From contig QCRZ01000001.1 in NCBI GenBank assembly GCA_003209225.1, positions 1-64,000 on the forward strand: 64,000 nt of DNA, given 5' to 3'. The translations under genes were made by a program, and so were the position numbers. Below are positions 1 to 64,000 of this stretch, piece by piece. Below the pieces are notes generated by a model. The model did no database searches, was not told where the DNA came from, and saw only the letters and a program-made list of their open reading frames with translations. Every line of letters begins with the position of its first letter. The first letter of the stretch is position 1. Origin of the DNA: Pelagibacteraceae bacterium AG-464-B04. Lineage in GTDB: Bacteria > Pseudomonadota > Alphaproteobacteria > Pelagibacterales > Pelagibacteraceae.

Positions 1-420
1 GCAGAAGTTACAGGTTCTGACGATTTGATAAATACAATTTCTGAAGGTAAAATTAATTTTGATAAACTTATATCTACGCCCGCAATGATGATAAAGTTAA
101 GTAAGCTTGGAAAAATTTTAGGTCCAAAAGGTTTGATGCCCAATCCTAAACTTGGCACTGTAACAAATGAAATTTCTAAATCTGTTAATAATATTAAATC
201 AGGACAAGTAGAAATTAGAAATGATAAAGATGGGAATGTTTCTTTATCTATAGGGAAAAAAAGTTTTTCTAATGAAAATTTAATTAAGAATTTTAATTCA
301 GTTATTGAAATAATTACAAAAGAAAAGCCTGTTGGGATAAAAGGTAATTTAATTAAGAATGCCTATCTAACATCAACAATGGGTGTTTCATACAAAATAA
401 AATTAAGCAAAAATATATAA
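1..420 (+). CDS. rplA: 50S ribosomal protein L1 (uL1), 5' end outside window
   Basis: The reading frame is open from base 1, so the N-terminal part lies upstream. The visible 139 residues match the C-terminal two thirds of L1: the GPKGLMPNPKLGT segment (about residues 38-50 of the visible part) and the closing TSTMGVSYKI are family hallmarks. L1 binds the 23S rRNA stalk region and, in bacteria generally, represses its own mRNA. rplJ follows after 4 bases, as expected for the rplKAJL-rpoBC cluster. A TTG at base 25 is only an internal codon, not the start. Confidence 0.97.
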   Translation, partial: AEVTGSDDLINTISEGKINFDKLISTPAMMIKLSKLGKILGPKGLMPNPKLGTVTNEISKSVNNIKSGQVEIRNDKDGNVSLSIGKKSFSNENLIKNFNSVIEIITKEKPVGIKGNLIKNAYLTSTMGVSYKIKLSKNI

Positions 421-424
421 TCTT

Positions 425-940
425 ATGATGAATAAAGAACAAAAAAAAAATTACATTACAGAGATGAAAGAATTTTTTAATACAAGTGATTCTGTTCTTG
501 TTACTCATTATCAAGGATTAACTGTTTCACAGTTAGATGAACTAAGAAAAGAAATGCGTAAACATGGAATAATGTTTAAGATTACAAAAAATAGAATTAC
601 AAAACTCGCTTTAAAAGATACAAAATGTAAGGATCTTGCTAATTTATTCTTAGGGCCTACAGCTATTGCTTTATCAAAAGATGCCATTTCTTCAGCAAAA
701 ATTTTAGCCAAATTTTCAAAAGACAACAAAAATCTTAAGATTCTCGGCGGACTTATGGGAGAGGAGATATTGAAACAAGAAGATGTGCTCAAAATCGCCA
801 CACTTCCTACACTCGATGAAGCAAGAGCTAAAATCGCTGCTATTTTGAAAGCACCAGCTCAAAAATTATTAAGTATTTTACTTGCGCCTGGCTCAAAAAT
901 TGCTATTTTGGCGCTCAAAAAGAGCAAACAATCTAAATAG
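425..940 (+). CDS. rplJ: 50S ribosomal protein L10 (uL10)
   Basis: 171 residues, normal length for L10, the stalk-base protein that anchors L7/L12 dimers through its C-terminal helix. The N-terminal rRNA-binding domain shows the expected [18 protein letters not shown] pattern. Two ATG codons stand side by side at 425 and 428, and either could be the start. It lies between rplA (4-base gap) and rplL (8-base gap), so translation is probably coupled. The last 25 residues are rich in K, A and L, consistent with the L12-binding helix. Confidence 0.97.
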
Positions 941-948
941 AAAAACAT

Positions 949-1314
949 ATGGCTGATCTGAATAAAATAATTGAAGATTTATCAAAACTAACTGTAGTAG
1001 AAGCTGCAGATCTTTCTAAACAACTTGAAGAAAAGTGGGGAGTTACAGCAGCAACAGCAGTTGCAGCAGCACCTGCTGCCGGCGCAGCACCAACAGAAGA
1101 ACAAAGTGAATTTACTGTTATGCTTACATCTGCGGGAGATAAAAAAATTAACGTAATAAAAGAAATAAGAACAGTAACAACACTGGGTTTAAAAGAAGCA
1201 AAAGATTTAGTCGAAGGCGCACCAAAAGAAGTTAAGTCAGGCGTCAATAAAAAAGAAGCAGAAGAAATTAAGAAAAAGTTAGAAACTGCTGGGGCAAAAG
1301 TAGAATTAAAATAA
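949..1314 (+). CDS. rplL: 50S ribosomal protein L7/L12 (bL12)
   Basis: 121 residues, the usual size. It has the N-terminal dimerisation helix pair (residues 1-30), an alanine-rich hinge around residues 36-50, and a C-terminal domain beginning EFTVML and ending AKVELK that recruits translation GTPases. The KINVIKEIR and [11 protein letters not shown] stretches are diagnostic. Base composition is visibly richer in GC over the hinge, as expected from alanine codons. A small inverted repeat separates it from rpoB. Confidence 0.98.
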
Positions 1315-1326
1315 CAAAATTTTTTA

Positions 1327-1348
1327 AATCTAATTTTAATATTAGATT
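1327..1348 (+). promoter_or_regulatory. Intergenic hairpin between rplL and rpoB
   Basis: A perfect inverted repeat, AATCTAAT (1327-1334) and ATTAGATT (1341-1348), encloses a 6-base loop and fills most of the 40-base rplL-rpoB gap. No U-run follows, so it is not a normal terminator. In E. coli the same gap carries an attenuator and an RNase III site that set ribosomal protein versus polymerase output. A similar role here is inference from position only. Confidence 0.45.
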
Positions 1349-1354
1349 CTATAA

Positions 1355-4300
1355 ATGCAATTATCTTTTACTGAAAGAAAAACTGTTAGAAAAAATTTTG
1401 GAAAGTTAAAGGAAACTTTATCTATTCCTAATTTAATAGAAGTACAAAAAAATTCATATAACACTTTTTTAAATATAGACGGCCAAAATAAACCCGAAGT
1501 TAATCCAAAGGGATTAGAAAAAGTTTTTAAAAGTATTTTTCCTATAGAAGATTTATCAGAAAAAGCCACATTGGAATATGTTTCATATAGATTAGAAAAG
1601 CCAAAGTATGGAGTTGAAGAATGTATCCAAAGAGATTTAACATATGCGTCTGCTTTAAAACCAATATTGAGATTAGTTGTATACGAAATAAACCACGAAA
1701 CTAATACTAAAGAAATACTTTCAGCAAAAGAACAAGAAGTTTACATGGGAGATATACCTATGATGACTCCTAGTGGTACATTTATTGTTAATGGCGTTCA
1801 AAGAGTAGTTGTGAATCAAATGCATAGAAGTCCAGGTGTTTTTTTTGATCACGACAAAGGAAAAACTCATGCTAGTGGAAAATTATTATTTAATTGTAGA
1901 GTTATACCAAATAGGGGCTCATGGTTAGATTTTGAATATGATATAAAAGATTTATTATATTTTAGAATTGATAGAAAAAAAAAATTATTGGCGTCCACTC
2001 TTTTGCAAGCTCTAAAATATACCAAGCAAGAAATTGCTGATTTGTTTTATGATAGCCATAAATTCGAGTTCAATTCTAATTTAAAAAAATGGAAAACTGT
2101 TTTTAATCCGGAAACTTATAAGGTAAAAAAAATTTCAGAAGAAATAATTGATGCAAAGAATAATAAATTAATTTTAAAATCTGGATCTAATATAAACTTT
2201 TTACAAGCACAAAAACTCTATAACAGTGGGTTAAAAGAAATTTTAACATCAGACGAAGCTCTTTGGGGAAGATTTTTGCAAAATAAAATTACCTTCAATG
2301 AGAATGAAAACATTCCAATTGGAACAGAAATTACAGAAGAAATTTTAAACAAAATTAAAGAAAATAATATTAAAACAATTTTAATAGCTAATACTAATTC
2401 AATCAATAAAGGACCATACTTACTTAGAACAATTTTGGCTGATAAAAACAATACTCAAGAAGAGGCAATTACTGACGTTTATAAAATTTTAAGACCTGGT
2501 GAGCCACCAACTATTGAAATAGCTAACCAAATCTTTCAAAATTTATTTTTCGGTTCAGATAGATATGATTTGTCAGATGTAGGAAGAGTAAAAATAAATT
2601 CTAGATTAGATTTAAATTGTTCAGATAAAATTACGATACTTCGAAACGAAGATTTAGTTGCTATTATTAGATTTATGCTGGATCTACGTGATGGCAAAAA
2701 CGAAGTTGATGATATAGACCACCTTGGAAATAGAAGAGTTAGATCTGTTGGTGAACTAGTTGAAAATCAATCAAGAATAGGTTTGTATAGAATGGATAGG
2801 GCAATAAAAGAAAAAATGTCAACTTTGGATGTTGAATCTTCAATGCCCCAAGATCTTATTAATGCAAAGCCACTGACAATGGCTTTAAAAGAATTTTTTG
2901 GAACATCTCAACTTTCTCAATTTATGGATCAAACAAATCCATTATCAGAAATAACTCACAAAAGAAGAGTTTCTGCCTTAGGCCCTGGTGGTTTAACAAG
3001 AGAAAGAGCAGGATTCGAAGTAAGAGATGTTCACCCTACTCACTATGGAAGAATCTGCCCAATAGAAACACCAGAAGGTCCTAACATAGGATTAATAAGT
3101 AGTTTGTCAACTTACTCAAGGATAAACAAATATGGATTTATTGAAAGTCCATATAAAAAAGTATCAAAAGGTAAAGTTTTAGAGGAAATAAATTATTTGT
3201 CAGCTATGGAAGAATCAAAGTTTACAATAGCTCAAGCAAATTCTCCTATAGATAAGAATTCAAGTTTTACTGAGGATTTAGTGTCTTGCCGAAAATCACT
3301 TAATTTTATTTTGTCTAAGCCTGAAAATATTGATTATATAGACGTGTCACCAAAACAACTTGTTTCTGTTGCCGCTTCTTTAATACCTTTTTTAGAAAAT
3401 GATGATGCAAATAGAGCACTAATGGGCTCTAATATGATGAGGCAAGCCGTGCCGCTAATTAAGCCTGAAGCCCCATTAGTTGGAACTGGCATAGAAAGTG
3501 ATGTTGCTTTGGATTCTGGCGTAACAATAGTTGCAAAGAGAAATGGTATAGTTGATAAAATTGATGGAAAACGAATAGTTGTAAAAGTTACTTCGGAAAA
3601 AGATTTAAGCAAATCAGGAGTAGATATCTATAATTTGCTAAAATTTCAGAGATCAAATCAAAATACATGTATTAATCAGAGACCTTTAGTAAAAGTTGGG
3701 GATGTAGTATCAAAAGGAGATATAATAGCTGACGGTCCATCAACGAAATTAGGAGAGTTAGCATTAGGAAAAAATGTAACGGTAGCCTTCATGCCTTGGT
3801 TAGGTTACAATTTTGAAGATTCAATTTTAATTTCAGAGCGATGTGTAACGGATGATGTATTTACTTCAATTCATATAGAGGAATATGAATTGATGGCAAG
3901 AGACACTAAGCTTGGTACTGAAGAAATAACCAGAGACATACCTAATATAAGTGAAGAAGCTTTAAGGAATTTGGATGAATCTGGAATTGTTTATGTGGGT
4001 GCAGAAGTGAAGCCAAACGATATTTTGGCAGGGAAGGTAACGCCAAAAGGTGATACTCCATCAGGACCTGAAGAAAAACTTTTGAGATCAATTTTTGGAG
4101 AAAAGGCTGTAGACGTGATTGATACATCTTTGCGCTTGCCCCCAGGCAGTGGTGGCGTTGTAGTCGATGTTAGATTATTTAACAGACATGGAATAGAAAA
4201 AGATGAAAGATCTATAGCTATAGAAAGATCTGAAATAGAAGTTGTTCAAGAAGATAAATTGGTAGAAGAGGAAATTTTAGAGAGAAATATCAGGCAAAGA

Positions 4301-5416
4301 GCTATTCAAATTATAAAAAATTCATCTGTAGATAAAAAATTTAAAGAAGAAGAATTAGAGGAATTAAGTTTAAAAAATTTATTTGATATATCAGTAAAAG
4401 ATAAATCAAAAAATCAAAGTCTCTCAACACTTATGCAGCAGTATAATAAAGTTAAATCAGACATTAAAGACAGATTCGAAGATAAAGTTGAAAAAATAAG
4501 ACAAGGCGATGAACTGTTACCAAGTGTTATGAAAATGGTAAAAGTTTTTGTTGCAGTTAAGAGACGCCTAAGACCTGGGGACAAAATGTCTGGAAGGCAT
4601 GGAAACAAAGGTGTAATCAGTAAAATTGTTCCAATAGAAGACATGCCTTATAGAAAAAATGGTAAACCAGTCGATATAGTTTTAAATCCACTTGGAGTTC
4701 CAAGTAGAATGAACGTAGGGCAAATTTTAGAGACTCATCTTGGATGGAGTTGTTCAGAACTAGGGGAAAATTTAAAAACATTAATTAATAACAATCAACA
4801 AAAAATAGCTAAAAGTGAAAAAATTGTTTCATTGATGCAGTCAATTTACGGCAAAGAGTATTATGACAAGACAATTAAAAATTTTTCATCAGAGGAATTT
4901 AATGATTTGTGTGAAAATTTAATTAAGGGTGTTCCGATATCCACTCCAGTGTTTGATGGGGCAAAAGAAAAAGATGTTACCGATATGCTTAAATTAGCTA
5001 ATTTACCATCGTCAGGTCAAACCGAACTTTGGGATGGAAGAACGGGTAAAAAATTTGATAGATCTGTGACTGTTGGCACTATATACATGTTAAAATTACA
5101 TCACCTTGTCGAAGACAAGATTCATGCGAGATCAACAGGGCCATACAGTTTAGTCACACAGCAGCCACTCGGCGGTAAAGCGCAGCTTGGAGGTCAAAGA
5201 TTCGGTGAAATGGAAGTGTGGGCTTTAGAAGCTTATGGAGCATCTTATACATTGCAAGAAATATTAACTGTTAAATCAGACGATGTTGCTGGAAGAGTAA
5301 AAATTTATGAGACCATAATTAAAGGTGAAGAAAATTTTCACTCTGGAGTTCCAGAATCTTTTAACGTTTTAGTAAAAGAAATAAAATCATTAGGCTTAAA
5401 TATTGAATTAAAATAA
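1355..5416 (+). CDS. rpoB: DNA-directed RNA polymerase subunit beta
   Basis: 1353 residues, full length. The protein forms one pincer of RNA polymerase and the rifampicin pocket. The rifampicin cluster ([20 protein letters not shown], about residues 518-537) carries the residues normally found in drug-sensitive enzymes. [19 protein letters not shown] and the C-terminal [17 protein letters not shown] are family hallmarks. The ATG at 1355 gives the typical N-terminus reading into a [17 protein letters not shown] motif. rpoC starts 3 bases downstream. Confidence 0.98.
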
Positions 5417-5419
5417 AAT

Positions 5420-7390
5420 ATGAAAAACGAATTAACAAATTTATTTAGCAACAAACCAGCTTTAGAAGAAAATTTTAGCAGTATTAGAATTAGTTTAGCG
5501 TCACCTGAAAAAATTAAATCATGGTCTTTTGGTGAAATTAAGAAACCGGAAACAATAAATTACAGAACTTTTAGACCAGAAAAAGATGGTTTGTTTTGCT
5601 GTAGGATTTTTGGCCCAATTAAAGATTATGAATGTTTATGTGGAAAATATAAGAGAATGAAATTTAGAGGAATTATTTGTGAAAAATGTGGAGTTGAGGT
5701 AACTAAATGCAATGTTAGACGGGAAAGAATGGGTCATATTAATTTAGCTACTCCTGTTGCTCATATTTGGTTTTTAAAATCATTACCAAGCAGAATATCA
5801 CTTGCTATTGATATGAAGTTAAAAGAAGTTGAAAAAGTTTTATACTTTGAGAGTTTTATTGTTATTGAACCTGGGCTCACTTCTTTAAAAAAAAATCAAT
5901 TACTAAGTGAAGAAGAATTAACCAATTTTCAAAATGAATTTGGGGAAGATTCTTTTACTTCAGGTATTGGCGCTGAAGCAATATTAGAAATTCTAAAATC
6001 GCTAAATTTAAAAGAAGAAAAAGAAAAACTTTCGAAACAAATAGCCGAGTTAAAATCTAAAGTTGCAGAAGAGAGGGCAATAAAAAGATTAAAATTAATA
6101 GATAATTTTATTGAATCTGGTGGAAAACCAGAATGGATGATTTTAACGACGATCCCAGTAATACCACCTGAGCTAAGACCTTTGGTCCCACTTGATGGTG
6201 GTAGATTTGCGACATCGGATTTGAACGACCTTTATAGAAGAGTCATAAATAGAAATAACAGATTAAAAAGACTAATAGATTTAAAATCACCAGACATAAT
6301 TATAAGAAATGAAAAAAGGATGTTGCAAGAATCAGTCGATGCTTTATTTGACAATGGACGTAGAGGCAGGGTTATTACTGGAACTGGAAAAAGGCCATTA
6401 AAATCTTTGTCAGAAATGCTTAAGGGTAAACACGGAAGATTTAGACAAAATTTATTAGGAAAAAGGGTTGATTACTCAGGAAGATCCGTAATTGTGGTTG
6501 GTCCAGATTTAAAGTTGCATCAATGCGGTTTACCAAAAAAAATGGCACTAGAATTGTTCAAGCCATTTTTATATGCAAGATTAGATCAATTGGGACTGGC
6601 TACAACAATAAAACAAGCAAAAAAAATAGTTGAAAAGGAAAAAACAGAAGTTTGGGATGCCTTAGAGCACATAATTAGAGAACACCCAATACTGTTGAAC
6701 AGGGCACCAACCTTACACCGTCTTGGAATACAAGCATTTGAGGCTAAATTAATAGAAGGAAATGCTATAGAACTTCACCCGCTTGTCTGTTCAGCTTTTA
6801 ATGCTGACTTTGATGGAGATCAGATGGCCGTGCATATTCCATTAAGTTTAGAAGCGCAACTAGAAGCTAGAGTTTTGATGATGTCAACAAATAATATTTT
6901 AAGTCCATCTAATGGAAAACCAATTATTGTACCAAGCCAAGATATGATTTTAGGTATATATTATTTATCTCAAGAGCCAATTCATACAGAAAAAAATAAA
7001 ATAGAAGGATATTTTGTGGACGCATCTGAAATTGAACATGGTTTAGACTCAAATTCAATAACTGTTCATTCAAAGATAATTTCAAGATTTGAGACAGTAG
7101 ATGAAAAAGGAAACGTAAAATTAGAGAAGTACACAAGTACAGCTGGTAGATTTTTATTAGGAAATATTTTACCAAAAAGCCCAAGAATTAAATTTTCATT
7201 TGTTGATAAAATTTTATCTAAAAAACAAGTTTCTGAAATTATTGATCAAGTTTTCAGGTTTTGTGGACAAAAAAAGACTGTAATTTTTTGTGATAAAATT
7301 AAAGATCTAGGTTTTAAACATGCTTTTAAAGCAGGTATATCATTTGGAAAAGATGATTTAATTATCCCAGAAAAAAAACAGAAATTATAA
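5420..7390 (+). CDS. rpoC: RNA polymerase subunit beta', N-terminal part (frame broken)
   Basis: 656 residues covering the front half of beta'. It has the zinc ribbon (C72, C74, C87, C90), the clamp and rudder region, the double-psi beta-barrel with the magnesium-binding NADFDGD motif (residues 461-467), and the start of the pore domain. The frame ends prematurely in a TAA at 7388 just after IPEKK, where a homologous protein would continue. The rest of beta' is encoded in the -1 frame immediately downstream. The break sits in an A8 run and removes no conserved sequence. Either the published base count is one A short, or full-length protein is made by slippage. Confidence 0.95.
7370..7379 (+). 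other. A8 run causing the rpoC frame break
   Basis: After G7370 come eight A residues (7371-7378) and then C. Zero-frame codons are GAA AAA AAA CAG. A -1 shift on the heptamer A AAA AAA (7372-7378), or one extra A added by the polymerase, gives GAA AAA AAA ACA and continues as [14 protein letters not shown], which matches the bacterial beta' consensus. I see no strong downstream hairpin and no well-placed Shine-Dalgarno stimulator. Confidence 0.9.
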
Positions 7391-7404
7391 ATGAAACTAA
7401 AAAA

Positions 7405-9582
7405 ATGATTGAAGAATATGAAGATCAATATGCTGAAGGATTAATAACTAGAGGTGAAAAATATAATAAAGTTGTTGATGCTTGGTCTAAATGTACAGAT
7501 TTAGTTGCCGCCGAAATGATGAAAAAAATCTCTTCTACATCAAATGTCAATACAAATAGTAAAATTAATAATTTGAATTCAGTTTTCATGATGGCAGATT
7601 CTGGAGCAAGAGGATCAGCCGCTCAAATGAAGCAATTGGCTGGAATGAGAGGGTTAATAGCAAAACCATCTGGAGAAATTATAGAAACACCAATAATATC
7701 TAATTTTAAAGAAGGTCTAACTGCTCTTGAATTTTTTAACTCTACTCATGGTGCCAGAAAAGGTTTAGCAGATACAGCACTTAAAACTGCTAATTCAGGT
7801 TATTTAACGAGAAGGCTTTGTGATGTTGCTCAAGATCTATCAATTACAAGTGATTTTTGTGGAACAAAAAAATATATAGTTTTATCTGAAGTAATAGAGG
7901 GTGGAAATATTTTAGTTAGTTTGTCTGATCGAGCCCTAGGCAGAATAGTTGCTGAAGATGTAAAAAACCCCATCAATGGTAAAGTTTTAATTAAGAAAAA
8001 AGATATGATTGATGAAGAAGCTTGTGAAAAAATTGATTCTGCCGGAGTAAAATCTATAAAAGTTTATTCAGTTATTACATGCGAAAACAAAGAAGGTGCT
8101 TGTGCAACTTGTTATGGAAGAGATTTGTCGAGAGGAAAAATAGTAGGTTTAGGAGAGGCTATAGGAATGATAGCAGCTCAATCTATTGGCGAACCAGGAA
8201 CTCAATTAACAATGAGAACTTTTCATGTTGGGGGTACGGCGCAAATAAAACAAGACTCACAAATTATATCTAAATCAGATGGTATTTTAAAAATTATTAA
8301 TAAAAATTTATTAGAAGATTCAAAAAAAAATCTTGTAGTAATGGGAAGAAATACACAGTTAGCAATTGAAGATGACAAGGGCCAACAAATAGCTCTTTAT
8401 AAAATACCATATGGAGCAAAACTTTTATGTCAAAACGATGAGAAAATTAAAAAAGGAGTTAAAATTTGTGAGTGGGATCCTTATACTTTGCCTGTGATAG
8501 CAGAAAAAAATGGAATTGCTAATTATGTTGATTTAATCGATGGAGTTTCGTTAGCTGAAACAGTTGATGATGCAACTGGTATTTCATCAAAGTCGGTTAT
8601 TGACTGGAGATCTCAATCTAAAAACACTGATTTAAAACCAAGAATAACTCTAAGAAATGAAAAAGGAAGTGTAATCAAAAAAGCAGATGGTAACGAGGCA
8701 AGATATTATTTGGTTGCAGATTCAATTTTATCAGTAAAAGATGGTCAAAATATATTAGCAGGAGATGTAATTGCTAGGTTACCAAAAGAAACTTCTAAAA
8801 CAAAAGATATCACTGGTGGTTTACCAAGAGTTGCTGAATTGTTTGAAGCTAGGAAGCCTAAAGAGAGTGCAATTATTGCTGAAAATGATGGGGTAGTTGT
8901 TTTTGGAAAAGAAGTTAGAGGAAAATTGAAAATTTCAATTCAGCCAAAAAATGGAGAAGCATCAAATTATTTAATTCCAAAGGGAAAAAATATTAATTTT
9001 AACCAAGGTGAAAAGATAAGCAAAGGAGAATACTTATTAGATGGCAGTCCAGCACCGCACGATATTTTAAGAATTTTAGGTGTTGAGCAATTGACAGATT
9101 ATTTTGTCAATGAAGTTCAAGAAGTATATAGATTACAAGGTGTAGTGATTAATGATAAGCACATTGAGGTTATTGTTAAGCAAATGCTTAAAAAGATTGA
9201 GATTAAAGAAGTAGGTGATTCAAAATATCTAAGAGGTGAAGTAGTAGATAAAGTCGAATTCGAAGAAGAAAACGAAACTCTTAAAAATAGTAAAAAAACC
9301 CCAGCAATAGGAGAGAGAATTTTGTTAGGAATAACTAAAGCTTCTTTGCAAACAAACTCGTTTATCTCAGCAGCTTCATTTCAAGAAACAACTAGAGTTT
9401 TAACTGATGCATCAATAAAGGGCAAGGTTGATAAACTAAAAGGGCTTAAAGAAAATGTAATTGTTGGACGTTTAGTTCCAGCTGGCACAGGAACAGTAAA
9501 AAATAGATGGAATCATCTAGCAAAAGAAAAAGATCGAATTTTTCTCTCTGAAAAAACACCCGAAAAGGTCAAAGAGCTATAA
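7405..9582 (+). CDS. rpoC: RNA polymerase subunit beta', C-terminal part (frame broken)
   Basis: 725 residues forming the back half of beta'. It contains the bridge-helix/trigger-loop region (RKGLADTALKTANSGYLTRR), the second zinc site (CENKEGACATCYGR) and the C-terminal PAGTGT segment. The first ATG is at 7405 and has no Shine-Dalgarno sequence before it. The frame is already open through the A-run, so homologous sequence begins at about 7378. It is therefore not an independent gene like the cyanobacterial rpoC2, whose boundary lies about 70 residues earlier. Together the two parts give about 1390 residues, normal for beta'. Confidence 0.95.
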   Translation: MIEEYEDQYAEGLITRGEKYNKVVDAWSKCTDLVAAEMMKKISSTSNVNTNSKINNLNSVFMMADSGARGSAAQMKQLAGMRGLIAKPSGEIIETPIISNFKEGLTALEFFNSTHGARKGLADTALKTANSGYLTRRLCDVAQDLSITSDFCGTKKYIVLSEVIEGGNILVSLSDRALGRIVAEDVKNPINGKVLIKKKDMIDEEACEKIDSAGVKSIKVYSVITCENKEGACATCYGRDLSRGKIVGLGEAIGMIAAQSIGEPGTQLTMRTFHVGGTAQIKQDSQIISKSDGILKIINKNLLEDSKKNLVVMGRNTQLAIEDDKGQQIALYKIPYGAKLLCQNDEKIKKGVKICEWDPYTLPVIAEKNGIANYVDLIDGVSLAETVDDATGISSKSVIDWRSQSKNTDLKPRITLRNEKGSVIKKADGNEARYYLVADSILSVKDGQNILAGDVIARLPKETSKTKDITGGLPRVAELFEARKPKESAIIAENDGVVVFGKEVRGKLKISIQPKNGEASNYLIPKGKNINFNQGEKISKGEYLLDGSPAPHDILRILGVEQLTDYFVNEVQEVYRLQGVVINDKHIEVIVKQMLKKIEIKEVGDSKYLRGEVVDKVEFEEENETLKNSKKTPAIGERILLGITKASLQTNSFISAASFQETTRVLTDASIKGKVDKLKGLKENVIVGRLVPAGTGTVKNRWNHLAKEKDRIFLSEKTPEKVKEL

Positions 9583-9590
9583 AAAAGACT

Positions 9591-9609
9591 AGAATTGGTA
9601 TCAATTTTT
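9591..9609 (+). terminator. Weak terminator-like hairpin after rpoC
   Basis: AATTG (9593-9597), a GTAT loop and CAATT (9602-9606) form a 5-bp stem that can extend by two weaker pairs. The 3' arm runs into a T5 tract (9605-9609). The stem is short and AT-rich, so strength is doubtful, but it sits between the end of rpoC and a separate promoter for rpsL. Confidence 0.35.
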
Positions 9610-9621
9610 AATACATATTTA

Positions 9622-9650
9622 TTGACAATTTTACATTCAATTAGTAGTTT
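9622..9650 (+). promoter_or_regulatory. Promoter candidate for rpsL-rpsG-fusA
   Basis: A perfect -35 hexamer TTGACA (9622-9627) is followed at 17 bases by TAGTTT (9645-9650), a weak -10 (3 of 6). Transcription would begin near 9657, just before the folded leader. The -35 is convincing; the -10 is not. Confidence 0.45.
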
Positions 9651-9664
9651 AGCGAAAAATTTTA

Positions 9665-9738
9665 TGGTTGGAAGTAAGGTTGAATAACCTTAGACGCTGC
9701 CAAAAATAGTTGTCTTTTCATACATTATTTTCCAGCCA
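9665..9738 (+). promoter_or_regulatory. Structured 5' leader RNA upstream of rpsL
   Basis: A closing stem pairs TGGTTGGAA (9665-9673) with TTCCAGCCA (9730-9738), nine pairs including one G-U. Inside it lies a hairpin TAAGGTT-GAAT-AACCTTA (9675-9692) with seven perfect pairs, and a smaller helix GACG/TGTC (9693-9696 with 9711-9714). The rpsL ATG is 15 bases after the closing stem. The position suggests autoregulation by a str-operon ribosomal protein (S7 or S12); this is inference. I cannot say whether the motif matches a described leader family. Confidence 0.5.
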
Positions 9739-9753
9739 AAAAATATAAAAATT

Positions 9754-10125
9754 ATGCCAACAGTTAATCAGTTAATTAAAAAACCTAGAGTTAAAGTAAA
9801 ATTAAGGAACAAGGTTCCCGCTTTAGAAAGATCGCCACAAAAAAGAGGTGTTTGCGTAAAAGTTTATACAACGACACCAAAAAAACCAAATTCAGCATTG
9901 AGAAAAGTTGCAAGAGTTAGATTATCTAATGGTCATGAGGTAACTTGTTATATACCTGGAGAAGGTCATAATTTACAAGAGCATTCAGTCGTTTTGATTA
10001 GAGGTGGTAGAGTTAAAGATTTACCCGGTGTTAGATACCATATTTTAAGAGGAAACCTAGATACTCAGGGAGTTACAAGCCGTAAACAACAAAGATCTAA
10101 ATATGGAGCTAAAAGACCAAAATAA
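9754..10125 (+). CDS. rpsL: 30S ribosomal protein S12 (uS12)
   Basis: 123 residues, the standard length. S12 sits at the decoding centre. The [18 protein letters not shown] segment contains the lysine at residue 43, where streptomycin-resistance substitutions occur in other bacteria; here it has the sensitive form. [13 protein letters not shown] contains the aspartate that is methylthiolated in many species. It is the first gene of the str block, preceded by a promoter and a folded leader, with rpsG 9 bases downstream. No clear Shine-Dalgarno sequence precedes the ATG. Confidence 0.99.
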
Positions 10126-10134
10126 TTTTAATTT

Positions 10135-10605
10135 ATGTCTAGAAAAAGAAAAACAATAAGAAGAATTTTTTTATCTGACTCAAAATACAAATCAGATTTA
10201 ATTTTGAAGTTAATGAATTCTATTATGTATGATGGAAAAAAAACAATTGCTGAAAAAATTGTTTATAATGCAATGGATAAGCTAAAATCAAAGTCGAAAG
10301 AAGAGCCTATAAAAATTTTTAATACTGCTATAAATAATATCAAACCTACAGTAGAAGTTAGATCAAGAAGAGTAGGTGGCGCTACTTATCAGGTACCTGT
10401 TGAAGTAAAACAAAAGAGGTCGCAAGCCCTTGCTATCCGATGGTTAGTTGAGGCTTCAAAAAAAAGAAAAGACAAAATCATGTCAGATAAAATTTGTTTT
10501 GAACTTTATGATGCATACCAAGGCAAAGGTTCTGCTATAAAGAAAAAAGAAGATACACATAGAATGGCTGAATCAAACAAAGCTTTTGCGCATTTTAGAT
10601 GGTAA
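10135..10605 (+). CDS. rpsG: 30S ribosomal protein S7 (uS7)
   Basis: 156 residues, full length. S7 nucleates assembly of the 30S head. The VEVRSRRVGGATYQVPVEV stretch (about residues 75-93) and the C-terminal HRMAESNKAFAHFRW are diagnostic. In E. coli S7 represses translation of its own mRNA from the rpsL-rpsG gap, but here that gap is only 9 bases, so any such control would have to act elsewhere, for example in the leader upstream of rpsL. Confidence 0.99.
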   Translation: MSRKRKTIRRIFLSDSKYKSDLILKLMNSIMYDGKKTIAEKIVYNAMDKLKSKSKEEPIKIFNTAINNIKPTVEVRSRRVGGATYQVPVEVKQKRSQALAIRWLVEASKKRKDKIMSDKICFELYDAYQGKGSAIKKKEDTHRMAESNKAFAHFRW

Positions 10606-10611
10606 TTATTT

Positions 10612-12687
10612 ATGGCTAGAACACATAACTTAGATAAATATAGAAACATTGGAATTATGGCCCATATAGATGCGGGTAAAACAACAACTACTGAAAGAAT
10701 ATTATATTACACCGGAAAGAGTCATAAAATCGGCGAAGTTCATGATGGTGCAGCAACAATGGATTGGATGGAGCAAGAACAAGAAAGAGGAATAACAATT
10801 ACTTCAGCGGCAACAACTTGTTATTGGAACAATCATAGAATTAATATCATAGATACACCTGGGCATGTAGATTTTACCATTGAAGTAGAAAGATCATTAA
10901 AAGTTTTAGATGGAGCAGTTGCAGTTTTTGATGGGGTGGCAGGTGTTGAGCCACAATCGGAAACTGTTTGGAGACAAGCAGACAAATATAAAGTTCCACG
11001 GATTTGTTTTGTGAATAAATTAGATAGAACGGGGGCTGATTTTTTCAGATGTGTAGATATGATTAAAGATAGGTTGGGATCTAAGCCTTTGGTTATGCAA
11101 ATACCAGTTGGGATCGAAGCTTCATTAAAAGGTGTTATTGATTTAATTAAGATGAAAGCAGTAATCTGGAAAGATGAAACTTTAGGAGCTAAATTTGATT
11201 ATGTTGAAATTCCTGAAAACTTAAAAAACGAAGCTGAAAAATATAGAAAAGAATTAGTTGAAACTGCTGTAGAACAAGATGAAAAATTAATGGAAGACTA
11301 TTTAAATGGTAAAACAATATCCGAAAATGATTTAATATCTTGTGTTAGAAAAGGCTGTCTAAAGTTTGATTTTGTTCCAGTTTTAACAGGATCCGCATTT
11401 AAAAACAAAGGTGTGCAACCACTACTTGATGCAGTTGTTGATTTTCTTCCAAGTCCACTGGATATAGGAAATATTAGCGGTACCAAACCTGGATCTGACG
11501 ATAAATTAGAAAGAAAATTTGATGATAAAGAACCTTTTTCAGCATTGGCCTTTAAAGTAGCTAACGATCCATTCGTTGGTTCATTAACATTTATAAGAAT
11601 TTATTCAGGTACAATTAAATCAGGTACTGGAATGTACAATACCTCAAGAGATAAAGAAGAAAGAATTGGACGGATGCTTTTAATGCATGCAAATTCAAGA
11701 GAAGATATAAAAGAAGCTAATGCCGGAGATATTGTTGCACTAGCAGGTCTTAAATACACCATTACAGGACATACTCTTTCGGAAGAAGATAAACCAATAT
11801 TGTTAGAACCGATGGAATTTCCAGATCCGGTAATTGAAATTGCTGTAGAACCAAAAACCAAGGGAGATCAAGAAAAAATGGGTGAAGCTTTGGGAAGGTT
11901 AGCTAAAGAAGACCCATCATTTAGAGTTACTTCAGATGAAGAATCTGGACAAACTATTATCAAAGGAATGGGAGAACTTCACTTGGATATTATAGTAGAT
12001 AGAATGAAAAGAGAATTTAAGGTTGAGGCAAATATTGGGGCTCCACAAGTAGCATACAGAGAAACCATCTTAGGAAATGCAGAATTTGATTATATTCATA
12101 AAAAGCAAAGTGGCGGAGCTGGACAATTTGCGAGAGTTAAACTTTCAATTGAACCTTTAGAACCTGGTAAGGGTAGAGAAGTAGAAAATAAAATAAAAGG
12201 GGGAGCAATTCCAAAAGAATTCATTCCAGGAGTAGAAAAAGGCATAGAAAGTGTTTCAGATTCAGGAATTTTAGCTGGCTTCCCAATCATAGATTATAAA
12301 GTTACAATTATAGACGGTTTACATCATGACGTTGATTCAAGTGTTCTTGCATTTGAAATAGCATCAAGACATTGTTTTAAACAATTATGTACAAAAGCAT
12401 CATTGAAACTTTTAGAACCTATAATGAGGGTAGAAATTGTAACGCCGGAAGATTACATGGGAGATGTAATAGGGGATTTAAATAGTAGAAGAGGTCAAGT
12501 AGAAGGCACCGAGACAAGGGGTAATGCAACTGTAATCACAGGAATGGTACCGTTAGCAAATATGTTTGGTTATGTAAATAATTTAAGATCAATGTCACAA
12601 GGTAGGGCTCAATATTCAATGTTCTTTGATCATTATGAAAAAGTTCCACAAAATGTCCAAGAAGAAGTAACAAAGAAAATGGCATAA
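10612..12687 (+). CDS. fusA: Elongation factor G
   Basis: 691 residues, typical for the translocation GTPase EF-G. G-domain motifs are intact: [12 protein letters not shown] (P-loop, about residues 17-28), DTPGHVDF (G3) and [10 protein letters not shown] (G4). [16 protein letters not shown] and [11 protein letters not shown] belong to the later domains. It follows rpsG by 6 bases and precedes rpsJ by 3 bases. A tuf gene, common in this slot in other proteobacteria, is not present. Confidence 0.99.
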
Positions 12688-12690
12688 ATT

Positions 12691-12999
12691 ATGAACAATC
12701 AAAATATAAGAATTAAATTAAGAGCCTATGACAACAAAATTTTAGATAAATCTACAATAGAAATAGTTAATACAGTAAAAAGAACTGGAGCAAATATAAA
12801 AGGCCCAATACCGCTACCAACAAAAATAGAAAAATATACAGTCTTAAGATCTCCTCATATTGATAAAAAAAGCAGAGAGCAATTTGAAACAAGAACTCAT
12901 AAAAGATTAATTGATATAATAGAACCTACGCCACAAACGGTCGAAGCTTTAATGAAATTAGATTTAGCTTCGGGAGTTGATGTAGAAATAAAAATATAA
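12691..12999 (+). CDS. rpsJ: 30S ribosomal protein S10 (uS10) / NusE
   Basis: 102 residues, full length. S10 belongs to the 30S head and also acts as NusE in antitermination. [14 protein letters not shown] at the N-terminus and [20 protein letters not shown] are hallmarks. It opens the S10 block directly behind fusA with no promoter space (3 bases), so S10 and str genes are probably on one transcript. Confidence 0.99.
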
Positions 13000-13007
13000 G
13001 GATATAA

Positions 13008-13724
13008 ATGATAAGTGTCGGATTGATGGGCAGAAAAATAGGAATGAGTAGAGAATTCTTTCCTATGGGTTTATCTGTTCCGGTTACCGTAATACGTATA
13101 GAAAAAGGTAGAGTGATTGATTTAATTACAAAAGATAAAAGAGGCTATGATGCTGTAAGAGTTGGTTTTGGAAAAATTAAGTCAACAAAATTAAGTAAGG
13201 CGATGAAGGGTTTTTATGCAAAAAAGTCTACCGAAACTAAGAAATACTTAAAAGAATATCGAGTAAAAGATTTAACAAACTACAAAGAAGGAAATGAAAT
13301 AGGTTTAGAGATCTTTAAAGATATAAAATTTGTTGATGTAACTTCTAAAACTATAGGAAAAGGATTTGCTGGTGTTATGAAAAAATATAATTTTGCTGGT
13401 TTAAGAGCTTCACACGGTGTTTCAGTATCACACCGTTCACACGGCTCTACAGGTCAAAGACAAGATCCAGGAAAAGTATTTAAGGGAAAAAAAATGGCAG
13501 GTCATATGGGAGATAAATATAGAACTATGTTAAATTTAGAAATTGTAAAATCTGATTTAACTAATGATTTAATTTATTTAAAAGGATCTATTCCTGGTTC
13601 AAAAAATTCGTTAGTTTTTTTAAGAAATTCTGTAAAAAAAATTACAAAAAAAACACTTTCTGAAAAATATAAATTAATAATAAAAAATGATGAAAAAAAA
13701 GAACCTATTAAAGAAACTAAATGA
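13008..13724 (+). CDS. rplC: 50S ribosomal protein L3 (uL3)
   Basis: 238 residues, about 30 longer than the E. coli protein because of a lysine-rich C-terminal tail ending EKKEPIKETK. The conserved HGVSVSHRSHGSTGQRQDPG loop (about residues 138-157), which reaches the peptidyl-transferase centre, is present. A Shine-Dalgarno-like AAGGA lies just before the ATG. The end overlaps the start of rplD by 4 bases. Confidence 0.98.
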   Translation: MISVGLMGRKIGMSREFFPMGLSVPVTVIRIEKGRVIDLITKDKRGYDAVRVGFGKIKSTKLSKAMKGFYAKKSTETKKYLKEYRVKDLTNYKEGNEIGLEIFKDIKFVDVTSKTIGKGFAGVMKKYNFAGLRASHGVSVSHRSHGSTGQRQDPGKVFKGKKMAGHMGDKYRTMLNLEIVKSDLTNDLIYLKGSIPGSKNSLVFLRNSVKKITKKTLSEKYKLIIKNDEKKEPIKETK

Positions 13725-14350
13725 AAATAGATAGTATAAATATTAACGGTAAAGTGTCAGAATTCGAAATCTCTGAGAAAATTTTTTCATCTAAAATTAA
13801 TAGCAAGTTAATATCCCAGGTAATTCATGCTCAAATATCGTATTTAAAACCAAGAGTAGCTAAAACTAAGCAGAGAAATGAGATAATTGGATCTACAGCA
13901 AAAATTTATGCCCAAAAAGGAACTGGTAACGCTAGGCATGCAAGTAGAAAAGCGCCAATTTTTGTTGGTGGTGGTGTTGCTCATGGACCAAAGGGCAATG
14001 TTTATAGGATTAAAAAAATTAATAAAAAGCAAAAAAAGACAAGTTTAATAAGCGCAATATCCCAAAGATACAAAGAAAAAAGTTTAATTATTTTTGACGA
14101 TATACAAAGCAAGATTAATAAAACAAAAGATTTTTATAAATTTCTTAAAAAAAATAATATTAGCAATGCATTAATAGTAGTAGATGCAAAATCTAAAAAA
14201 AATATTGAAATGTCAGCAAGAAATATAGCTAATATAAAGCTTATTGACACCTTATACTTGTCTACTTATGACATTTTAAAGTTTAAAAAGATTGTATTTA
14301 CGCAGTCTTCAACTAAAGAACTAGAAAAAAAATTTTTAAAACATGAATAA
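13721..14350 (+). CDS. rplD: 50S ribosomal protein L4 (uL4)
   Basis: 209 residues, normal length. The extended loop with KIYAQKGTGNARHASRKAP and GGGVAHGPK lines the exit tunnel. In gammaproteobacteria L4 also controls the S10 operon through its leader; no such leader is visible here because fusA abuts rpsJ. It overlaps rplC by 4 and rplW by 8 bases. Confidence 0.98.
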   Translation: MKIDSININGKVSEFEISEKIFSSKINSKLISQVIHAQISYLKPRVAKTKQRNEIIGSTAKIYAQKGTGNARHASRKAPIFVGGGVAHGPKGNVYRIKKINKKQKKTSLISAISQRYKEKSLIIFDDIQSKINKTKDFYKFLKKNNISNALIVVDAKSKKNIEMSARNIANIKLIDTLYLSTYDILKFKKIVFTQSSTKELEKKFLKHE

Positions 14351-14636
14351 AGTTCATCTATATGATTGCATATTGAGTCCTGTTGTTACTGAAAAATCAA
14401 CAAATTTGTCTGAAATGAACAAAGTGGTTTTTAAAGTTAATGTTTCAGCAAATAAAAAAAATGTTAAAAAAAATATTGAAAAAATATTTAAAGTTAATGT
14501 TGTCAAGGTAAATATAATAAATAAAAAAAATAGATTAAAAACGGTCAGGGGAAAAAAAGTTAAGGTTCAGGGATATAAAAAAGCTATAGTCACTCTTAAA
14601 AAGGGAGACAATATAGATTTAACAACAGGAATTTAA
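14343..14636 (+). CDS. rplW: 50S ribosomal protein L23 (uL23)
   Basis: 97 residues. L23 lies at the tunnel exit, where trigger factor and SRP dock. The N-terminal YDCILSPVVTEKS motif and the KVKVQGYKKAIVTLKKGDNI segment identify it. It starts 8 bases inside rplD and is followed directly by rplB with no gap. Confidence 0.98.
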   Translation: MNKVHLYDCILSPVVTEKSTNLSEMNKVVFKVNVSANKKNVKKNIEKIFKVNVVKVNIINKKNRLKTVRGKKVKVQGYKKAIVTLKKGDNIDLTTGI

Positions 14637-15467
14637 ATGTCATTAAAAACTTTTAAACCATATACGAAATCAACACGTGGAACAGTTATCTTAACAAGAA
14701 ATAAACTTTGGAAAGGTAAATCAGTAAAATCACTAACAATAGGAAAAAAATCTTCATCAGGGAGAAATAATTTAGGCAGAATTACTTCACGGAGAAGAGG
14801 AGCGGGACATAAAAAAAAATATAGAAAAATAGATTTTTATAGAAATAAAAATGATATCGAAGCAGTAGTTGAAAGAATTGAATATGACCCAAATAGAACT
14901 TGCCACATTATGTTAGTAAAATATGAAGATGGTGAAAAATCTTATGTTTTACATCCACAAAATTTGAAAATTGGTGACAAAATTGTTTCTGGAAATAAAA
15001 AAGAAATAAAAATAGGAAATTGTATGCCTTTACAAGATATTCCAGCAGGTACCTCTATCCATAATGTTGAAATGGAAGCTGGCGCAGGAGCAAAAATTGC
15101 AAGATCGGCAGGTGCTTCAGTTCAAATTAGTGGATCTGATGGTAAATATTCTATAATTAAATTAGCATCCGGAGAAATAAGAAGAGTAATTAGTACAGCA
15201 AAGGCAACCATAGGAGTTTTGTCAAATCCTGATCAAAAAAATATAAAAATTGGAAAAGCTGGAAGAAATAGATGGCTCGGAGTAAGACCAAGTGTCCGTG
15301 GAGTTGTAATGAATCCAGTTGATCATCCCCACGGAGGCGGTGAAGGAAAAACTTCAGGTGGTAGGCATCCTGTTTCACCATGGGGGCAATCAGCAAAAGG
15401 TTTAAAAACGCGTAACAACAAACGAACAAATAAATTCATTATTTCAAGAAGGGGTAAAAAGGTATAA
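14637..15467 (+). CDS. rplB: 50S ribosomal protein L2 (uL2)
   Basis: 276 residues, standard length. L2 is needed for subunit joining and peptidyl-transferase activity. [20 protein letters not shown] and the C-terminal [16 protein letters not shown] loop (about residues 222-237), with the conserved functional histidine, are present. Its ATG immediately follows the rplW stop. Confidence 0.99.
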
Positions 15468-15472
15468 TAAAT

Positions 15473-15805
15473 ATGTCTAGATCAGTTTGGAAAGGACCTT
15501 TTGTTGAACCAAGTTTAATTAAAAAGGTTGAAAAGCATAAAAAACAAAGTGACAAAAAACCAATTAAAACATGGTCAAGAAAATCTACCGTTATCCCTGA
15601 CTTTATAGGTATTAGTTTTTTAATTTATAACGGAAAAAAATTTATTCCAATAACAATTTCTGAAGATATGGTTGGTCATAAACTGGGCGAATTTTCTCCT
15701 ACAAGAACATTTGCTGGCCACACTCCAGCAGATAAAAAAGCCGCTCAAGAGAAAGCATTAACCCCTCAAGCAAAAAAAGAAACAACTTCAAATGAAAAAA
15801 AATAA
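15473..15805 (+). CDS. rpsS: 30S ribosomal protein S19 (uS19)
   Basis: 110 residues; the core ([41 protein letters not shown]) is typical. A C-terminal tail of about 18 residues beyond the E. coli length is lysine/alanine-rich. The 3' end overlaps rplV by 14 bases, so the tail codons also encode the start of L22 in another frame. Confidence 0.98.
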
Positions 15806-16190
15806 ACAAAAAAAAGAAAAACAAAATTTAGTTAAAACTACTAACAAAAATGTTAGAAGTAGCACAAGAAAAATTAGTGTTATATTAAAAGGTATTGTTG
15901 GAAAAAAAGTTGAACATGCTTTAAGAGATTTAACCTTTGCAAATCAAAGAATATGTAAAGATATTAAAAAAACAATTAACACTGCAGTTGCTGACGCAGA
16001 AAATAATTTTCAATATGATATTGATAATTTATTTATAAAGGAAGCTTATTGTGGCAAATCTATTGTTATGAAAAGATTTAGACCAAGAGCAAAAGGAAGA
16101 GCCAGTGCTATTAAAAAGCCTTATAGCAATGTAACTATTATATTATCAGATAAAATAAAAAAAGAGGAGAAACATGGGGCAAAAAGTTAA
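15792..16190 (+). CDS. rplV: 50S ribosomal protein L22 (uL22)
   Basis: 132 residues with a basic N-terminal extension of about 20 residues over E. coli L22. The core [20 protein letters not shown] and the hairpin region [19 protein letters not shown], which lines the exit tunnel, are clear. It overlaps both neighbours: 14 bases with rpsS and 17 with rpsC. Confidence 0.98.
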
Positions 16191-16833
16191 TCCAGTAGGT
16201 TTTAGATTGGGAATTAATAGAGGTTGGGACTCTATATGGTTTGCTAAAAAAGATCAGTTTGGGAATAATTTAATCGAAGATTTTAATATAAGAAATTATA
16301 TTAAAAAAAATGTTGTAAATTCTGGAATTTCTAAAGTTATGATTGAAAGAACAACAAAAAAATGTTTTGTAACAATTTATACCTCAAGACCAGGATTTGT
16401 TATTGGAAAAAAAGGTAGTGATATAGAGAAAATTAAAAAAAAACTATCAAAATTTAGCAATAATGAAGTTATTTTAAATATTAAAGAGGTAAAAAAACCT
16501 GAATTAAATAGTTATTTAGTTGCTGAAAATATTGCTCAACAGCTTGTTAAAAGAATAGCTTACAGAAGAGCTATGAAAAGAGCTATGCAATCAGCTCTTA
16601 GATTGGGTGCAAAAGGAATAAAAGTTTGTGTAAGCGGAAGATTGGGTGGAAATGAAATAGCTCGATCTGAATGGCTAAGAGAAGGCAGTGTGCCTTTACA
16701 TACCTTGAGAGCGGATGTTGATTATGCTGATACAGAAGCTTTAACAACTTATGGTATGATAGGAATTAAAGTTTGGATATATAAAGGGAAAATTTTTAAA
16801 AGCGAATTTAATCAGGAAACTAATAAAGGCTAA
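16174..16833 (+). CDS. rpsC: 30S ribosomal protein S3 (uS3)
   Basis: 219 residues. The N-terminal [13 protein letters not shown], the KH domain with [16 protein letters not shown] (about residues 66-81), and the C-terminal domain [24 protein letters not shown] are all present. It helps form the mRNA entry tunnel. A GAGGAGAA sequence before the ATG is one of the better Shine-Dalgarno sites in the block. Confidence 0.99.
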
Positions 16834-16835
16834 AC

Positions 16836-17240
16836 ATGTTACAACCAGCAAGAACAAAATATAGAAAGTCGCATAAAGGTAGAATTCATGGTAAAGCTCA
16901 AAGATGTGACAAGTTAAATTATGGTGCTTTTGGTCTTAAAGCATTGCAGCCTGAAAGAATTGTTTCAAATCAAATAGAAGCAGCAAGAGTTGCTTTAACC
17001 AGACACATGAAAAGAACTGGAAAAGTTTGGTCAAGGATATTTCCAAATATTCCAGTCTCAAAAAAACCTACAGAAGTGCGTATGGGAAAAGGCAAAGGAT
17101 CACCAGAATATTGGGTATGTCGAGTAAAACCAGGAAGAATTTTATTTGAAGTAGATGGAGTTAAAGAAATTGTTGCAAAAGAAGCATTATATAAAGCTTC
17201 AGCAAAACTTCCAATAAAAACAAAATTTGTTAAAAGATAA
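16836..17240 (+). CDS. rplP: 50S ribosomal protein L16 (uL16)
   Basis: 134 residues, normal. L16 helps bind A-site tRNA and organises the centre of the 50[17 protein letters not shown] and the [14 protein letters not shown] segment are hallmark. It follows rpsC by 2 bases and precedes rpmC by 3. Confidence 0.99.
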
Positions 17241-17243
17241 TTT

Positions 17244-17426
17244 ATGAAAATAAAAGAAATTAAAAAGCTATCAGAAGATCAATTAAGCCAAAATTTAAAT
17301 AAATTAAAGAAAGATTTATTTAATTTAAGATTTAAAAAAGTAAATGGTCAACTAACTAATCCATCAAAATTAAATGAAATAAAAAAATCAATAGCAAGGA
17401 CAAATACATTTCTTAGAAAAAAATAA
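17244..17426 (+). CDS. rpmC: 50S ribosomal protein L29 (uL29)
   Basis: 60 residues, a two-helix protein at the tunnel exit. EIKKLSEDQLSQNLNKLKKDLFNLR followed by KSIARTNTFLR fits the family pattern, and it is in the canonical place between rplP and rpsQ. Confidence 0.97.
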   Translation: MKIKEIKKLSEDQLSQNLNKLKKDLFNLRFKKVNGQLTNPSKLNEIKKSIARTNTFLRKK

Positions 17427-17427
17427 T

Positions 17428-17664
17428 ATGTCAAAAAATATTTTAAAAGGAAAAGTTATTAGTAACAAAAGTGAAAAAACCATAGTTGTTTTGGTTGAGA
17501 GAAAATATCAACATCCTTTCCTTAAAAAAGTTGTTAAAACAAAAAAAAAATACCACGCACATGACGAAAAAAATAAATTTAAAATTGGTGATGTTGTTGA
17601 AATTGAAGAATCAAGACCATTTTCTAAAAATAAACGATTCAAAGTTTTGGAGAAAAGTACATGA
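17428..17664 (+). CDS. rpsQ: 30S ribosomal protein S17 (uS17)
   Basis: 78 residues, an OB-fold 16S rRNA-binding protein. It has the [19 protein letters not shown] opening and the [19 protein letters not shown] close. The gap from rpmC is 1 base and the overlap with rplN is 4 bases. Confidence 0.98.
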
Positions 17665-18029
17665 TACAAGTTCAAACAGAGTTATTAGTTGCAGACAACA
17701 CCGGTGCTAAAAGAATAGAGTGCATAAAGGTTTTGGGTGGTTCAAAAAGAAGATATGCATCCGTTGGTGATACAATAGTCGTTAGTGTCAAGGAAGCAAT
17801 TCCTAAAGGAAAAGTTAAAAAAGGGTCTGTACATAAAGCTATAATAGTAAGGACAAAACAGGGAATTTTTAGAAATGATGGATCAAAGGTAAAATTTGAT
17901 AATAATGCAGCAGTATTAACTGATGAAAAAGGCGAGCCACTTGGAACAAGAATTTTTGGTCCAGTTACTCGCGAACTAAGATCAAAGGGTCAAATGAAAA
18001 TAATTTCTTTAGCGCCGGAGGTTTTATAA
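17661..18029 (+). CDS. rplN: 50S ribosomal protein L14 (uL14)
   Basis: 122 residues, exactly typical. [19 protein letters not shown] at the start and [13 protein letters not shown] near the end identify L14, which forms an intersubunit bridge. The start overlaps the rpsQ stop (ATGA), so the two are probably translationally coupled. Confidence 0.99.
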
Positions 18030-18032
18030 AAA

Positions 18033-18290
18033 ATGCATTTAAAAAAAGGAAATTTAGTAAAAATACTTACCGGAAAAGATAAAAATAAGTCAGGTGAAAT
18101 TATTGAATTAATTAAAAAACATAATAAAGCAAAAGTGAAGGGTATAAATTTAGTTAAGAAACATTTAAAAGCAACTAAAGAAAAAAAAGGTGGGATTATT
18201 TCTAAGGAAAACTTCATCCATTTGTCTAATCTTGCTTTACAAGAAACAAATAAAAAAATTGAAAAAAAAAAGAAAGTAGCTAAAAAATGA
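18033..18290 (+). CDS. rplX: 50S ribosomal protein L24 (uL24), short form
   Basis: 85 residues against about 100-105 in most bacteria. The N-terminal KOW domain ([19 protein letters not shown]) and the [12 protein letters not shown] segment are intact. The usual C-terminal segment is cut down to a lysine-rich tail ending KKKVAKK. It overlaps rplE by 4 bases. Identity is secure from sequence and position. Confidence 0.96.
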
Positions 18291-18841
18291 ATCCAAGATT
18301 AAAAGAGCAATATTTTTCAAAAATACAAATTGATTTAATAAATAAACTTTCATTAAAAAATAAATTAATGGTTCCACGGCTAGAAAAAGTTGTAATTAAT
18401 ATGGGATTGGGTAATGACGGTAATGATAAGAAAATTTTAAAATCATGTACTGAAGACTTAGCATCTATTACTGGTCAAAAACCAGTTGTTACAAAGTTTA
18501 AAAAATCTATTTCAAATTTTAAATCAAGAAAGGATAGTTTGTCAGGATTAAAAGTTACTTTAAGAAAAAATAAAATGTATGAATTTATTGATAGATTAGT
18601 AAATATTGCACTTCCAAGAATTAAAGACTTTAGAGGTCTAAATCCAAAAAGTTTTGATGCGTTCGGAAATTATACTTTTGGAATTAAAGAGCATATTATT
18701 TTTCCAGAGGTAAATTTTGATAAAGTTGAAAAAATAAGAGGAATGGACATAACAATTGTAACAAAAGGATCAAATAAAAATCATGTTTTAGCTTTGCTAA
18801 AAGAATTTAACTTTCCTTTTAATACAGAAAAGAAAAATTAA
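18287..18841 (+). CDS. rplE: 50S ribosomal protein L5 (uL5)
   Basis: 184 residues, typical. L5 binds 5S rRNA and contacts P-site t[35 protein letters not shown] and [11 protein letters not shown] are conserved. It starts within the rplX stop (ATGA overlap). Confidence 0.99.
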
Positions 18842-18854
18842 AAGTAGAGGAACT

Positions 18855-19160
18855 ATGGCAAAAAAAAGCACAATAAATAGAAATAAAAAAAGAATTAAAA
18901 TGAATAAAAAATTCTTAAATAAAAGAAAAAAACTAAAAAATATAGTAATGGACAAAAAAATAAGTTTAGAAGAAAGATTTAAAGCACAGATGAAACTATC
19001 TAAATTACCAAGAAATTCAGCCAAGACAAGAATTAAAAATAGATGCGAAATTACAGGAAGATCTCATGGAGTTTATAGAAAATTAAAAGTTTCAAGAATT
19101 TATTTAAGAAAGTTATGCCTAGAAGGAAAAATCCCAGGCATGGTTAAATCAAGTTGGTAG
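18855..19160 (+). CDS. rpsN: 30S ribosomal protein S14 (uS14), zinc-independent form
   Basis: 101 residues, the long form without the two CxxC zinc motifs; only one cysteine remains in the [15 protein letters not shown] segment. That makes it the C-minus type usual in proteobacteria. An AGAGGA Shine-Dalgarno sequence lies 5 bases before the ATG. Very lysine-rich N-terminal half. Confidence 0.98.
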
Positions 19161-19175
19161 GAAAGGAATAAATAT

Positions 19176-19574
19176 ATGAGTTTTTCAGATCCCGTTGGAG
19201 ACATGATAGCAAGAATCCAAAATGGACAAATGAGAGCTAGCAGCAAAATTCAAATGCCCGCTTCAACATTTAAAGGTAAAATTCTAGAAGTTTTAAAAAG
19301 AGAGGGCTTTATATCAAATTATTCCTTAGAGGAAGATGAGCAAAAAAAATCTAATTTTTTAATAAATTTAAAATATAATTCTGGTTCACCAGTAATTAGC
19401 AATATTGAAAGAATATCTAAGCCTGGAAGAAGATTTTATTCAAGTGCCGAAAGTATCCCAAAAATTCAAAATGGCTTAGGTATAGCAATTGTTTCTACTT
19501 CGAAAGGGGTCATGACTGACTCTGAAGCTAGAAAAGCAAATCTAGGTGGTGAAATTATTTGTAAGGTTTTTTAA
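19176..19574 (+). CDS. rpsH: 30S ribosomal protein S8 (uS8)
   Basis: 132 residues, normal. DPVGDMIARIQNGQ at the N-terminus and the C-terminal STSKGVMTDSEARKANLGGE are hallmarks. S8 binds central-domain 16S rRNA and in E. coli represses the spc operon. The stop and the rplF start share one base (TAATG). Confidence 0.99.
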   Translation: MSFSDPVGDMIARIQNGQMRASSKIQMPASTFKGKILEVLKREGFISNYSLEEDEQKKSNFLINLKYNSGSPVISNIERISKPGRRFYSSAESIPKIQNGLGIAIVSTSKGVMTDSEARKANLGGEIICKVF

Positions 19575-20116
19575 TGTCAAAAATAGGAAAGAAAAAAATA
19601 ATAATACCTAATGGAGTAAATATTTCAGTTGATGAAAATAATTTAAATATTAAAGGCCCAAATGGAAACAAAAGTATGAGTTTAGATAGAAAAGTTTTTG
19701 AAGTAAATCTTATTGAAAATAAAGAAATTTCTATTAAGCCTATAAATAAAGCAACTGATGAAATCAAAAAAGATTGGGGCATGAACAGAAGTCTTCTTAA
19801 TAATGCAATAATTGGTGTAAATAAGGGTTATGAAAAAATTTTAGAAATGACTGGAGTTGGATATAGAGCTGCTATTAAAGGAAATCATCTAAACTTACAA
19901 CTAGGTTACAGCCATGATATCAATTTTGAAATACCTAAAGATGTAAAAATTATGGTTGAAAAACAAACTACAATTAAAATTAATGGAACAGATAAGCAGG
20001 TGGTCGGCCAAATAGCTTCTAAAATTAAGTCTTACAGACCTCCAGAACCTTATAAAGGAAAAGGAATTAAAGTTAAGGGTGAGTATATTTTACGTAAAGA
20101 AGGGAAAAAAAAATAA
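19574..20116 (+). CDS. rplF: 50S ribosomal protein L6 (uL6)
   Basis: 180 residues, two repeated domains as usual. SKIGKKKIIIPNGVNI, GVNKGYEKILEMTGVGYRA and YRPPEPYKGKGIKVKGE are diagnostic. It sits near the factor-binding centre at the base of the stalk and starts on the last base of rpsH. Confidence 0.99.
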   Translation: MSKIGKKKIIIPNGVNISVDENNLNIKGPNGNKSMSLDRKVFEVNLIENKEISIKPINKATDEIKKDWGMNRSLLNNAIIGVNKGYEKILEMTGVGYRAAIKGNHLNLQLGYSHDINFEIPKDVKIMVEKQTTIKINGTDKQVVGQIASKIKSYRPPEPYKGKGIKVKGEYILRKEGKKK

Positions 20117-20119
20117 ACT

Positions 20120-20476
20120 ATGAAACTTAATAGGAAAAATAAAAAAAAATTAAGAGTTAGGAATAAATTAAAAAAGACAAATAAAAGTAATAGATTGAGA
20201 CTTACCATAAATAGGTCTAGTAAAAATATTTCTGCTCAAATAGTGAATGATAACGAAAGTAAAACTCTTGTAGCCGCTTCTTCTGTAGAAAGAGATTTAA
20301 AAAATATGAAAAAAACTAAAAAAATGGATTTATCTCTATTTGTAGCTGAAGCTTTAGCTAAAAGAGCAAATGATAAAAAAATTACAAAAGTATTTTTTGA
20401 TAGAGGATCTTATAAATATCATGGAAGAGTTAAACTATTAGCGGAAACTTTAAGAAAAAAAGGTTTGGATTTTTAG
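20120..20476 (+). CDS. rplR: 50S ribosomal protein L18 (uL18)
   Basis: 118 residues, a 5S rRNA-binding protein. [20 protein letters not shown] and the C-terminal [21 protein letters not shown] are typical. The N-terminal 20 residues are almost entirely basic. rpsE follows directly. Confidence 0.98.
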
Positions 20477-20974
20477 ATGGCAAATAATGATTTAAAAGAA
20501 AAACTAATTTATATTAACCGAATTACCAAAGTTGTAAAAGGTGGAAGGCGTTTTGCATTTTCAGCCTTAGTTGTAGTAGGAGATCAATTGGGTAAATTAG
20601 GTATAGCTCACGCTAAATCTAAACAAGTATCCGACGCTATTAAAAAAGCTACTGAAGTAGCTAAAAGAAAACTTGTCCACATATCTTTAAAAGATGGAAG
20701 AACTTTGCATCATGATATTCTTGGTAAAAAAGGATCTGGAAAAGTTCTTTTAAGATCTGCTCCAAAAGGAACAGGTATAATTGCAGGAGGACCCATCAGA
20801 GCTGTTTGCGAAGTAGTTGGTATAAAGGATATTGTAGCTAAATCTTTAGGATCGTCTAATCCTCACAATGTAGTTCGAGCTTGTATGAAAGCACTTATGA
20901 GTCAAACTTCTCCAAAAAATATATCTTTTTTAAGAGGAAAAAAAATATCAGAAATTGTCGAGAAAAGAGGCTAA
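20477..20974 (+). CDS. rpsE: 30S ribosomal protein S5 (uS5)
   Basis: 165 residues. The double-stranded RNA-binding fold motif KVVKGGRRFAFSALVVVGD and the LRSAPKGTGIIAGGPIRAV segment are clear. S5 affects accuracy and mRNA unwinding. The stop is followed at once by the rplO ATG, leaving no room for rpmD, which normally separates these two genes. Confidence 0.99.
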   Translation: MANNDLKEKLIYINRITKVVKGGRRFAFSALVVVGDQLGKLGIAHAKSKQVSDAIKKATEVAKRKLVHISLKDGRTLHHDILGKKGSGKVLLRSAPKGTGIIAGGPIRAVCEVVGIKDIVAKSLGSSNPHNVVRACMKALMSQTSPKNISFLRGKKISEIVEKRG

Positions 20975-21430
20975 ATGAATTTAAATACATTAAATTACAA
21001 AATTAAAAGTAAAAAAATCCGTGTAGGAAGAGGTATTGGCTCCGGTAAGGGAAAAACTTGTGGGCGCGGAATGAAAGGACAAAAATCTCGATCAGGAGTT
21101 GCTATTAAAAGCTTTGAAGGTGGTCAAATGCCTTTGTATAGAAGATTACCCAAAAGAGGATTTAATCCTATTTTTAAAAAAAATGTAGCCATACTAAATT
21201 TAAATCAATTGCAAAACTATTTATCAAAAAATCTTATAAGTAATAAAAATACATTAAATTTACTTGAGCTTAAAAAAAGCAAAATATTTAAAAAAAAAAC
21301 AACTAAACTAAAGTTGCTAGGTAATGGTGAATTAAAAGATAAAATAAATATTGAAGTTGATTTTATTTCAAAATCTGCCAAGGAAAAAATTGAGAAAATT
21401 GGTGGTTCAATTAAACTAATAACAAAATAA
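20975..21430 (+). CDS. rplO: 50S ribosomal protein L15 (uL15)
   Basis: 151 residues, normal. The glycine/arginine-rich N-terminal extension (RVGRGIGSGKGKTCGRGMKG) and the FEGGQMPLYRRLPKRGF motif are hallmark. It helps late 50S assembly. It comes just before secY, as in most bacteria. Confidence 0.99.
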   Translation: MNLNTLNYKIKSKKIRVGRGIGSGKGKTCGRGMKGQKSRSGVAIKSFEGGQMPLYRRLPKRGFNPIFKKNVAILNLNQLQNYLSKNLISNKNTLNLLELKKSKIFKKKTTKLKLLGNGELKDKINIEVDFISKSAKEKIEKIGGSIKLITK

Positions 21431-21448
21431 TTTAATTAAATAATATTA

Positions 21449-22732
21449 ATGAGCAATGTTCTATCTCAAACAAATGATTTAAAAAATAGAATCATCTTTA
21501 CTATTATAGTTTTGTCCATTTATAGGCTTGGCACTTTTATACCTATACCAGGTATAGATCCTCAATCCCTTCAGGAAGTCATGAGTTCTAATCAACGTGG
21601 TTTATTAGGTATGTTCAATGTTTTTGCTGGTGGAGCCATAGCTCGAATGGCAATTTTTGCATTAGGTATTATGCCGTATATTTCATCTTCTATTATAGTT
21701 CAGTTATTAACAGGTGTTTCTGATTATTTTAAAAATTTAAAAAACCAGGGCGAGCTAGGAAGAAAAAAAATTACACAAATTACTAGATATGGAACTGTTT
21801 TATTAGGAACTATACAAGGATATGGATTAGCTGTTGGTTTAGAAACTGCAGAAAATTTAGTTATTAACCCAGGAATTTTTTTCAGAGTAAGTACGGTTAT
21901 AACTATTGTAGCTAGCACTGTATTTTTAATGTGGTTAGGAGAACAAATAACACAAAGAGGTATTGGAAATGGAATTTCCCTAATAATATTTTCAGGAATA
22001 GTAGCCGAAATACCAAGAGCCCTTGTTACAACATTTGAATTAGGAAGAACCGGAGCAATATCAGCTTTAATGATTATATCAATTTTTCTTTTACTTATAG
22101 TTACAATTATTTTTATTGTTTTTATGGAGAGAGCTTTAAGAAAAATATTAATAAATTATCCTAAAAGACAAATGGGAAGTAAAGTTTATGGTGGTGAATC
22201 GTCTCATTTGCCTTTAAAAATTAATTCTGCAGGTGTAATACCAGCAATTTTTGCGTCAGCCTTACTTTTATTGCCGATTACTTTTTCTAATTTTAGTTTT
22301 TCAGAAAATGAATTTTTTTTGAATATTTCTTCATATTTTTCTCAAGGTAAACCTCTTTATATGATTTTATATGGTTCAGGTATTATTTTCTTTACCTTTT
22401 TTTATACGTCAATAGTTTTTAATCCCAACGAAACTGCTGAAAATTTAAGAAAGTATGGTGGTTATATTCCAGGAATAAGGCCTGGTGAAAGTACAGCTAT
22501 TTATATTGATAACATTCTTACTAAGCTTACAACAATGGGAGCTTTATATTTAGCTCTTGTTTGCTTAATGCCAGAAATATTGATTGCAAAATATCCTATA
22601 CCTTTTTATTTAGGAGGTACTTCAATTTTAATTGTTGTAATTGTTGCTATGGATACAGTTACTCAAGTACAAACTAGACTAATGAGTTCTCAGTATCAAT
22701 CACTTATTAAAAAAGCAAAATTTGGAAAATAA
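21449..22732 (+). CDS. secY: Protein translocase subunit SecY
   Basis: 427 residues with ten predicted membrane segments. SecY forms the inner-membrane protein-conducting channel with SecE and SecG. Family signatures include IYRLGTFIPIPGID at the N-terminus, GMFNVFAGGAIARMAIFALG (plug region) and GIRPGESTAIYIDNILTKLT in the late cytosolic loop. adk follows after 5 bases, the usual spc-operon arrangement. Confidence 0.99.
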   Translation: MSNVLSQTNDLKNRIIFTIIVLSIYRLGTFIPIPGIDPQSLQEVMSSNQRGLLGMFNVFAGGAIARMAIFALGIMPYISSSIIVQLLTGVSDYFKNLKNQGELGRKKITQITRYGTVLLGTIQGYGLAVGLETAENLVINPGIFFRVSTVITIVASTVFLMWLGEQITQRGIGNGISLIIFSGIVAEIPRALVTTFELGRTGAISALMIISIFLLLIVTIIFIVFMERALRKILINYPKRQMGSKVYGGESSHLPLKINSAGVIPAIFASALLLLPITFSNFSFSENEFFLNISSYFSQGKPLYMILYGSGIIFFTFFYTSIVFNPNETAENLRKYGGYIPGIRPGESTAIYIDNILTKLTTMGALYLALVCLMPEILIAKYPIPFYLGGTSILIVVIVAMDTVTQVQTRLMSSQYQSLIKKAKFGK

Positions 22733-22737
22733 ATTTA

Positions 22738-23388
22738 ATGAATATTATTTTATTTGGACCTCCGGGAGCAGGAAAAGGTACTCAGGCCAAAAAAATAGCT
22801 GAAAATTTTAATTTAATCCAGATATCCACTGGAGATTTATTGAGAAAAGAAACAAAAATTAAATCTGAATTAGGAAAAAAAATTGAAAATTTATTAAGCA
22901 ATGGCCAGTTTATATCAGATGACATTGTTAATAAGTTAATCAAAAAAATTGTTTTTGATAAAAATAATTTTAATAGATTAATTTTTGACGGATACCCAAG
23001 AACTTTGACCCAAATACATAACTTAGAAGAGCTAATATCTGAATCAAAGCAGCATATTTCTCTAGTTCTTTGCCTAATTGTAGAAAAAGATATTATTTTA
23101 AAAAGAATAAAAGGAAGAATTACGTGCAACAATTGTAATAAAATATTTAATTTTCATTTTGATCCACCAAATAAAGAAAATCATACCTGTGATGAAAAAT
23201 ACTTGATTAAAAGAACCGACGATAATTCAGAGGTAATTTTAGATCGTTACGAGACATATATTGATAAAACTAAGCCGATATTAGAATATTATAAAAATAA
23301 GGGTTTATTCAAAGAAATTGATGGTAATAGCAAAATTGACGAAATATACAGTGAAATCAGCGGTATTTTGTCAAATATAAGACATTGA
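22738..23388 (+). CDS. adk: Adenylate kinase, long-lid form
   Basis: 216 residues. It interconverts ATP + AMP and 2 ADP. The P-loop GPPGAGKGTQAKKIA (about residues 7-21), the AMP-binding STGDLLR and the FDGYPRTLTQ motif are present. The long LID carries C130, C133 and C151 followed by D152/E153, resembling the zinc-binding lid but with a shorter last half, so the fourth ligand is uncertain. A promoter -35 hexamer for the next genes overlaps the stop codon. Confidence 0.98.
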   Translation: MNIILFGPPGAGKGTQAKKIAENFNLIQISTGDLLRKETKIKSELGKKIENLLSNGQFISDDIVNKLIKKIVFDKNNFNRLIFDGYPRTLTQIHNLEELISESKQHISLVLCLIVEKDIILKRIKGRITCNNCNKIFNFHFDPPNKENHTCDEKYLIKRTDDNSEVILDRYETYIDKTKPILEYYKNKGLFKEIDGNSKIDEIYSEISGILSNIRH

Positions 23389-23412
23389 CATTATGTTTAC
23401 TTTTTATATAAG
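23385..23412 (+). promoter_or_regulatory. Promoter for the rpsM-rpsK-rpoA-rplQ block
   Basis: TTGACA (23385-23390) overlaps the adk stop codon, and TATAAG (23407-23412) follows after 16 bases: 6/6 and 5/6 matches to the housekeeping consensus. Transcription would start near 23419, giving a leader of about 25 bases before rpsM. This is the only sizeable gap (55 bases) in the S10-alpha stretch. Confidence 0.6.
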
Positions 23413-23443
23413 TTTCTTTAAAAATTTTAACCCTCACTAATTT

Positions 23444-23827
23444 ATGGCGCGAATTGCAGGAATTAATATCCCTCAGAACAAAATAGTCAGTATTGGATTG
23501 ACTTATATTTATGGAATAGGTGATAAATTTTCACAAGACATTTGCAAAAGCTTAAATATACCTTCAGAAAAAAGGATAAGTCAGCTTACAGATGATGAGA
23601 TATTAAAAATAAGAGAGTATATTGATAAAAATTTTTCAGTTGAGGGGGAATTAAGAAGAGAAACTTCTTTAAATATAAAAAGATTAATTGATCTTGCAAC
23701 ATATCGTGGATCTAGACACAGAAAAAAACTTCCTGTTAGAGGCCAAAGAACTCGATGTAACGCTAGAACTAGAAAAGGTAAAGCAATAGCTATCGCCGGA
23801 AAAAAAATCACTCCACTTAAAAAATAA
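23444..23827 (+). CDS. rpsM: 30S ribosomal protein S13 (uS13)
   Basis: 127 residues. [14 protein letters not shown], the helix-two-turns-helix core, and [25 protein letters not shown] at the basic C-terminus are standard. It contacts tRNA and forms an intersubunit bridge. It is the first gene behind the internal promoter. rpmJ is not found next to it. Confidence 0.98.
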
Positions 23828-23830
23828 TAT

Positions 23831-24274
23831 ATGACTGATACAAATGAAAACGAAAAGAAAAAAGAAATTAAGAAAACTCAAGTAAAACCCAGCAGTAAGT
23901 TTTTAAAAAAGAAAAAAGTAAAAAGAAATATTTCAACCGGGATAGCATACGTTAAAGCTACATTTAATAATACGATTATAACTATTGCTGATACGAGTGG
24001 AAATGTAATAGCTTGGTCTTCAGCTGGGAAAAAGGGTTTTAAGGGTTCTAGAAAATCAACTCCCTATGCTGCCCAAATAGCTGCCGATGAAGTTGCATCT
24101 AAAGCCTTAGAAACGGGAATGAAGATTTTATCAGTTGAGATTAAAGGTCCTGGTTCAGGTAGAGAAACTGCTTTAAGAGCATTACAGGCAAAAGGTTTTA
24201 AAATTACGTCGATTAAAGACACAACGCCTATGGCGCACAATGGTTCTAGACCACCTAAAAGAAGGAGAGTATAA
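23831..24274 (+). CDS. rpsK: 30S ribosomal protein S11 (uS11)
   Basis: 147 residues, with a lysine/glutamate-rich N-terminal extension of about 18 residues over E. coli. Core motifs [34 protein letters not shown] and [16 protein letters not shown] are intact. S11 lies on the 30S platform. rpoA starts immediately after the stop. Confidence 0.98.
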
Positions 24275-25309
24275 ATGGAAAAAATGGAAAACGTAGCAAA
24301 TGAAAAAAATTGGAAATCATTAATTAAACCATCAAAGATTGATGTTAAGAGCCATGAAAATAAATCAATAGCTACTATAACAGCGGAACCTTTAGAAAAA
24401 GGATATGGCTTAACAATTGGAAACTCATTAAGAAGAATAATGTTGTCTTCAATAAGAGGATCTGCGGTTACGGCAATTCAAATTGATGGTGTTCTTCATG
24501 AATTTTCATCCATTAAAGGTGTTAGAGAGGATGTGACTGATATTGTTTTAAATGTAAAATCATTGGCATTGAAATGTAATTCTGATGGAGCAAAAAAACT
24601 AATTCTAGATGCAACAGGGCCCGGTGAAATAAGAGCAAAAGATATTGCTGGTAATCCAGATATTGAAATTTTAAATCCAGATTTGATAATCTGCAATCTT
24701 GATGAAGCAACAAAATTTCATATGGAATTAACAGTAAATTCCGGTAAAGGTTATGTTTCTGCAAATCTTAATAAAACAGAAGATCAGCCATTAGGATTAA
24801 TAGCTATAGATTCTTTATTTAGTCCAGTTAAAAAAGTATCTTATTTTGTAAGTACCGCTAGAGAAGGTAAAGCTTTAGATTATGATAAATTAATTTTAGA
24901 AATTGAGACTAATGGATCGATCCATGCTGATGATGCATTGGCGTATGCTGCAAGAATTTTTCAAGATCAGTTATCAATGTTCATTAACTTCGAAGAACCA
25001 AAAGTAGTTGAAGTTCCACAGCAATCTAGTGAACCAGAATTTAATAAAAATCTATTAAAAAAAGTTGATGAACTTGAGTTGTCGGTTCGATCGATGAATT
25101 GCTTAAAGAATGATAATATTACCTATATTGGTGATTTAGTTCAAAAAACAGAAGGAGAAATGTTAAGGACACCAAATTTTGGAAGAAAGTCACTAAATGA
25201 AATAAAAGAAGTTCTTAATGGTATGTCATTATATCTTGGTATGGAAATTCCAAATTGGCCACCTGACAATATTGCTGAATTATCAAGAAAGTTAGATGAA
25301 AGTATTTAA
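24275..25309 (+). CDS. rpoA: DNA-directed RNA polymerase subunit alpha
   Basis: 344 residues. The N-terminal assembly domain shows [20 protein letters not shown] (about residues 38-57). The linker falls near residues 245-262, and the C-terminal domain carries [17 protein letters not shown] and [13 protein letters not shown], which contact promoter UP elements and activators. Full length with no breaks, unlike rpoC. Confidence 0.99.
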
Positions 25310-25315
25310 ATTACC

Positions 25316-25762
25316 ATGAGACATTCATTTTCTAATAAAAAACTAAATAGAACTTCCGAACATAGAAAAAGTCTAGTTAAAAATATGTTAAATTCTTTAA
25401 TTAAATATGAGCAAATAACCACGACGTTGCCTAAAGCAAAAATATTAAAACCTCAAATAGATAAAGTGATTACTTTAGGAAAAAGAAATACTCTAGCAAC
25501 TAAAAAGAATCTGTTTTCAAAGTTACAAGATAAACCATGTGCTAGAAAAGTTTCAGCGGTTTTATCTAAAAGATATTTAAATAGAAAAGGTGGTTATTCT
25601 AGAATAATCAAGGCTGGTTTTAGATACGGAGATAAAGCACCATTAGCTATAATAGAGCTAGTAGATAGAGATATAAACGCAAAGAAAGTTGATATAAAGA
25701 AAAAAGTTAAAGAAACCAAACCTGAAACTGATACAACGAAAAAAGACGAGACAAAAAAATAA
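25316..25762 (+). CDS. rplQ: 50S ribosomal protein L17 (bL17)
   Basis: 148 residues. The core (MRHSFSNKKLNRTSEHRKSL, TTLPKAKILKPQIDKVIT, NRKGGYSRIIKAGFRYGD) is standard. A C-terminal lysine/threonine/glutamate tail of about 28 residues goes beyond the E. coli length. It is the last gene of the superoperon and is followed by an A/T-only terminator-like tract. Confidence 0.98.
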   Translation: MRHSFSNKKLNRTSEHRKSLVKNMLNSLIKYEQITTTLPKAKILKPQIDKVITLGKRNTLATKKNLFSKLQDKPCARKVSAVLSKRYLNRKGGYSRIIKAGFRYGDKAPLAIIELVDRDINAKKVDIKKKVKETKPETDTTKKDETKK

Positions 25763-25791
25763 TTTTTTTCTTTTTAAAAAAATTTTTTTTT
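25763..25791 (+). terminator. A/T-only terminator-like tract after rplQ
   Basis: Behind the rplQ stop come T7, C, T5, A7 and T9 in a row. T5-A5 and A7-T7 can each fold, and the last T run would give the U-tract of an intrinsic terminator. No GC-containing stem exists. It coincides with the end of the ribosomal superoperon, which is the main reason to call it. Confidence 0.4.
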
Positions 25792-25801
25792 AAAATTTTA
25801 A

Positions 25802-26719
25802 ATGGAAAAGATTATTTTAGTTAATAAAGATTTTGAAAATTCAAGAATTGATAAATGGATCAAAAAAAATATCTGTCAAGTCCCACAATCATTTATTGAG
25901 AAAAATTTAAGAAATAAAAAAGTCACTGTTAATAAAAATAAAATTAAGAGCTCTTATAAGCTTAAGTTAAATGATAAAATTTATCTAAATGACTTTTATC
26001 CAAAACAAAATATTACTAAACCTAAAAAGAAATTTAATCCTAGTAAAAAAGATATTAAAGATAGTAATTCTTTTATAATAGAAAATAATGAGAACTTTTG
26101 TGTAATTAATAAACCTTATGGCTTAGCAGTTCAGGGAGGAAGTAAAATTACAAAAAATTTAGTAGATTTAATTAGTAAAAATCCTATTTTTTTAAATATA
26201 AAACCTTTTATCGTGCATAGAATTGATAAGGAAACTTCTGGAATATTGATTATAGCAAAAAATAGAGAATATGCTCAACTACTTACTTCTTTATTTAGAA
26301 TTAGAAAAATTCATAAATCGTATTTATGTATTTGTTATGGTGAAATAGAAAAAAACAAAGGTTTGTTTGATGGAGATTTAATTCGATATGAAAAGGATAA
26401 AAAAATATCGGAAAGGGCTATTACTAAATATAATGTTGTTGATAAAAATTCCAATGCATCATTTCTAATTTTAAACCCGACCACAGGAAGAAAACATCAA
26501 ATTAGAAAACAGCTATTTTCAATTGGCTTTCCTATTATAGGAGATTCTAAATATAATTTTCCAGAAAATAAAATTAATAAAAATAAAAAACTAATGCTAC
26601 ACGCTTATTCAATTAAATTCATGATTAAAAATACCAAATTTGAATTTGCTGTAAACGTACCTGATTATTTTCAAAAAATGTTGCAAGCAAAAAGGTTAAC
26701 TTTATTTAAAAATACTTAA
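25802..26719 (+). CDS. rluC: 23S rRNA pseudouridine synthase, RluC/RluA family
   Basis: 305 residues. An S4 RNA-binding domain (about residues 12-70) precedes the pseudouridine synthase domain. The catalytic motif HRIDKETSG has its aspartate at residue 142, and NKPYGLAVQGGS resembles the RluC version. The KHQIRKQLFSIGFPIIGD motif lies near the C-terminus. It probably modifies 23S rRNA uridines. RluC rather than RluD is the better guess, but the exact target sites cannot be read from sequence. Its last 18 bases overlap the convergent lipB. Confidence 0.88.
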   Translation: MEKIILVNKDFENSRIDKWIKKNICQVPQSFIEKNLRNKKVTVNKNKIKSSYKLKLNDKIYLNDFYPKQNITKPKKKFNPSKKDIKDSNSFIIENNENFCVINKPYGLAVQGGSKITKNLVDLISKNPIFLNIKPFIVHRIDKETSGILIIAKNREYAQLLTSLFRIRKIHKSYLCICYGEIEKNKGLFDGDLIRYEKDKKISERAITKYNVVDKNSNASFLILNPTTGRKHQIRKQLFSIGFPIIGDSKYNFPENKINKNKKLMLHAYSIKFMIKNTKFEFAVNVPDYFQKMLQAKRLTLFKNT

Positions 26720-27319
26720 AAAATTTTTAATTAATAATTTATCAATATTTTTATAACTTCTCTTTTTAATACTTTTAAGATTTGTTATTTTTTTATTATA
26801 TAGACCACATGGCACTATTTTTTTATAAACATCAATATTGTTCGAAATATTTATAGCGAAACCATGGAAAGCAATCCACTTTTTTACTCTTATTCCAATT
26901 GCAGCTACTTTTTTTACTTCTTTTTTATGGTTTACCCAAATACCAATATTTTTTTTATCGTAATGTGACTTTATATTGAATTCTTTTAGAGTTAAAATTA
27001 TGCACTTTTCAATATTTCTAATTAGATTTCTTATATCCTTTTTTCGTTTATTCAAATTTAATACAAAATAAACGATTATTTGACCTGGTCCATGATATGT
27101 GATTTTACCACCTCTTGATGTCTTTATTATTTCAATACTTTTGTTTAATATCTCATGTTTTTTATAGCTAGTTCCGGCAGTAAATACCGCTTTATGTTGT
27201 AAAATCCACAGTAATTCTGGTTTTTTTTCATTAATTACATCATCAACCCTTTCTTCTAGAAATTTAATAGCGTAAGTATAATTAACAAGTTTTGAGCTTT
27301 TTTTAATTTCGATTTTCAT
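26702..27319 (-). CDS. lipB: Octanoyl-[acyl carrier protein]:protein N-octanoyltransferase
   Basis: 205 residues from the ATG at 27319; an in-frame TTG seven codons earlier is a weaker start. LipB moves octanoyl groups from ACP to lipoyl domains, the first step of lipoate synthesis. The RGGKITYHGPGQ motif, the lysine-containing KVAAIGIRVKKW segment, HGFAIN and the catalytic cysteine in IVPCGL (C171) are all present. It stands divergent from mgtE and convergent with rluC, overlapping its 3' end. Confidence 0.95.
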   Translation of the reverse strand: MKIEIKKSSKLVNYTYAIKFLEERVDDVINEKKPELLWILQHKAVFTAGTSYKKHEILNKSIEIIKTSRGGKITYHGPGQIIVYFVLNLNKRKKDIRNLIRNIEKCIILTLKEFNIKSHYDKKNIGIWVNHKKEVKKVAAIGIRVKKWIAFHGFAINISNNIDVYKKIVPCGLYNKKITNLKSIKKRSYKNIDKLLIKNFLSIFK

Positions 27320-27383
27320 TTTAGAATTGTAATTACTCAATATATAAATTAATAGTTCAGCAGATTTTTTTAAGGTAAAGATT

Positions 27384-28763
27384 ATGGTTTTAGTAAAGAA
27401 AATTAAAGATAAAAAAGTAAATATAGAATTTAATAAAGAGTTTATTCAAGTAATTAATGAAAAAATAAAAAGTCGAGATATTGATTTTTTAGATAAATCT
27501 TTAAAAGAACTATTGCCTGCAGATTCTGCCGATATTATAGAAAATTTAACGCCTGAAAATAGGTCAAAATTAATAGAACTTGAAGGCTTTAGTATTAATC
27601 CTGAAATATTTGTTGAGCTTAATGAATCAGTACAAACTGAGATTTTTTTACTTTTATCAATTGATTCAATTACAAGTTTATTGAAAAAGCTAGAATCTGA
27701 TAATGCTCTTAAGATTCTTGAAAATTTAGATAAAGAAAAAAAAAGAATTGTCCTAGACAAGCTCCCACCAAAAGATAGATTTTTATTAGAAGAAGGTTTG
27801 AGCTATCCCGAGGATACAGCAGCTAGAATTATGCAAAGAGAATTCACAGCAATTCCTAGCGATTGGTCTGTAGGACATACAATAGATTACTTAAGAGAAA
27901 ATGAAGATTTGCCAGACGAATTTTTGGAAATTTTTATAGTTGATAGTGATTTTATTCCAATTGGAACAGTGCCATCTTCAAAAGTTCTTAGAACTGCTAG
28001 AGAAACTAAAATGAATTCTATTATGAGAAAAATGCAAGTATTAATACCAGTAAATATGGATCAAGAAGAAGTCGGACATACTTTTGAGAATTATAATCTT
28101 ACATCAGCGGGCGTTGTTGATAAAAATAACAAATTAGTTGGAATGATAACTAGTGATGACATACTTACTGTAATTCAAGAAGAGGCCGAGGAAGATGTTT
28201 TAAGGCTTGCTGGAGTAGGGGATGAGGAAATAACTGATAGTATTTTTAAGAAAACTAAAAGAAGATTTAACTGGCTATTATTAAATTTGTTTACCGCTTT
28301 GTTGGCTACCTGGGTAATTAGCAAATTTGGTGGAACGATTGAACAAATGGTAGCTTTAGCATTTTTAATGCCGATCGTAGCTTCAATGGGTGGAAATGCT
28401 GGAATGCAAACTTTAGCTGTTACTATAAGAGCAATAGCCACTAAAGAATTAACCTCTGAAAATTTAGCAAAAATTGTATCTAAGGAGTTTGTTATAGGAG
28501 TATTAAACGGAATAATATTTGCTTTAATTACAGGAATTATTGTTCAACTATGGTTCAATGAAATTAACTTATCTATATTAATTTCTGTTTCAATGATTTT
28601 AAACATGATCGTAGCTGGTCTCTTTGGAATTTTAGTTCCAGTCACTTTAAAAAAATTTAATATTGATCCAGCTTTGGCATCAAGTGTTTTTGTAACAACT
28701 ATTACTGACGTTATAGGGTTTTTATCTTTTCTAGGCTTAGGAGCTTATTTTTTTTATAACTAA
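27384..28763 (+). CDS. mgtE: Magnesium transporter MgtE
   Basis: 459 residues. An N-terminal superhelical domain (to about residue 130), two CBS domains (about 135-260; LVGMITSDDILTVIQEEAEED closes the second) and five membrane helices from about residue 300 match MgtE-type magnesium channels. MPIVASMGGNAGMQTLAVT lies in the pore region. An AAGGT Shine-Dalgarno sequence sits before the ATG. No magnesium riboswitch is possible in the 64-base space to lipB. Its stop overlaps the panC stop from the other strand. Confidence 0.96.
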   Translation: MVLVKKIKDKKVNIEFNKEFIQVINEKIKSRDIDFLDKSLKELLPADSADIIENLTPENRSKLIELEGFSINPEIFVELNESVQTEIFLLLSIDSITSLLKKLESDNALKILENLDKEKKRIVLDKLPPKDRFLLEEGLSYPEDTAARIMQREFTAIPSDWSVGHTIDYLRENEDLPDEFLEIFIVDSDFIPIGTVPSSKVLRTARETKMNSIMRKMQVLIPVNMDQEEVGHTFENYNLTSAGVVDKNNKLVGMITSDDILTVIQEEAEEDVLRLAGVGDEEITDSIFKKTKRRFNWLLLNLFTALLATWVISKFGGTIEQMVALAFLMPIVASMGGNAGMQTLAVTIRAIATKELTSENLAKIVSKEFVIGVLNGIIFALITGIIVQLWFNEINLSILISVSMILNMIVAGLFGILVPVTLKKFNIDPALASSVFVTTITDVIGFLSFLGLGAYFFYN

Positions 28764-29569
28764 ATGTTATCTATTATTCTAGTCTTGCCAAGATAGTATG
28801 CAAAAAAAATTTTAAATTTCTTTTTTTTTTTATAAGGTTTAAATATTTTATTAGTATTTAAAATTTTTAAATATTCTATTCTTTTTACACCTAGTTTTGA
28901 TATTTGAAGTTTTAATATTTCAGTATTTTTTTTTTTTTTAATCAATTTTTTTTTTGCACTATAAATTATTTTATAAACTCTTGAAGCGATTTCCTTTTCT
29001 TTATTTGATAGCAAAAGGTTTCTTGAGGAATAAGCTATTCCATTTTTTTCTCTAACAGTTTTACATCCTATAACTTTAGTTAAAATCTTGTTTTTTAAAA
29101 AAAAAAAATCAATCAATCTAAGTTGTTGATAATCTTTTTGGCCTAAAAAGATTTTTTTAGGTTTGGTGATTCTTATAAATCTATTTACTACATTAACTAC
29201 AGCTTCAAAATGTCCAGGTCTATTTTTTCCACATAATTGTTTACTGAAAGAATGTATTTTCAATTTTTTAATTTTTTTCTCCGGATAAATTTGCTTCATA
29301 TTTGGGAGATACAAAAAATCAACTTTATTTTTTTTAAGTATAGCAATATCTTTTCTTAAAATTCTCGGATATTCTTTATAATCATTTCTGCTATTAAATT
29401 GTGGTTTATTAATAAAAATTGAAACTAAAGTCTTATCGCAAATTGAGTTACTTTTTTTTATTAATGAAATGTGGCCCTTATGAATTGCTCCCATTGTAGG
29501 AACAAAACCTAAATTTTTTTGGTTTTTAATAGATCTAATTAGTTTGTTTTTATTTAAAATTATTTTCAT
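28760..29569 (-). CDS. panC: Pantothenate synthetase
   Basis: 269 residues. It joins pantoate and beta-alanine with ATP. It carries FVPTMGAIHKGHISLI (HIGH-type motif), SIFINKPQF (normally SIFVNPTQF), the central GQKDYQQL segment and the KMSKS-like SSRNLLLS. A panB gene is not adjacent. The gene is very AT-rich, with long lysine runs. It is convergent with mgtE (4-base overlap) and divergent from galU. Confidence 0.95.
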   Translation of the reverse strand: MKIILNKNKLIRSIKNQKNLGFVPTMGAIHKGHISLIKKSNSICDKTLVSIFINKPQFNSRNDYKEYPRILRKDIAILKKNKVDFLYLPNMKQIYPEKKIKKLKIHSFSKQLCGKNRPGHFEAVVNVVNRFIRITKPKKIFLGQKDYQQLRLIDFFFLKNKILTKVIGCKTVREKNGIAYSSRNLLLSNKEKEIASRVYKIIYSAKKKLIKKKKNTEILKLQISKLGVKRIEYLKILNTNKIFKPYKKKKKFKIFFAYYLGKTRIIDNI

Positions 29570-29604
29570 TTGTAAATTTTAAATATTATATGTAAAAGAT
29601 AACA

Positions 29605-30426
29605 ATGATCAAACAGGCGATTATACCTCTTGCTGGACTAGGGACAAGGCTATTACCTCTTACAAGTGTAATTCCAAAGGAACTCTTGCCCATAAATGGT
29701 AGACCTGGTTTGGAGTATATTTTAGACGAAGGAATAAAAGCTGGAATTAAAGAATTTATTTTTATTATTTCAAATAAAAAAAAGGGTATTAAGAATTATT
29801 TTTATAATGATTTGTTTTATAAAAAAATAATTAAAAAAAAAAATAAAGATAAAAGGTTAAAACAAGAATATTTAAAAATTAAAAAATATAAAAAAATGAT
29901 AAAGTTTGTTTATCAAAATAAACCAAATGGCACGGGTGATGCAGTTTTAAAGTGTAAAAATTATATTAAAACTAAATTTTTTTTAATGTTATTGCCTGAT
30001 GATTTAATAATGCAAGAAAATTGTTCTTTGTCTATGATAAGGCAACATAAAAAATTTCGTTCATCAGTGATAGCTTCAAGAAAAGTTAAAAAAAAAGATG
30101 TTTCAAGATGGGGAATTTTTAAATTAAAAAAAATAAATAAAAAAAGTTTTCTTATTGATGATGTTATAGAAAAGCCAAGCGTTTTAAATGCTCCATCGCA
30201 ACAATCAGTTATTGGGAGATATATTCTTCCAAAAAAAATATTTAAAGTCCTTGAACATCAAAAAGCTGGACAAAATGGTGAAGTGCATATTACTGACGCG
30301 ATTAGAACGCTCGTTAAAAAAAATGAAAAATTTACAGGATATATTTTCTCTGGAAAATATTTAGATTGCGGTACTATGAAAGGTTATATAAATTCATCAA
30401 AAAAAATTTCAAGTTATAATTTATGA
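29605..30426 (+). CDS. galU: UTP-glucose-1-phosphate uridylyltransferase
   Basis: 273 residues. The signature IPLAGLGTRLLPLTSVIPKE, the KPNGTGDAV motif, DDLI and the VIEKPS motif identify GalU, which makes UDP-glucose. It is somewhat shorter than the E. coli enzyme (302). It overlaps ugd by ATGA, so the pair should make UDP-glucose and then UDP-glucuronate, supplying surface glycans such as those of the island at 50-64 kb. Confidence 0.96.
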   Translation: MIKQAIIPLAGLGTRLLPLTSVIPKELLPINGRPGLEYILDEGIKAGIKEFIFIISNKKKGIKNYFYNDLFYKKIIKKKNKDKRLKQEYLKIKKYKKMIKFVYQNKPNGTGDAVLKCKNYIKTKFFLMLLPDDLIMQENCSLSMIRQHKKFRSSVIASRKVKKKDVSRWGIFKLKKINKKSFLIDDVIEKPSVLNAPSQQSVIGRYILPKKIFKVLEHQKAGQNGEVHITDAIRTLVKKNEKFTGYIFSGKYLDCGTMKGYINSSKKISSYNL

Positions 30427-31721
30427 AAATTTGTGTCATTGGGAGTGGTTATGTCGGCCTAGTTACTGGAGTTTGTTTTGCAGATCTTGGTAACAAAGTA
30501 TATTGTGTAGATAATGATATCAAAAAAATCAAAAATTTAAATAGTGGTTATATTCCTATTTTTGAACCGGGATTAGATGAGTTACTTAAAAGAAATTTTA
30601 TTTCTAAAAGAATATTATTTACAACCAATTTAAAAAAAGCAGTTTTAAGCTCAGACATATTGTTTATTTGCGTTGGAACTCCAATAACAAAAAAAGGTGA
30701 TGCGGCAAATTTAAACTACGTTTTTCAAGTGGCAAGAAGTATTAGAAAGTTTATTAATAAATTTAAAGTCATTGTAACTAAATCTACTGTTCCAGTCACA
30801 ACGGGCGATAGAATTGAAAAAATTATTAATTTAAAAGCTAAAAAAAAAAATTTTGAAGTCGTCTCTAATCCCGAGTTTTTAAGAGAAGGAGAGGCTATTC
30901 GTGATTTCAGATATCCTGATAGAATTGTTGTTGGAACAAATAATAAAAAAGTTATTAAAATATTAGAAAATCTTTATGCCCCCATTATAAACAAAGGAGC
31001 TAAATATTTTACTACATCTAGAAGAGGGGCAGAACTAATTAAATATGCATCAAATGCATTTTTAGCTACTAAAATTTCTTATATTAACGAATTGGCAAAT
31101 TTATGTGAAAAAATTAAAGTTGATATAACTGATGTTTCTGTAGGAATGGGTCTAGATAAAAGAATTGGAAGTAGATTTTTAAGAGCCGGCCCAGCTTTTG
31201 GAGGATCTTGTTTTCCGAAAGATAGTAGAGCTCTTTTAGATACTGGAAAAAAATTTAAAACAGAATTTTCAATAGTTAAATCCGCAGTTGAATCTAATGA
31301 AAAAAGAAGAGTTTTATTAACAAAAAGAATTCAAGAAATTATGTCTAAAAAGTTTAAAAATAAAATAATTACCTTTTTAGGTGTTACATTTAAACCTAAT
31401 ACTGATGATATGCGTGAATCTACAAGCTTAACTTTAATACCTTATTTTTTAAAAAAAGGAGCAATAATTCGTTATTATGATCCCTCAGGGAAAAAAGATA
31501 TTTTTAATAAGTACAAAAAAGTTTTTTATTATTCAAACATATCTGACGTCTGTTTAAAAAGCGATTTAATTGTAATTCACACTGAATGGAATGAATTTAA
31601 ATCTATAGAGTTTAGAAAAATAGTAAAAAAAAAAAATTTTAAGATATTTGATATGAGAGGTCTTTATTCTCAAAATTTAATGAAAAAAGAAAAAATAAAT
31701 TATTATTGCATCGGAAAATAA
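30423..31721 (+). CDS. ugd: UDP-glucose 6-dehydrogenase
   Basis: 432 residues. The NAD-binding motif GSGYVGLVTG is at the N-terminus. The catalytic cysteine lies in FGGSCFPKD (C263), with supporting VSNPEFLREGEAIRDF and the lysine in AELIKYASNAFLATK. The C-terminal domain has GVTFKPNTDDMRESTSL. This is the complete active-type enzyme, unlike the related gene at the window's end. It overlaps galU by 4 bases and stops 1 base before the convergent ridA. Confidence 0.97.
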   Translation: MKICVIGSGYVGLVTGVCFADLGNKVYCVDNDIKKIKNLNSGYIPIFEPGLDELLKRNFISKRILFTTNLKKAVLSSDILFICVGTPITKKGDAANLNYVFQVARSIRKFINKFKVIVTKSTVPVTTGDRIEKIINLKAKKKNFEVVSNPEFLREGEAIRDFRYPDRIVVGTNNKKVIKILENLYAPIINKGAKYFTTSRRGAELIKYASNAFLATKISYINELANLCEKIKVDITDVSVGMGLDKRIGSRFLRAGPAFGGSCFPKDSRALLDTGKKFKTEFSIVKSAVESNEKRRVLLTKRIQEIMSKKFKNKIITFLGVTFKPNTDDMRESTSLTLIPYFLKKGAIIRYYDPSGKKDIFNKYKKVFYYSNISDVCLKSDLIVIHTEWNEFKSIEFRKIVKKKNFKIFDMRGLYSQNLMKKEKINYYCIGK

Positions 31722-31722
31722 A

Positions 31723-32184
31723 TTATTTTAACTCAAATATAGCATCGATCTCAACTGCCGCACCTAAAGGTAATGAATTAACACTTACAGCAGCTCGTGT
31801 ATGATTCCCAATTTCCCCAAAAACAGATGATATTATTTCAGATGCACCATTTATAACTTTTGGTTGATCAATAAAATCATCTGTTGAATTTACATATCCT
31901 GTAATTTTAACACAATTTGAAATGTTGTCGAGATTACCTTCGCAAGCTTTATTAGCTTGAGCTAATATATTTATTGCACATAATTTAGCAGCTATTTGAC
32001 CCTGCTCTAACGAAAGGTCTTTTCCTATTTTTCCTTTAGTAATTTTTCCATTACTGTCAATTGATATTTGACCCGAAATATACAATAATTTTGAAACCTT
32101 TTTAAATGCTACATATGCGCCAACAGGATCAGGCGCATTAGGTATAGAAATATTTAGCTTTACTAAATTATCTTTAATGGACAT
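31723..32184 (-). CDS. RidA/YjgF/YER057c family protein
   Basis: 153 residues. The family pattern is seen in VSKLLYISGQISID, the central CVKITGYVNSTDDF and TRAAVSVNSLPLGAAVEIDAIFE, including the arginine that binds the substrate carboxylate in RidA. Members hydrolyse reactive enamines/imines released by PLP enzymes, though some subgroups act otherwise. This is the longer (about 150-residue) subgroup common in alphaproteobacteria. It follows the two small secreted proteins on the same strand. Confidence 0.9.
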   Translation of the reverse strand: MSIKDNLVKLNISIPNAPDPVGAYVAFKKVSKLLYISGQISIDSNGKITKGKIGKDLSLEQGQIAAKLCAINILAQANKACEGNLDNISNCVKITGYVNSTDDFIDQPKVINGASEIISSVFGEIGNHTRAAVSVNSLPLGAAVEIDAIFELK

Positions 32185-32202
32185 TGCGTTCTTTAAAAAA
32201 TA

Positions 32203-32454
32203 TCACTTATTGTTAAAATCTTTTAATGATTTTGAACCAAACCATTTTCCTAAAAAATTAAGTGATCCATCTTTTTTAGTGGTAATATTTCTTTTAAAGT
32301 TACCTCCAGCTTTTTTTACCCCACAAATTATAGCATTAGGAGATATTTTGTAATCTTTGCAGTTTTCTAGTTCGCCTCTATAGCTATTGTCAGTAGAATT
32401 AACATTCGAAGTTGATAAAAAAATTAATGTAAAAATAACAATCAAAATTCTCAT
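32203..32454 (-). CDS. Small secreted two-cysteine protein, copy 1 (unknown)
   Basis: 83 residues. An N-terminal hydrophobic stretch (residues 2-15) looks like a signal peptide with cleavage near residue 20. The mature part has two cysteines (C32, C44) followed by the pattern C-x4-AG-x2-FK-x2-I, shared in register with the next gene upstream. A good Shine-Dalgarno sequence (AAAGGA) precedes the ATG. The function is unknown to me. The cysteines could form a disulfide in the periplasm. Confidence 0.7.
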   Translation of the reverse strand: MRILIVIFTLIFLSTSNVNSTDNSYRGELENCKDYKISPNAIICGVKKAGGNFKRNITTKKDGSLNFLGKWFGSKSLKDFNNK

Positions 32455-32478
32455 AAACTGTTTTCCTTTCTAAACTAA

Positions 32479-32679
32479 TTAATTTTGTTTTTTAGATTTA
32501 TTTTTTAAGTTACCTATCTTATTTTTAAAAGCTTTACCAGCATTTTTTGACTTACACCATGTGTATTGTATCGAATATTTTTTTAAATTTTGACAATTTT
32601 TTTCCTCAGCTGAATAAACATTAAGTGTATTGGCTAGAATAAACGATAAAATTAAAATAGTAAATTTCATTGATTTCAT
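32479..32679 (-). CDS. Small secreted two-cysteine protein, copy 2 (unknown)
   Basis: 66 residues with a signal-peptide-like start (residues 5-23, probable cleavage after VYSA). Two cysteines (C29, C42) and the same C-x4-AG-x2-FK-x2-I pattern as copy 1, ending in a strongly basic tail KNKSKKQN. The start overlaps the topA stop by 4 bases, so it is probably translated from the topA mRNA. AAAGGA lies upstream. The two genes look like a tandem duplication that has diverged. Function unknown. Confidence 0.7.
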   Translation of the reverse strand: MKSMKFTILILSFILANTLNVYSAEEKNCQNLKKYSIQYTWCKSKNAGKAFKNKIGNLKNKSKKQN

Positions 32680-35243
32680 TTTTTTTTCCTTTTTTTGTTT
32701 TTATCATATTCTCTTCTTTTCTCAATCAATATTAATGCTTCTTCCATATTAATTTCAGTAGGATCTTTTTCCTCAGGTATAGTTGCATTTAAAGATTTGT
32801 ATTTAATATAAGGACCATATTGACCCTTCATAACTCTAACAGGTTTTTTGTCGTCGGGGTGCTCTCCCAAATCTTTAATTATTTTTGATGATATTCGGCC
32901 AGGTTTAGCTTCAGCTATCATTGTAATTGCTCTATTTAAACCTATTGAAAAAATATCTTCAGCATTATCCAAACTTGCAGATTTACTTTCACATTTAAGA
33001 TAAGGACCAAATCTTCCTGAATTTAAAAAAATTTCCTTTTCATTGCTAGGATTAATCCCAAGATTTTTAGGTAAAGAGCACAAAAACTTTGCCTTATCTA
33101 AATTAATTGAATCAATTGGTATACCTTTAGGTATAGAAACATTTTTAATATTCTCATTTTCTTCTTTTTTTCTTTTTTTTCTTTTTGTTTTTTTTTCTTT
33201 ATCGGTTGTTTCTTTAACAATCTCAAATTGAAGATATGGACCAAATCTTCCGTTTTTTAAAAAAATGTCATTACCATTATCATGTTTTCCAATAAATTTA
33301 GGTTCCGCTAGCTGAATTTGTTGTGCTGCTTTAACTTTAGAAAGAGGTCTTGTAAACTTGCACTCAGGATAATTAGAACAGCCAATAAAGGCACCTCCAC
33401 GAAAACTATTTTTTAAACTTAAATTACCATTCTCGCAAAGCTTACATTTTCTATCTATATTTCCATCTTTATCTCTTTCAAAAATAAGACTTCCCAAACT
33501 ATCATTTAAAAGATCTAAAACTTCTCTAGTTCTTTTTTCTTTTACTAACGTGACATTTTCATTAAAATCTTTCCAAAATTCACTCAACACTTTTGTCCAA
33601 ACTTCTTTACCAGACGTTATATTGTCAAGTTGATTTTCTAATCCAGCTGTAAAATTGTAATCAACATATTTAGCAAATAGTTTCTCGAGAAAAGCTGATA
33701 TTAATTTTCCTCTATCTGTAGGATGAAATCTTTTATTTATTGTTTCGGCATAACCTCTTGTTGTAATTACAGAAATTATACTTGCATAAGTAGATGGTCT
33801 ACCAATGCCTAATTCTTCTAATTTTTTAACTAATGTTGCTTCAGAATACCTTGGTGGAGGTTGAGTAAAATGTTGTTCATCTAAAAATTCGTTTATATCA
33901 ATATTGCCTTTTGACATTTCTGGTAAAATATTTTCATTTTCATCTTTTTTAATTTCACTTTTGTATATTTTTAAAAAACCATCAAATTTAATTACTGACC
34001 CGCTAGTTTTGCATATTGTTCCTTTATCTTCAGAATGAATTGAAATTGTATTTCTATCAAATTTTGCAGCTTCCATTTGAGACGATAAAGCTCTACTCCA
34101 AATTAAATCATAGAGTTTTGATTGATCAGCGCTCAAGTATTTTTTCATTTTAATTGGAGATCTAAGTATATCTGTGGGCCTAATAGCTTCATGTGCTTCC
34201 TGTGCATTTTTTGCTTTTTTTCCAGCATAATTAATTGCTTCCTTGGGTAGATAATTATTTCCAAATTCTTTATTAATATAGTTTCTAAACGAAGAGATGG
34301 CTTCACTGGATAATTGAGTACCATCTGTTCTCATGTAAGTAATTAATCCTATTGTTTCTCCTTCAATATCTATTCCTTGATACAATCTCTGCGCAATTTG
34401 CATTGTTCTTGATGCTCCAAATCCTAATTTACTAGAAGAAACTTGTTGTAATGAGGAAGTAGTAAATGGACCTTGAGGATTTCTGCTTACAGTTTTTGTT
34501 GAAATGTCTGAAATTAAAAATTTTTTTGATTTTAATTGATTAATGGCTTCATTGATTTCGTTTTTTTCTTTAAAAGTAAATTTTTCAATTTTATTTGAAT
34601 TTAACTGAAATAAACTGGCTATAAGATATTTGTTATTTTTATCATTGAATTTAATATTTAAAGTCCAAAATTCTTTAGGATTGAATAGTTCAATTTCATG
34701 CTCTCTCTCTGTAATAAGCTTTAGGGCTACCGACTGAACACGTCCAGCAGATTTTGATCCAGGCAACTTAGTCCATAGAATTGGTGAAATATTAAATCCA
34801 ACTAAATAATCAAGAGCTCTTCTAGCCATGTAAGCATCAACTAATAGAGGTTCAATTTGCCTTGGGTTTTCAATACCATTCGTAACGGCTTTTTTTGTGA
34901 TTTCATTGAAAACAACTCTTTCTACCTGTTTATCTTTCAAAAGTTTTTTTTCTTTAAGAAATTCTTTTACGTGCCAGGCTATAGCTTCTCCCTCACGATC
35001 CGGATCTGTAGCCAGAATAATTTTAGAAGATTCTTTTGCTGCATCAGTAATTTCTTTAAGATATTTTTTTGAAAAACTATCCACTTCCCAAAGCATTTTA
35101 AAATCGTTATTGGGGTCTACAGATCCATTTTTTGACGGAAGATCTCTAATGTGGCCATAACTAGCTAATACTTTGTAATTTTCACCAAGATACTTATTTA
35201 TGGTTTTTGCTTTAGCTGGACTTTCTACAATAACAAGATTCAT
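32676..35243 (-). CDS. topA: DNA topoisomerase I
   Basis: 855 residues. The TOPRIM domain starts MNLVIVESPAKAKTINKYLG and contains ATDPDREGEAIAWH. The active-site tyrosine is in GLITYMRTDG. A C4 zinc ribbon (CKLCENGNLSLKN ... GCSNYPECKF) is followed by repeated NGRFGPYLQ-type C-terminal modules. It relaxes negative supercoils. AAGGA stands before the ATG. The 85 bases ahead of it hold an inverted repeat and no dprA gene. Confidence 0.98.
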   Translation of the reverse strand: MNLVIVESPAKAKTINKYLGENYKVLASYGHIRDLPSKNGSVDPNNDFKMLWEVDSFSKKYLKEITDAAKESSKIILATDPDREGEAIAWHVKEFLKEKKLLKDKQVERVVFNEITKKAVTNGIENPRQIEPLLVDAYMARRALDYLVGFNISPILWTKLPGSKSAGRVQSVALKLITEREHEIELFNPKEFWTLNIKFNDKNNKYLIASLFQLNSNKIEKFTFKEKNEINEAINQLKSKKFLISDISTKTVSRNPQGPFTTSSLQQVSSSKLGFGASRTMQIAQRLYQGIDIEGETIGLITYMRTDGTQLSSEAISSFRNYINKEFGNNYLPKEAINYAGKKAKNAQEAHEAIRPTDILRSPIKMKKYLSADQSKLYDLIWSRALSSQMEAAKFDRNTISIHSEDKGTICKTSGSVIKFDGFLKIYKSEIKKDENENILPEMSKGNIDINEFLDEQHFTQPPPRYSEATLVKKLEELGIGRPSTYASIISVITTRGYAETINKRFHPTDRGKLISAFLEKLFAKYVDYNFTAGLENQLDNITSGKEVWTKVLSEFWKDFNENVTLVKEKRTREVLDLLNDSLGSLIFERDKDGNIDRKCKLCENGNLSLKNSFRGGAFIGCSNYPECKFTRPLSKVKAAQQIQLAEPKFIGKHDNGNDIFLKNGRFGPYLQFEIVKETTDKEKKTKRKKRKKEENENIKNVSIPKGIPIDSINLDKAKFLCSLPKNLGINPSNEKEIFLNSGRFGPYLKCESKSASLDNAEDIFSIGLNRAITMIAEAKPGRISSKIIKDLGEHPDDKKPVRVMKGQYGPYIKYKSLNATIPEEKDPTEINMEEALILIEKRREYDKNKKRKKK

Positions 35244-35266
35244 TTAATATCCTTAAGAAACTTTAC

Positions 35267-35290
35267 TGACAAAAAAAATTTGTTTTGTCA
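35267..35290 (-). promoter_or_regulatory. Inverted repeat between plsY and topA
   Basis: TGACAAAA (35267-35274) and TTTTGTCA (35283-35290) are perfect 8-base arms around an 8-base spacer. Read on the minus strand, it follows plsY by about 38 bases and precedes topA by 23. No U-tract follows the hairpin on that strand, so an operator, processing site or weak attenuator is as likely as a terminator. Confidence 0.4.
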
Positions 35291-35328
35291 AACTAAGGAT
35301 TTTATATGTTAAAAAAATGGCTTTTATT

Positions 35329-35937
35329 CTAGAGTTTTATTTTAGGTTCATTTTTATTTTTTAGATTATGAATATTTTTTTTATGTGTAAACATTATTAA
35401 AACGAAAAAAATAAATAGAATAAATGAGCTTGAAAATGTTTCTATTTTAATAGATAAAAAAGGAGAAACAGTTTCTCTTATTAAGGATACAACAAAAATA
35501 GTCAACGATGAAAACAAAGAAGATAATGAAGAATATCTAAATATTAAAAAAACAAGAATCCAAGTAAAAATAAATAAAAAACTTAACTGATAAGATAGAG
35601 CAAATAAAACACCTAAATAGGTAGCAACACCTTTTCCTCCTTTAAATTTTAACCATATCGGAAAAACATGACCTAAAAAAACTAATAAACATGATAAATA
35701 AACTAATTCTGGGAAATAATTTTGAGTAATTATTACTACGAAGTATCCTTTCGTTACATCGAGCACCAATGTTAAAATTGCTAGATATTTATTTCCAGTT
35801 CTAAAAACATTTGTTGCCCCTATATTTCCAGATCCTGTTTTTTTTAAATCATGTTTGCTGAAGCTTTTAGTTAAAATCAAGCCAAAAGGGATGGAGCCAC
35901 CCAAATAGGAGAAAAAAAAAACTAATATAATTTCCAT
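35329..35937 (-). CDS. plsY: Glycerol-3-phosphate acyltransferase PlsY
   Basis: 202 residues with about five membrane helices. PlsY transfers acyl groups from acyl-phosphate to glycerol-3-phosphate, starting phospholipid synthesis. The motifs GSIPFGLIL, GSGNIGATNVFR and LKFKGGKGVATYLG are the three family signatures. It lies between pyrX (6-base gap) and topA, a gene order common in alphaproteobacteria. Confidence 0.96.
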   Translation of the reverse strand: MEIILVFFFSYLGGSIPFGLILTKSFSKHDLKKTGSGNIGATNVFRTGNKYLAILTLVLDVTKGYFVVIITQNYFPELVYLSCLLVFLGHVFPIWLKFKGGKGVATYLGVLFALSYQLSFLFIFTWILVFLIFRYSSLSSLFSSLTIFVVSLIRETVSPFLSIKIETFSSSFILFIFFVLIMFTHKKNIHNLKNKNEPKIKL

Positions 35938-35943
35938 TTATAA

Positions 35944-37236
35944 TTAGATCCTTTCATAAGCAATTTCACCTTTTACAAATGTTTTTAATACCTGACCTTG
36001 AAGTTTTCTATTTTCAATGGGTGTATTTTTTGATTTTGATTTCAGTTTATTTTTATTGACAATCCATGGTTTATTAATATCTACAACACATAAATCAGCA
36101 TCTTTACCTTTTTGAAGAGTGCCTTTTTCTATTTTTAAAATTTTTGCAGGATTAGATGTAATTGCTGCTATTAATTTATCCAGTTTTATCGATTTATTAT
36201 GGTAAAGTTCTAGAGCAAGAGGCAACAAAGTTTCAACTCCGCTAGCACCGCTAGCGGCCTGTGAAAAAGTTAATCTTTTTGATTCTTCATCTTCTGGTTT
36301 ATGATCTGATACAATTACATCTATAAATCCTTGATTTAATCCGTTTACTAAAGATAAACGATCATTTTCAGTTCTTAGAGGTGGTGAAAGTTTTAAAAAA
36401 GTTTTAAAGTCCCCAATATCATTTTCATTTAAAGATAGGTTATTAATTGAAACTCCAGTGGAAAAAATTTTTCCATCTTTTTTTGCTTTTTTAATAGCCT
36501 GAACAGTTTTTTCCGATGAGATTTGAGAAATATGGTATCTACAAAAATATTCTTCAAGAAAAGACAAATCTCTTTCAACTATAATTTTTTCTGCCAGTGA
36601 AGGGATGCCTTTTAGTCCCAGTCTAGTTGATATCTCACCTTCATTAATTACACCATTTTCAGACAAAATATTATCCTCTGCATGTTGCATAATCAAAGCA
36701 TTAGATTGACTGGCTAAACTCATAATTCTTGACATTAACAAAGGATTTTGAACCGTTTTGATGCCATCAGTAAAAGCAACTATTCCTTTTCTTTTCAAAA
36801 GACCAAATTCCGTCATTTGTTTTCCATCGGTATTTTTTGTTAAACTAGCTGAAGGAAAAATATTAATTTTAGATTTATCTCTTCCTCTTCTTTTTAAAAA
36901 ATCTACCATCGATACATTGTCAATTATTGGAGAAGTATTAGGCATAGAAACAGCTGAGGTAACTCCACCAGCTAATGCTGAATTACTAAAGGTTCTAAAA
37001 TTTTCTTTGTATTCAAAACCTGGCTCACCAACAAAAACTCTCATATCAACTATACCGGGCATTAAAACTTGTTTTTTTAAATCTATTTTTTGCGCTTTTG
37101 AAGGCAAATTTCCATTAGCAACTTTTTTTCCAACTGCTTTAATAAGACCTTTAGAATCTATTATTAATCCACCAATTTCATCAATTTGATTTTTAGGATC
37201 AATAATCCTTGCATTAATTAAATATTTGTCTTTCAT
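35944..37236 (-). CDS. Dihydroorotase-like protein, probably non-catalytic (PyrX/PyrC' type)
   Basis: 430 residues, an amidohydrolase fold related to dihydroorotase. The metal-binding HxH of active enzymes is replaced: MPGIVDMRVF has R66 and F68 where histidines are expected, and HISQIS has Q238 where a ligand histidine is normal. D157, H185 and D311 remain. Start and pyrB stop share one base (TAATG). In Pseudomonas-type pyrBC' pairs an inactive dihydroorotase holds aspartate carbamoyltransferase together; the same role fits here. A true pyrC must then lie elsewhere. The inactivity call is inference from residues. Confidence 0.88.
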   Translation of the reverse strand: MKDKYLINARIIDPKNQIDEIGGLIIDSKGLIKAVGKKVANGNLPSKAQKIDLKKQVLMPGIVDMRVFVGEPGFEYKENFRTFSNSALAGGVTSAVSMPNTSPIIDNVSMVDFLKRRGRDKSKINIFPSASLTKNTDGKQMTEFGLLKRKGIVAFTDGIKTVQNPLLMSRIMSLASQSNALIMQHAEDNILSENGVINEGEISTRLGLKGIPSLAEKIIVERDLSFLEEYFCRYHISQISSEKTVQAIKKAKKDGKIFSTGVSINNLSLNENDIGDFKTFLKLSPPLRTENDRLSLVNGLNQGFIDVIVSDHKPEDEESKRLTFSQAASGASGVETLLPLALELYHNKSIKLDKLIAAITSNPAKILKIEKGTLQKGKDADLCVVDINKPWIVNKNKLKSKSKNTPIENRKLQGQVLKTFVKGEIAYERI

Positions 37237-38186
37237 TAATTTTTCTTACAATAAATTTTTAAACAAGCCATTCTTACAGCAACTCCTAATTCAACTTGTT
37301 CTCTTATTAAACTTTTATTAATGTCGTCAGCTAAATTAGTATCTATCTCAACACCGCGATTCATTGGACCTGGATGCATAATCAAAGCATTTTTTTTAGC
37401 CATTTTTAATTTTTCAGGTGTTAAACCAAAGTATTCATAATATTCTCTAGCTGAAGGTAAAAATGCTCCATGCATTCTTTCATTTTGTAATCTAAGCATC
37501 ATAACTATATCGCAATTTTCTAAACCTTTTTTCATGTTATTAAAAGATTTTACCCCCAATCTTTCTATTGAATGAGGTAATAAAGTTTTTGGGGCCACAA
37601 CATTAACTTCTGCTCCCAACATGTTCATCAAATAAATATTTGATCTAGCTACTCTTGAGTGAAGAATGTCTCCACAAATAGCAATTTTTAATCCTTCGAC
37701 TTTACCTTTTCTATTAATTATTGTTAAAGCATCCAACAAAGCTTGCGTAGGATGTTCACGCCTACCATCTCCTGCGTTTATAACTGCGCAATTAACTTTT
37801 CTTGATAATAAGTTTGGAGCTCCTGAATCTTGATGTCTAATTACAATTATATCAGGATGCATTGCATTTAATGTCATAGCAGTATCTATTAATGTTTCAC
37901 CTTTTTTAATAGCAGAATTAGTTATATTCATTGACATTACATCTGCTCCCAATCTTTTACCTGCCAATTCAAAAGAGCTTTGAGTTCTTGTAGAAGGTTC
38001 AAAAAAAAGGTTAATTTGAGTTTTTCCTCTTAATATATCTATTTTTTTTGAAGAACTTTTGTTTAGAGTAATAAAAGTTTTTGCTTGCTTTAATATGTTT
38101 TCTATTTCAGAAAAAGAAAGGCCTTGTATACCTAGTAGGTGATTTTGCTTTTTCTTAACAGCTCTAAATTTTTTAATTACAGCCAT
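37236..38186 (-). CDS. pyrB: Aspartate carbamoyltransferase catalytic subunit
   Basis: 316 residues from the ATG at 38186; an in-frame TTG three codons upstream is less likely. It makes carbamoyl-aspartate in pyrimidine synthesis. The carbamoyl-phosphate motif [27 protein letters not shown] and the C-terminal [12 protein letters not shown] are standard. No pyrI regulatory subunit is seen. Coupling with the dihydroorotase-like gene suggests a dodecameric PyrB-PyrX complex. Confidence 0.96.
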
Positions 38187-38231
38187 TAAAAACAACTCTA
38201 TAGCCCTTTGCGTTTACTATTGCAAGCTATT

Positions 38232-38723
38232 TTATTGATTGTTTAAAAAATCAATTGCGCCTTGGAGTATAAATGCAGCTGAATTTTTGTCTAATTTTTT
38301 AATTTTACTAGAAGTATTAGTATTGAGTTGCTTAGATAAATTAAAAGCTGCCTCACTCGACAGTCTTTCGTCCCAAAAAGTGATAGGAATGGTAATATTT
38401 TTTGATATGTTTTTAGAAAAATCTAAAACTGATTGTGCAGATTTACCCAATGATCCATCCATGTTAATAGGCATGCCTACAACTATACCCTTTATTTCAT
38501 TTTCATTAATAATTTTATTTACTTCAACTAATACAGATTCTAACTTGTTTTTTTTAATTGTTGTTAGCGGAGTAGCAACTACTGCATTTTCATCACAAAT
38601 GGCTAATCCAATATTTTTTTTGCCAGGGTCGATACCCAGTAATCTGGAATTTTTACCTATTTTTTTTTTAAAATCAATTATACTCAGTATATTGTATGTT
38701 TTCATCTTAGGTGATAATTTCAT
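38232..38723 (-). CDS. ruvX: RuvX/YqgF family nuclease
   Basis: 163 residues from the ATG at 38723, or 157 from a second ATG at 38705. An RNase H-like fold with the family motifs LLGIDPGKKNIGLA, IVVGMPINMDGS and the catalytic TFWDERLSSEAA. The family processes the 16S rRNA 5' end and has been linked to recombination. It is the first gene of the minus-strand run and diverges from gatC with only 23 bases between the starts. Confidence 0.94.
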   Translation of the reverse strand: MKLSPKMKTYNILSIIDFKKKIGKNSRLLGIDPGKKNIGLAICDENAVVATPLTTIKKNKLESVLVEVNKIINENEIKGIVVGMPINMDGSLGKSAQSVLDFSKNISKNITIPITFWDERLSSEAAFNLSKQLNTNTSSKIKKLDKNSAAFILQGAIDFLNNQ

Positions 38724-38746
38724 TAGTTATTTGCCAATATTCTCAA

Positions 38747-39034
38747 ATGTCAATAGATAAAGATATAGTAAAACACATATCAAAATTAGCTAGAATCTCA
38801 CTAGATGATAAAAAGACAGATGGCCTTGTTAAGGACCTTTCTTCAATAATTTTATTTATTGAAAAACTTAACAAATTAAACACTGACAATGTTGTTCCAT
38901 TAACATCTATAATTAATGCTTCTTTAAAATCGAGGGCAGACGAAGTTAAAAATGAAAAAATAAGAGATCAAATACTTAAAAATTCTCCTGAAAAAAACGA
39001 AGAGTTTTTTGTTGTTCCAAAGGTTATTGAATAA
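38747..39034 (+). CDS. gatC: Aspartyl/glutamyl-tRNA amidotransferase subunit C
   Basis: 95 residues from the ATG at 38747 ([19 protein letters not shown]), which matches the family N-terminus; a GTG 36 bases upstream would add a non-homologous stretch. GatC braces the GatA-GatB interface. gatA starts 1 base after the stop. Confidence 0.96.
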
Positions 39035-39035
39035 A

Positions 39036-40490
39036 ATGATTGATCTAACAAAAATATCTTTATGTGATTTAGTGAAAGGTATTAAAAAAAAAGATTTTAC
39101 CTCAGAAGAAGTTACTAAATCATTTATTGATAATGAAAAAAAATCAAAAAAACTTAATTCTTTTATTACAACAAATTTTGATGAGGCAATAATCAAATCT
39201 CAAACTTTTGATAAAAAAAAAAATTATAGCGGTCTTTTAGCCGGTGTTCCTCTTGCTGTAAAAGATTTATTTTGCACAAAAAATATAAAAACTACAGCGG
39301 GTAGTAAAATATTAAATAATTTTTTTCCCACTTATGAATCAACAGTCACTGCTAATTTGTGGTCTGAGGGTGCTTTTTTATTGGGTAAGTTAAATTGTGA
39401 CGAATTCGCTATGGGATCGTCTAATGAAACAAGTTTTTTTGGTAATGTAATAAACCCTTATGGAGATAAATTGGTTCCAGGAGGATCCTCTGGAGGTTCT
39501 GCTGCTGCTTTAGCATCAAATCTTACTCCAGCTACTATAGGAACCGATACCGGTGGGTCTATAAGACAGCCAGCTTCTTTTACTGGTACAGTTGGACTTA
39601 AACCTACCTATGGCAGATGTTCACGTTGGGGTATTGTTGCTTTTGCATCTTCATTAGATCAGGCTGGTCCTATGACTCAAAATGTTGAGGATTGTGCATT
39701 ATTATTGCAGGCAATTTCTAGTTATGATCCTAAAGACTCAACCTCAGTTAATGTTAAAGTAGATAATTACAGTGAAAATTTAACGGATAATATAAAAGGA
39801 TTAAAAATTGGAATTCCAAAAGAGTATAGAGTTGAAAATATGCCAGACGAAATTGATATACTATGGAAAAAAGGAGTTGAATATTTAAAAGATGCCGGAG
39901 CGATAATAAAGGATATTACTTTACCTCATACAATGTATGCTCTTCCGGCTTATTATATTGTTGCCCCTGCCGAAGCTTCATCCAATTTGGCTCGTTATGA
40001 TGGAGTTAAATATGGTCATAGAGCCAAAGGTAAAAATTTAATTGAAATGTATGAAAATACTAGATCTGAAGGTTTTGGAGATGAGGTTAAAAGAAGAATT
40101 TTGATAGGCACTTATGTTTTATCTTCTGGTTATTACGACGCGTATTATATAAAAGCTCAAAAAGTTAGGCAATTGATAAAGAAAGATTTTGATGAATCTT
40201 TTAATGAAATTGATGCTGTTTTAACACCATCAACTCCAAGTTCAGCTTTTAAAGTTGGTGATAAAAAAGACGATCCTATTTCAATGTACTTAAATGATGT
40301 GTTTACTGTTCCCGTAAATTTAGCTGGATTGCCCGCAATTTCAGTTCCTGCAGGACTAGATAAAAAAAACCTACCATTGGGTCTACAGCTTATAGGAAAA
40401 CCTTTTCAAGAACAAACAATACTAAACTTATCTTTAGCTATACAAAAAAGAGCTGGATTTAAAAAATCTATTAAAGAATGGTGGAAATAA
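39036..40490 (+). CDS. gatA: Aspartyl/glutamyl-tRNA amidotransferase subunit A
   Basis: 484 residues from the ATG at 39036; an upstream in-frame ATG at 39009 lies inside gatC. It releases ammonia from glutamine for transamidation of Glu-tRNA(Gln)/Asp-tRNA(Asn). The amidase triad is visible: K76 in AVKDLF, the cis-serine S151 in GGSSGGSAA and the nucleophile S175 in [11 protein letters not shown]. The stop shares one base with the gatB start. Confidence 0.98.
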
Positions 40491-41956
40491 TGGATCAAAA
40501 AAAATTTAATTATTATATTCAAGGTGAAAAAAATAAATGGGAAGTTATAATAGGTTTGGAAGTTCATGCTCAAGTATTGTCAAAATCTAAACTTTTTTCA
40601 TCTTCATCAACAAAATTTGGAGCAGATCCCAATACACAAGTAAGTTTAGTAGATTCTGCTTTTCCAGGAATGCTTCCTGTTATTAATCAATATTGTGTAG
40701 AGCAGAGCATAAAAACAGGACTTGGTTTAAAAGCTAAAATTAATCTTCATTCAGTTTTTGATCGAAAAAATTATTTTTATGCTGATTTACCACAAGGATA
40801 TCAAATTTCACAATACAAAAATCCTATAGTTGGAGAGGGAAAAATTATTTTGGATATGCCCTATGGAAGTAAAACAGTTGGAATTGAAAGACTGCATTTA
40901 GAACAAGATGCAGGAAAAAGCATTCATGATCTTGATCCAGAAAATACATATGTTGATCTTAATAGATCTGGAGTTGCGCTTATGGAAATAGTTAGCAAAC
41001 CTGATCTTAGATCACCAGATGAAGTAAGTGCTTATGTTAAAAAACTAAGATCTATAATGAGATATTTAAATACATGCGATGGAAATATGCAAGAAGGATC
41101 ATTGAGAGCTGATGTAAATGTATCAGTAAGAAAAGTTGGAAGTAAAGAATTTGGTACCAGATGTGAAATAAAAAATGTTAATTCAATTAAATTTATGCAA
41201 ATGGCCATCCAATATGAAGCAAAAAGGCAAATTGATTTATTAGAAGATAATAAAACGATTGATCAAGAAACTAGATTGTTCGATACCAAAAAAAATGAAA
41301 CCCGATCTATGAGATCCAAAGAAGATGCTCACGATTACAGATATTTTCCAGATCCAGATTTACTTCCATTGAAGATTGAAAAAAAATTAGTTGACACTAT
41401 TAAAAAAAATTTACCAGAATTGCCAGATGAAAAAAAAGAAAGATTCATTAAAGAGCACAATTTATCTTTATATGAAGCAACTATTTTAGTCTCGGAAAAA
41501 GAAATTTCTCACTATTATGAAGAAGTAGTTAAAAATTGTGATAAAAAACTTGCTGCCAATTGGATCACAGGAGATTTATTTGCAGTTTTAAATAAAAAAA
41601 ATTTATCTATTTCTAAATCTCCAATTAGTGCAACAAATCTTTCTTCAATGATAAAAATGATTTCTACAGGAAAAATTTCTGGAAAAATAGCAAAAGAAGT
41701 ATTTGAAAAAATGCAATCTAACAATGTTGATCCACATGAAATCGTAGAAAAAGAAGGATTGCTACAACAAAGCGATCCAAAGGCGTTAGAAAAAATAGTT
41801 CAGGAGGTAATTTCAAAAAACCTAGATAAAGTTTCAGAGTATAAATCTGGAAAAATTAAACTCTTTGGTTTTTTTGTTGGTCAAGTAATGAAAGTTTCGG
41901 GAGGTAAGGCTAATCCTCAATTGGTTAACAATATTTTAAAAGAAAAACTTAAATAA
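40490..41956 (+). CDS. gatB: Aspartyl/glutamyl-tRNA amidotransferase subunit B
   Basis: 488 residues from the ATG at 40490; an ATG at 40478 inside gatA is possible. GatB phosphorylates the misacylated tRNA and amidates it. [34 protein letters not shown] and [14 protein letters not shown] are signatures; the C-terminal tRNA-binding domain covers the last 150 residues. A full gatCAB set means Gln-tRNA and/or Asn-tRNA is made indirectly. Confidence 0.98.
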
Positions 41957-41978
41957 ATCGTAAAATCTTAGATACTAA

Positions 41979-42635
41979 ATGGGAAAAAATTTGGAAATTA
42001 ATGAAAAATTAGAGAAATACATTGAGAAGTATAGTCATAAACTACACCCCGTTCAGAAGGAAATAATTTCTTATAACGAAACACTAGGTGATATTAAGAG
42101 AATGCAGATAGCAGTATCACAATGTTTTTTTTTAGAATTAATAATAAAAACTTCTAATGCTAAAAATATCCTTGAAATAGGAACCTTTACTGGTTTAAGT
42201 GCTTTATCAATGGCCTTAGCTTTACCAAAAAATGGTTCTCTTGTTTCATTAGATAAAAACTTTAATACTAATAAAACTGCTACAGATTTTTTTAAAAAAG
42301 CCAAACTGGATAAAAAAATTAATACCATAACAAAACCAGCTTTAGAAACTCTTGCTGAATTAAAAAAAAATAAAAGAACTTTTGATTTAGTTCTGATTGA
42401 TGCAGATAAAGAAAATTATAAGAAATATTATGATAACTCTCTTGAACTAATTAAAAAAAATGGGTTAATTATTATTGATAATGTTTTATGGCATGGTGAT
42501 GTTGCAGATAAAAAAAAAAATGATAAGTTCACAAGAATTATAAGAGATTTTAACGTATATGTTAATGAAGATAAAAAAACCGAACAAGTAATTTTACCTC
42601 TTGGTGATGGATTTACTGTTAGTAGAAAATTATAA
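41979..42635 (+). CDS. Class I SAM-dependent O-methyltransferase (caffeoyl-CoA type)
   Basis: 218 residues. Motif I is ILEIGTFTGLSALSMALALP, with a metal-site motif VLIDADKENYKKYY and IIIDNVLWHGDVAD, matching the cation-dependent O-methyltransferase family (Pfam Methyltransf_3). The substrate is not predictable. It is co-directional with gatB (22-base gap), and its stop shares a base with the trhO start. Confidence 0.88.
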   Translation: MGKNLEINEKLEKYIEKYSHKLHPVQKEIISYNETLGDIKRMQIAVSQCFFLELIIKTSNAKNILEIGTFTGLSALSMALALPKNGSLVSLDKNFNTNKTATDFFKKAKLDKKINTITKPALETLAELKKNKRTFDLVLIDADKENYKKYYDNSLELIKKNGLIIIDNVLWHGDVADKKKNDKFTRIIRDFNVYVNEDKKTEQVILPLGDGFTVSRKL

Positions 42636-43540
42636 TGTTTAATATATTTGGATTTTATAAGTTCAAAAAAATTCTTTTTTTAAAGAAAAAAAAAAAAATT
42701 CTTAAAGATTTTTTTTTAAACAACAATATAAGAGGAACTATTATAATTTCGCCAGAAGGCATAAACGGTACAATTTCTGGTAAACCTAAAGATATAACGA
42801 AATCAAAAAATAAAATTAAAAAATTTTTAAAAAATTCTCATTTTGATAGTGAAAATATTTCAAAAAGTAAATTTCAACCATTTCATAGAGTAAAAGTAAA
42901 AATTAAAAAAGAAGTAGTTCCAATAGGCATAAACATTATGTCCAAAATTAAGAAAAATAATTATATTCACCCTTTAAAATGGAATAATTTAATCAAAGAT
43001 AAAAATACTTATGTTTTGGATTCTAGAAAGCCTTTTGAATATGAAGTTGGAACTTTTAAAAAAGCCATAAAACCAAAAATAGATAATTTTAGAGAATTTC
43101 CTAAATATTTAAATACACTAAATAAAAAAAAAACTGTAGCAATGTTTTGTACAGGAGGAATTAGATGTGAAAAGGCATCTGCATACCTAGAGCAAAGAGG
43201 TTTTAAGAATGTGTATCAATTAAAAGGGGGCATATTAAATTATTTAAAAAAAATTAAAAAAAAAGACAGTTTATGGAAAGGTGAGTGTTTTGTATTTGAT
43301 AATAGAGTCTCAGTAAAGCATGATTTGATTGTTGGATCTTATTCAATGTGCAGTGGTTGTAGAAAGCCTATTTCTTCTAAAGATAAAAAATCTATTAAGT
43401 ATGAGGAGGGTGTTTCTTGTCCCAGGTGTCACAGCAAACTTAGCTCTTCACAAAAGGTTAGGTTTAGAATGAGACAAAAACAAGTTAACTTTGCTAAAAA
43501 AACTGGTAAAAGACATATCTTTCAAAAAGAATATTATTAA
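42635..43540 (+). CDS. trhO: tRNA uridine(34) hydroxylase, rhodanese family (TrhO/YceA)
   Basis: 301 residues. An N-terminal acylphosphatase-like domain (TIIISPEGINGTISG) precedes a rhodanese domain with the active cysteine in MFCTGGIRCEKA (C172). A Cys-rich tail (CSGCRKPISS ... SCPRCHSK) follows. Characterised members make 5-hydroxyuridine at tRNA position 34 using oxygen. Starts on the last base of the methyltransferase. Confidence 0.92.
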   Translation: MFNIFGFYKFKKILFLKKKKKILKDFFLNNNIRGTIIISPEGINGTISGKPKDITKSKNKIKKFLKNSHFDSENISKSKFQPFHRVKVKIKKEVVPIGINIMSKIKKNNYIHPLKWNNLIKDKNTYVLDSRKPFEYEVGTFKKAIKPKIDNFREFPKYLNTLNKKKTVAMFCTGGIRCEKASAYLEQRGFKNVYQLKGGILNYLKKIKKKDSLWKGECFVFDNRVSVKHDLIVGSYSMCSGCRKPISSKDKKSIKYEEGVSCPRCHSKLSSSQKVRFRMRQKQVNFAKKTGKRHIFQKEYY

Positions 43541-43557
43541 ATTCAATATTAAAAATT

Positions 43558-44913
43558 ATGAATCTTCTAAAAGATAATATACCCGATCTAGTAAAAAATC
43601 TTGCTATCCCAGCAAGTGTTGGAACACTTTTTCAAACACTCTATAATATTGTAGATACATTTTATGCTGGAAAAATTTCGCCAGAAGCACTTTCAGCTTT
43701 AAGCAAATCATTTCCAATTTATTTTATTATAATTGCAACATCAATAGGGGTTACGGTGGCCGGAACTTCTTTGATTGGCAATAGCATTGGTGAAAATAAT
43801 AAAAATAAAGTTTTATATTATTTTACTCATATAATTATTTATGGATTAATAATTTCATTAATTATTACTTTCCTTGGATTAATTTTTTCTGAGAAAGTTT
43901 TTAACGTTATGGGCTCAACCAAAGAAGTAACTAAATTTGGACTTGAGTATACCAATATAATTTTTTATGGATCTATAATATTTATTTTTGTTGTAGCTTT
44001 AAATTCATTGCTTCATGCTGAAGGGGATACCAAAACATATCGAAATGCATTAATTTTATCTTTTTTTCTCAATGTTATTTTAAATCCTATATTAATATTT
44101 GGTTTTTTATTTATCCCACCTTTAGGTGTTACCGGCATAGGTTTATCAACATTAATTGCTCAATCCGTATCTTTGATAATTATTTTAATGAAAGTTATGA
44201 CCAATCAAAGAATAAAAAATTTAACAAAAGAATTTTTTATACCCAAATTTTATTATTTAAAAAATATTTTTTTTCAATCAATGCCAATCACTATTGCAAT
44301 TTCTGGTTATTCTATTGCAGCATCCATAATTTTCACTTACGTAGGTTCATCTGGTGAATACGCAGTAGCAGGATATGGGGCAGCTACCAGAATTGAACAA
44401 GTTGTTCTTCTTCCGGTTTTAGGTATTAATACTGCTATTATTTCTATAATAGCTCAAAATTTTGGTGCTAATTATTTAGATAGAGTAAAGCAAACATATT
44501 TTACATCAATTAAATATGGACTTTTTATAATGATTATTTCTGGAATATTAGTTTTTGTGACAGCGGGTATAGTTCCTAATTTTTTTTCAAAAAATCCTGA
44601 AGTTTTAGATTTTGGAACAAGATATTTAAAAATTTCAGCCTTTATTTTGCCAGCTTACCCAATCTTTTTCCTTTCAAACGGTTTTTTTATGGCTTTAAAA
44701 AAATCTGAGAATGCCATGATAAATAACCTTTTAAGAAACGTGTTAGTGCCAATCTTAGTATTTCAATTGGCTAAATATTTAAGTGCAGACTTCAATAGCT
44801 TTTTTTGGTTGTGGGCAATATTTCAATGGTCTTTATCACTATTATTATTGTTTTTTGTTATTTATTATATGAAATATAGATTAGATAAATCTAGCGCTGT
44901 CGCACATCCATGA
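43558..44913 (+). CDS. MATE family efflux transporter
   Basis: 451 residues with about twelve membrane helices in two repeated halves. AIPASVGTLFQTLYNIVDTFYAG at residues 16-38 and VAGYGAATRIEQVVLLPVLG in the second half are MATE/NorM-like. It is probably a sodium- or proton-driven drug/metabolite exporter; the substrate is unknown. The last 33 bases overlap soxG on the other strand. Confidence 0.92.
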   Translation: MNLLKDNIPDLVKNLAIPASVGTLFQTLYNIVDTFYAGKISPEALSALSKSFPIYFIIIATSIGVTVAGTSLIGNSIGENNKNKVLYYFTHIIIYGLIISLIITFLGLIFSEKVFNVMGSTKEVTKFGLEYTNIIFYGSIIFIFVVALNSLLHAEGDTKTYRNALILSFFLNVILNPILIFGFLFIPPLGVTGIGLSTLIAQSVSLIIILMKVMTNQRIKNLTKEFFIPKFYYLKNIFFQSMPITIAISGYSIAASIIFTYVGSSGEYAVAGYGAATRIEQVVLLPVLGINTAIISIIAQNFGANYLDRVKQTYFTSIKYGLFIMIISGILVFVTAGIVPNFFSKNPEVLDFGTRYLKISAFILPAYPIFFLSNGFFMALKKSENAMINNLLRNVLVPILVFQLAKYLSADFNSFFWLWAIFQWSLSLLLLFFVIYYMKYRLDKSSAVAHP

Positions 44914-45444
44914 CCAAAGATGAATTGAAAAAGATCTTCTTACTAAAAGGTCAACATTTTCATCGTCTTTTTTAAAAATTGTAACATCAATGCTGTTTAT
45001 TAAAGTTTGAACAGAAGAATTATTTGACAATGTATCAAAATCAAATGGAGAGGATTTTGATAAAATTTCAAATATATTTGTTCCTTTTAAAGTAAATATA
45101 GTAAATTGATCACTCACATTAGTTACAGATCCTAAATTCGTTTTAGAAATATTTTCAAATAAAACATTTTCTAATTCTAAACTGTTATTATCTTTCTTAA
45201 CTTTGTTGTTTGTAATTATTAACCATTCATTCGGACCGGTAGTAATAATTGATATTTCTTCATTAACAACTACGTTTCCAACCTCTACAGGAAGTATTAT
45301 GCCAAGTATCTTGCCAACTTTGCTGGTAAAATCTTTTTGATTTGGATTACCCCTTAGGTTTATTTTTTCAACAGGTGTTTTTTCTTCCATAGAAAAATTA
45401 TCAAAGTGTTTGCTTTCATTTATTGTTGAAGTTGCTTCAAGCAT
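44881..45444 (-). CDS. soxG: Sarcosine oxidase gamma subunit
   Basis: 187 residues. It is the small GCV_T-like accessory subunit of heterotetrameric sarcosine oxidase, recognised by GPNEWLIITN, VSDQFTIFTLKGTNIFEIL and the C-terminal VRRSFSIHLWSWMCDSARF. It overlaps soxA by 8 bases and ends inside the convergent MATE gene. Last gene of soxBDAG. Confidence 0.92.
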   Translation of the reverse strand: MLEATSTINESKHFDNFSMEEKTPVEKINLRGNPNQKDFTSKVGKILGIILPVEVGNVVVNEEISIITTGPNEWLIITNNKVKKDNNSLELENVLFENISKTNLGSVTNVSDQFTIFTLKGTNIFEILSKSSPFDFDTLSNNSSVQTLINSIDVTIFKKDDENVDLLVRRSFSIHLWSWMCDSARFI

Positions 45445-48439
45445 TTAATTTATTACCTTCTTTATCTAAGAAAACGGAGTCAGAAACAATAACTTCAATA
45501 ATTTTATTTTGCATAGGAACATACAACTTTTTACCTTTTAAATTTTTTCCATTCTTAACAAGAGCGAGAGCTATAGATTTTTTCAAATTTGGACTGTAAT
45601 AGCTCGAAGTTACATGGCCTAGCATATTCATAGGTGGTTTTTTTTTAACTTCAGCTACTATTTGAGCGCCTTCCTCTAAAATTTCATTAGGATCGGTAGT
45701 TAAAAGTCCTACCATCTGTTTTCGCCCATCTTTCATTGTATCTGACCTATATAGAGATCTTTTTCCTATAAAATCATATTTTTTCTTACTAACAATCCAA
45801 TCCATTTGTAAATCAACCGGTGTAATGGTTCCGTCGGTTTCTTGACCAACAATTACAAATCCTTTCTCAGCTCTTAATAAATGCATTGCTTCAGTACCAT
45901 ATGGTGTAATTTTAAATTCTTTACCCGCATCCATGCATTTTTCCCACACAGCTTTTCCATAATTAGCTTGTATATTGATTTCGTAACTTAACTCCCCTGT
46001 AAAACTTATCCTCATAACTCGGCATTTAATATTATCAATTATACCATCTTTAAAACTCATATGAGGAAATTTTTGATCTTCGAAATTAATATTTTTTACA
46101 ATTTTTTCTAATATTTTTTTACTATTGGGACCACAAACGCTGACAGTAGCAAAATGATCAGTAACAGAAGTTAAAAAAACTTTCAATTCGGGCCATTCAG
46201 TTTGTAAATAATCTTCAAGTTTATTCATTACTGTGGCAGCTCCGCCCGTTGTAGTGGTCATTATATAATGATTTTCGCCTAATCTTGTTGTAACACCATC
46301 ATCATAAACCATTCCATCTTCATTTAGCATAAGACCATACCTGCATTTACCAATATCTAATTTGCTCCAAGCATTAGTATAAATTCGGTTTAAAAATTCA
46401 TTTGCATCTCTACCTTGGATATCAATTTTTCCTAATGTCGAAGCATCGAGGATACCAGCGTTATTTCTTGCTGCTTTAGATTCTCTTTGCACCGCATCAT
46501 GCATATTTTCATTATTAACAGGGTAGTACCAAGCTCTTTTCCATTGACCAACATCTTCAAATTTAGCTCCTTTTTTTTTATGCCATGAATGCATCGGAGT
46601 TTCTCTAGTGATATCAAAAAATTGTTTAACATTTCTTCCAACTAAAGCACCAAAAGTGAGAGGAGTATAAGGTGGTCGAAAGGTAGTGGTACCTAGTTCA
46701 CCCATCTTAGTTTTAGTAATTTCAGATATAATTCCTAAAGCATGCATATTAGAAATCTTTCCTTGGTCAGTAGCCATACCTGTGGTGGTATATCTTTTTA
46801 CATGTTCAATAGATTTAAAACCTTCTCTTAAAGCTAACTTAATATCGTTTGCTGTTGAATCATTTTGAAAATCAACAAAAGATTTTGTTTTACCAGTAAC
46901 TTTATCTGAGGGTAAAAGCCAAATATTTTTAAAATTTCCTGAATTATAATCAGATACTATAATTTCATTTTTAATTTCTGTTTTTAAAAAATCATTTACT
47001 TTTAAATTTGAATCTTGAATTATTTTTTTAAGATTAAATATACCAGAACAAGATCCAATAGAAATTTGGTTCAAGGTCGTTTTTACTGGATAAAAATAAA
47101 ATTTTTTTTCATCAAATGACAATTTGCCACCAGATTGAGTGAATAAATGTACTGCTGGTGTGTAACCTCCAGAAACGCACAATAAATCACAATTAATTTT
47201 AATTTTATCTCCAACAACAGAATTGTTATCAGCAGAAAGCTTCATGACAAAAACCTTGTCAATTTTTTTGTGACCACCGGTAGAAACAACCGAATGTTTC
47301 CACATAATTTTTAAACCAAGATCAGTACATTTTTTTACAAGATCTCCATTTGATTCTTCTCTAATATCTATAATAGCCTTTATTTTTACTCCTTTGCTAT
47401 GGAGGCTTAATGCTGTTTCGTAGGCGTCATCATTATTTGCAAAAATAATTGCATTATTTCCACATTTAACTGCATAATGATTTAAGTATTTTCTTACAGC
47501 TGAAGACAGCATAATTCCAGGTCTATCATTGCAATCAAAAATCATAGTTCTTTCAATAGACCCTGTTGCTAGGATAACTTTTTTAGCTCTGACTTTCCAT
47601 AAACGTTGTCTTATTTTATTTTTTTTATCATTTTCATTAAGATGGTCAGTCAAATTTTGAACCATAATGAGGTAGTTATAATTATGGTAAGACGCAACAC
47701 TAGTTCTATTTAAAATTTGGACATTTTTATTTTTTAATAATTCCAAATAGGTTTTTTTAATCCAATCTTTAGGAGTGTCATTGTTGATGCGAATTACATT
47801 ATCATTTGAACCAATTAAACTACCTCCAATCTCAGGTTTTTCATCCACTAAAAGAACTTTTTTTTCAGTTTTTGCAGCTATTAAAGCAGCAGCCAAGCCT
47901 GCTGGTCCACTTCCAACTATTAATACTTCGCAATGATAATATTTATGATCATATAAATCAGGGTCCCGTTGAGTGGCCGAAATTCCCAGTCCAGCAGACT
48001 TTCTAATAAAGTATTCATACTTTTTCCAAAATTTAGCAGGCCACATAAAAGTTTTATAATAAAAACCTGCTGGAATAATAGGGGAGAATAAATTGTTTAT
48101 TTCACCAAAATCAAAATTTACACTTGGCCAGCAATTTTGACTTTTAGCTTCTAAACCTTCAAAAATTTCAATTTCAGTAGCTCTAACATTGGGTTCTTTC
48201 TTAGCTTCATCTTTATAAACTTGAACAATAGCATTAGGTTCTTCTGATCCTGATCCCAAGAATCCTCTTGGTCTATGATATTTAAAACTTCTTCCAACTA
48301 AATGAATACCATTAGCAAGTAAAGCTGAAGCTAAAGTATCTCCCTTATAACCAAAAAAAGTTTTTCCATTAAATTTAAAAGAAATTGCTTCAGATCTGTT
48401 AATTTCTCCACCTGATTGTAATCTAAATTTGCTTGACAT
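45437..48439 (-). CDS. soxA: Sarcosine oxidase alpha subunit
   Basis: 1000 residues. An N-terminal ferredoxin-like domain (FFGYKGDTLASALLANGI) leads to a dinucleotide-binding domain with VGSGPAGLAAALIAAKTEKK (about residues 170-190). A C-terminal aminomethyltransferase (GCV_T) domain from about residue 600 transfers the methyl carbon to tetrahydrofolate. It oxidises sarcosine to glycine and 5,10-methylene-THF together with SoxB. The start shares one base with the soxD stop. Confidence 0.97.
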   Translation of the reverse strand: MSSKFRLQSGGEINRSEAISFKFNGKTFFGYKGDTLASALLANGIHLVGRSFKYHRPRGFLGSGSEEPNAIVQVYKDEAKKEPNVRATEIEIFEGLEAKSQNCWPSVNFDFGEINNLFSPIIPAGFYYKTFMWPAKFWKKYEYFIRKSAGLGISATQRDPDLYDHKYYHCEVLIVGSGPAGLAAALIAAKTEKKVLLVDEKPEIGGSLIGSNDNVIRINNDTPKDWIKKTYLELLKNKNVQILNRTSVASYHNYNYLIMVQNLTDHLNENDKKNKIRQRLWKVRAKKVILATGSIERTMIFDCNDRPGIMLSSAVRKYLNHYAVKCGNNAIIFANNDDAYETALSLHSKGVKIKAIIDIREESNGDLVKKCTDLGLKIMWKHSVVSTGGHKKIDKVFVMKLSADNNSVVGDKIKINCDLLCVSGGYTPAVHLFTQSGGKLSFDEKKFYFYPVKTTLNQISIGSCSGIFNLKKIIQDSNLKVNDFLKTEIKNEIIVSDYNSGNFKNIWLLPSDKVTGKTKSFVDFQNDSTANDIKLALREGFKSIEHVKRYTTTGMATDQGKISNMHALGIISEITKTKMGELGTTTFRPPYTPLTFGALVGRNVKQFFDITRETPMHSWHKKKGAKFEDVGQWKRAWYYPVNNENMHDAVQRESKAARNNAGILDASTLGKIDIQGRDANEFLNRIYTNAWSKLDIGKCRYGLMLNEDGMVYDDGVTTRLGENHYIMTTTTGGAATVMNKLEDYLQTEWPELKVFLTSVTDHFATVSVCGPNSKKILEKIVKNINFEDQKFPHMSFKDGIIDNIKCRVMRISFTGELSYEINIQANYGKAVWEKCMDAGKEFKITPYGTEAMHLLRAEKGFVIVGQETDGTITPVDLQMDWIVSKKKYDFIGKRSLYRSDTMKDGRKQMVGLLTTDPNEILEEGAQIVAEVKKKPPMNMLGHVTSSYYSPNLKKSIALALVKNGKNLKGKKLYVPMQNKIIEVIVSDSVFLDKEGNKLNA

Positions 48440-48711
48440 TATTTAGGGGGATTTTCTCCCATTTTATAAATTAAATGAATTTTATCGTTTGATGTATCTC
48501 TTGCTACATTAAACCATTGTCTGCAACCATGAGAATGATTCCACCTTTCGTATTGTAGACCCTTAATATTTTTTCTCATAAAAAGGTACTCTGCCCACTG
48601 ATCATCGCTTAGTTCTGTTGGTTGTTTAGGCCTAACAATGTGAGCTTCTCCACCATAGCTAAATTCAGTATGATCTCTTTCACCACAATAGGGACATTTA
48701 ATTATAAACAT
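48439..48711 (-). CDS. soxD: Sarcosine oxidase delta subunit
   Basis: 90 residues. The zinc site is complete: C6 and C9 (CPYCG) with H59 and C63 in WNHSHGCRQWF. ELSDDQWAEYLFMRKN is a family signature. It is a structural partner at the alpha-beta interface. One base separates the soxB stop from its ATG. Confidence 0.96.
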   Translation of the reverse strand: MFIIKCPYCGERDHTEFSYGGEAHIVRPKQPTELSDDQWAEYLFMRKNIKGLQYERWNHSHGCRQWFNVARDTSNDKIHLIYKMGENPPK

Positions 48712-48712
48712 A

Positions 48713-49966
48713 CTAATGTGCTACAGCTGCTGCTCCATGTTCATCTACCAAATCACCACTAATAAATCTATTTATATTAAAAGCTGCATTTAGCTTATGT
48801 GGTTCATTTTTTGCTATTGTATAAGCAAATAAATTTCCAGAACCAGGAGTAGCTTTAAATCCACCCGTACCCCAACCACAGTTAAAATAGAGTCCATTAA
48901 TAGAAGTTTTACTAATTATTGGACTTGCGTCAGGACAAATATCAACTATTCCACCCCATTGTCTCAACATTTTTAATCTACTAAATATTGGATAAAGTTC
49001 TAAAATTGCTTTTAATGTTCCTTCAATTACTTCATGAGTTCCTTTTTGGGTATAAGAAATATAAGCATCGGTTCCTGCGCCAATTACAAGCTCACCTTTA
49101 TCTGATTGGCTTACGTAAGCATGCACAGCATTAGACATAACCACTGTATCTATAATAGGTTTAATCGGTTCAGATACTAGTGCTTGTAAAGGTTTGCTTT
49201 CAAGTGGCAATCTTATACCAGCCATATTAGCTAAAACACTTGAATGACCTGCAGCAACAATTCCAACTTTTGTAGTTTTTATAAAACCTTTTGTTGTTTC
49301 AACTCCTTCTATATTATTTCCTTTTCTTTTAATTCCTGTAACTTCACAATTTTGAATGATATCAACACCAAATGAGTCAGCGCCCCTAGCATAACCCCAA
49401 GCAACAGCGTCATGTCTTGCTGTACCAGCTCTTTTTTGTAGCGTACTACCCATAACAGGATATCTAATGTCTGGAGAACAATTTATAATTGGACAAAATT
49501 CTTTAACTTGCTTTGTATCAAGCCAATCACAGTCAATTCCATTTAACCTGTTTGCATGAGTTCTTCTTTTTAATTCTCTTACATCATGTAAGTTGTGAGC
49601 TAAATTCATAACACCTCTTTGGCTAAACATTACGTTATAGTTTAACTCTTGAGATAAACCTTCCCAAAGTTTTAATGCGTGATCATATAAACCGGCGCTG
49701 GCATCCCATAAGTAGTTAGATCTTATAATAGTAGTATTTCTTCCAGTGTTACCTCCGCCTATCCAACCTTTTTCTAAAACAGCGATGTTTTTTAAATTAT
49801 GTTCTTTTGCTAGATAATAAGCCGTAGCTAAACCATGACCTCCACCTCCAACTATTATTACATCATAATTTTTTTTAGGCTCTGGGTCTCTCCAAGCTCT
49901 TTGCCAATTTTCGTGATAGGTAAAAGAGTTTTTTATTAAGGAAAAGATAGAATATTTATTTTTCAT
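48713..49966 (-). CDS. soxB: Sarcosine oxidase beta subunit
   Basis: 417 residues. It carries the catalytic FAD site ([19 protein letters not shown], about residues 35-53) and the covalent-FMN histidine region [11 protein letters not shown] (H185 by family comparison). The [14 protein letters not shown] segment is hallmark. First gene of the operon. With upstream demethylation steps it would let the cell use glycine betaine or sarcosine as a glycine and one-carbon source, a known SAR11 trait. Confidence 0.97.
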
Positions 49967-49981
49967 ATTTTTTAAAAATTA

Positions 49982-50010
49982 CTGCAATAAGCTTGAATAT
50001 TCAATATAAT
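49982..50010 (+). promoter_or_regulatory. Promoter candidate for tRNA-Ser
   Basis: A perfect TATAAT (50005-50010) lies 21 bases before the tRNA, with a weak CTGCAA at the -35 position (49982-49987, 17-base spacer). The 12-base palindrome TTGAATATTCAA (49993-50004) fills the spacer and also lies upstream of soxB, so a regulator bound there could affect both genes. Confidence 0.45.
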
Positions 50011-50030
50011 GAATATAAACCAATTGACAC

Positions 50031-50123
50031 GGAGAGATGGGTGAGTTGGTTTAAACCAGTCGTTTGCTAAATGACCGTGCGTGGAAACATGTACCGAGGG
50101 TTCGAATCCCTCTCTCTCCGCCA
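50031..50123 (+). tRNA. tRNA-Ser(GCU)
   Basis: Acceptor GGAGAGA (50031-50037) pairs with TCTCTCC (50113-50119), followed by discriminator G and an encoded CCA (50121-50123). The D stem is GGT/ACC. The anticodon stem GTCGT/ATGAC holds loop TTGCTAA with anticodon GCT. A long variable arm (about 50078-50095) is typical of serine tRNA. The T arm is GAGGG-TTCGAAT-CCCTC. It reads AGC/AGU codons. It marks the junction between housekeeping genes and the polysaccharide island. Confidence 0.97.
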
Positions 50124-50175
50124 ATAATCCAATGCCAAAGGGTGAAAAAATTTTTTAATAGGTTAATATTTTGCA

Positions 50176-50973
50176 ATGAAGACAAAATGTATATTACAAG
50201 CAAGAATTTCAAGCTCAAGATTATGGGGAAAAGTATTATTACCAGGTTATGATAAACCTTTACTTCTACATATTGTAGAAAGATTAAAAAAATCTAAATT
50301 ACTAGATGATGTTATAGTTGCCACCTCTTTCGAGAAAATTGACGATATAATTTATAATATTTGTAAAAAGCATAAAATTTCTGTTTTTAGGGGGCATCAT
50401 ACTAATTTGTTAAATAGATATTATCAGTGTGCTAAAAAATTCAAAATTGATACAGTTGTAAGAATTACCTCTGATTGTCCCTTAATAGACTCTAGATTAA
50501 TTGATAAAATTATTGTCTTTTTTAACACTAAAAAAGGGATAGATTATGTAAGTAATATTCATCCAGCAACTTTTCCTGATGGATATGATGTTGAGGTTTT
50601 TAATTTTAAATCTTTAAAAAAATCTTTTTTTGAAGCAAAAAAAAATTTTGAAAGAGAACATGTCACACCCTATATTTGGGAAAATTCAGATAAATTTGTT
50701 ATTAAAAATTATAGTAATTTGAGAGATATTAACTTACACAAAAAATATAGACTTACTTTAGATTATATAGAAGATTACTATGTTATTTTTAAAATTTACC
50801 AAAAAATTTATCCAAAAAAAAAAAATTTTGATTTAAAAGATGTGTTGAATTATCTAAAATCAAATCCTAAAATATTAGTTAATAAAAAATATCTTGGTGT
50901 AAATTGGTATAGGCATCATTTAACTAAATTAAAAACAATTAAAAAAAGTGATACAAATCTTAAATATTTTTAA
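50176..50973 (+). CDS. SpsF-type cytidylyltransferase
   Basis: 265 residues. The N-terminal CILQARISSSRLWGKVLLP motif and RITSDCPLIDSRLIDKII identify the SpsF/COG1861-like nucleotidyltransferase family, related to CMP-sugar synthetases but distinct from NeuA. HPATFPDGYDVEVF and EREHVTPYIW are further family features. It probably activates a sugar acid or similar compound with CTP. It is the first gene after the tRNA and is followed after 8 bases by an aminotransferase, a pairing seen in many polysaccharide clusters. Confidence 0.85.
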   Translation: MKTKCILQARISSSRLWGKVLLPGYDKPLLLHIVERLKKSKLLDDVIVATSFEKIDDIIYNICKKHKISVFRGHHTNLLNRYYQCAKKFKIDTVVRITSDCPLIDSRLIDKIIVFFNTKKGIDYVSNIHPATFPDGYDVEVFNFKSLKKSFFEAKKNFEREHVTPYIWENSDKFVIKNYSNLRDINLHKKYRLTLDYIEDYYVIFKIYQKIYPKKKNFDLKDVLNYLKSNPKILVNKKYLGVNWYRHHLTKLKTIKKSDTNLKYF

Positions 50974-50981
50974 ATTTTAAA

Positions 50982-52313
50982 ATGTATAAAAAATACAAGA
51001 AAAATCCAAAAAAACTTCAGACTTACGCAAGAAAATTAATACCAGGCTTATCACAGCTTTTTGGAAAAAGGCCAGAAATATATTTACCCGGAGGAAATTG
51101 GCCCACTTATTATTCTAAAGCAAAAGGAGTTTATCTTTGGGGAATAGATAAAAAAAAGTTTCTTGACTTTACAATGGTTGGTGTGGGGTCTGCTGTTTTA
51201 GGTTATTCAGACACGGATATAAATAAAGCTGCTAATAAAGCTTTGAAATCAGGATCAATGACAACTTTAAACGTTCCTCAAGAAGTTGAATTAGCTGAGG
51301 TTCTTACAAAGATTCATCCGTGGGCAAATAGCGTTAGATATGCAAGAACTGGTGGCGAAAGCATGTCTATAGCTATAAGAATAGCTAGAGCTTACTCAAA
51401 AAAGGAAAAAATTCTATTTTGTGGTTATCATGGATGGCATGATTGGTATTTATCTGCAAATCTTAAATCAAAGAAAGTTTTAAACACTCACTTGTTGAAA
51501 GGACTTAATCCGTTGGGCGTACCTAGCAATTTAAAAAATACATTAATTCCTTTTAAATTTAATGATTGGAAGGATATAGAAAAAATTGTCAAAAAAAATG
51601 CTAAGTATTGTGCCGCTATAGTTCTTGAGCCATGTAGAGATTTTTTACCTGACAAAAACTATCTTCAAGAACTAAGAATTATAGCAAATAAAAATAATTG
51701 CGTTTTAATATTTGATGAAATTACAAGTGGATGGAGGCTTGGTACTAGTGGCGCTCATAAAAACTTTAAAGTGAACCCTGATATAGCTATTTTTGGAAAA
51801 ACAATAGCTAATGGTATACCAATGGGTGCGATTATAGGAAGAAAAAACATAATGAAATTTGCTACAAAAACTTTTATAAGCAGCGCTCTTTGGACTGAAA
51901 AAATAGGTCCAACTTGTGCTTTAGAATTTATTAAAAAACATAAAAAACTTAATCTTGGAAACAAATTAATACATATTGGGAAAAAGATTAAAAAAATATG
52001 GTTTGATGCAGCAAAAAATTCAAATTTAAACATTCATATTCAAGGAATTGATCCTATGGCAAATTTTAGACTAGAAAACATTAATTGGCCTGTTGCATCC
52101 ACTTTTTTTACGCAAGAAATGCTTAAACATAAAATTTTAGCATCAGAAAAATGCTATGCTAATTATAAGCATACTCCAAAATTACTAGAAAAGTATAAAA
52201 AAGCCTGTTTTAATGTTTTTGAAAAAATTTCTAAATTAGAAAAATCAAATAGTTTGAAAAAAAAATTAGAAGGACCAGTTAAGCAGATGGGTTTTAAGAG
52301 ATTAACTGAATAA
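50982..52313 (+). CDS. Class III PLP aminotransferase (glutamate-1-semialdehyde aminomutase-like)
   Basis: 443 residues. FDEITSGWRLGTSGAH contains the PLP-ring aspartate, and the Schiff-base lysine is in IFGKTIANGIPMGAIIG. The family includes glutamate-1-semialdehyde aminomutase, but this copy sits among sugar genes and more likely acts on a polysaccharide precursor than in haem synthesis. The N-terminus YARKLIPGLSQLFGKRPE matches the polysaccharide-linked subgroup. Substrate unknown. Confidence 0.85.
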   Translation: MYKKYKKNPKKLQTYARKLIPGLSQLFGKRPEIYLPGGNWPTYYSKAKGVYLWGIDKKKFLDFTMVGVGSAVLGYSDTDINKAANKALKSGSMTTLNVPQEVELAEVLTKIHPWANSVRYARTGGESMSIAIRIARAYSKKEKILFCGYHGWHDWYLSANLKSKKVLNTHLLKGLNPLGVPSNLKNTLIPFKFNDWKDIEKIVKKNAKYCAAIVLEPCRDFLPDKNYLQELRIIANKNNCVLIFDEITSGWRLGTSGAHKNFKVNPDIAIFGKTIANGIPMGAIIGRKNIMKFATKTFISSALWTEKIGPTCALEFIKKHKKLNLGNKLIHIGKKIKKIWFDAAKNSNLNIHIQGIDPMANFRLENINWPVASTFFTQEMLKHKILASEKCYANYKHTPKLLEKYKKACFNVFEKISKLEKSNSLKKKLEGPVKQMGFKRLTE

Positions 52314-52391
52314 ATGAATATTATTTACATTAAGGCTCAACAATTATATCTTTATAAAACTTTTTAATAAGAGTATTTTATTAACAATTAT

Positions 52392-53471
52392 ATGTACGAT
52401 ATTGATTTTTTCAAAAATTCAAACACAATTAAAAACAAAATAACAAAAGGTTTTCTTAAAAAATCTGACATTGATGATATTACCGTTGAGTTGAATTCTT
52501 TAAAGAAAGAATCTCCATACATATACAATATAGAAACAACCAATTACTGTAATATGAAATGTGTTATGTGCCCAAGAACCATGTATATGACTAGAAAAAA
52601 TATTTGGATTGATGATGATCTTTTTGAAAAGTTACTAAATAACGTTAAAACACATGAAAAAGATAAACTTGAAAATTTTTGGAATTGGATTGAAAATGAA
52701 TATAATCAAAAAATTGATGAAGTTTCAGAAAATGGTTTTTATTTTTCAGTAATTTCAAAACATCTTGTTTTGCATGGATTTGGTGAACCTTTTTTAGATA
52801 AAAAATTAATTAAACGTATATCAATGTGCACAAAAAAAAATATTCCAACTTATTTTTCATGTACCCCAGCTACAATGACTGTTGAAAAAGCCGAAAAAGC
52901 AATGGAGGCAGGCTTAGGAGTTCTTAAATTTTCTCTTGATGCAATGGATGAAAGAAAAATTCAAAAAATTAGAGGCAAGAGAGCTAATTTTGAAGATTCA
53001 GTTGAAAAAATTATTAAATTATTAGAAATAAAAAAGAAACGAAATTTTAAAACTATTCTTGTCCCTTGCATGATAGATTTAGGATTTGATAATACTGATA
53101 TAACTATGCACAAAGAATTTTTAAAATTTTGGAGTGATAAAAAAGTTTTTGCTTATATAAAGAGTCAAGACAACAGATGGTTATACGAAAATGACAAGGA
53201 TATAAAAAGTAAATCTCATTATAGTCAGCAATATTGTGAATATCCTTGGCTATCAGTATCTATTATGGCCGACGGAAATGTAGTTCCTTGTACACAAATA
53301 TCTAACAGTGAATTAGTTTTAGGTAATATTAATGATAATTCTTTAGAAGAAATCTGGAATGGAAAAAAATATCAAGAACTTAGAAAAATGCATGTTTCAG
53401 GAAATTTTCCTAAAGGCCATAAATGCAATGATAAATGTGACATGAAAAAGCTTTATCAGTATCTAAGTTAG
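52392..53471 (+). CDS. Radical SAM/SPASM domain protein
   Basis: 359 residues. The [4Fe-4S] motif CNMKCVMC (C53, C57, C60) lies in ETTNYCNMKCVMCPRTMY. HLVLHGFGEPFLDKKLI is the usual GEP-type segment. A SPASM-like C-terminal region has cysteines in YCEYPWLSVSI, VVPCTQ and HKCNDKCD. An insertion of about 50 residues separates the iron-sulfur motif from the GEP segment. It may modify a sugar or peptide; the context suggests surface glycan chemistry, but function is open. A 78-base gap precedes it. Confidence 0.82.
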   Translation: MYDIDFFKNSNTIKNKITKGFLKKSDIDDITVELNSLKKESPYIYNIETTNYCNMKCVMCPRTMYMTRKNIWIDDDLFEKLLNNVKTHEKDKLENFWNWIENEYNQKIDEVSENGFYFSVISKHLVLHGFGEPFLDKKLIKRISMCTKKNIPTYFSCTPATMTVEKAEKAMEAGLGVLKFSLDAMDERKIQKIRGKRANFEDSVEKIIKLLEIKKKRNFKTILVPCMIDLGFDNTDITMHKEFLKFWSDKKVFAYIKSQDNRWLYENDKDIKSKSHYSQQYCEYPWLSVSIMADGNVVPCTQISNSELVLGNINDNSLEEIWNGKKYQELRKMHVSGNFPKGHKCNDKCDMKKLYQYLS

Positions 53472-53497
53472 TCATAATGGAAATGTAAAAAGATTTC

Positions 53498-54379
53498 ATG
53501 AACTTAAAAAAAAGAAAAATACTAAAATTTAAAAACTACAAACCAATAATTATTTTCTTAAAAAAATTTAATTTAAATAGTTTTAATGATAATGTTAAAG
53601 TCAAAATTTATTTAAAATTTTTTGAATTATCTTACTTAATAAAAGAAATCTCAGAAGACACCAAAACGACAAGGTACCCAACATTTTTAAGAACTGTAAA
53701 GGCTGGAGAAAAAAAACCTTTTACTTATGAGCTAAGTGATCTTTGCAGGTTGCATTGGATAATTCTTTCTAGAAAAGCTTTAAATACATTGGAATATGGT
53801 TCTGGCTTTTCAACTATTTTTATGGCTGATGCATGCTATATTTTGTCTCATTTTTTTAATAATACATTAAGTGAAATTAGAGTTGAAAATAAATTTCATG
53901 TTTATGCTTTGGAAGAAAGTTTAGAATATTTAAAAATTACCAAGAAACGAGTTCCACAATTTTTATCTAAATTTGTTTCTTTAATTCATAGTAAAATTAA
54001 TCTTACCCAGTACGATGGAAGGTTTGTTACAACATATTCAACAATACCTGATATATCGCCAGATTTTATTTATTTAGATGGACCTTCAACTTTTGTGAAG
54101 AAACGTTTAAAAGGTTTCAGCATTAACAATATTTCAAGATTTCCGATGTCATCAGACCTTTTAACTTTTGAATACTTTTTAGAACCTGGAACTTTTATAA
54201 TTGTTGACGGAAGAACTGCTAATTCAAGATTTTTAAAAGATTATTTTAAAAGAAAATGGAAATATTATCATGACATAAAAGGTGATTGTCATTATTTCGA
54301 ATTAAACGAAACACCACTTGGCCCTTATAATAAAATTAAACTGAAGTTTTGTCTTGGTGATAAAATTAAATTTTTTTAA
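53498..54379 (+). CDS. Rossmann-fold (methyltransferase-like) protein, unknown
   Basis: 293 residues. LEYGSGFSTIFMADACYIL (about residues 98-116) resembles SAM-binding motif I, DFIYLDGPSTFVKKR resembles the motif II/III region, and EPGTFIIVDGRTANSRFL sits where a metal/substrate loop would be. Together these suggest a class I methyltransferase fold without a recognisable substrate type. It lies between the radical SAM gene (26 bases) and neuB. An active methyltransferase is plausible, not shown. Confidence 0.6.
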   Translation: MNLKKRKILKFKNYKPIIIFLKKFNLNSFNDNVKVKIYLKFFELSYLIKEISEDTKTTRYPTFLRTVKAGEKKPFTYELSDLCRLHWIILSRKALNTLEYGSGFSTIFMADACYILSHFFNNTLSEIRVENKFHVYALEESLEYLKITKKRVPQFLSKFVSLIHSKINLTQYDGRFVTTYSTIPDISPDFIYLDGPSTFVKKRLKGFSINNISRFPMSSDLLTFEYFLEPGTFIIVDGRTANSRFLKDYFKRKWKYYHDIKGDCHYFELNETPLGPYNKIKLKFCLGDKIKFF

Positions 54380-54426
54380 ATTAATAAGCAAACCTAATAC
54401 AAAATATGCATTATTTTTAAAACCAA

Positions 54427-55455
54427 ATGTTTAAAATAGGAAATAGAAAAATTGGAAATAAATATAAGCCATTAATTATTTGTGAACTTGGAATTAACCA
54501 TTTTGGCAATTTATCAATTGCAAAAAAAATGGTTGATCTAGCTTACAAAAATGGTGCCGAAGCTATTAAAAACCAAACACATATCTTAAACGCTGAAATG
54601 ATAGATAAAGCAAAAGAAGTCATACCCCCAAATTCAAATAAATCAATTTTTGAAGTTATTAAAGAAAATCATATGTCTTTTGAAAATGAAATTAAATTAA
54701 AAAAATATGTTGAAAAAAAAAAATTGATATATTTGAGTACTCCTTTTTCAAGAGAAGCAGCTCACAAATTATACAAATTAGGAGTAAAATTATTTAAAAT
54801 TGGATCAGGTGAATGTAATAATTTACCTTTAATTGAAGAAATTTGTAAATTTAAAAAACCAATAATTATGAGTACAGGAATGAACGATCTTAAATCCATT
54901 AAAGAAAGCGTTAAAATAATTGAAAAATATAAAATTAACTATGCTCTTTTGCATTGCGTCAGCGAGTACCCAGTAAATTATAAAAATATTAAACTTGATT
55001 ACATTCAAACTTTAAAAAAAAACTTTCCACGTGCAATAGTGGGTTATTCAGACCATTCAATAGGAATAACACCTTGCATTGCTGCAATGGCAAAAGGAGC
55101 ATGTATTATTGAAAAACATTTTACTGATAATAAAAAAAGAAAAGGTCCTGATATAATATGTTCTATGGACCCATTAGAACTATCTGCTTTAAAAAAATGC
55201 TCTGAGATAATTTTTTTATCTAATGGATCCAAAAAAAAAATAACTATCACAGAAAAAAAAACCTCAAATTTTGCATTTTCTTCAGTAGTCTCAATAAAAA
55301 ATATCCTTAAAAATGAAAAATTATCAAATAAAAATGTTTGGATTAAGAGGCCTGGTACAGGAGATTTTCCAGCAAAGGATTATAAAAAACTATTAGGTAA
55401 AAAGGCTAAAAAATTTATATTTAAAAATAAATTTATTAAGAAAAAAGATGTCTAA
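54427..55455 (+). CDS. neuB: NeuB-like sialic/nonulosonic acid synthase
   Basis: 342 residues. A TIM-barrel NeuB domain (ICELGINHFGNLSIAKKMV, LYLSTPFSREA-like segment, GYSDHSIGITPCIAA) is followed by a C-terminal SAF domain (NVWIKRPGTGDFPAKDY, about residues 299-315). The family condenses phosphoenolpyruvate with ManNAc or related 6-carbon sugars to 9-carbon nonulosonic acids. Whether the product is sialic, legionaminic or pseudaminic type cannot be read. It overlaps neuC by 8 bases. Confidence 0.87.
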   Translation: MFKIGNRKIGNKYKPLIICELGINHFGNLSIAKKMVDLAYKNGAEAIKNQTHILNAEMIDKAKEVIPPNSNKSIFEVIKENHMSFENEIKLKKYVEKKKLIYLSTPFSREAAHKLYKLGVKLFKIGSGECNNLPLIEEICKFKKPIIMSTGMNDLKSIKESVKIIEKYKINYALLHCVSEYPVNYKNIKLDYIQTLKKNFPRAIVGYSDHSIGITPCIAAMAKGACIIEKHFTDNKKRKGPDIICSMDPLELSALKKCSEIIFLSNGSKKKITITEKKTSNFAFSSVVSIKNILKNEKLSNKNVWIKRPGTGDFPAKDYKKLLGKKAKKFIFKNKFIKKKDV

Positions 55456-56581
55456 ACAAAACAAAAAAAAGATTTTGTTTTTAACTGGTTCCAGGGCCGA
55501 TTACGGAAAAATGAAATCTTTAATCATCGAAACCAAAAAAAGTAAAAAATTTCAACCATTAATTGCTGTTACCGGTATGCATTTACAAAAAATTCATGGA
55601 TATACTTTTAATGAAATTAAAAATGATTTTAAAGATATTAAAATTTATAAATTTTTTAATCAAAGTTATAAAGATTCAATGGATATTATTTTATCCAAAA
55701 CCATCACTCTTTTTAATAAAACTTTAAAATCAATTAAACCTGATTTAGTTGTTATCCATGGGGATAGATCGGAAACATTAGCAGCATCTATTCATTGCAA
55801 TCTTAACAATATATTAATAGCACATATAGAGGGTGGTGAAGTCTCTGGAACGGTTGACGAATCTATTAGGCATGCAACAACTAAACTTTCGCATATACAT
55901 TTTGTTTCTAATAAAAAAGCTAAAAATGTTTTAATTAAAATGGGTGAGATTAAGAAAAACATTTATATAATTGGTTCACCTGAAGTTGATATAATGATAA
56001 AAAAAGATCTCCCTTCTTTTGAAAACTTAATGTTAAGATATAATTTAAAATTTAATGAATATGGAATTTTTCTATTCCACCCAGTGACAACTTTAAAAAA
56101 AAAGGAAGTCATTAAGCAATGCCAAATTCTATTTAATGTTTTGAAAAAATCTTTAAAAAATTACGTAATTATTTACCCAAACAATGACACTTTTTCTGAT
56201 ATAATTTTTAAATATATTAAAAAACTCAAATTTTCTACCAGGTTTAAAATCCTTCCGAGCCTAAGATTCGAATATTATCTCACTTTATTAAAAAATTCTG
56301 AATTTATAATTGGAAACTCAAGCTCAGGAATAAGAGAAGCTCCAATTTATGGAATTAAAACAATTAACTTAGGAAATAGACAAAAAAACAGGTCAGGCAA
56401 CAAATTTATCTTTAATTTAAAATTTAAAGAATCTCAACTTTTAAAAAAAATTAAATATATAAAAAAAGAAAAAAATAAAAAATTTTTTGGTTTTGGAAGA
56501 GGTGATTCTGCAAAAAAATTTATTAAAACTTTAAACAAAGAAATTTTCTGGAAAACAGATAAACAGAAGTATTTTTCGTAA
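55448..56581 (+). CDS. neuC: Hydrolysing UDP-GlcNAc 2-epimerase, NeuC-like
   Basis: 377 residues. It has TGSRADYGKMKSLI at the N-terminus, IHGDRSETLAASI, AHIEGGEVSGTVDESIRHA and GNSSSGIREAPIYG, all NeuC/WecB-superfamily signatures, with the EVSGTVDESIRHA form pointing to NeuC. It converts UDP-GlcNAc (or a derivative) to ManNAc-type sugar plus UDP, feeding the NeuB reaction next door. Last gene of the first island block. Confidence 0.87.
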   Translation: MSKQNKKKILFLTGSRADYGKMKSLIIETKKSKKFQPLIAVTGMHLQKIHGYTFNEIKNDFKDIKIYKFFNQSYKDSMDIILSKTITLFNKTLKSIKPDLVVIHGDRSETLAASIHCNLNNILIAHIEGGEVSGTVDESIRHATTKLSHIHFVSNKKAKNVLIKMGEIKKNIYIIGSPEVDIMIKKDLPSFENLMLRYNLKFNEYGIFLFHPVTTLKKKEVIKQCQILFNVLKKSLKNYVIIYPNNDTFSDIIFKYIKKLKFSTRFKILPSLRFEYYLTLLKNSEFIIGNSSSGIREAPIYGIKTINLGNRQKNRSGNKFIFNLKFKESQLLKKIKYIKKEKNKKFFGFGRGDSAKKFIKTLNKEIFWKTDKQKYFS

Positions 56582-56587
56582 ATTTAA

Positions 56588-56845
56588 TTAATTATTAAGT
56601 TCATTTTGTATTTTTAAAATAAATTCTTTAATAATCTTTTTATCATTTGGATTAAATATTTGATCTTTAGAATTTGCTTTAATTAATTCATTTCTTAATT
56701 TATTTCTTATTATTTCTCTACCTTGATCGTTAGTTAAGTAATTAAGTTTATTCTCGTATTTATTTACAGTCATGCCTATAGTTAGTTGATATAAAATATA
56801 TACTCCAATTAGTATAAAAAGACTTTTATAGATAAATATTTTCAT
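56588..56845 (-). CDS. Small single-pass membrane protein, unknown
   Basis: 85 residues. One N-terminal hydrophobic helix (about residues 7-24) could be an anchor or signal. The rest is charged and probably helical (GREIIRNKLRNELIKANSKDQ). No known family recognised. It lies 26 bases downstream of the GT-C glycosyltransferase on the same strand, so the two may act together. Confidence 0.6.
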   Translation of the reverse strand: MKIFIYKSLFILIGVYILYQLTIGMTVNKYENKLNYLTNDQGREIIRNKLRNELIKANSKDQIFNPNDKKIIKEFILKIQNELNN

Positions 56846-56871
56846 AAACTTTCAATACTTTATTTTATCAA

Positions 56872-58482
56872 TTAATTTAATTTATAAACACTATTAATTA
56901 TCATTTCTTCAACTTTAAATTCTTTTAATAATTGATATTTTTCTTTTAACTCATTATTAATATCAATAGGTTTTCCTTTTTGATAATAATGATTTGTTAC
57001 AAGATAATTAGCTTTGTTTAATTCGTTAACAAATTTAATTCTTTTTTTATCTTTCTCGCTAAATAGAAGTAAACTAAAATAATATGGCGAATTACTTAAA
57101 ACATAGATCTTAATTTCTTCATTTTCATTGTTATTTAAAATAAAGGATATCGCTTTTTTGTTACTTACTCCCCAATAGTCTAATTCAAAAAATTTTTCTA
57201 CTTCTTTGCCTGCTAATTTGTTAAAAAAAACATACTGAAATGGGTGGTTTGTATACATCCACAAAAAAATCAAAATTAAAAAAGGAGCTGTAATAACTAT
57301 TAAATATTTTTTAATGTAATTTTTAGATAAAAACTCAAAGCCTCTAATGGAAATAAAAATCAAACATGGGTAAATAAAGTATAAGTGTCTCCATCCGTTA
57401 TATAGGGTTGAGTTGAGTTCTATTACAAGGAATAAAGTAAAATAAAAAATTGAAAAAAAAATTACATCCATTCTTTCTTTGTTGCCCATCCATAAATCAT
57501 TAAATTTTTTTTTTTTAGATAAGTTGATGAATCTAAAGGAAATTCTAATTAATATTAAATATGAGCCTATAAAAAAGAAAATTAAATAAATAATAGGAGT
57601 AGATATCAAAATCCAAATAATTGGATAGTGCCAAGGGAGATTCATTGCGCTAATGTACTGATCAAAATAAAAAATAGCTCCTGTCCAGGGGTGTGAGCTA
57701 AAAGTTTTTAATGCATGTAAAAAATTACTTAATGGACTGTTCCATAAATATGGCCAAAAAATAATTGTAAAAATAAAAAGTGAAAAAAAGAAATTAATTA
57801 ATTTTAAAATATTTTTTTTTATATTATTTTTATCATCTATAGATTTAAGTACAAAAAAAACAAAAATTATAAAAGGAATAATAATTCCAATAACTTTGGT
57901 TGCAATTAAGATTGAAGATGATAATGAAGCTAATATTAAATTTTTATATGAATTTTTATTTAAAAATTTTATTGCATAATAAATGCTAATAATGAATATT
58001 GATAGAAACAATATATCTTTGTTGTTGTAAAAGCTTTCTGCGAAAATTCTTGGACTTAATATGAAAAAAACTATTCCTATTATAGATAATTTCTTTGAAA
58101 ATCTTTTTTTTAAAAGTAAATAAAAGTAAATACTTGATATAAAAAAAATAATAAAACTGGCTAAATGTCTTAGTAAGAAAAAACTTTTTGAATTTTCTAT
58201 TTTAAATTTGTATTCAATAAAAGCTGTTGGTAAATCAAAAATTACGCCATATATCTTTGCTGTTTCAGCAAAACTTTTAGTATCATGTGTTAAATTAGGA
58301 AATATTTCATTAAACAAAAAAAATTTTCTAATAAAATTTAGTGAAACAAAACCATTTATTCTTTGATAATATTCATCCCAGGAAATTCCATAATCATCGT
58401 AAATTATAATTCCGGTAATTAGGAATCCTATAAATAAGCTTATTATGAGTAAATTTGAATATTTTTTATATTCTTTTTGCAT
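56872..58482 (-). CDS. GT-C fold membrane glycosyltransferase (ArnT/PMT-like)
   Basis: 536 residues with about eleven membrane helices. The first periplasmic loop contains YDDYGISWDEYYQ, whose acidic pair is typical of the catalytic base in GT-C enzymes using polyprenyl-phosphate sugars. NGWRHLYFIYPCLIFI lies in a late helix. The C-terminal 100 residues are a soluble domain. It would add a sugar to lipid A, O-antigen or protein outside the inner membrane. Donor and acceptor unknown. Confidence 0.78.
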   Translation of the reverse strand: MQKEYKKYSNLLIISLFIGFLITGIIIYDDYGISWDEYYQRINGFVSLNFIRKFFLFNEIFPNLTHDTKSFAETAKIYGVIFDLPTAFIEYKFKIENSKSFFLLRHLASFIIFFISSIYFYLLLKKRFSKKLSIIGIVFFILSPRIFAESFYNNKDILFLSIFIISIYYAIKFLNKNSYKNLILASLSSSILIATKVIGIIIPFIIFVFFVLKSIDDKNNIKKNILKLINFFFSLFIFTIIFWPYLWNSPLSNFLHALKTFSSHPWTGAIFYFDQYISAMNLPWHYPIIWILISTPIIYLIFFFIGSYLILIRISFRFINLSKKKKFNDLWMGNKERMDVIFFSIFYFTLFLVIELNSTLYNGWRHLYFIYPCLIFISIRGFEFLSKNYIKKYLIVITAPFLILIFLWMYTNHPFQYVFFNKLAGKEVEKFFELDYWGVSNKKAISFILNNNENEEIKIYVLSNSPYYFSLLLFSEKDKKRIKFVNELNKANYLVTNHYYQKGKPIDINNELKEKYQLLKEFKVEEMIINSVYKLN

Positions 58483-58548
58483 ATAAATTTTAATTATTTA
58501 CAATTTTTTAAGTTAATAAAAATTTAAAATTAAGTCTAAAATATTTAG

Positions 58549-60093
58549 TTAAACAAAACCCTTAACAAGCGCTTTAAAGCCTTTAAAATATCTTTTTATA
58601 TCTTCTAGACTTCTTATATTGAGGATTGCTTTCATTATGTATCTAGGTCTCATGTAAAATGTTTTAAAAGCTTTACGACTCATTTTTAATACTTCTTCTT
58701 TATTCTTATATCCCTCAGGCAAAAATACCACATTCCATCCTTGATATTCGGTAAAATCATTGGTTGTAAGTTTTCCCCACTTGCCTTTTTTAATTTCATC
58801 ATACAAAGCAGTTCCAGGATAAGGTGTAGCAACACTGAATTGAGCATATTCTGGATCTAATCTTAAAGCATCTTTAATGGTTTGTTCTGCTAGTTCAGGA
58901 GTTTCTCCTGGCAGTGCAATCATAAAAGATCCTCTTACTTCAATACCAGCTTTTTTAGTCCATTTAGCTACTTCCATCATATGTTCCATTGATTTATTTT
59001 TTCTATTAGTTTTTATGTTTTCGGCTAATTGTTGAACACCAGTTTCGTAACCATAGAAAATATTCCAACAACCAGCTTTTTTCATTAAATATAATATTTC
59101 TTGATTAACAGTGTTAACAGCAGCGTAGCATGACCATATAACATCGAGATTAGCTTCTATGAGTAGAGTGCAAAATTCCTTCATCCATTTTTTGTGATAA
59201 CTCATTGTGTCATCCCAAAAGGAAATTTCTTTTACTCCGTATTTTTTAACCACATCTTTTATCTCTTCCACAACTTTTTGAGGACTTCTTCTTCGAGCAG
59301 TAGTAGCTGCTTGATCACAAAATGTGCAAACATATGGGCAACCTCTAATAACAACCATATTTGTCATTGGTAATTTTTTGTATTGATTTGGTAACGGAAC
59401 ATATCTTTCCATAGGAAACAATTCCCTTGCTGGTAAAGGTAAAAAATCTAAGTCTTTGATAATTTCTCCTGGTAAATTTTTTATAATTTCATCATGATTC
59501 CTAAAAATAATTCCTTTAATACTTTTCATTAATTCTAGGTTTTTTAAAAATTTTTCACGATTAAAATCACTTTCCGAAAACTTTTTAAGAATATCATGAA
59601 TTACAGTTTCACCTTCGGGATGATAAGAGACTATATCAATTGGTTTAATGTTTTTTGCCGCATCTGTACCCGCAACATTTGCATGTGCACCTCCCAATAT
59701 AATTAACAAATTAGGAAATTCTTTTCGCAATCTTTCAGCTAACGTTGTTGATGCTGGTAGAGCATAAGTTGTTGCTGAAATTCCGATAGATCTTGGTTTT
59801 TTTTTTCTCACAATTTCAACAATCTCATCATGACTTAATTCGAGAGCTATACAATCTAAAGCGGCTATTCCAAAACCAAATTTTCTTAAATATGCAGCTA
59901 ATGACGCTATACCAAGTGGAATTAAATCTCCTTTTAAATCACCCAAATCTTTTTTACCATATCTGTGAGCATAATTTATTCCTATTGATGTTGGAGGAAA
60001 TAAAAGCATTATATCAATAGCCTCATTTTTAGGTTCAAAAGCTCTATCTATAAGATCATTCCGAGAAACTTTTTTTTTGGCTTTATAAAACAT
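58549..60093 (-). CDS. B12-binding-type radical SAM protein
   Basis: 514 residues. An N-terminal cobalamin-binding-like domain (about residues 28-190) with IGISATTYALPAS and ILGGAHANVAG is followed by a radical SAM core with CPYVCTFC (C252, C256, C259) and IEVRGSFMIALPGETPELA. The cobalamin domain lacks the DxHxxG histidine motif: the corresponding place reads LDCIALEL. Homologues of this architecture methylate or rearrange unactivated carbons (HpnJ/BchE-like). The substrate here is unknown; the neighbours suggest glycan or lipid modification. Confidence 0.83.
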   Translation of the reverse strand: MFYKAKKKVSRNDLIDRAFEPKNEAIDIMLLFPPTSIGINYAHRYGKKDLGDLKGDLIPLGIASLAAYLRKFGFGIAALDCIALELSHDEIVEIVRKKKPRSIGISATTYALPASTTLAERLRKEFPNLLIILGGAHANVAGTDAAKNIKPIDIVSYHPEGETVIHDILKKFSESDFNREKFLKNLELMKSIKGIIFRNHDEIIKNLPGEIIKDLDFLPLPARELFPMERYVPLPNQYKKLPMTNMVVIRGCPYVCTFCDQAATTARRRSPQKVVEEIKDVVKKYGVKEISFWDDTMSYHKKWMKEFCTLLIEANLDVIWSCYAAVNTVNQEILYLMKKAGCWNIFYGYETGVQQLAENIKTNRKNKSMEHMMEVAKWTKKAGIEVRGSFMIALPGETPELAEQTIKDALRLDPEYAQFSVATPYPGTALYDEIKKGKWGKLTTNDFTEYQGWNVVFLPEGYKNKEEVLKMSRKAFKTFYMRPRYIMKAILNIRSLEDIKRYFKGFKALVKGFV

Positions 60094-60264
60094 ATATTTT
60101 GAACCTTTTGGTATAATTATTATTATTAATATCTATTTCAAAAAAGGAAAGTATAAAAAAACATAATAGAACTTATACTTATTGAATTAACAATTTTTCT
60201 ATAGATTAAATTTAATAACTATTTCATCTTTTATGATATAACCTTTTTAACTTATTGAGTATAT
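60094..60264. promoter_or_regulatory. Divergent intergenic region with inverted repeat
   Basis: 171 bases between the divergent radical SAM and GT2 genes. AAGTATAA (60149-60156) and TTATACTT (60173-60180) are perfect 8-base arms 16 bases apart. A TATAAT at 60112-60117 lacks a -35 partner. Promoters for both genes must lie here, but I cannot place them firmly. No gene is visible. Confidence 0.4.
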
Positions 60265-61200
60265 ATGACAAAAATATCAGTAGTAGTTCCTGTCCGTAAC
60301 GAAAATGAGAATATTAAACCATTCTTAAAAAGAACTGAGCTTATTTTGAGCAAAATAGGCAAAGAATATGAAATTATTTTTGCTTTAGATCCCTCAACTG
60401 ACGGTACAGAAGAAATTATACTAGAGGAAATTAAAAGAAATAAAAGCATTAAACTTATGGTTTTTTCAAGAAGATTTGGACAACCTGCAGCAACAATTGC
60501 TGGGATAGTTAATTGTACAGGCTCATACTGCGTAATTATAGATGTTGATTTGCAAGATCCTCCAGAAATAATTGAACAATTACATAAAAAAATTATTACT
60601 GGATACGAAGTTGTTTACGCTAAAAGAGTTACAAGAAAAGGTGAAACTTTAGTTAAAAAAATAATCTCTTCCATAGGTTACTATTTAATTAATAAACTGA
60701 GCGATGTCAGTATCCCAAAAGATGCTGGAGATTATAGAATAATTTCTAGAAGAGTAATTGACCATTTAAAAAATTTAAATGAAAGTCATGGTTTTCTCAG
60801 AGGCATGATTGCTTTTGTTGGATTTAAACAATCTTTTATAGAATATGATCGTGTTGAAAGATTTGCAGGAAAAAGTAAATATAATAAATTTCTAGGATCT
60901 TTGAAAATAGGTTTCAATGGACTGGTTGGGTTTAGTTCTCGACCATTGTTTTTTATGTCAGTTGTGGGTTTTGTCATTGCTTTTTTAAGTTTTGTTTTAG
61001 GAATCTGGTACTTTTTTCAAAAAATTTTAGGAATAAATTTAACATTAGGGCTAACCACCACGGTTATACTGATTAGTTTTTTTGCTGGTGTCCAACTATT
61101 AGGATTGGGTTTGTTGGGAGAGTATGTTGGTCGCATATATGATGAAGTTAAAAAAAGGCCACAATTTATAGTAGATAAAAAAGTTAATTTTGATGATTAA
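60265..61200 (+). CDS. GT2 polyprenyl-phosphate glycosyltransferase (DPM/GtrB/ArnC-like)
   Basis: 311 residues. KISVVVPVRNENENIKPFL opens the GT2 fold; IDVDLQDPPEIIEQL holds the DxD motif (D93, D95); GDYRIISRRVIDHL follows. Two C-terminal membrane helices (about residues 230-250 and 265-290) anchor it. It probably loads a sugar onto undecaprenyl phosphate, providing the donor for GT-C enzymes such as the one at 56872-58482. It overlaps the next gene by 8 bases. Confidence 0.88.
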   Translation: MTKISVVVPVRNENENIKPFLKRTELILSKIGKEYEIIFALDPSTDGTEEIILEEIKRNKSIKLMVFSRRFGQPAATIAGIVNCTGSYCVIIDVDLQDPPEIIEQLHKKIITGYEVVYAKRVTRKGETLVKKIISSIGYYLINKLSDVSIPKDAGDYRIISRRVIDHLKNLNESHGFLRGMIAFVGFKQSFIEYDRVERFAGKSKYNKFLGSLKIGFNGLVGFSSRPLFFMSVVGFVIAFLSFVLGIWYFFQKILGINLTLGLTTTVILISFFAGVQLLGLGLLGEYVGRIYDEVKKRPQFIVDKKVNFDD

Positions 61201-61921
61201 TAAGAATATAAATAAACAAGATCTTTTTCCAAAGGAAGTTCCAAAACTAACAGAAAAACAAAAAATTATTAAAGATAATTTTATGGAATATTGGCTTAAA
61301 GTTTTAAGAAAAAATTACGGTATTGTAGATAGATTTAATCATGGCATTGTAGCAAAAAACAAACCAAACAATTTTCTTAAAACTTTAGAAATAGGAGCGG
61401 GTATAGGTGAGCATTTAAATTATGAAAAATTGTCAGATAATCAAAAAAAGAATTATTTTGCAATGGATAAGAGAGAAAATTTATTAAAGATTATTTCTGA
61501 AGAGCATCCATTTGTGCAAACAGTTTTAGGTGACTGCGAAAAGAAGTTTAATTTTGAAAACAATACTTTTGACAGAGTTATTGCAATACATATTTTGGAA
61601 CATTTGCCAAATTTACCAAATACAATAAATGAAGTATCTAGAGTTTTAAAAAAAAATGGCCTTTTTCAAATCGTAATACCTTGTGAAGGAAGTTTAGCTT
61701 ATACAATTGCTAGAAAAATCTCAGCTGAAAGAATTTTTAAAAAGAAATATAAAACAAATTATGATTGGTTTATAAAAAGTGAACATCTAAATTTACCACA
61801 TGAAATTATTAATGAGTTGAAAAAAAAATTTTTAATAATTAAAAAAAATTATTTCCCAATTCCCCTATCATTTGAATTCTGCAATCTTTGTATTTCAATA
61901 AATTTAAAATTATTAACTTAA
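61193..61921 (+). CDS. Class I SAM-dependent methyltransferase (type 11)
   Basis: 242 residues from the ATG at 61193; a TTG one codon earlier is also open. Motif I is KTLEIGAGIGEHLN, the acidic motif II is YFAMDKRENLL, and the FDRVIAIHILEHLPNLPNT stretch is typical of Methyltransf_11. In this cluster it probably methylates a sugar or a lipid-linked intermediate. It overlaps the GT2 gene by 8 bases. Confidence 0.85.
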   Translation: MINKNINKQDLFPKEVPKLTEKQKIIKDNFMEYWLKVLRKNYGIVDRFNHGIVAKNKPNNFLKTLEIGAGIGEHLNYEKLSDNQKKNYFAMDKRENLLKIISEEHPFVQTVLGDCEKKFNFENNTFDRVIAIHILEHLPNLPNTINEVSRVLKKNGLFQIVIPCEGSLAYTIARKISAERIFKKKYKTNYDWFIKSEHLNLPHEIINELKKKFLIIKKNYFPIPLSFEFCNLCISINLKLLT

Positions 61922-61935
61922 TTACTGGCCAAATA

Positions 61936-62913
61936 TTGATCTCAAATATTAATAAAAAAAAAATTATTGTAACTGGTTGTGCTGGTTTTATAGGTAGCCA
62001 TTTGGTTGATAAATTGCTTGCTATTAATCTTCATGTTATTGGTATTGACAATTATAGCACTGGAAACAAAAAATTTTTAAATAAGGCTTTCAAAAATAAT
62101 AAATTTAAATTTTTTAAGTCAGATTTAAAAAATTTAGTTAAACTTAAAAAAATATTTAAGGGTTCGAGTATGGTTTTCCATTTTTCTGCAAACGCAGATG
62201 TTAGATTTGGAATCAAGCACCCTCGAAAAGACTTAGAAGAAAACACAATAGTTACATATAATGTGTTAGAGGCAATGAGAAAAAATAGGATTAGCAAGAT
62301 TGTTTTTTGTTCAACAGGATCTGTTTATGGTGAACCAAATAAATTTCCTACTCCTGAAAATTATTCATTTCCAATACAAACTTCTTTTTATGCAGCTTCA
62401 AAATTAGCAGGAGAGTCTCTTATCCAAGCTTATTGTGAAGCCTATGGTTTTAAAACATGGATTTTTCGTTTTGTTTCTATTCTAGGGAATAGATATTCAC
62501 ATGGACACGTTTATGATTTTTATAAGCAATTAATGAAACACCCAAATTATCTAAATTGTTTAGGTGATGGTAATCAAAGAAAATCGTACCTTAATGTTAA
62601 TGATTGTATTAACGCAATTATCTTAGCTATTAAAAGAAGTAAAAAAAAAGTTAATATTTTTAACATTGGAACTAATGAATATGTCAATGTGAAACAATCA
62701 ATTAATGTGATTTGCAAATATTTAAAATTGAAACCAAAAATTATATTTACTGGAGGTAAAAGAGGTTGGGTTGGAGATAGTCCGTTTATTTTTTTAAGTA
62801 CAAAAAAAATAAGATTATTGGGATGGAAACCAAAATTTACAATTAAAGAGAGTATAATACAAACTATTATTTATTTAAAAAATAATAAATGGATTTTTAA
62901 AAAAAGAAAATGA
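61936..62913 (+). CDS. NAD-dependent NDP-sugar epimerase/dehydratase (extended SDR)
   Basis: About 325 residues. KKIIVTGCAGFIGSHLVDKLL is the NAD-binding motif. The active site shows FCSTGSVYGEPN and YAASK (Tyr-x3-Lys). It resembles UDP-glucose 4-epimerase and related GDP/UDP-sugar epimerases. No in-frame ATG exists before the core: TTG at 61936 (15 bases after the previous stop) or TTG at 61888 (inside the methyltransferase gene) must serve as start. The stop overlaps the next ATG by 4 bases. Confidence 0.85.
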   Translation: MISNINKKKIIVTGCAGFIGSHLVDKLLAINLHVIGIDNYSTGNKKFLNKAFKNNKFKFFKSDLKNLVKLKKIFKGSSMVFHFSANADVRFGIKHPRKDLEENTIVTYNVLEAMRKNRISKIVFCSTGSVYGEPNKFPTPENYSFPIQTSFYAASKLAGESLIQAYCEAYGFKTWIFRFVSILGNRYSHGHVYDFYKQLMKHPNYLNCLGDGNQRKSYLNVNDCINAIILAIKRSKKKVNIFNIGTNEYVNVKQSINVICKYLKLKPKIIFTGGKRGWVGDSPFIFLSTKKIRLLGWKPKFTIKESIIQTIIYLKNNKWIFKKRK

Positions 62914-64000
62914 TTATTTTTGTTCAAGGTCTATGGCATTGTGGTTCGGTAGTGTCTGCCTGCTTAGCTTCTTTAAACTTTGATGTTATCGCTTACGATG
63001 AAAATAAAAAATTAGTTAATAACTTAAAAAAAAATATTCCACCTATTTTTGAACCAAATTTAAAAAAACTTATTAAAAAATCAAATAAAAATGGTCAACT
63101 ATCATTTGTTAATAACTCAAAAAAAATAAATTTAGCAGATGTAATCTGGTTTACTTATGATACCCCTGTAGATGAATACGATCGTGCTAATAAAAAATAT
63201 GTTTTAGATAAAATTAAAAAAACTTTGAAAAAAGTTAATTCAGGTAAATTTATAATTATATCATCCCAATTACCAGTTGGTTCAATAAGAGTATTAGAAA
63301 TATTTGCAAAAAAAGAATTAAAAAAAAAATTTCATTTTTTTTGTTGTCCAGAAAATTTGAGGCTTGGTAAATCTATAAAATCTTTTCTAAACGCTGAAAG
63401 GATGATTGTAGGTTATAGAGATATTTCTTCTAGAAAAAAAATCAAAAATCTTTTTGAAATAATAACAGACAATATTGTGTGGATGAAAATAGAGTCTGCA
63501 GAAATTACTAAGCATGCAATAAATACATTCTTAGCAACATCAATTTCTTTTATTAATGAAATGTCCTTAATCTGCGAAAGTTTTGGAGCTGATGCTAAAG
63601 AAGTAGAGGAAGGTTTAAAATCAGAATCAAGAATTGGAAAAAAAGCTTTTTTATCACCCGGCGTTCCCTTTGGTGGTGGTACCTTAGGCAGAGATGTTAA
63701 TTATTTAAATGAAATTTCAGTTTCAAAAAATTTAAATACTAAACTTTTATCATCAATAAAGATCAGCAATGATAACCATAAACAATGGATTTATCGTCAC
63801 TTAAAAAATTTAATAATAAATAAAAAAATTAAAAAAGTGTCAATATGGGGCTTAACCTATACTGAAAACACTGATACTTTAAGAAGATCTTTTGCGATTG
63901 AAATCTCTAATTGGTTAATGAAATTTAATATTAAAATCATTGGTTTTGATAGTAATGTTAAAAAACTACCCACTCATGTAAGTAGAGTAGTTAAAAAAGT
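62910..64000 (+). CDS. Nucleotide-sugar dehydrogenase homologue lacking the catalytic Cys (3' end outside window)
   Basis: 363 codons are visible and the frame is still open at the window edge. The whole protein follows the UDP-glucose/GDP-mannose dehydrogenase layout: N-terminal Rossmann domain, central AEITKHAINTFLATSISFIN helix, and C-terminal domain (SIWGLTYTENTDTLRRS). But the active-site motif reads FGGGTLGRD, with T258 where UDP-glucose dehydrogenase has cysteine (C263 in the copy at 30423-31721). The NAD motif is also altered (GLWHCG instead of GxGxxG). It probably does not carry out the normal two-step oxidation. Overlaps the epimerase by ATGA. Confidence 0.85.
   Translation, partial: MIIFVQGLWHCGSVVSACLASLNFDVIAYDENKKLVNNLKKNIPPIFEPNLKKLIKKSNKNGQLSFVNNSKKINLADVIWFTYDTPVDEYDRANKKYVLDKIKKTLKKVNSGKFIIISSQLPVGSIRVLEIFAKKELKKKFHFFCCPENLRLGKSIKSFLNAERMIVGYRDISSRKKIKNLFEIITDNIVWMKIESAEITKHAINTFLATSISFINEMSLICESFGADAKEVEEGLKSESRIGKKAFLSPGVPFGGGTLGRDVNYLNEISVSKNLNTKLLSSIKISNDNHKQWIYRHLKNLIINKKIKKVSIWGLTYTENTDTLRRSFAIEISNWLMKFNIKIIGFDSNVKKLPTHVSRVVKK

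Follow-up and report, generated by a model that had tools for sequence, protein, structure and literature searches.

An operon beside a tRNA-Ser gene in a glycan island

The window, the whole stretch of 64,000 nucleotides that we analyzed, is SAR11-like: among named organisms, it is Pelagibacteraceae that have the radical SAM proteins closest to its own. Directly 3' of a tRNA-Ser(GCT) gene (50031..50123, + strand, ARAGORN), which forms the left edge of a surface-glycan island of about 19 kb, six open reading frames (ORFs) run from 50176 to 56581. All six lie on the + strand, and their coordinates were confirmed. From 5' to 3', the intergenic gaps are 8, 78, 26, and 47 bp, and the last two genes, neuB and neuC, overlap by 8 bp. 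On the right flank, an ORF on the opposite strand ends at 56588. A first-pass annotation had proposed a plausible operon from six genes in one direction with small gaps, and the ORFs, coordinates, and gaps agree with that view. Beyond the far end of the island are apparent core genes, identified as transglycosylase-, dapA-, smpB-, and folK-like by reading their translations. The genome assembly is 63% complete, and absences are read against that figure.

By their family matches, NeuB and NeuC are the best-assigned genes of the operon. NeuC (55448..56581; 377 aa), a hydrolysing UDP-GlcNAc 2-epimerase, matches Epimerase_2 at 1e-71 and passes the NCBIfam model TIGR03568 with 380 bits against a cut-off of 235.9. 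It is equally close to 5xvs and 4zht. NeuB (54427..55455; 342 aa) is a nonulosonic acid synthase with a SAF domain (PF03102 at 7e-70, and PF08666) and the only NeuB of the assembly. Its score of 348 bits falls below the NnaB NCBIfam cut-off of 399.65. The nearest solved structure is SiaC, an N-acetylneuraminate synthase (1xuu, 371 bits), with SpsE at 138 bits and pseudaminic acid synthase at 126, and the arginine changed in 4ipi/4ipj is conserved. These matches bear out the earlier view that NeuC and NeuB imply a nonulosonic acid, and the operon is very probably a cluster for a nonulosonic acid, a sialic-acid-like sugar of nine carbons. None of its six genes encodes a 4,6-dehydratase, a DegT aminotransferase, or an N-acetyltransferase, and it contains neither a LegB/LegC/LegH nor a PseB/PseC set. 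No DegT gene of the LegC/PseC type was found among the island ORFs, and an epimerase/dehydratase-like protein at 61888 scores 117 against a LegB cut-off of 475. Because NeuC passes its cut-off, NeuB is nearest SiaC, and the operon has no Leg or Pse set, a Neu5Ac-type backbone seems the simplest reading; a legionaminic-type backbone would also be possible.

The first gene (50176..50973; 265 aa) encodes an SpsF-type cytidylyltransferase. It matches PF02348 (CTP_transf_3) at 2e-31 with 110 bits and scores 39 against the KdsB equivalog cut-off of 155, indicating a CTP_transf_3 fold that is not KdsB. Its nearest solved relative, the cytidylyltransferase 6oew (177 bits), aligns with residues 1-237, nearly the full length. 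Because the contig has no other CTP_transf_3 protein, NeuA is absent from the island; a neuA elsewhere in the island, which would have counted against the first-pass reading, was not found on the contig. In B. subtilis, spsF is needed for legionaminic acid at the spore surface, not for its synthesis, and has been assigned the CMP step (PMC7439481). We consider it likely that SpsF is the CMP-transferring enzyme of the cluster, and it would transfer CMP from CTP to a nonulosonic acid, for which the precedent is B. subtilis genetics only (PMC7439481). The suggestion that SpsF takes the place of the absent NeuA is thus supported, but the replacement is not unusual as had been supposed: it is known in kind, because the B. 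subtilis gene has been assigned this step. Elsewhere in the genome are a KdsB-like protein and, outside the island at L006:6190-7500, a cytidylyltransferase (CTP_transf_3) domain fused to an RraA/aldolase-like domain. The latter could in principle be a second CMP-sugar enzyme.

The second gene (50982..52313; 443 aa) encodes a class III PLP aminotransferase, AT3 (PF00202, Aminotran_3, 4e-38), whose PLP lysine, Lys273, is invariant in 12 sequences. We rejected its assignment as a plain HemL glutamate-1-semialdehyde aminomutase, since it scores 182 bits against TIGR00713, far below the cut-off of 527. The fourth gene (53498..54379; 293 aa) has no Pfam match, and the predicted model of its product (pLDDT 53) is too poor for use. 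Homologues are found in two other radical SAM loci, L073 and L081, and the one at L073:16961-17746 matches Methyltransf_24 at 2e-6. The protein, previously described as a Rossmann protein, thus looks like a probable class I SAM-dependent methyltransferase. The earlier family calls for all the other genes held.

The third gene (52392..53471; 359 aa) encodes a twitch-type radical SAM enzyme (Radical_SAM 1e-14 and SPASM 4e-17 in Pfam). In 23 homologues, the CxxxCxxC cluster motif (Cys53, Cys57, and Cys60) and the cysteines of a single four-cysteine auxiliary cluster (Cys282, Cys300, Cys345, and Cys349) are invariant. So is Cys157, which lies at the end of a predicted barrel strand and is additional to the seven cluster cysteines. 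A profile search against solved structures placed BtrN best (E = 1e-14), and the C-terminal part of the enzyme aligns with that of BtrN. A fold search with the predicted model (pLDDT 88) also returned BtrN first (E = 1e-9), followed by DesII, SuiB, and BlsE. The match to BtrN has a TM score of 0.47 by query length and 0.66 by target length at 17% identity. Because such fold matches are moderate, the model would name only a neighbourhood and not a reaction, with DesII, SuiB, and BlsE nearly as close. BtrN performs a two-electron oxidation of a cyclitol hydroxyl, with its four-cysteine auxiliary cluster as the likely electron acceptor (PMC9012708). For the operon enzyme, we infer a two-electron oxidation of a sugar hydroxyl.

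Two other parts of the island deserve mention. On the opposite strand at 58549-60093, a B12-binding radical SAM protein with HpnJ/BchE-like scores below cut-off adjoins a PMT_2-type protein. Further on, at L005:2910-9612 (contig 62910-69612, partly past the window), a nucleotide-sugar dehydrogenase-SDR domain fusion is followed by GFO/IDH/MocA, HddA-, HddC-, GmhA-, and GmhB-like genes and a transaldolase above its curated cut-off. These genes are likely a GDP-heptose branch of the same glycan island.

Gene company of AT3 and the radical SAM enzyme

AT3 relatives are found in 33 of 197 family genomes and in 12 of 399 genomes sampled from the phylum, five of which lie outside the family and have strong scores. 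With such occurrence in the family and in other Pseudomonadota, we rejected the idea that AT3 is novel. AT3 and the cytidylyltransferase are fused at 24 loci and adjacent at another 24, or 48 of 63 distinct loci in counts that ignore kinship. Within 8 kb of AT3 we found a cytidylyltransferase at 57/63 loci, NeuB at 47/63, and an aldo/keto reductase at 37/63; NeuC is mostly absent around AT3. These locus counts mix complete loci with loci cut by contig ends, the ORFs were called mechanically, and neighbours were labelled with small HMMs built here. Counted by genome, NeuB occurs in 31 of the 33 with AT3 versus 98 of the 164 others (p = 8e-5). The AT3 subfamily is widely partnered with cytidylyltransferases for nonulosonic acids and is not exotic. 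The first-pass annotation had placed this enzyme outside the standard routes, a view corrected by these counts; its suggestion of extra amino chemistry is supported.

Single proteins of 828-978 aa at L107 and L114 combine an aldo/keto reductase, SpsF, and AT3. Judging from length and matches, L044 probably holds the same three-part fusion. Fusions of this kind suggest a single route that draws on an oxidoreductase, an aminotransferase, and CMP transfer. In the AT3 tree, the clade with the window protein (n = 14) is rich in NeuC and has a radical SAM gene at 6/14 loci and an aldo/keto reductase at 0/14. Its sister clade (n = 44) shows the reverse, with an aldo/keto reductase at 35/44 and a radical SAM gene at 0/44; these counts, too, ignore kinship. 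This is the pattern expected if the radical SAM enzyme occupies the oxidoreductase slot. As a set of independent events, the mutual exclusion of the two genes is weakened, since a single deep branching of the AT3 tree separates them.

What is rare and informative in the operon is the radical SAM enzyme. Of the 197 family genomes, 4 carry its gene, counting that of the window, and in a phylum sample none of 298 other genomes does. A wider scan found relatives in SAR11 single cells, Nitrospina, Rhodospirillales, and others, as well as in viral contigs at 33-37% identity; the phage record collection gave no match. For AT3, phage records gave only distant matches, several annotated as HemL, and viral contigs only matches of 24-36% identity.

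Where the radical SAM gene recurs, its company is a cytidylyltransferase, a PLP aminotransferase, and NeuB. The aminotransferase is class III in SAR11 and DegT in Rhodospirillales and phage contigs, so that its class varies by lineage within a constant gene set. In the Rhodospirillales loci L078 and L080 and in viral contig L085, SpsF and a DegT aminotransferase are followed directly by the radical SAM gene; in L085, NeuB comes next, and the four genes overlap or abut. Contigs L085 and L086 look genuinely viral because they carry, respectively, a DNA polymerase of a phage family and a portal protein. The run at L085:4273-8123 is one of several viral examples (also L086-L089) with SpsF, a DegT aminotransferase, a radical SAM gene, and a short NeuB that has no SAF domain. 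In none of the loci compared did the radical SAM gene lie beside an aldo/keto reductase. Proteins of 1,097-1,103 aa at L081:10001-13312 and L082:4196-7489 have the core of this radical SAM enzyme at the N terminus and no twitch domain, and their remaining >800 aa have no Pfam match.

The radical SAM gene and NeuB are strongly but not strictly linked: of 25 radical SAM loci, 18 have NeuB within about 8 kb and seven do not. Three of the NeuB-free loci (L075, L077, and L079) look flagellar or like flagellin-glycosylation loci, judged by eye from protein starts; in these GC-rich regions ORFs were picked by codon-position GC, and Pfam mostly matched shadow frames. L077, from Roseospira visakhapatnamensis JA131, carries the radical SAM gene and shows no NeuB within 10 kb. 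The gene set sought in other genomes thus recurs with NeuB and a cytidylyltransferase, and NeuB is missing from part of the loci. Clusters without neuB/neuC, which the first-pass annotation took to speak against its reading, exist in part: NeuB is missing from the 8 kb around AT3 at 16 of the 63 loci, some of them cut by contig ends, in addition to the seven radical SAM loci.

A proposed route and its alternatives

For the reactions, their order, and the carbon modified, we offer a proposal built on the observed operon, gene families, cofactor residues, and gene associations. NeuC would convert UDP-GlcNAc to ManNAc, or a close relative to its manno form, and NeuB would join the ManNAc-type product to phosphoenolpyruvate, giving a Neu5Ac-like acid. 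With its BtrN-like build, the radical SAM enzyme would abstract a hydrogen at a hydroxyl-bearing carbon and pass an electron to the auxiliary cluster, so that a ketone or aldehyde remains. This carbonyl would become an amine through AT3, which we infer to aminate a keto sugar acid, and SpsF would couple the aminated product to CMP. The fourth protein would probably methylate the sugar. For the aminated position, our guess is a side-chain carbon of the acid.

An operon for a nonulosonic acid with extra amino chemistry, as had been suggested from the outset, is supported by the NeuB and NeuC families and the AT3 associations. With somewhat less than even confidence, we favour the reading that its product is a nonulosonic acid with an extra amino group, made through radical SAM oxidation and AT3 and activated with CMP for use in a cell-surface glycan; we are slightly more guarded about the two steps themselves, in which the radical SAM enzyme would oxidize and AT3 would then aminate. 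An order of oxidation, amination, and activation accounts for the tie between AT3 and the cytidylyltransferase, and for the aldo/keto reductase in the sister clade. The first-pass annotation set the radical SAM enzyme outside the standard routes; the oxidation is our proposal for it.

The radical SAM enzyme may instead be an epimerase that abstracts a hydrogen and returns one from a cysteine thiol, changing a stereocentre, while another oxidoreductase of the island supplies the keto substrate of AT3. Invariant Cys157 could be the hydrogen donor, and the downstream part of the island has both a GFO/IDH/MocA oxidoreductase and an SDR domain. We regard this as unlikely: several lineages pair the gene with a PLP aminotransferase, it was never found beside an aldo/keto reductase, and the first match in both sequence and fold comparison, BtrN, is a dehydrogenase. 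Legionaminic and pseudaminic acids receive their extra amino groups on the hexose, and it is conceivable, though again rather doubtful, that amination and radical chemistry act here on a six-carbon precursor (UDP-GlcNAc or ManNAc), leading by an unusual route to a legionaminic-like diamino acid. Members of the NeuC and NeuB families also act on legionaminic precursors, in keeping with the equal closeness of NeuC to its two structures. However, the fusion partner of AT3 is the cytidylyltransferase, an enzyme that works on the completed acid, and not NeuC or a dehydratase, and the island has no LegC/PseC-type DegT gene.

In an ordinary Neu5Ac cluster, NeuC, NeuB, and SpsF would simply yield CMP-Neu5Ac and the other genes would be passengers, in line with an island that is a mosaic with several genes of other sugar routes. 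Two findings make this improbable: in many genomes the radical SAM gene sits in a tight same-strand run with a cytidylyltransferase and NeuB, and AT3 is found fused to cytidylyltransferases. It is more improbable still that SpsF and AT3 form a separate route to a CMP-activated amino compound that is made without NeuB. The 16 NeuB-less AT3 loci point in that direction, but several of them end at contig ends, and NeuB is somewhere in nearly all AT3 genomes.

We tentatively suggest that oxidation of a nonulosonic acid by a BtrN-like enzyme, PLP-dependent amination, and CMP activation constitute an undescribed route of SAR11, other bacteria, and some marine phages, a claim we make with more reserve than that for the product. 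A literature search for radical SAM and nonulosonic in one paper found none, and one for SpsF with glutamate-1-semialdehyde and NeuB found no paper, in a coverage outside which most subscription papers lie. If the proposal is true, the synthesis of nonulosonic acids would gain a radical SAM step, a chemistry new to the class. Few cells in the sea are as common as SAR11, whose surface sugars are a contact point for phages and grazers. The module in phage contigs raises the question of why phages carry the set.

Comparison with known systems

Like the NeuC-NeuB-NeuA pathway to Neu5Ac, the operon has a NeuC above its curated cut-off and a NeuB nearest N-acetylneuraminate synthase. It differs in having SpsF and no NeuA in the island, and in the addition of AT3, the radical SAM enzyme, and the probable methyltransferase. 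The B. subtilis sps pathway to CMP-legionaminic acid (PMC7439481) shares a NeuB-family synthase and an SpsF-type cytidylyltransferase without NeuA, SpsF being likened by family. Counterparts of SpsM, SpsC, and SpsD are missing from the operon, which has a class III aminotransferase and a radical SAM enzyme.

In the O-antigen locus of Legionella pneumophila serogroup 6/12, a class III aminotransferase stands next to an acylneuraminate cytidylyltransferase, and HisF/HisH and NeuB are in the locus as well (PMC3694923). By annotation, the adjoining aminotransferase and cytidylyltransferase and the presence of NeuB are common to both loci. That locus also has PseG, DegT, CapD, and an aldo/keto reductase, and its published table contains no radical SAM gene (PMC3694923). 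In Leptospira interrogans, an aminotransferase not yet assigned a firm step is a neighbour of neuB2 and neuA2.

The synthesis of Kdo8N resembles the operon in proposed logic only: a keto-deoxy sugar acid is oxidized, transaminated, and activated with CMP, by KdnB, KdnA, and KdsB. There, KdnA is the transaminase and KdsB adds CMP. In Shewanella, the 8-oxidase KdnB oxidizes Kdo in the first step to 8-amino-Kdo; it is an iron-type alcohol dehydrogenase, and the acid has eight carbons (PMC5125639).

BtrN, first in sequence and fold comparison, shares the radical SAM core and a twitch domain with four cysteines. The operon enzyme is distant from it, with extra sequence between motif and barrel and the invariant Cys157. 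In butirosin synthesis an aminotransferase acts after BtrN, a dehydrogenase-aminotransferase logic like the one we propose for the operon.
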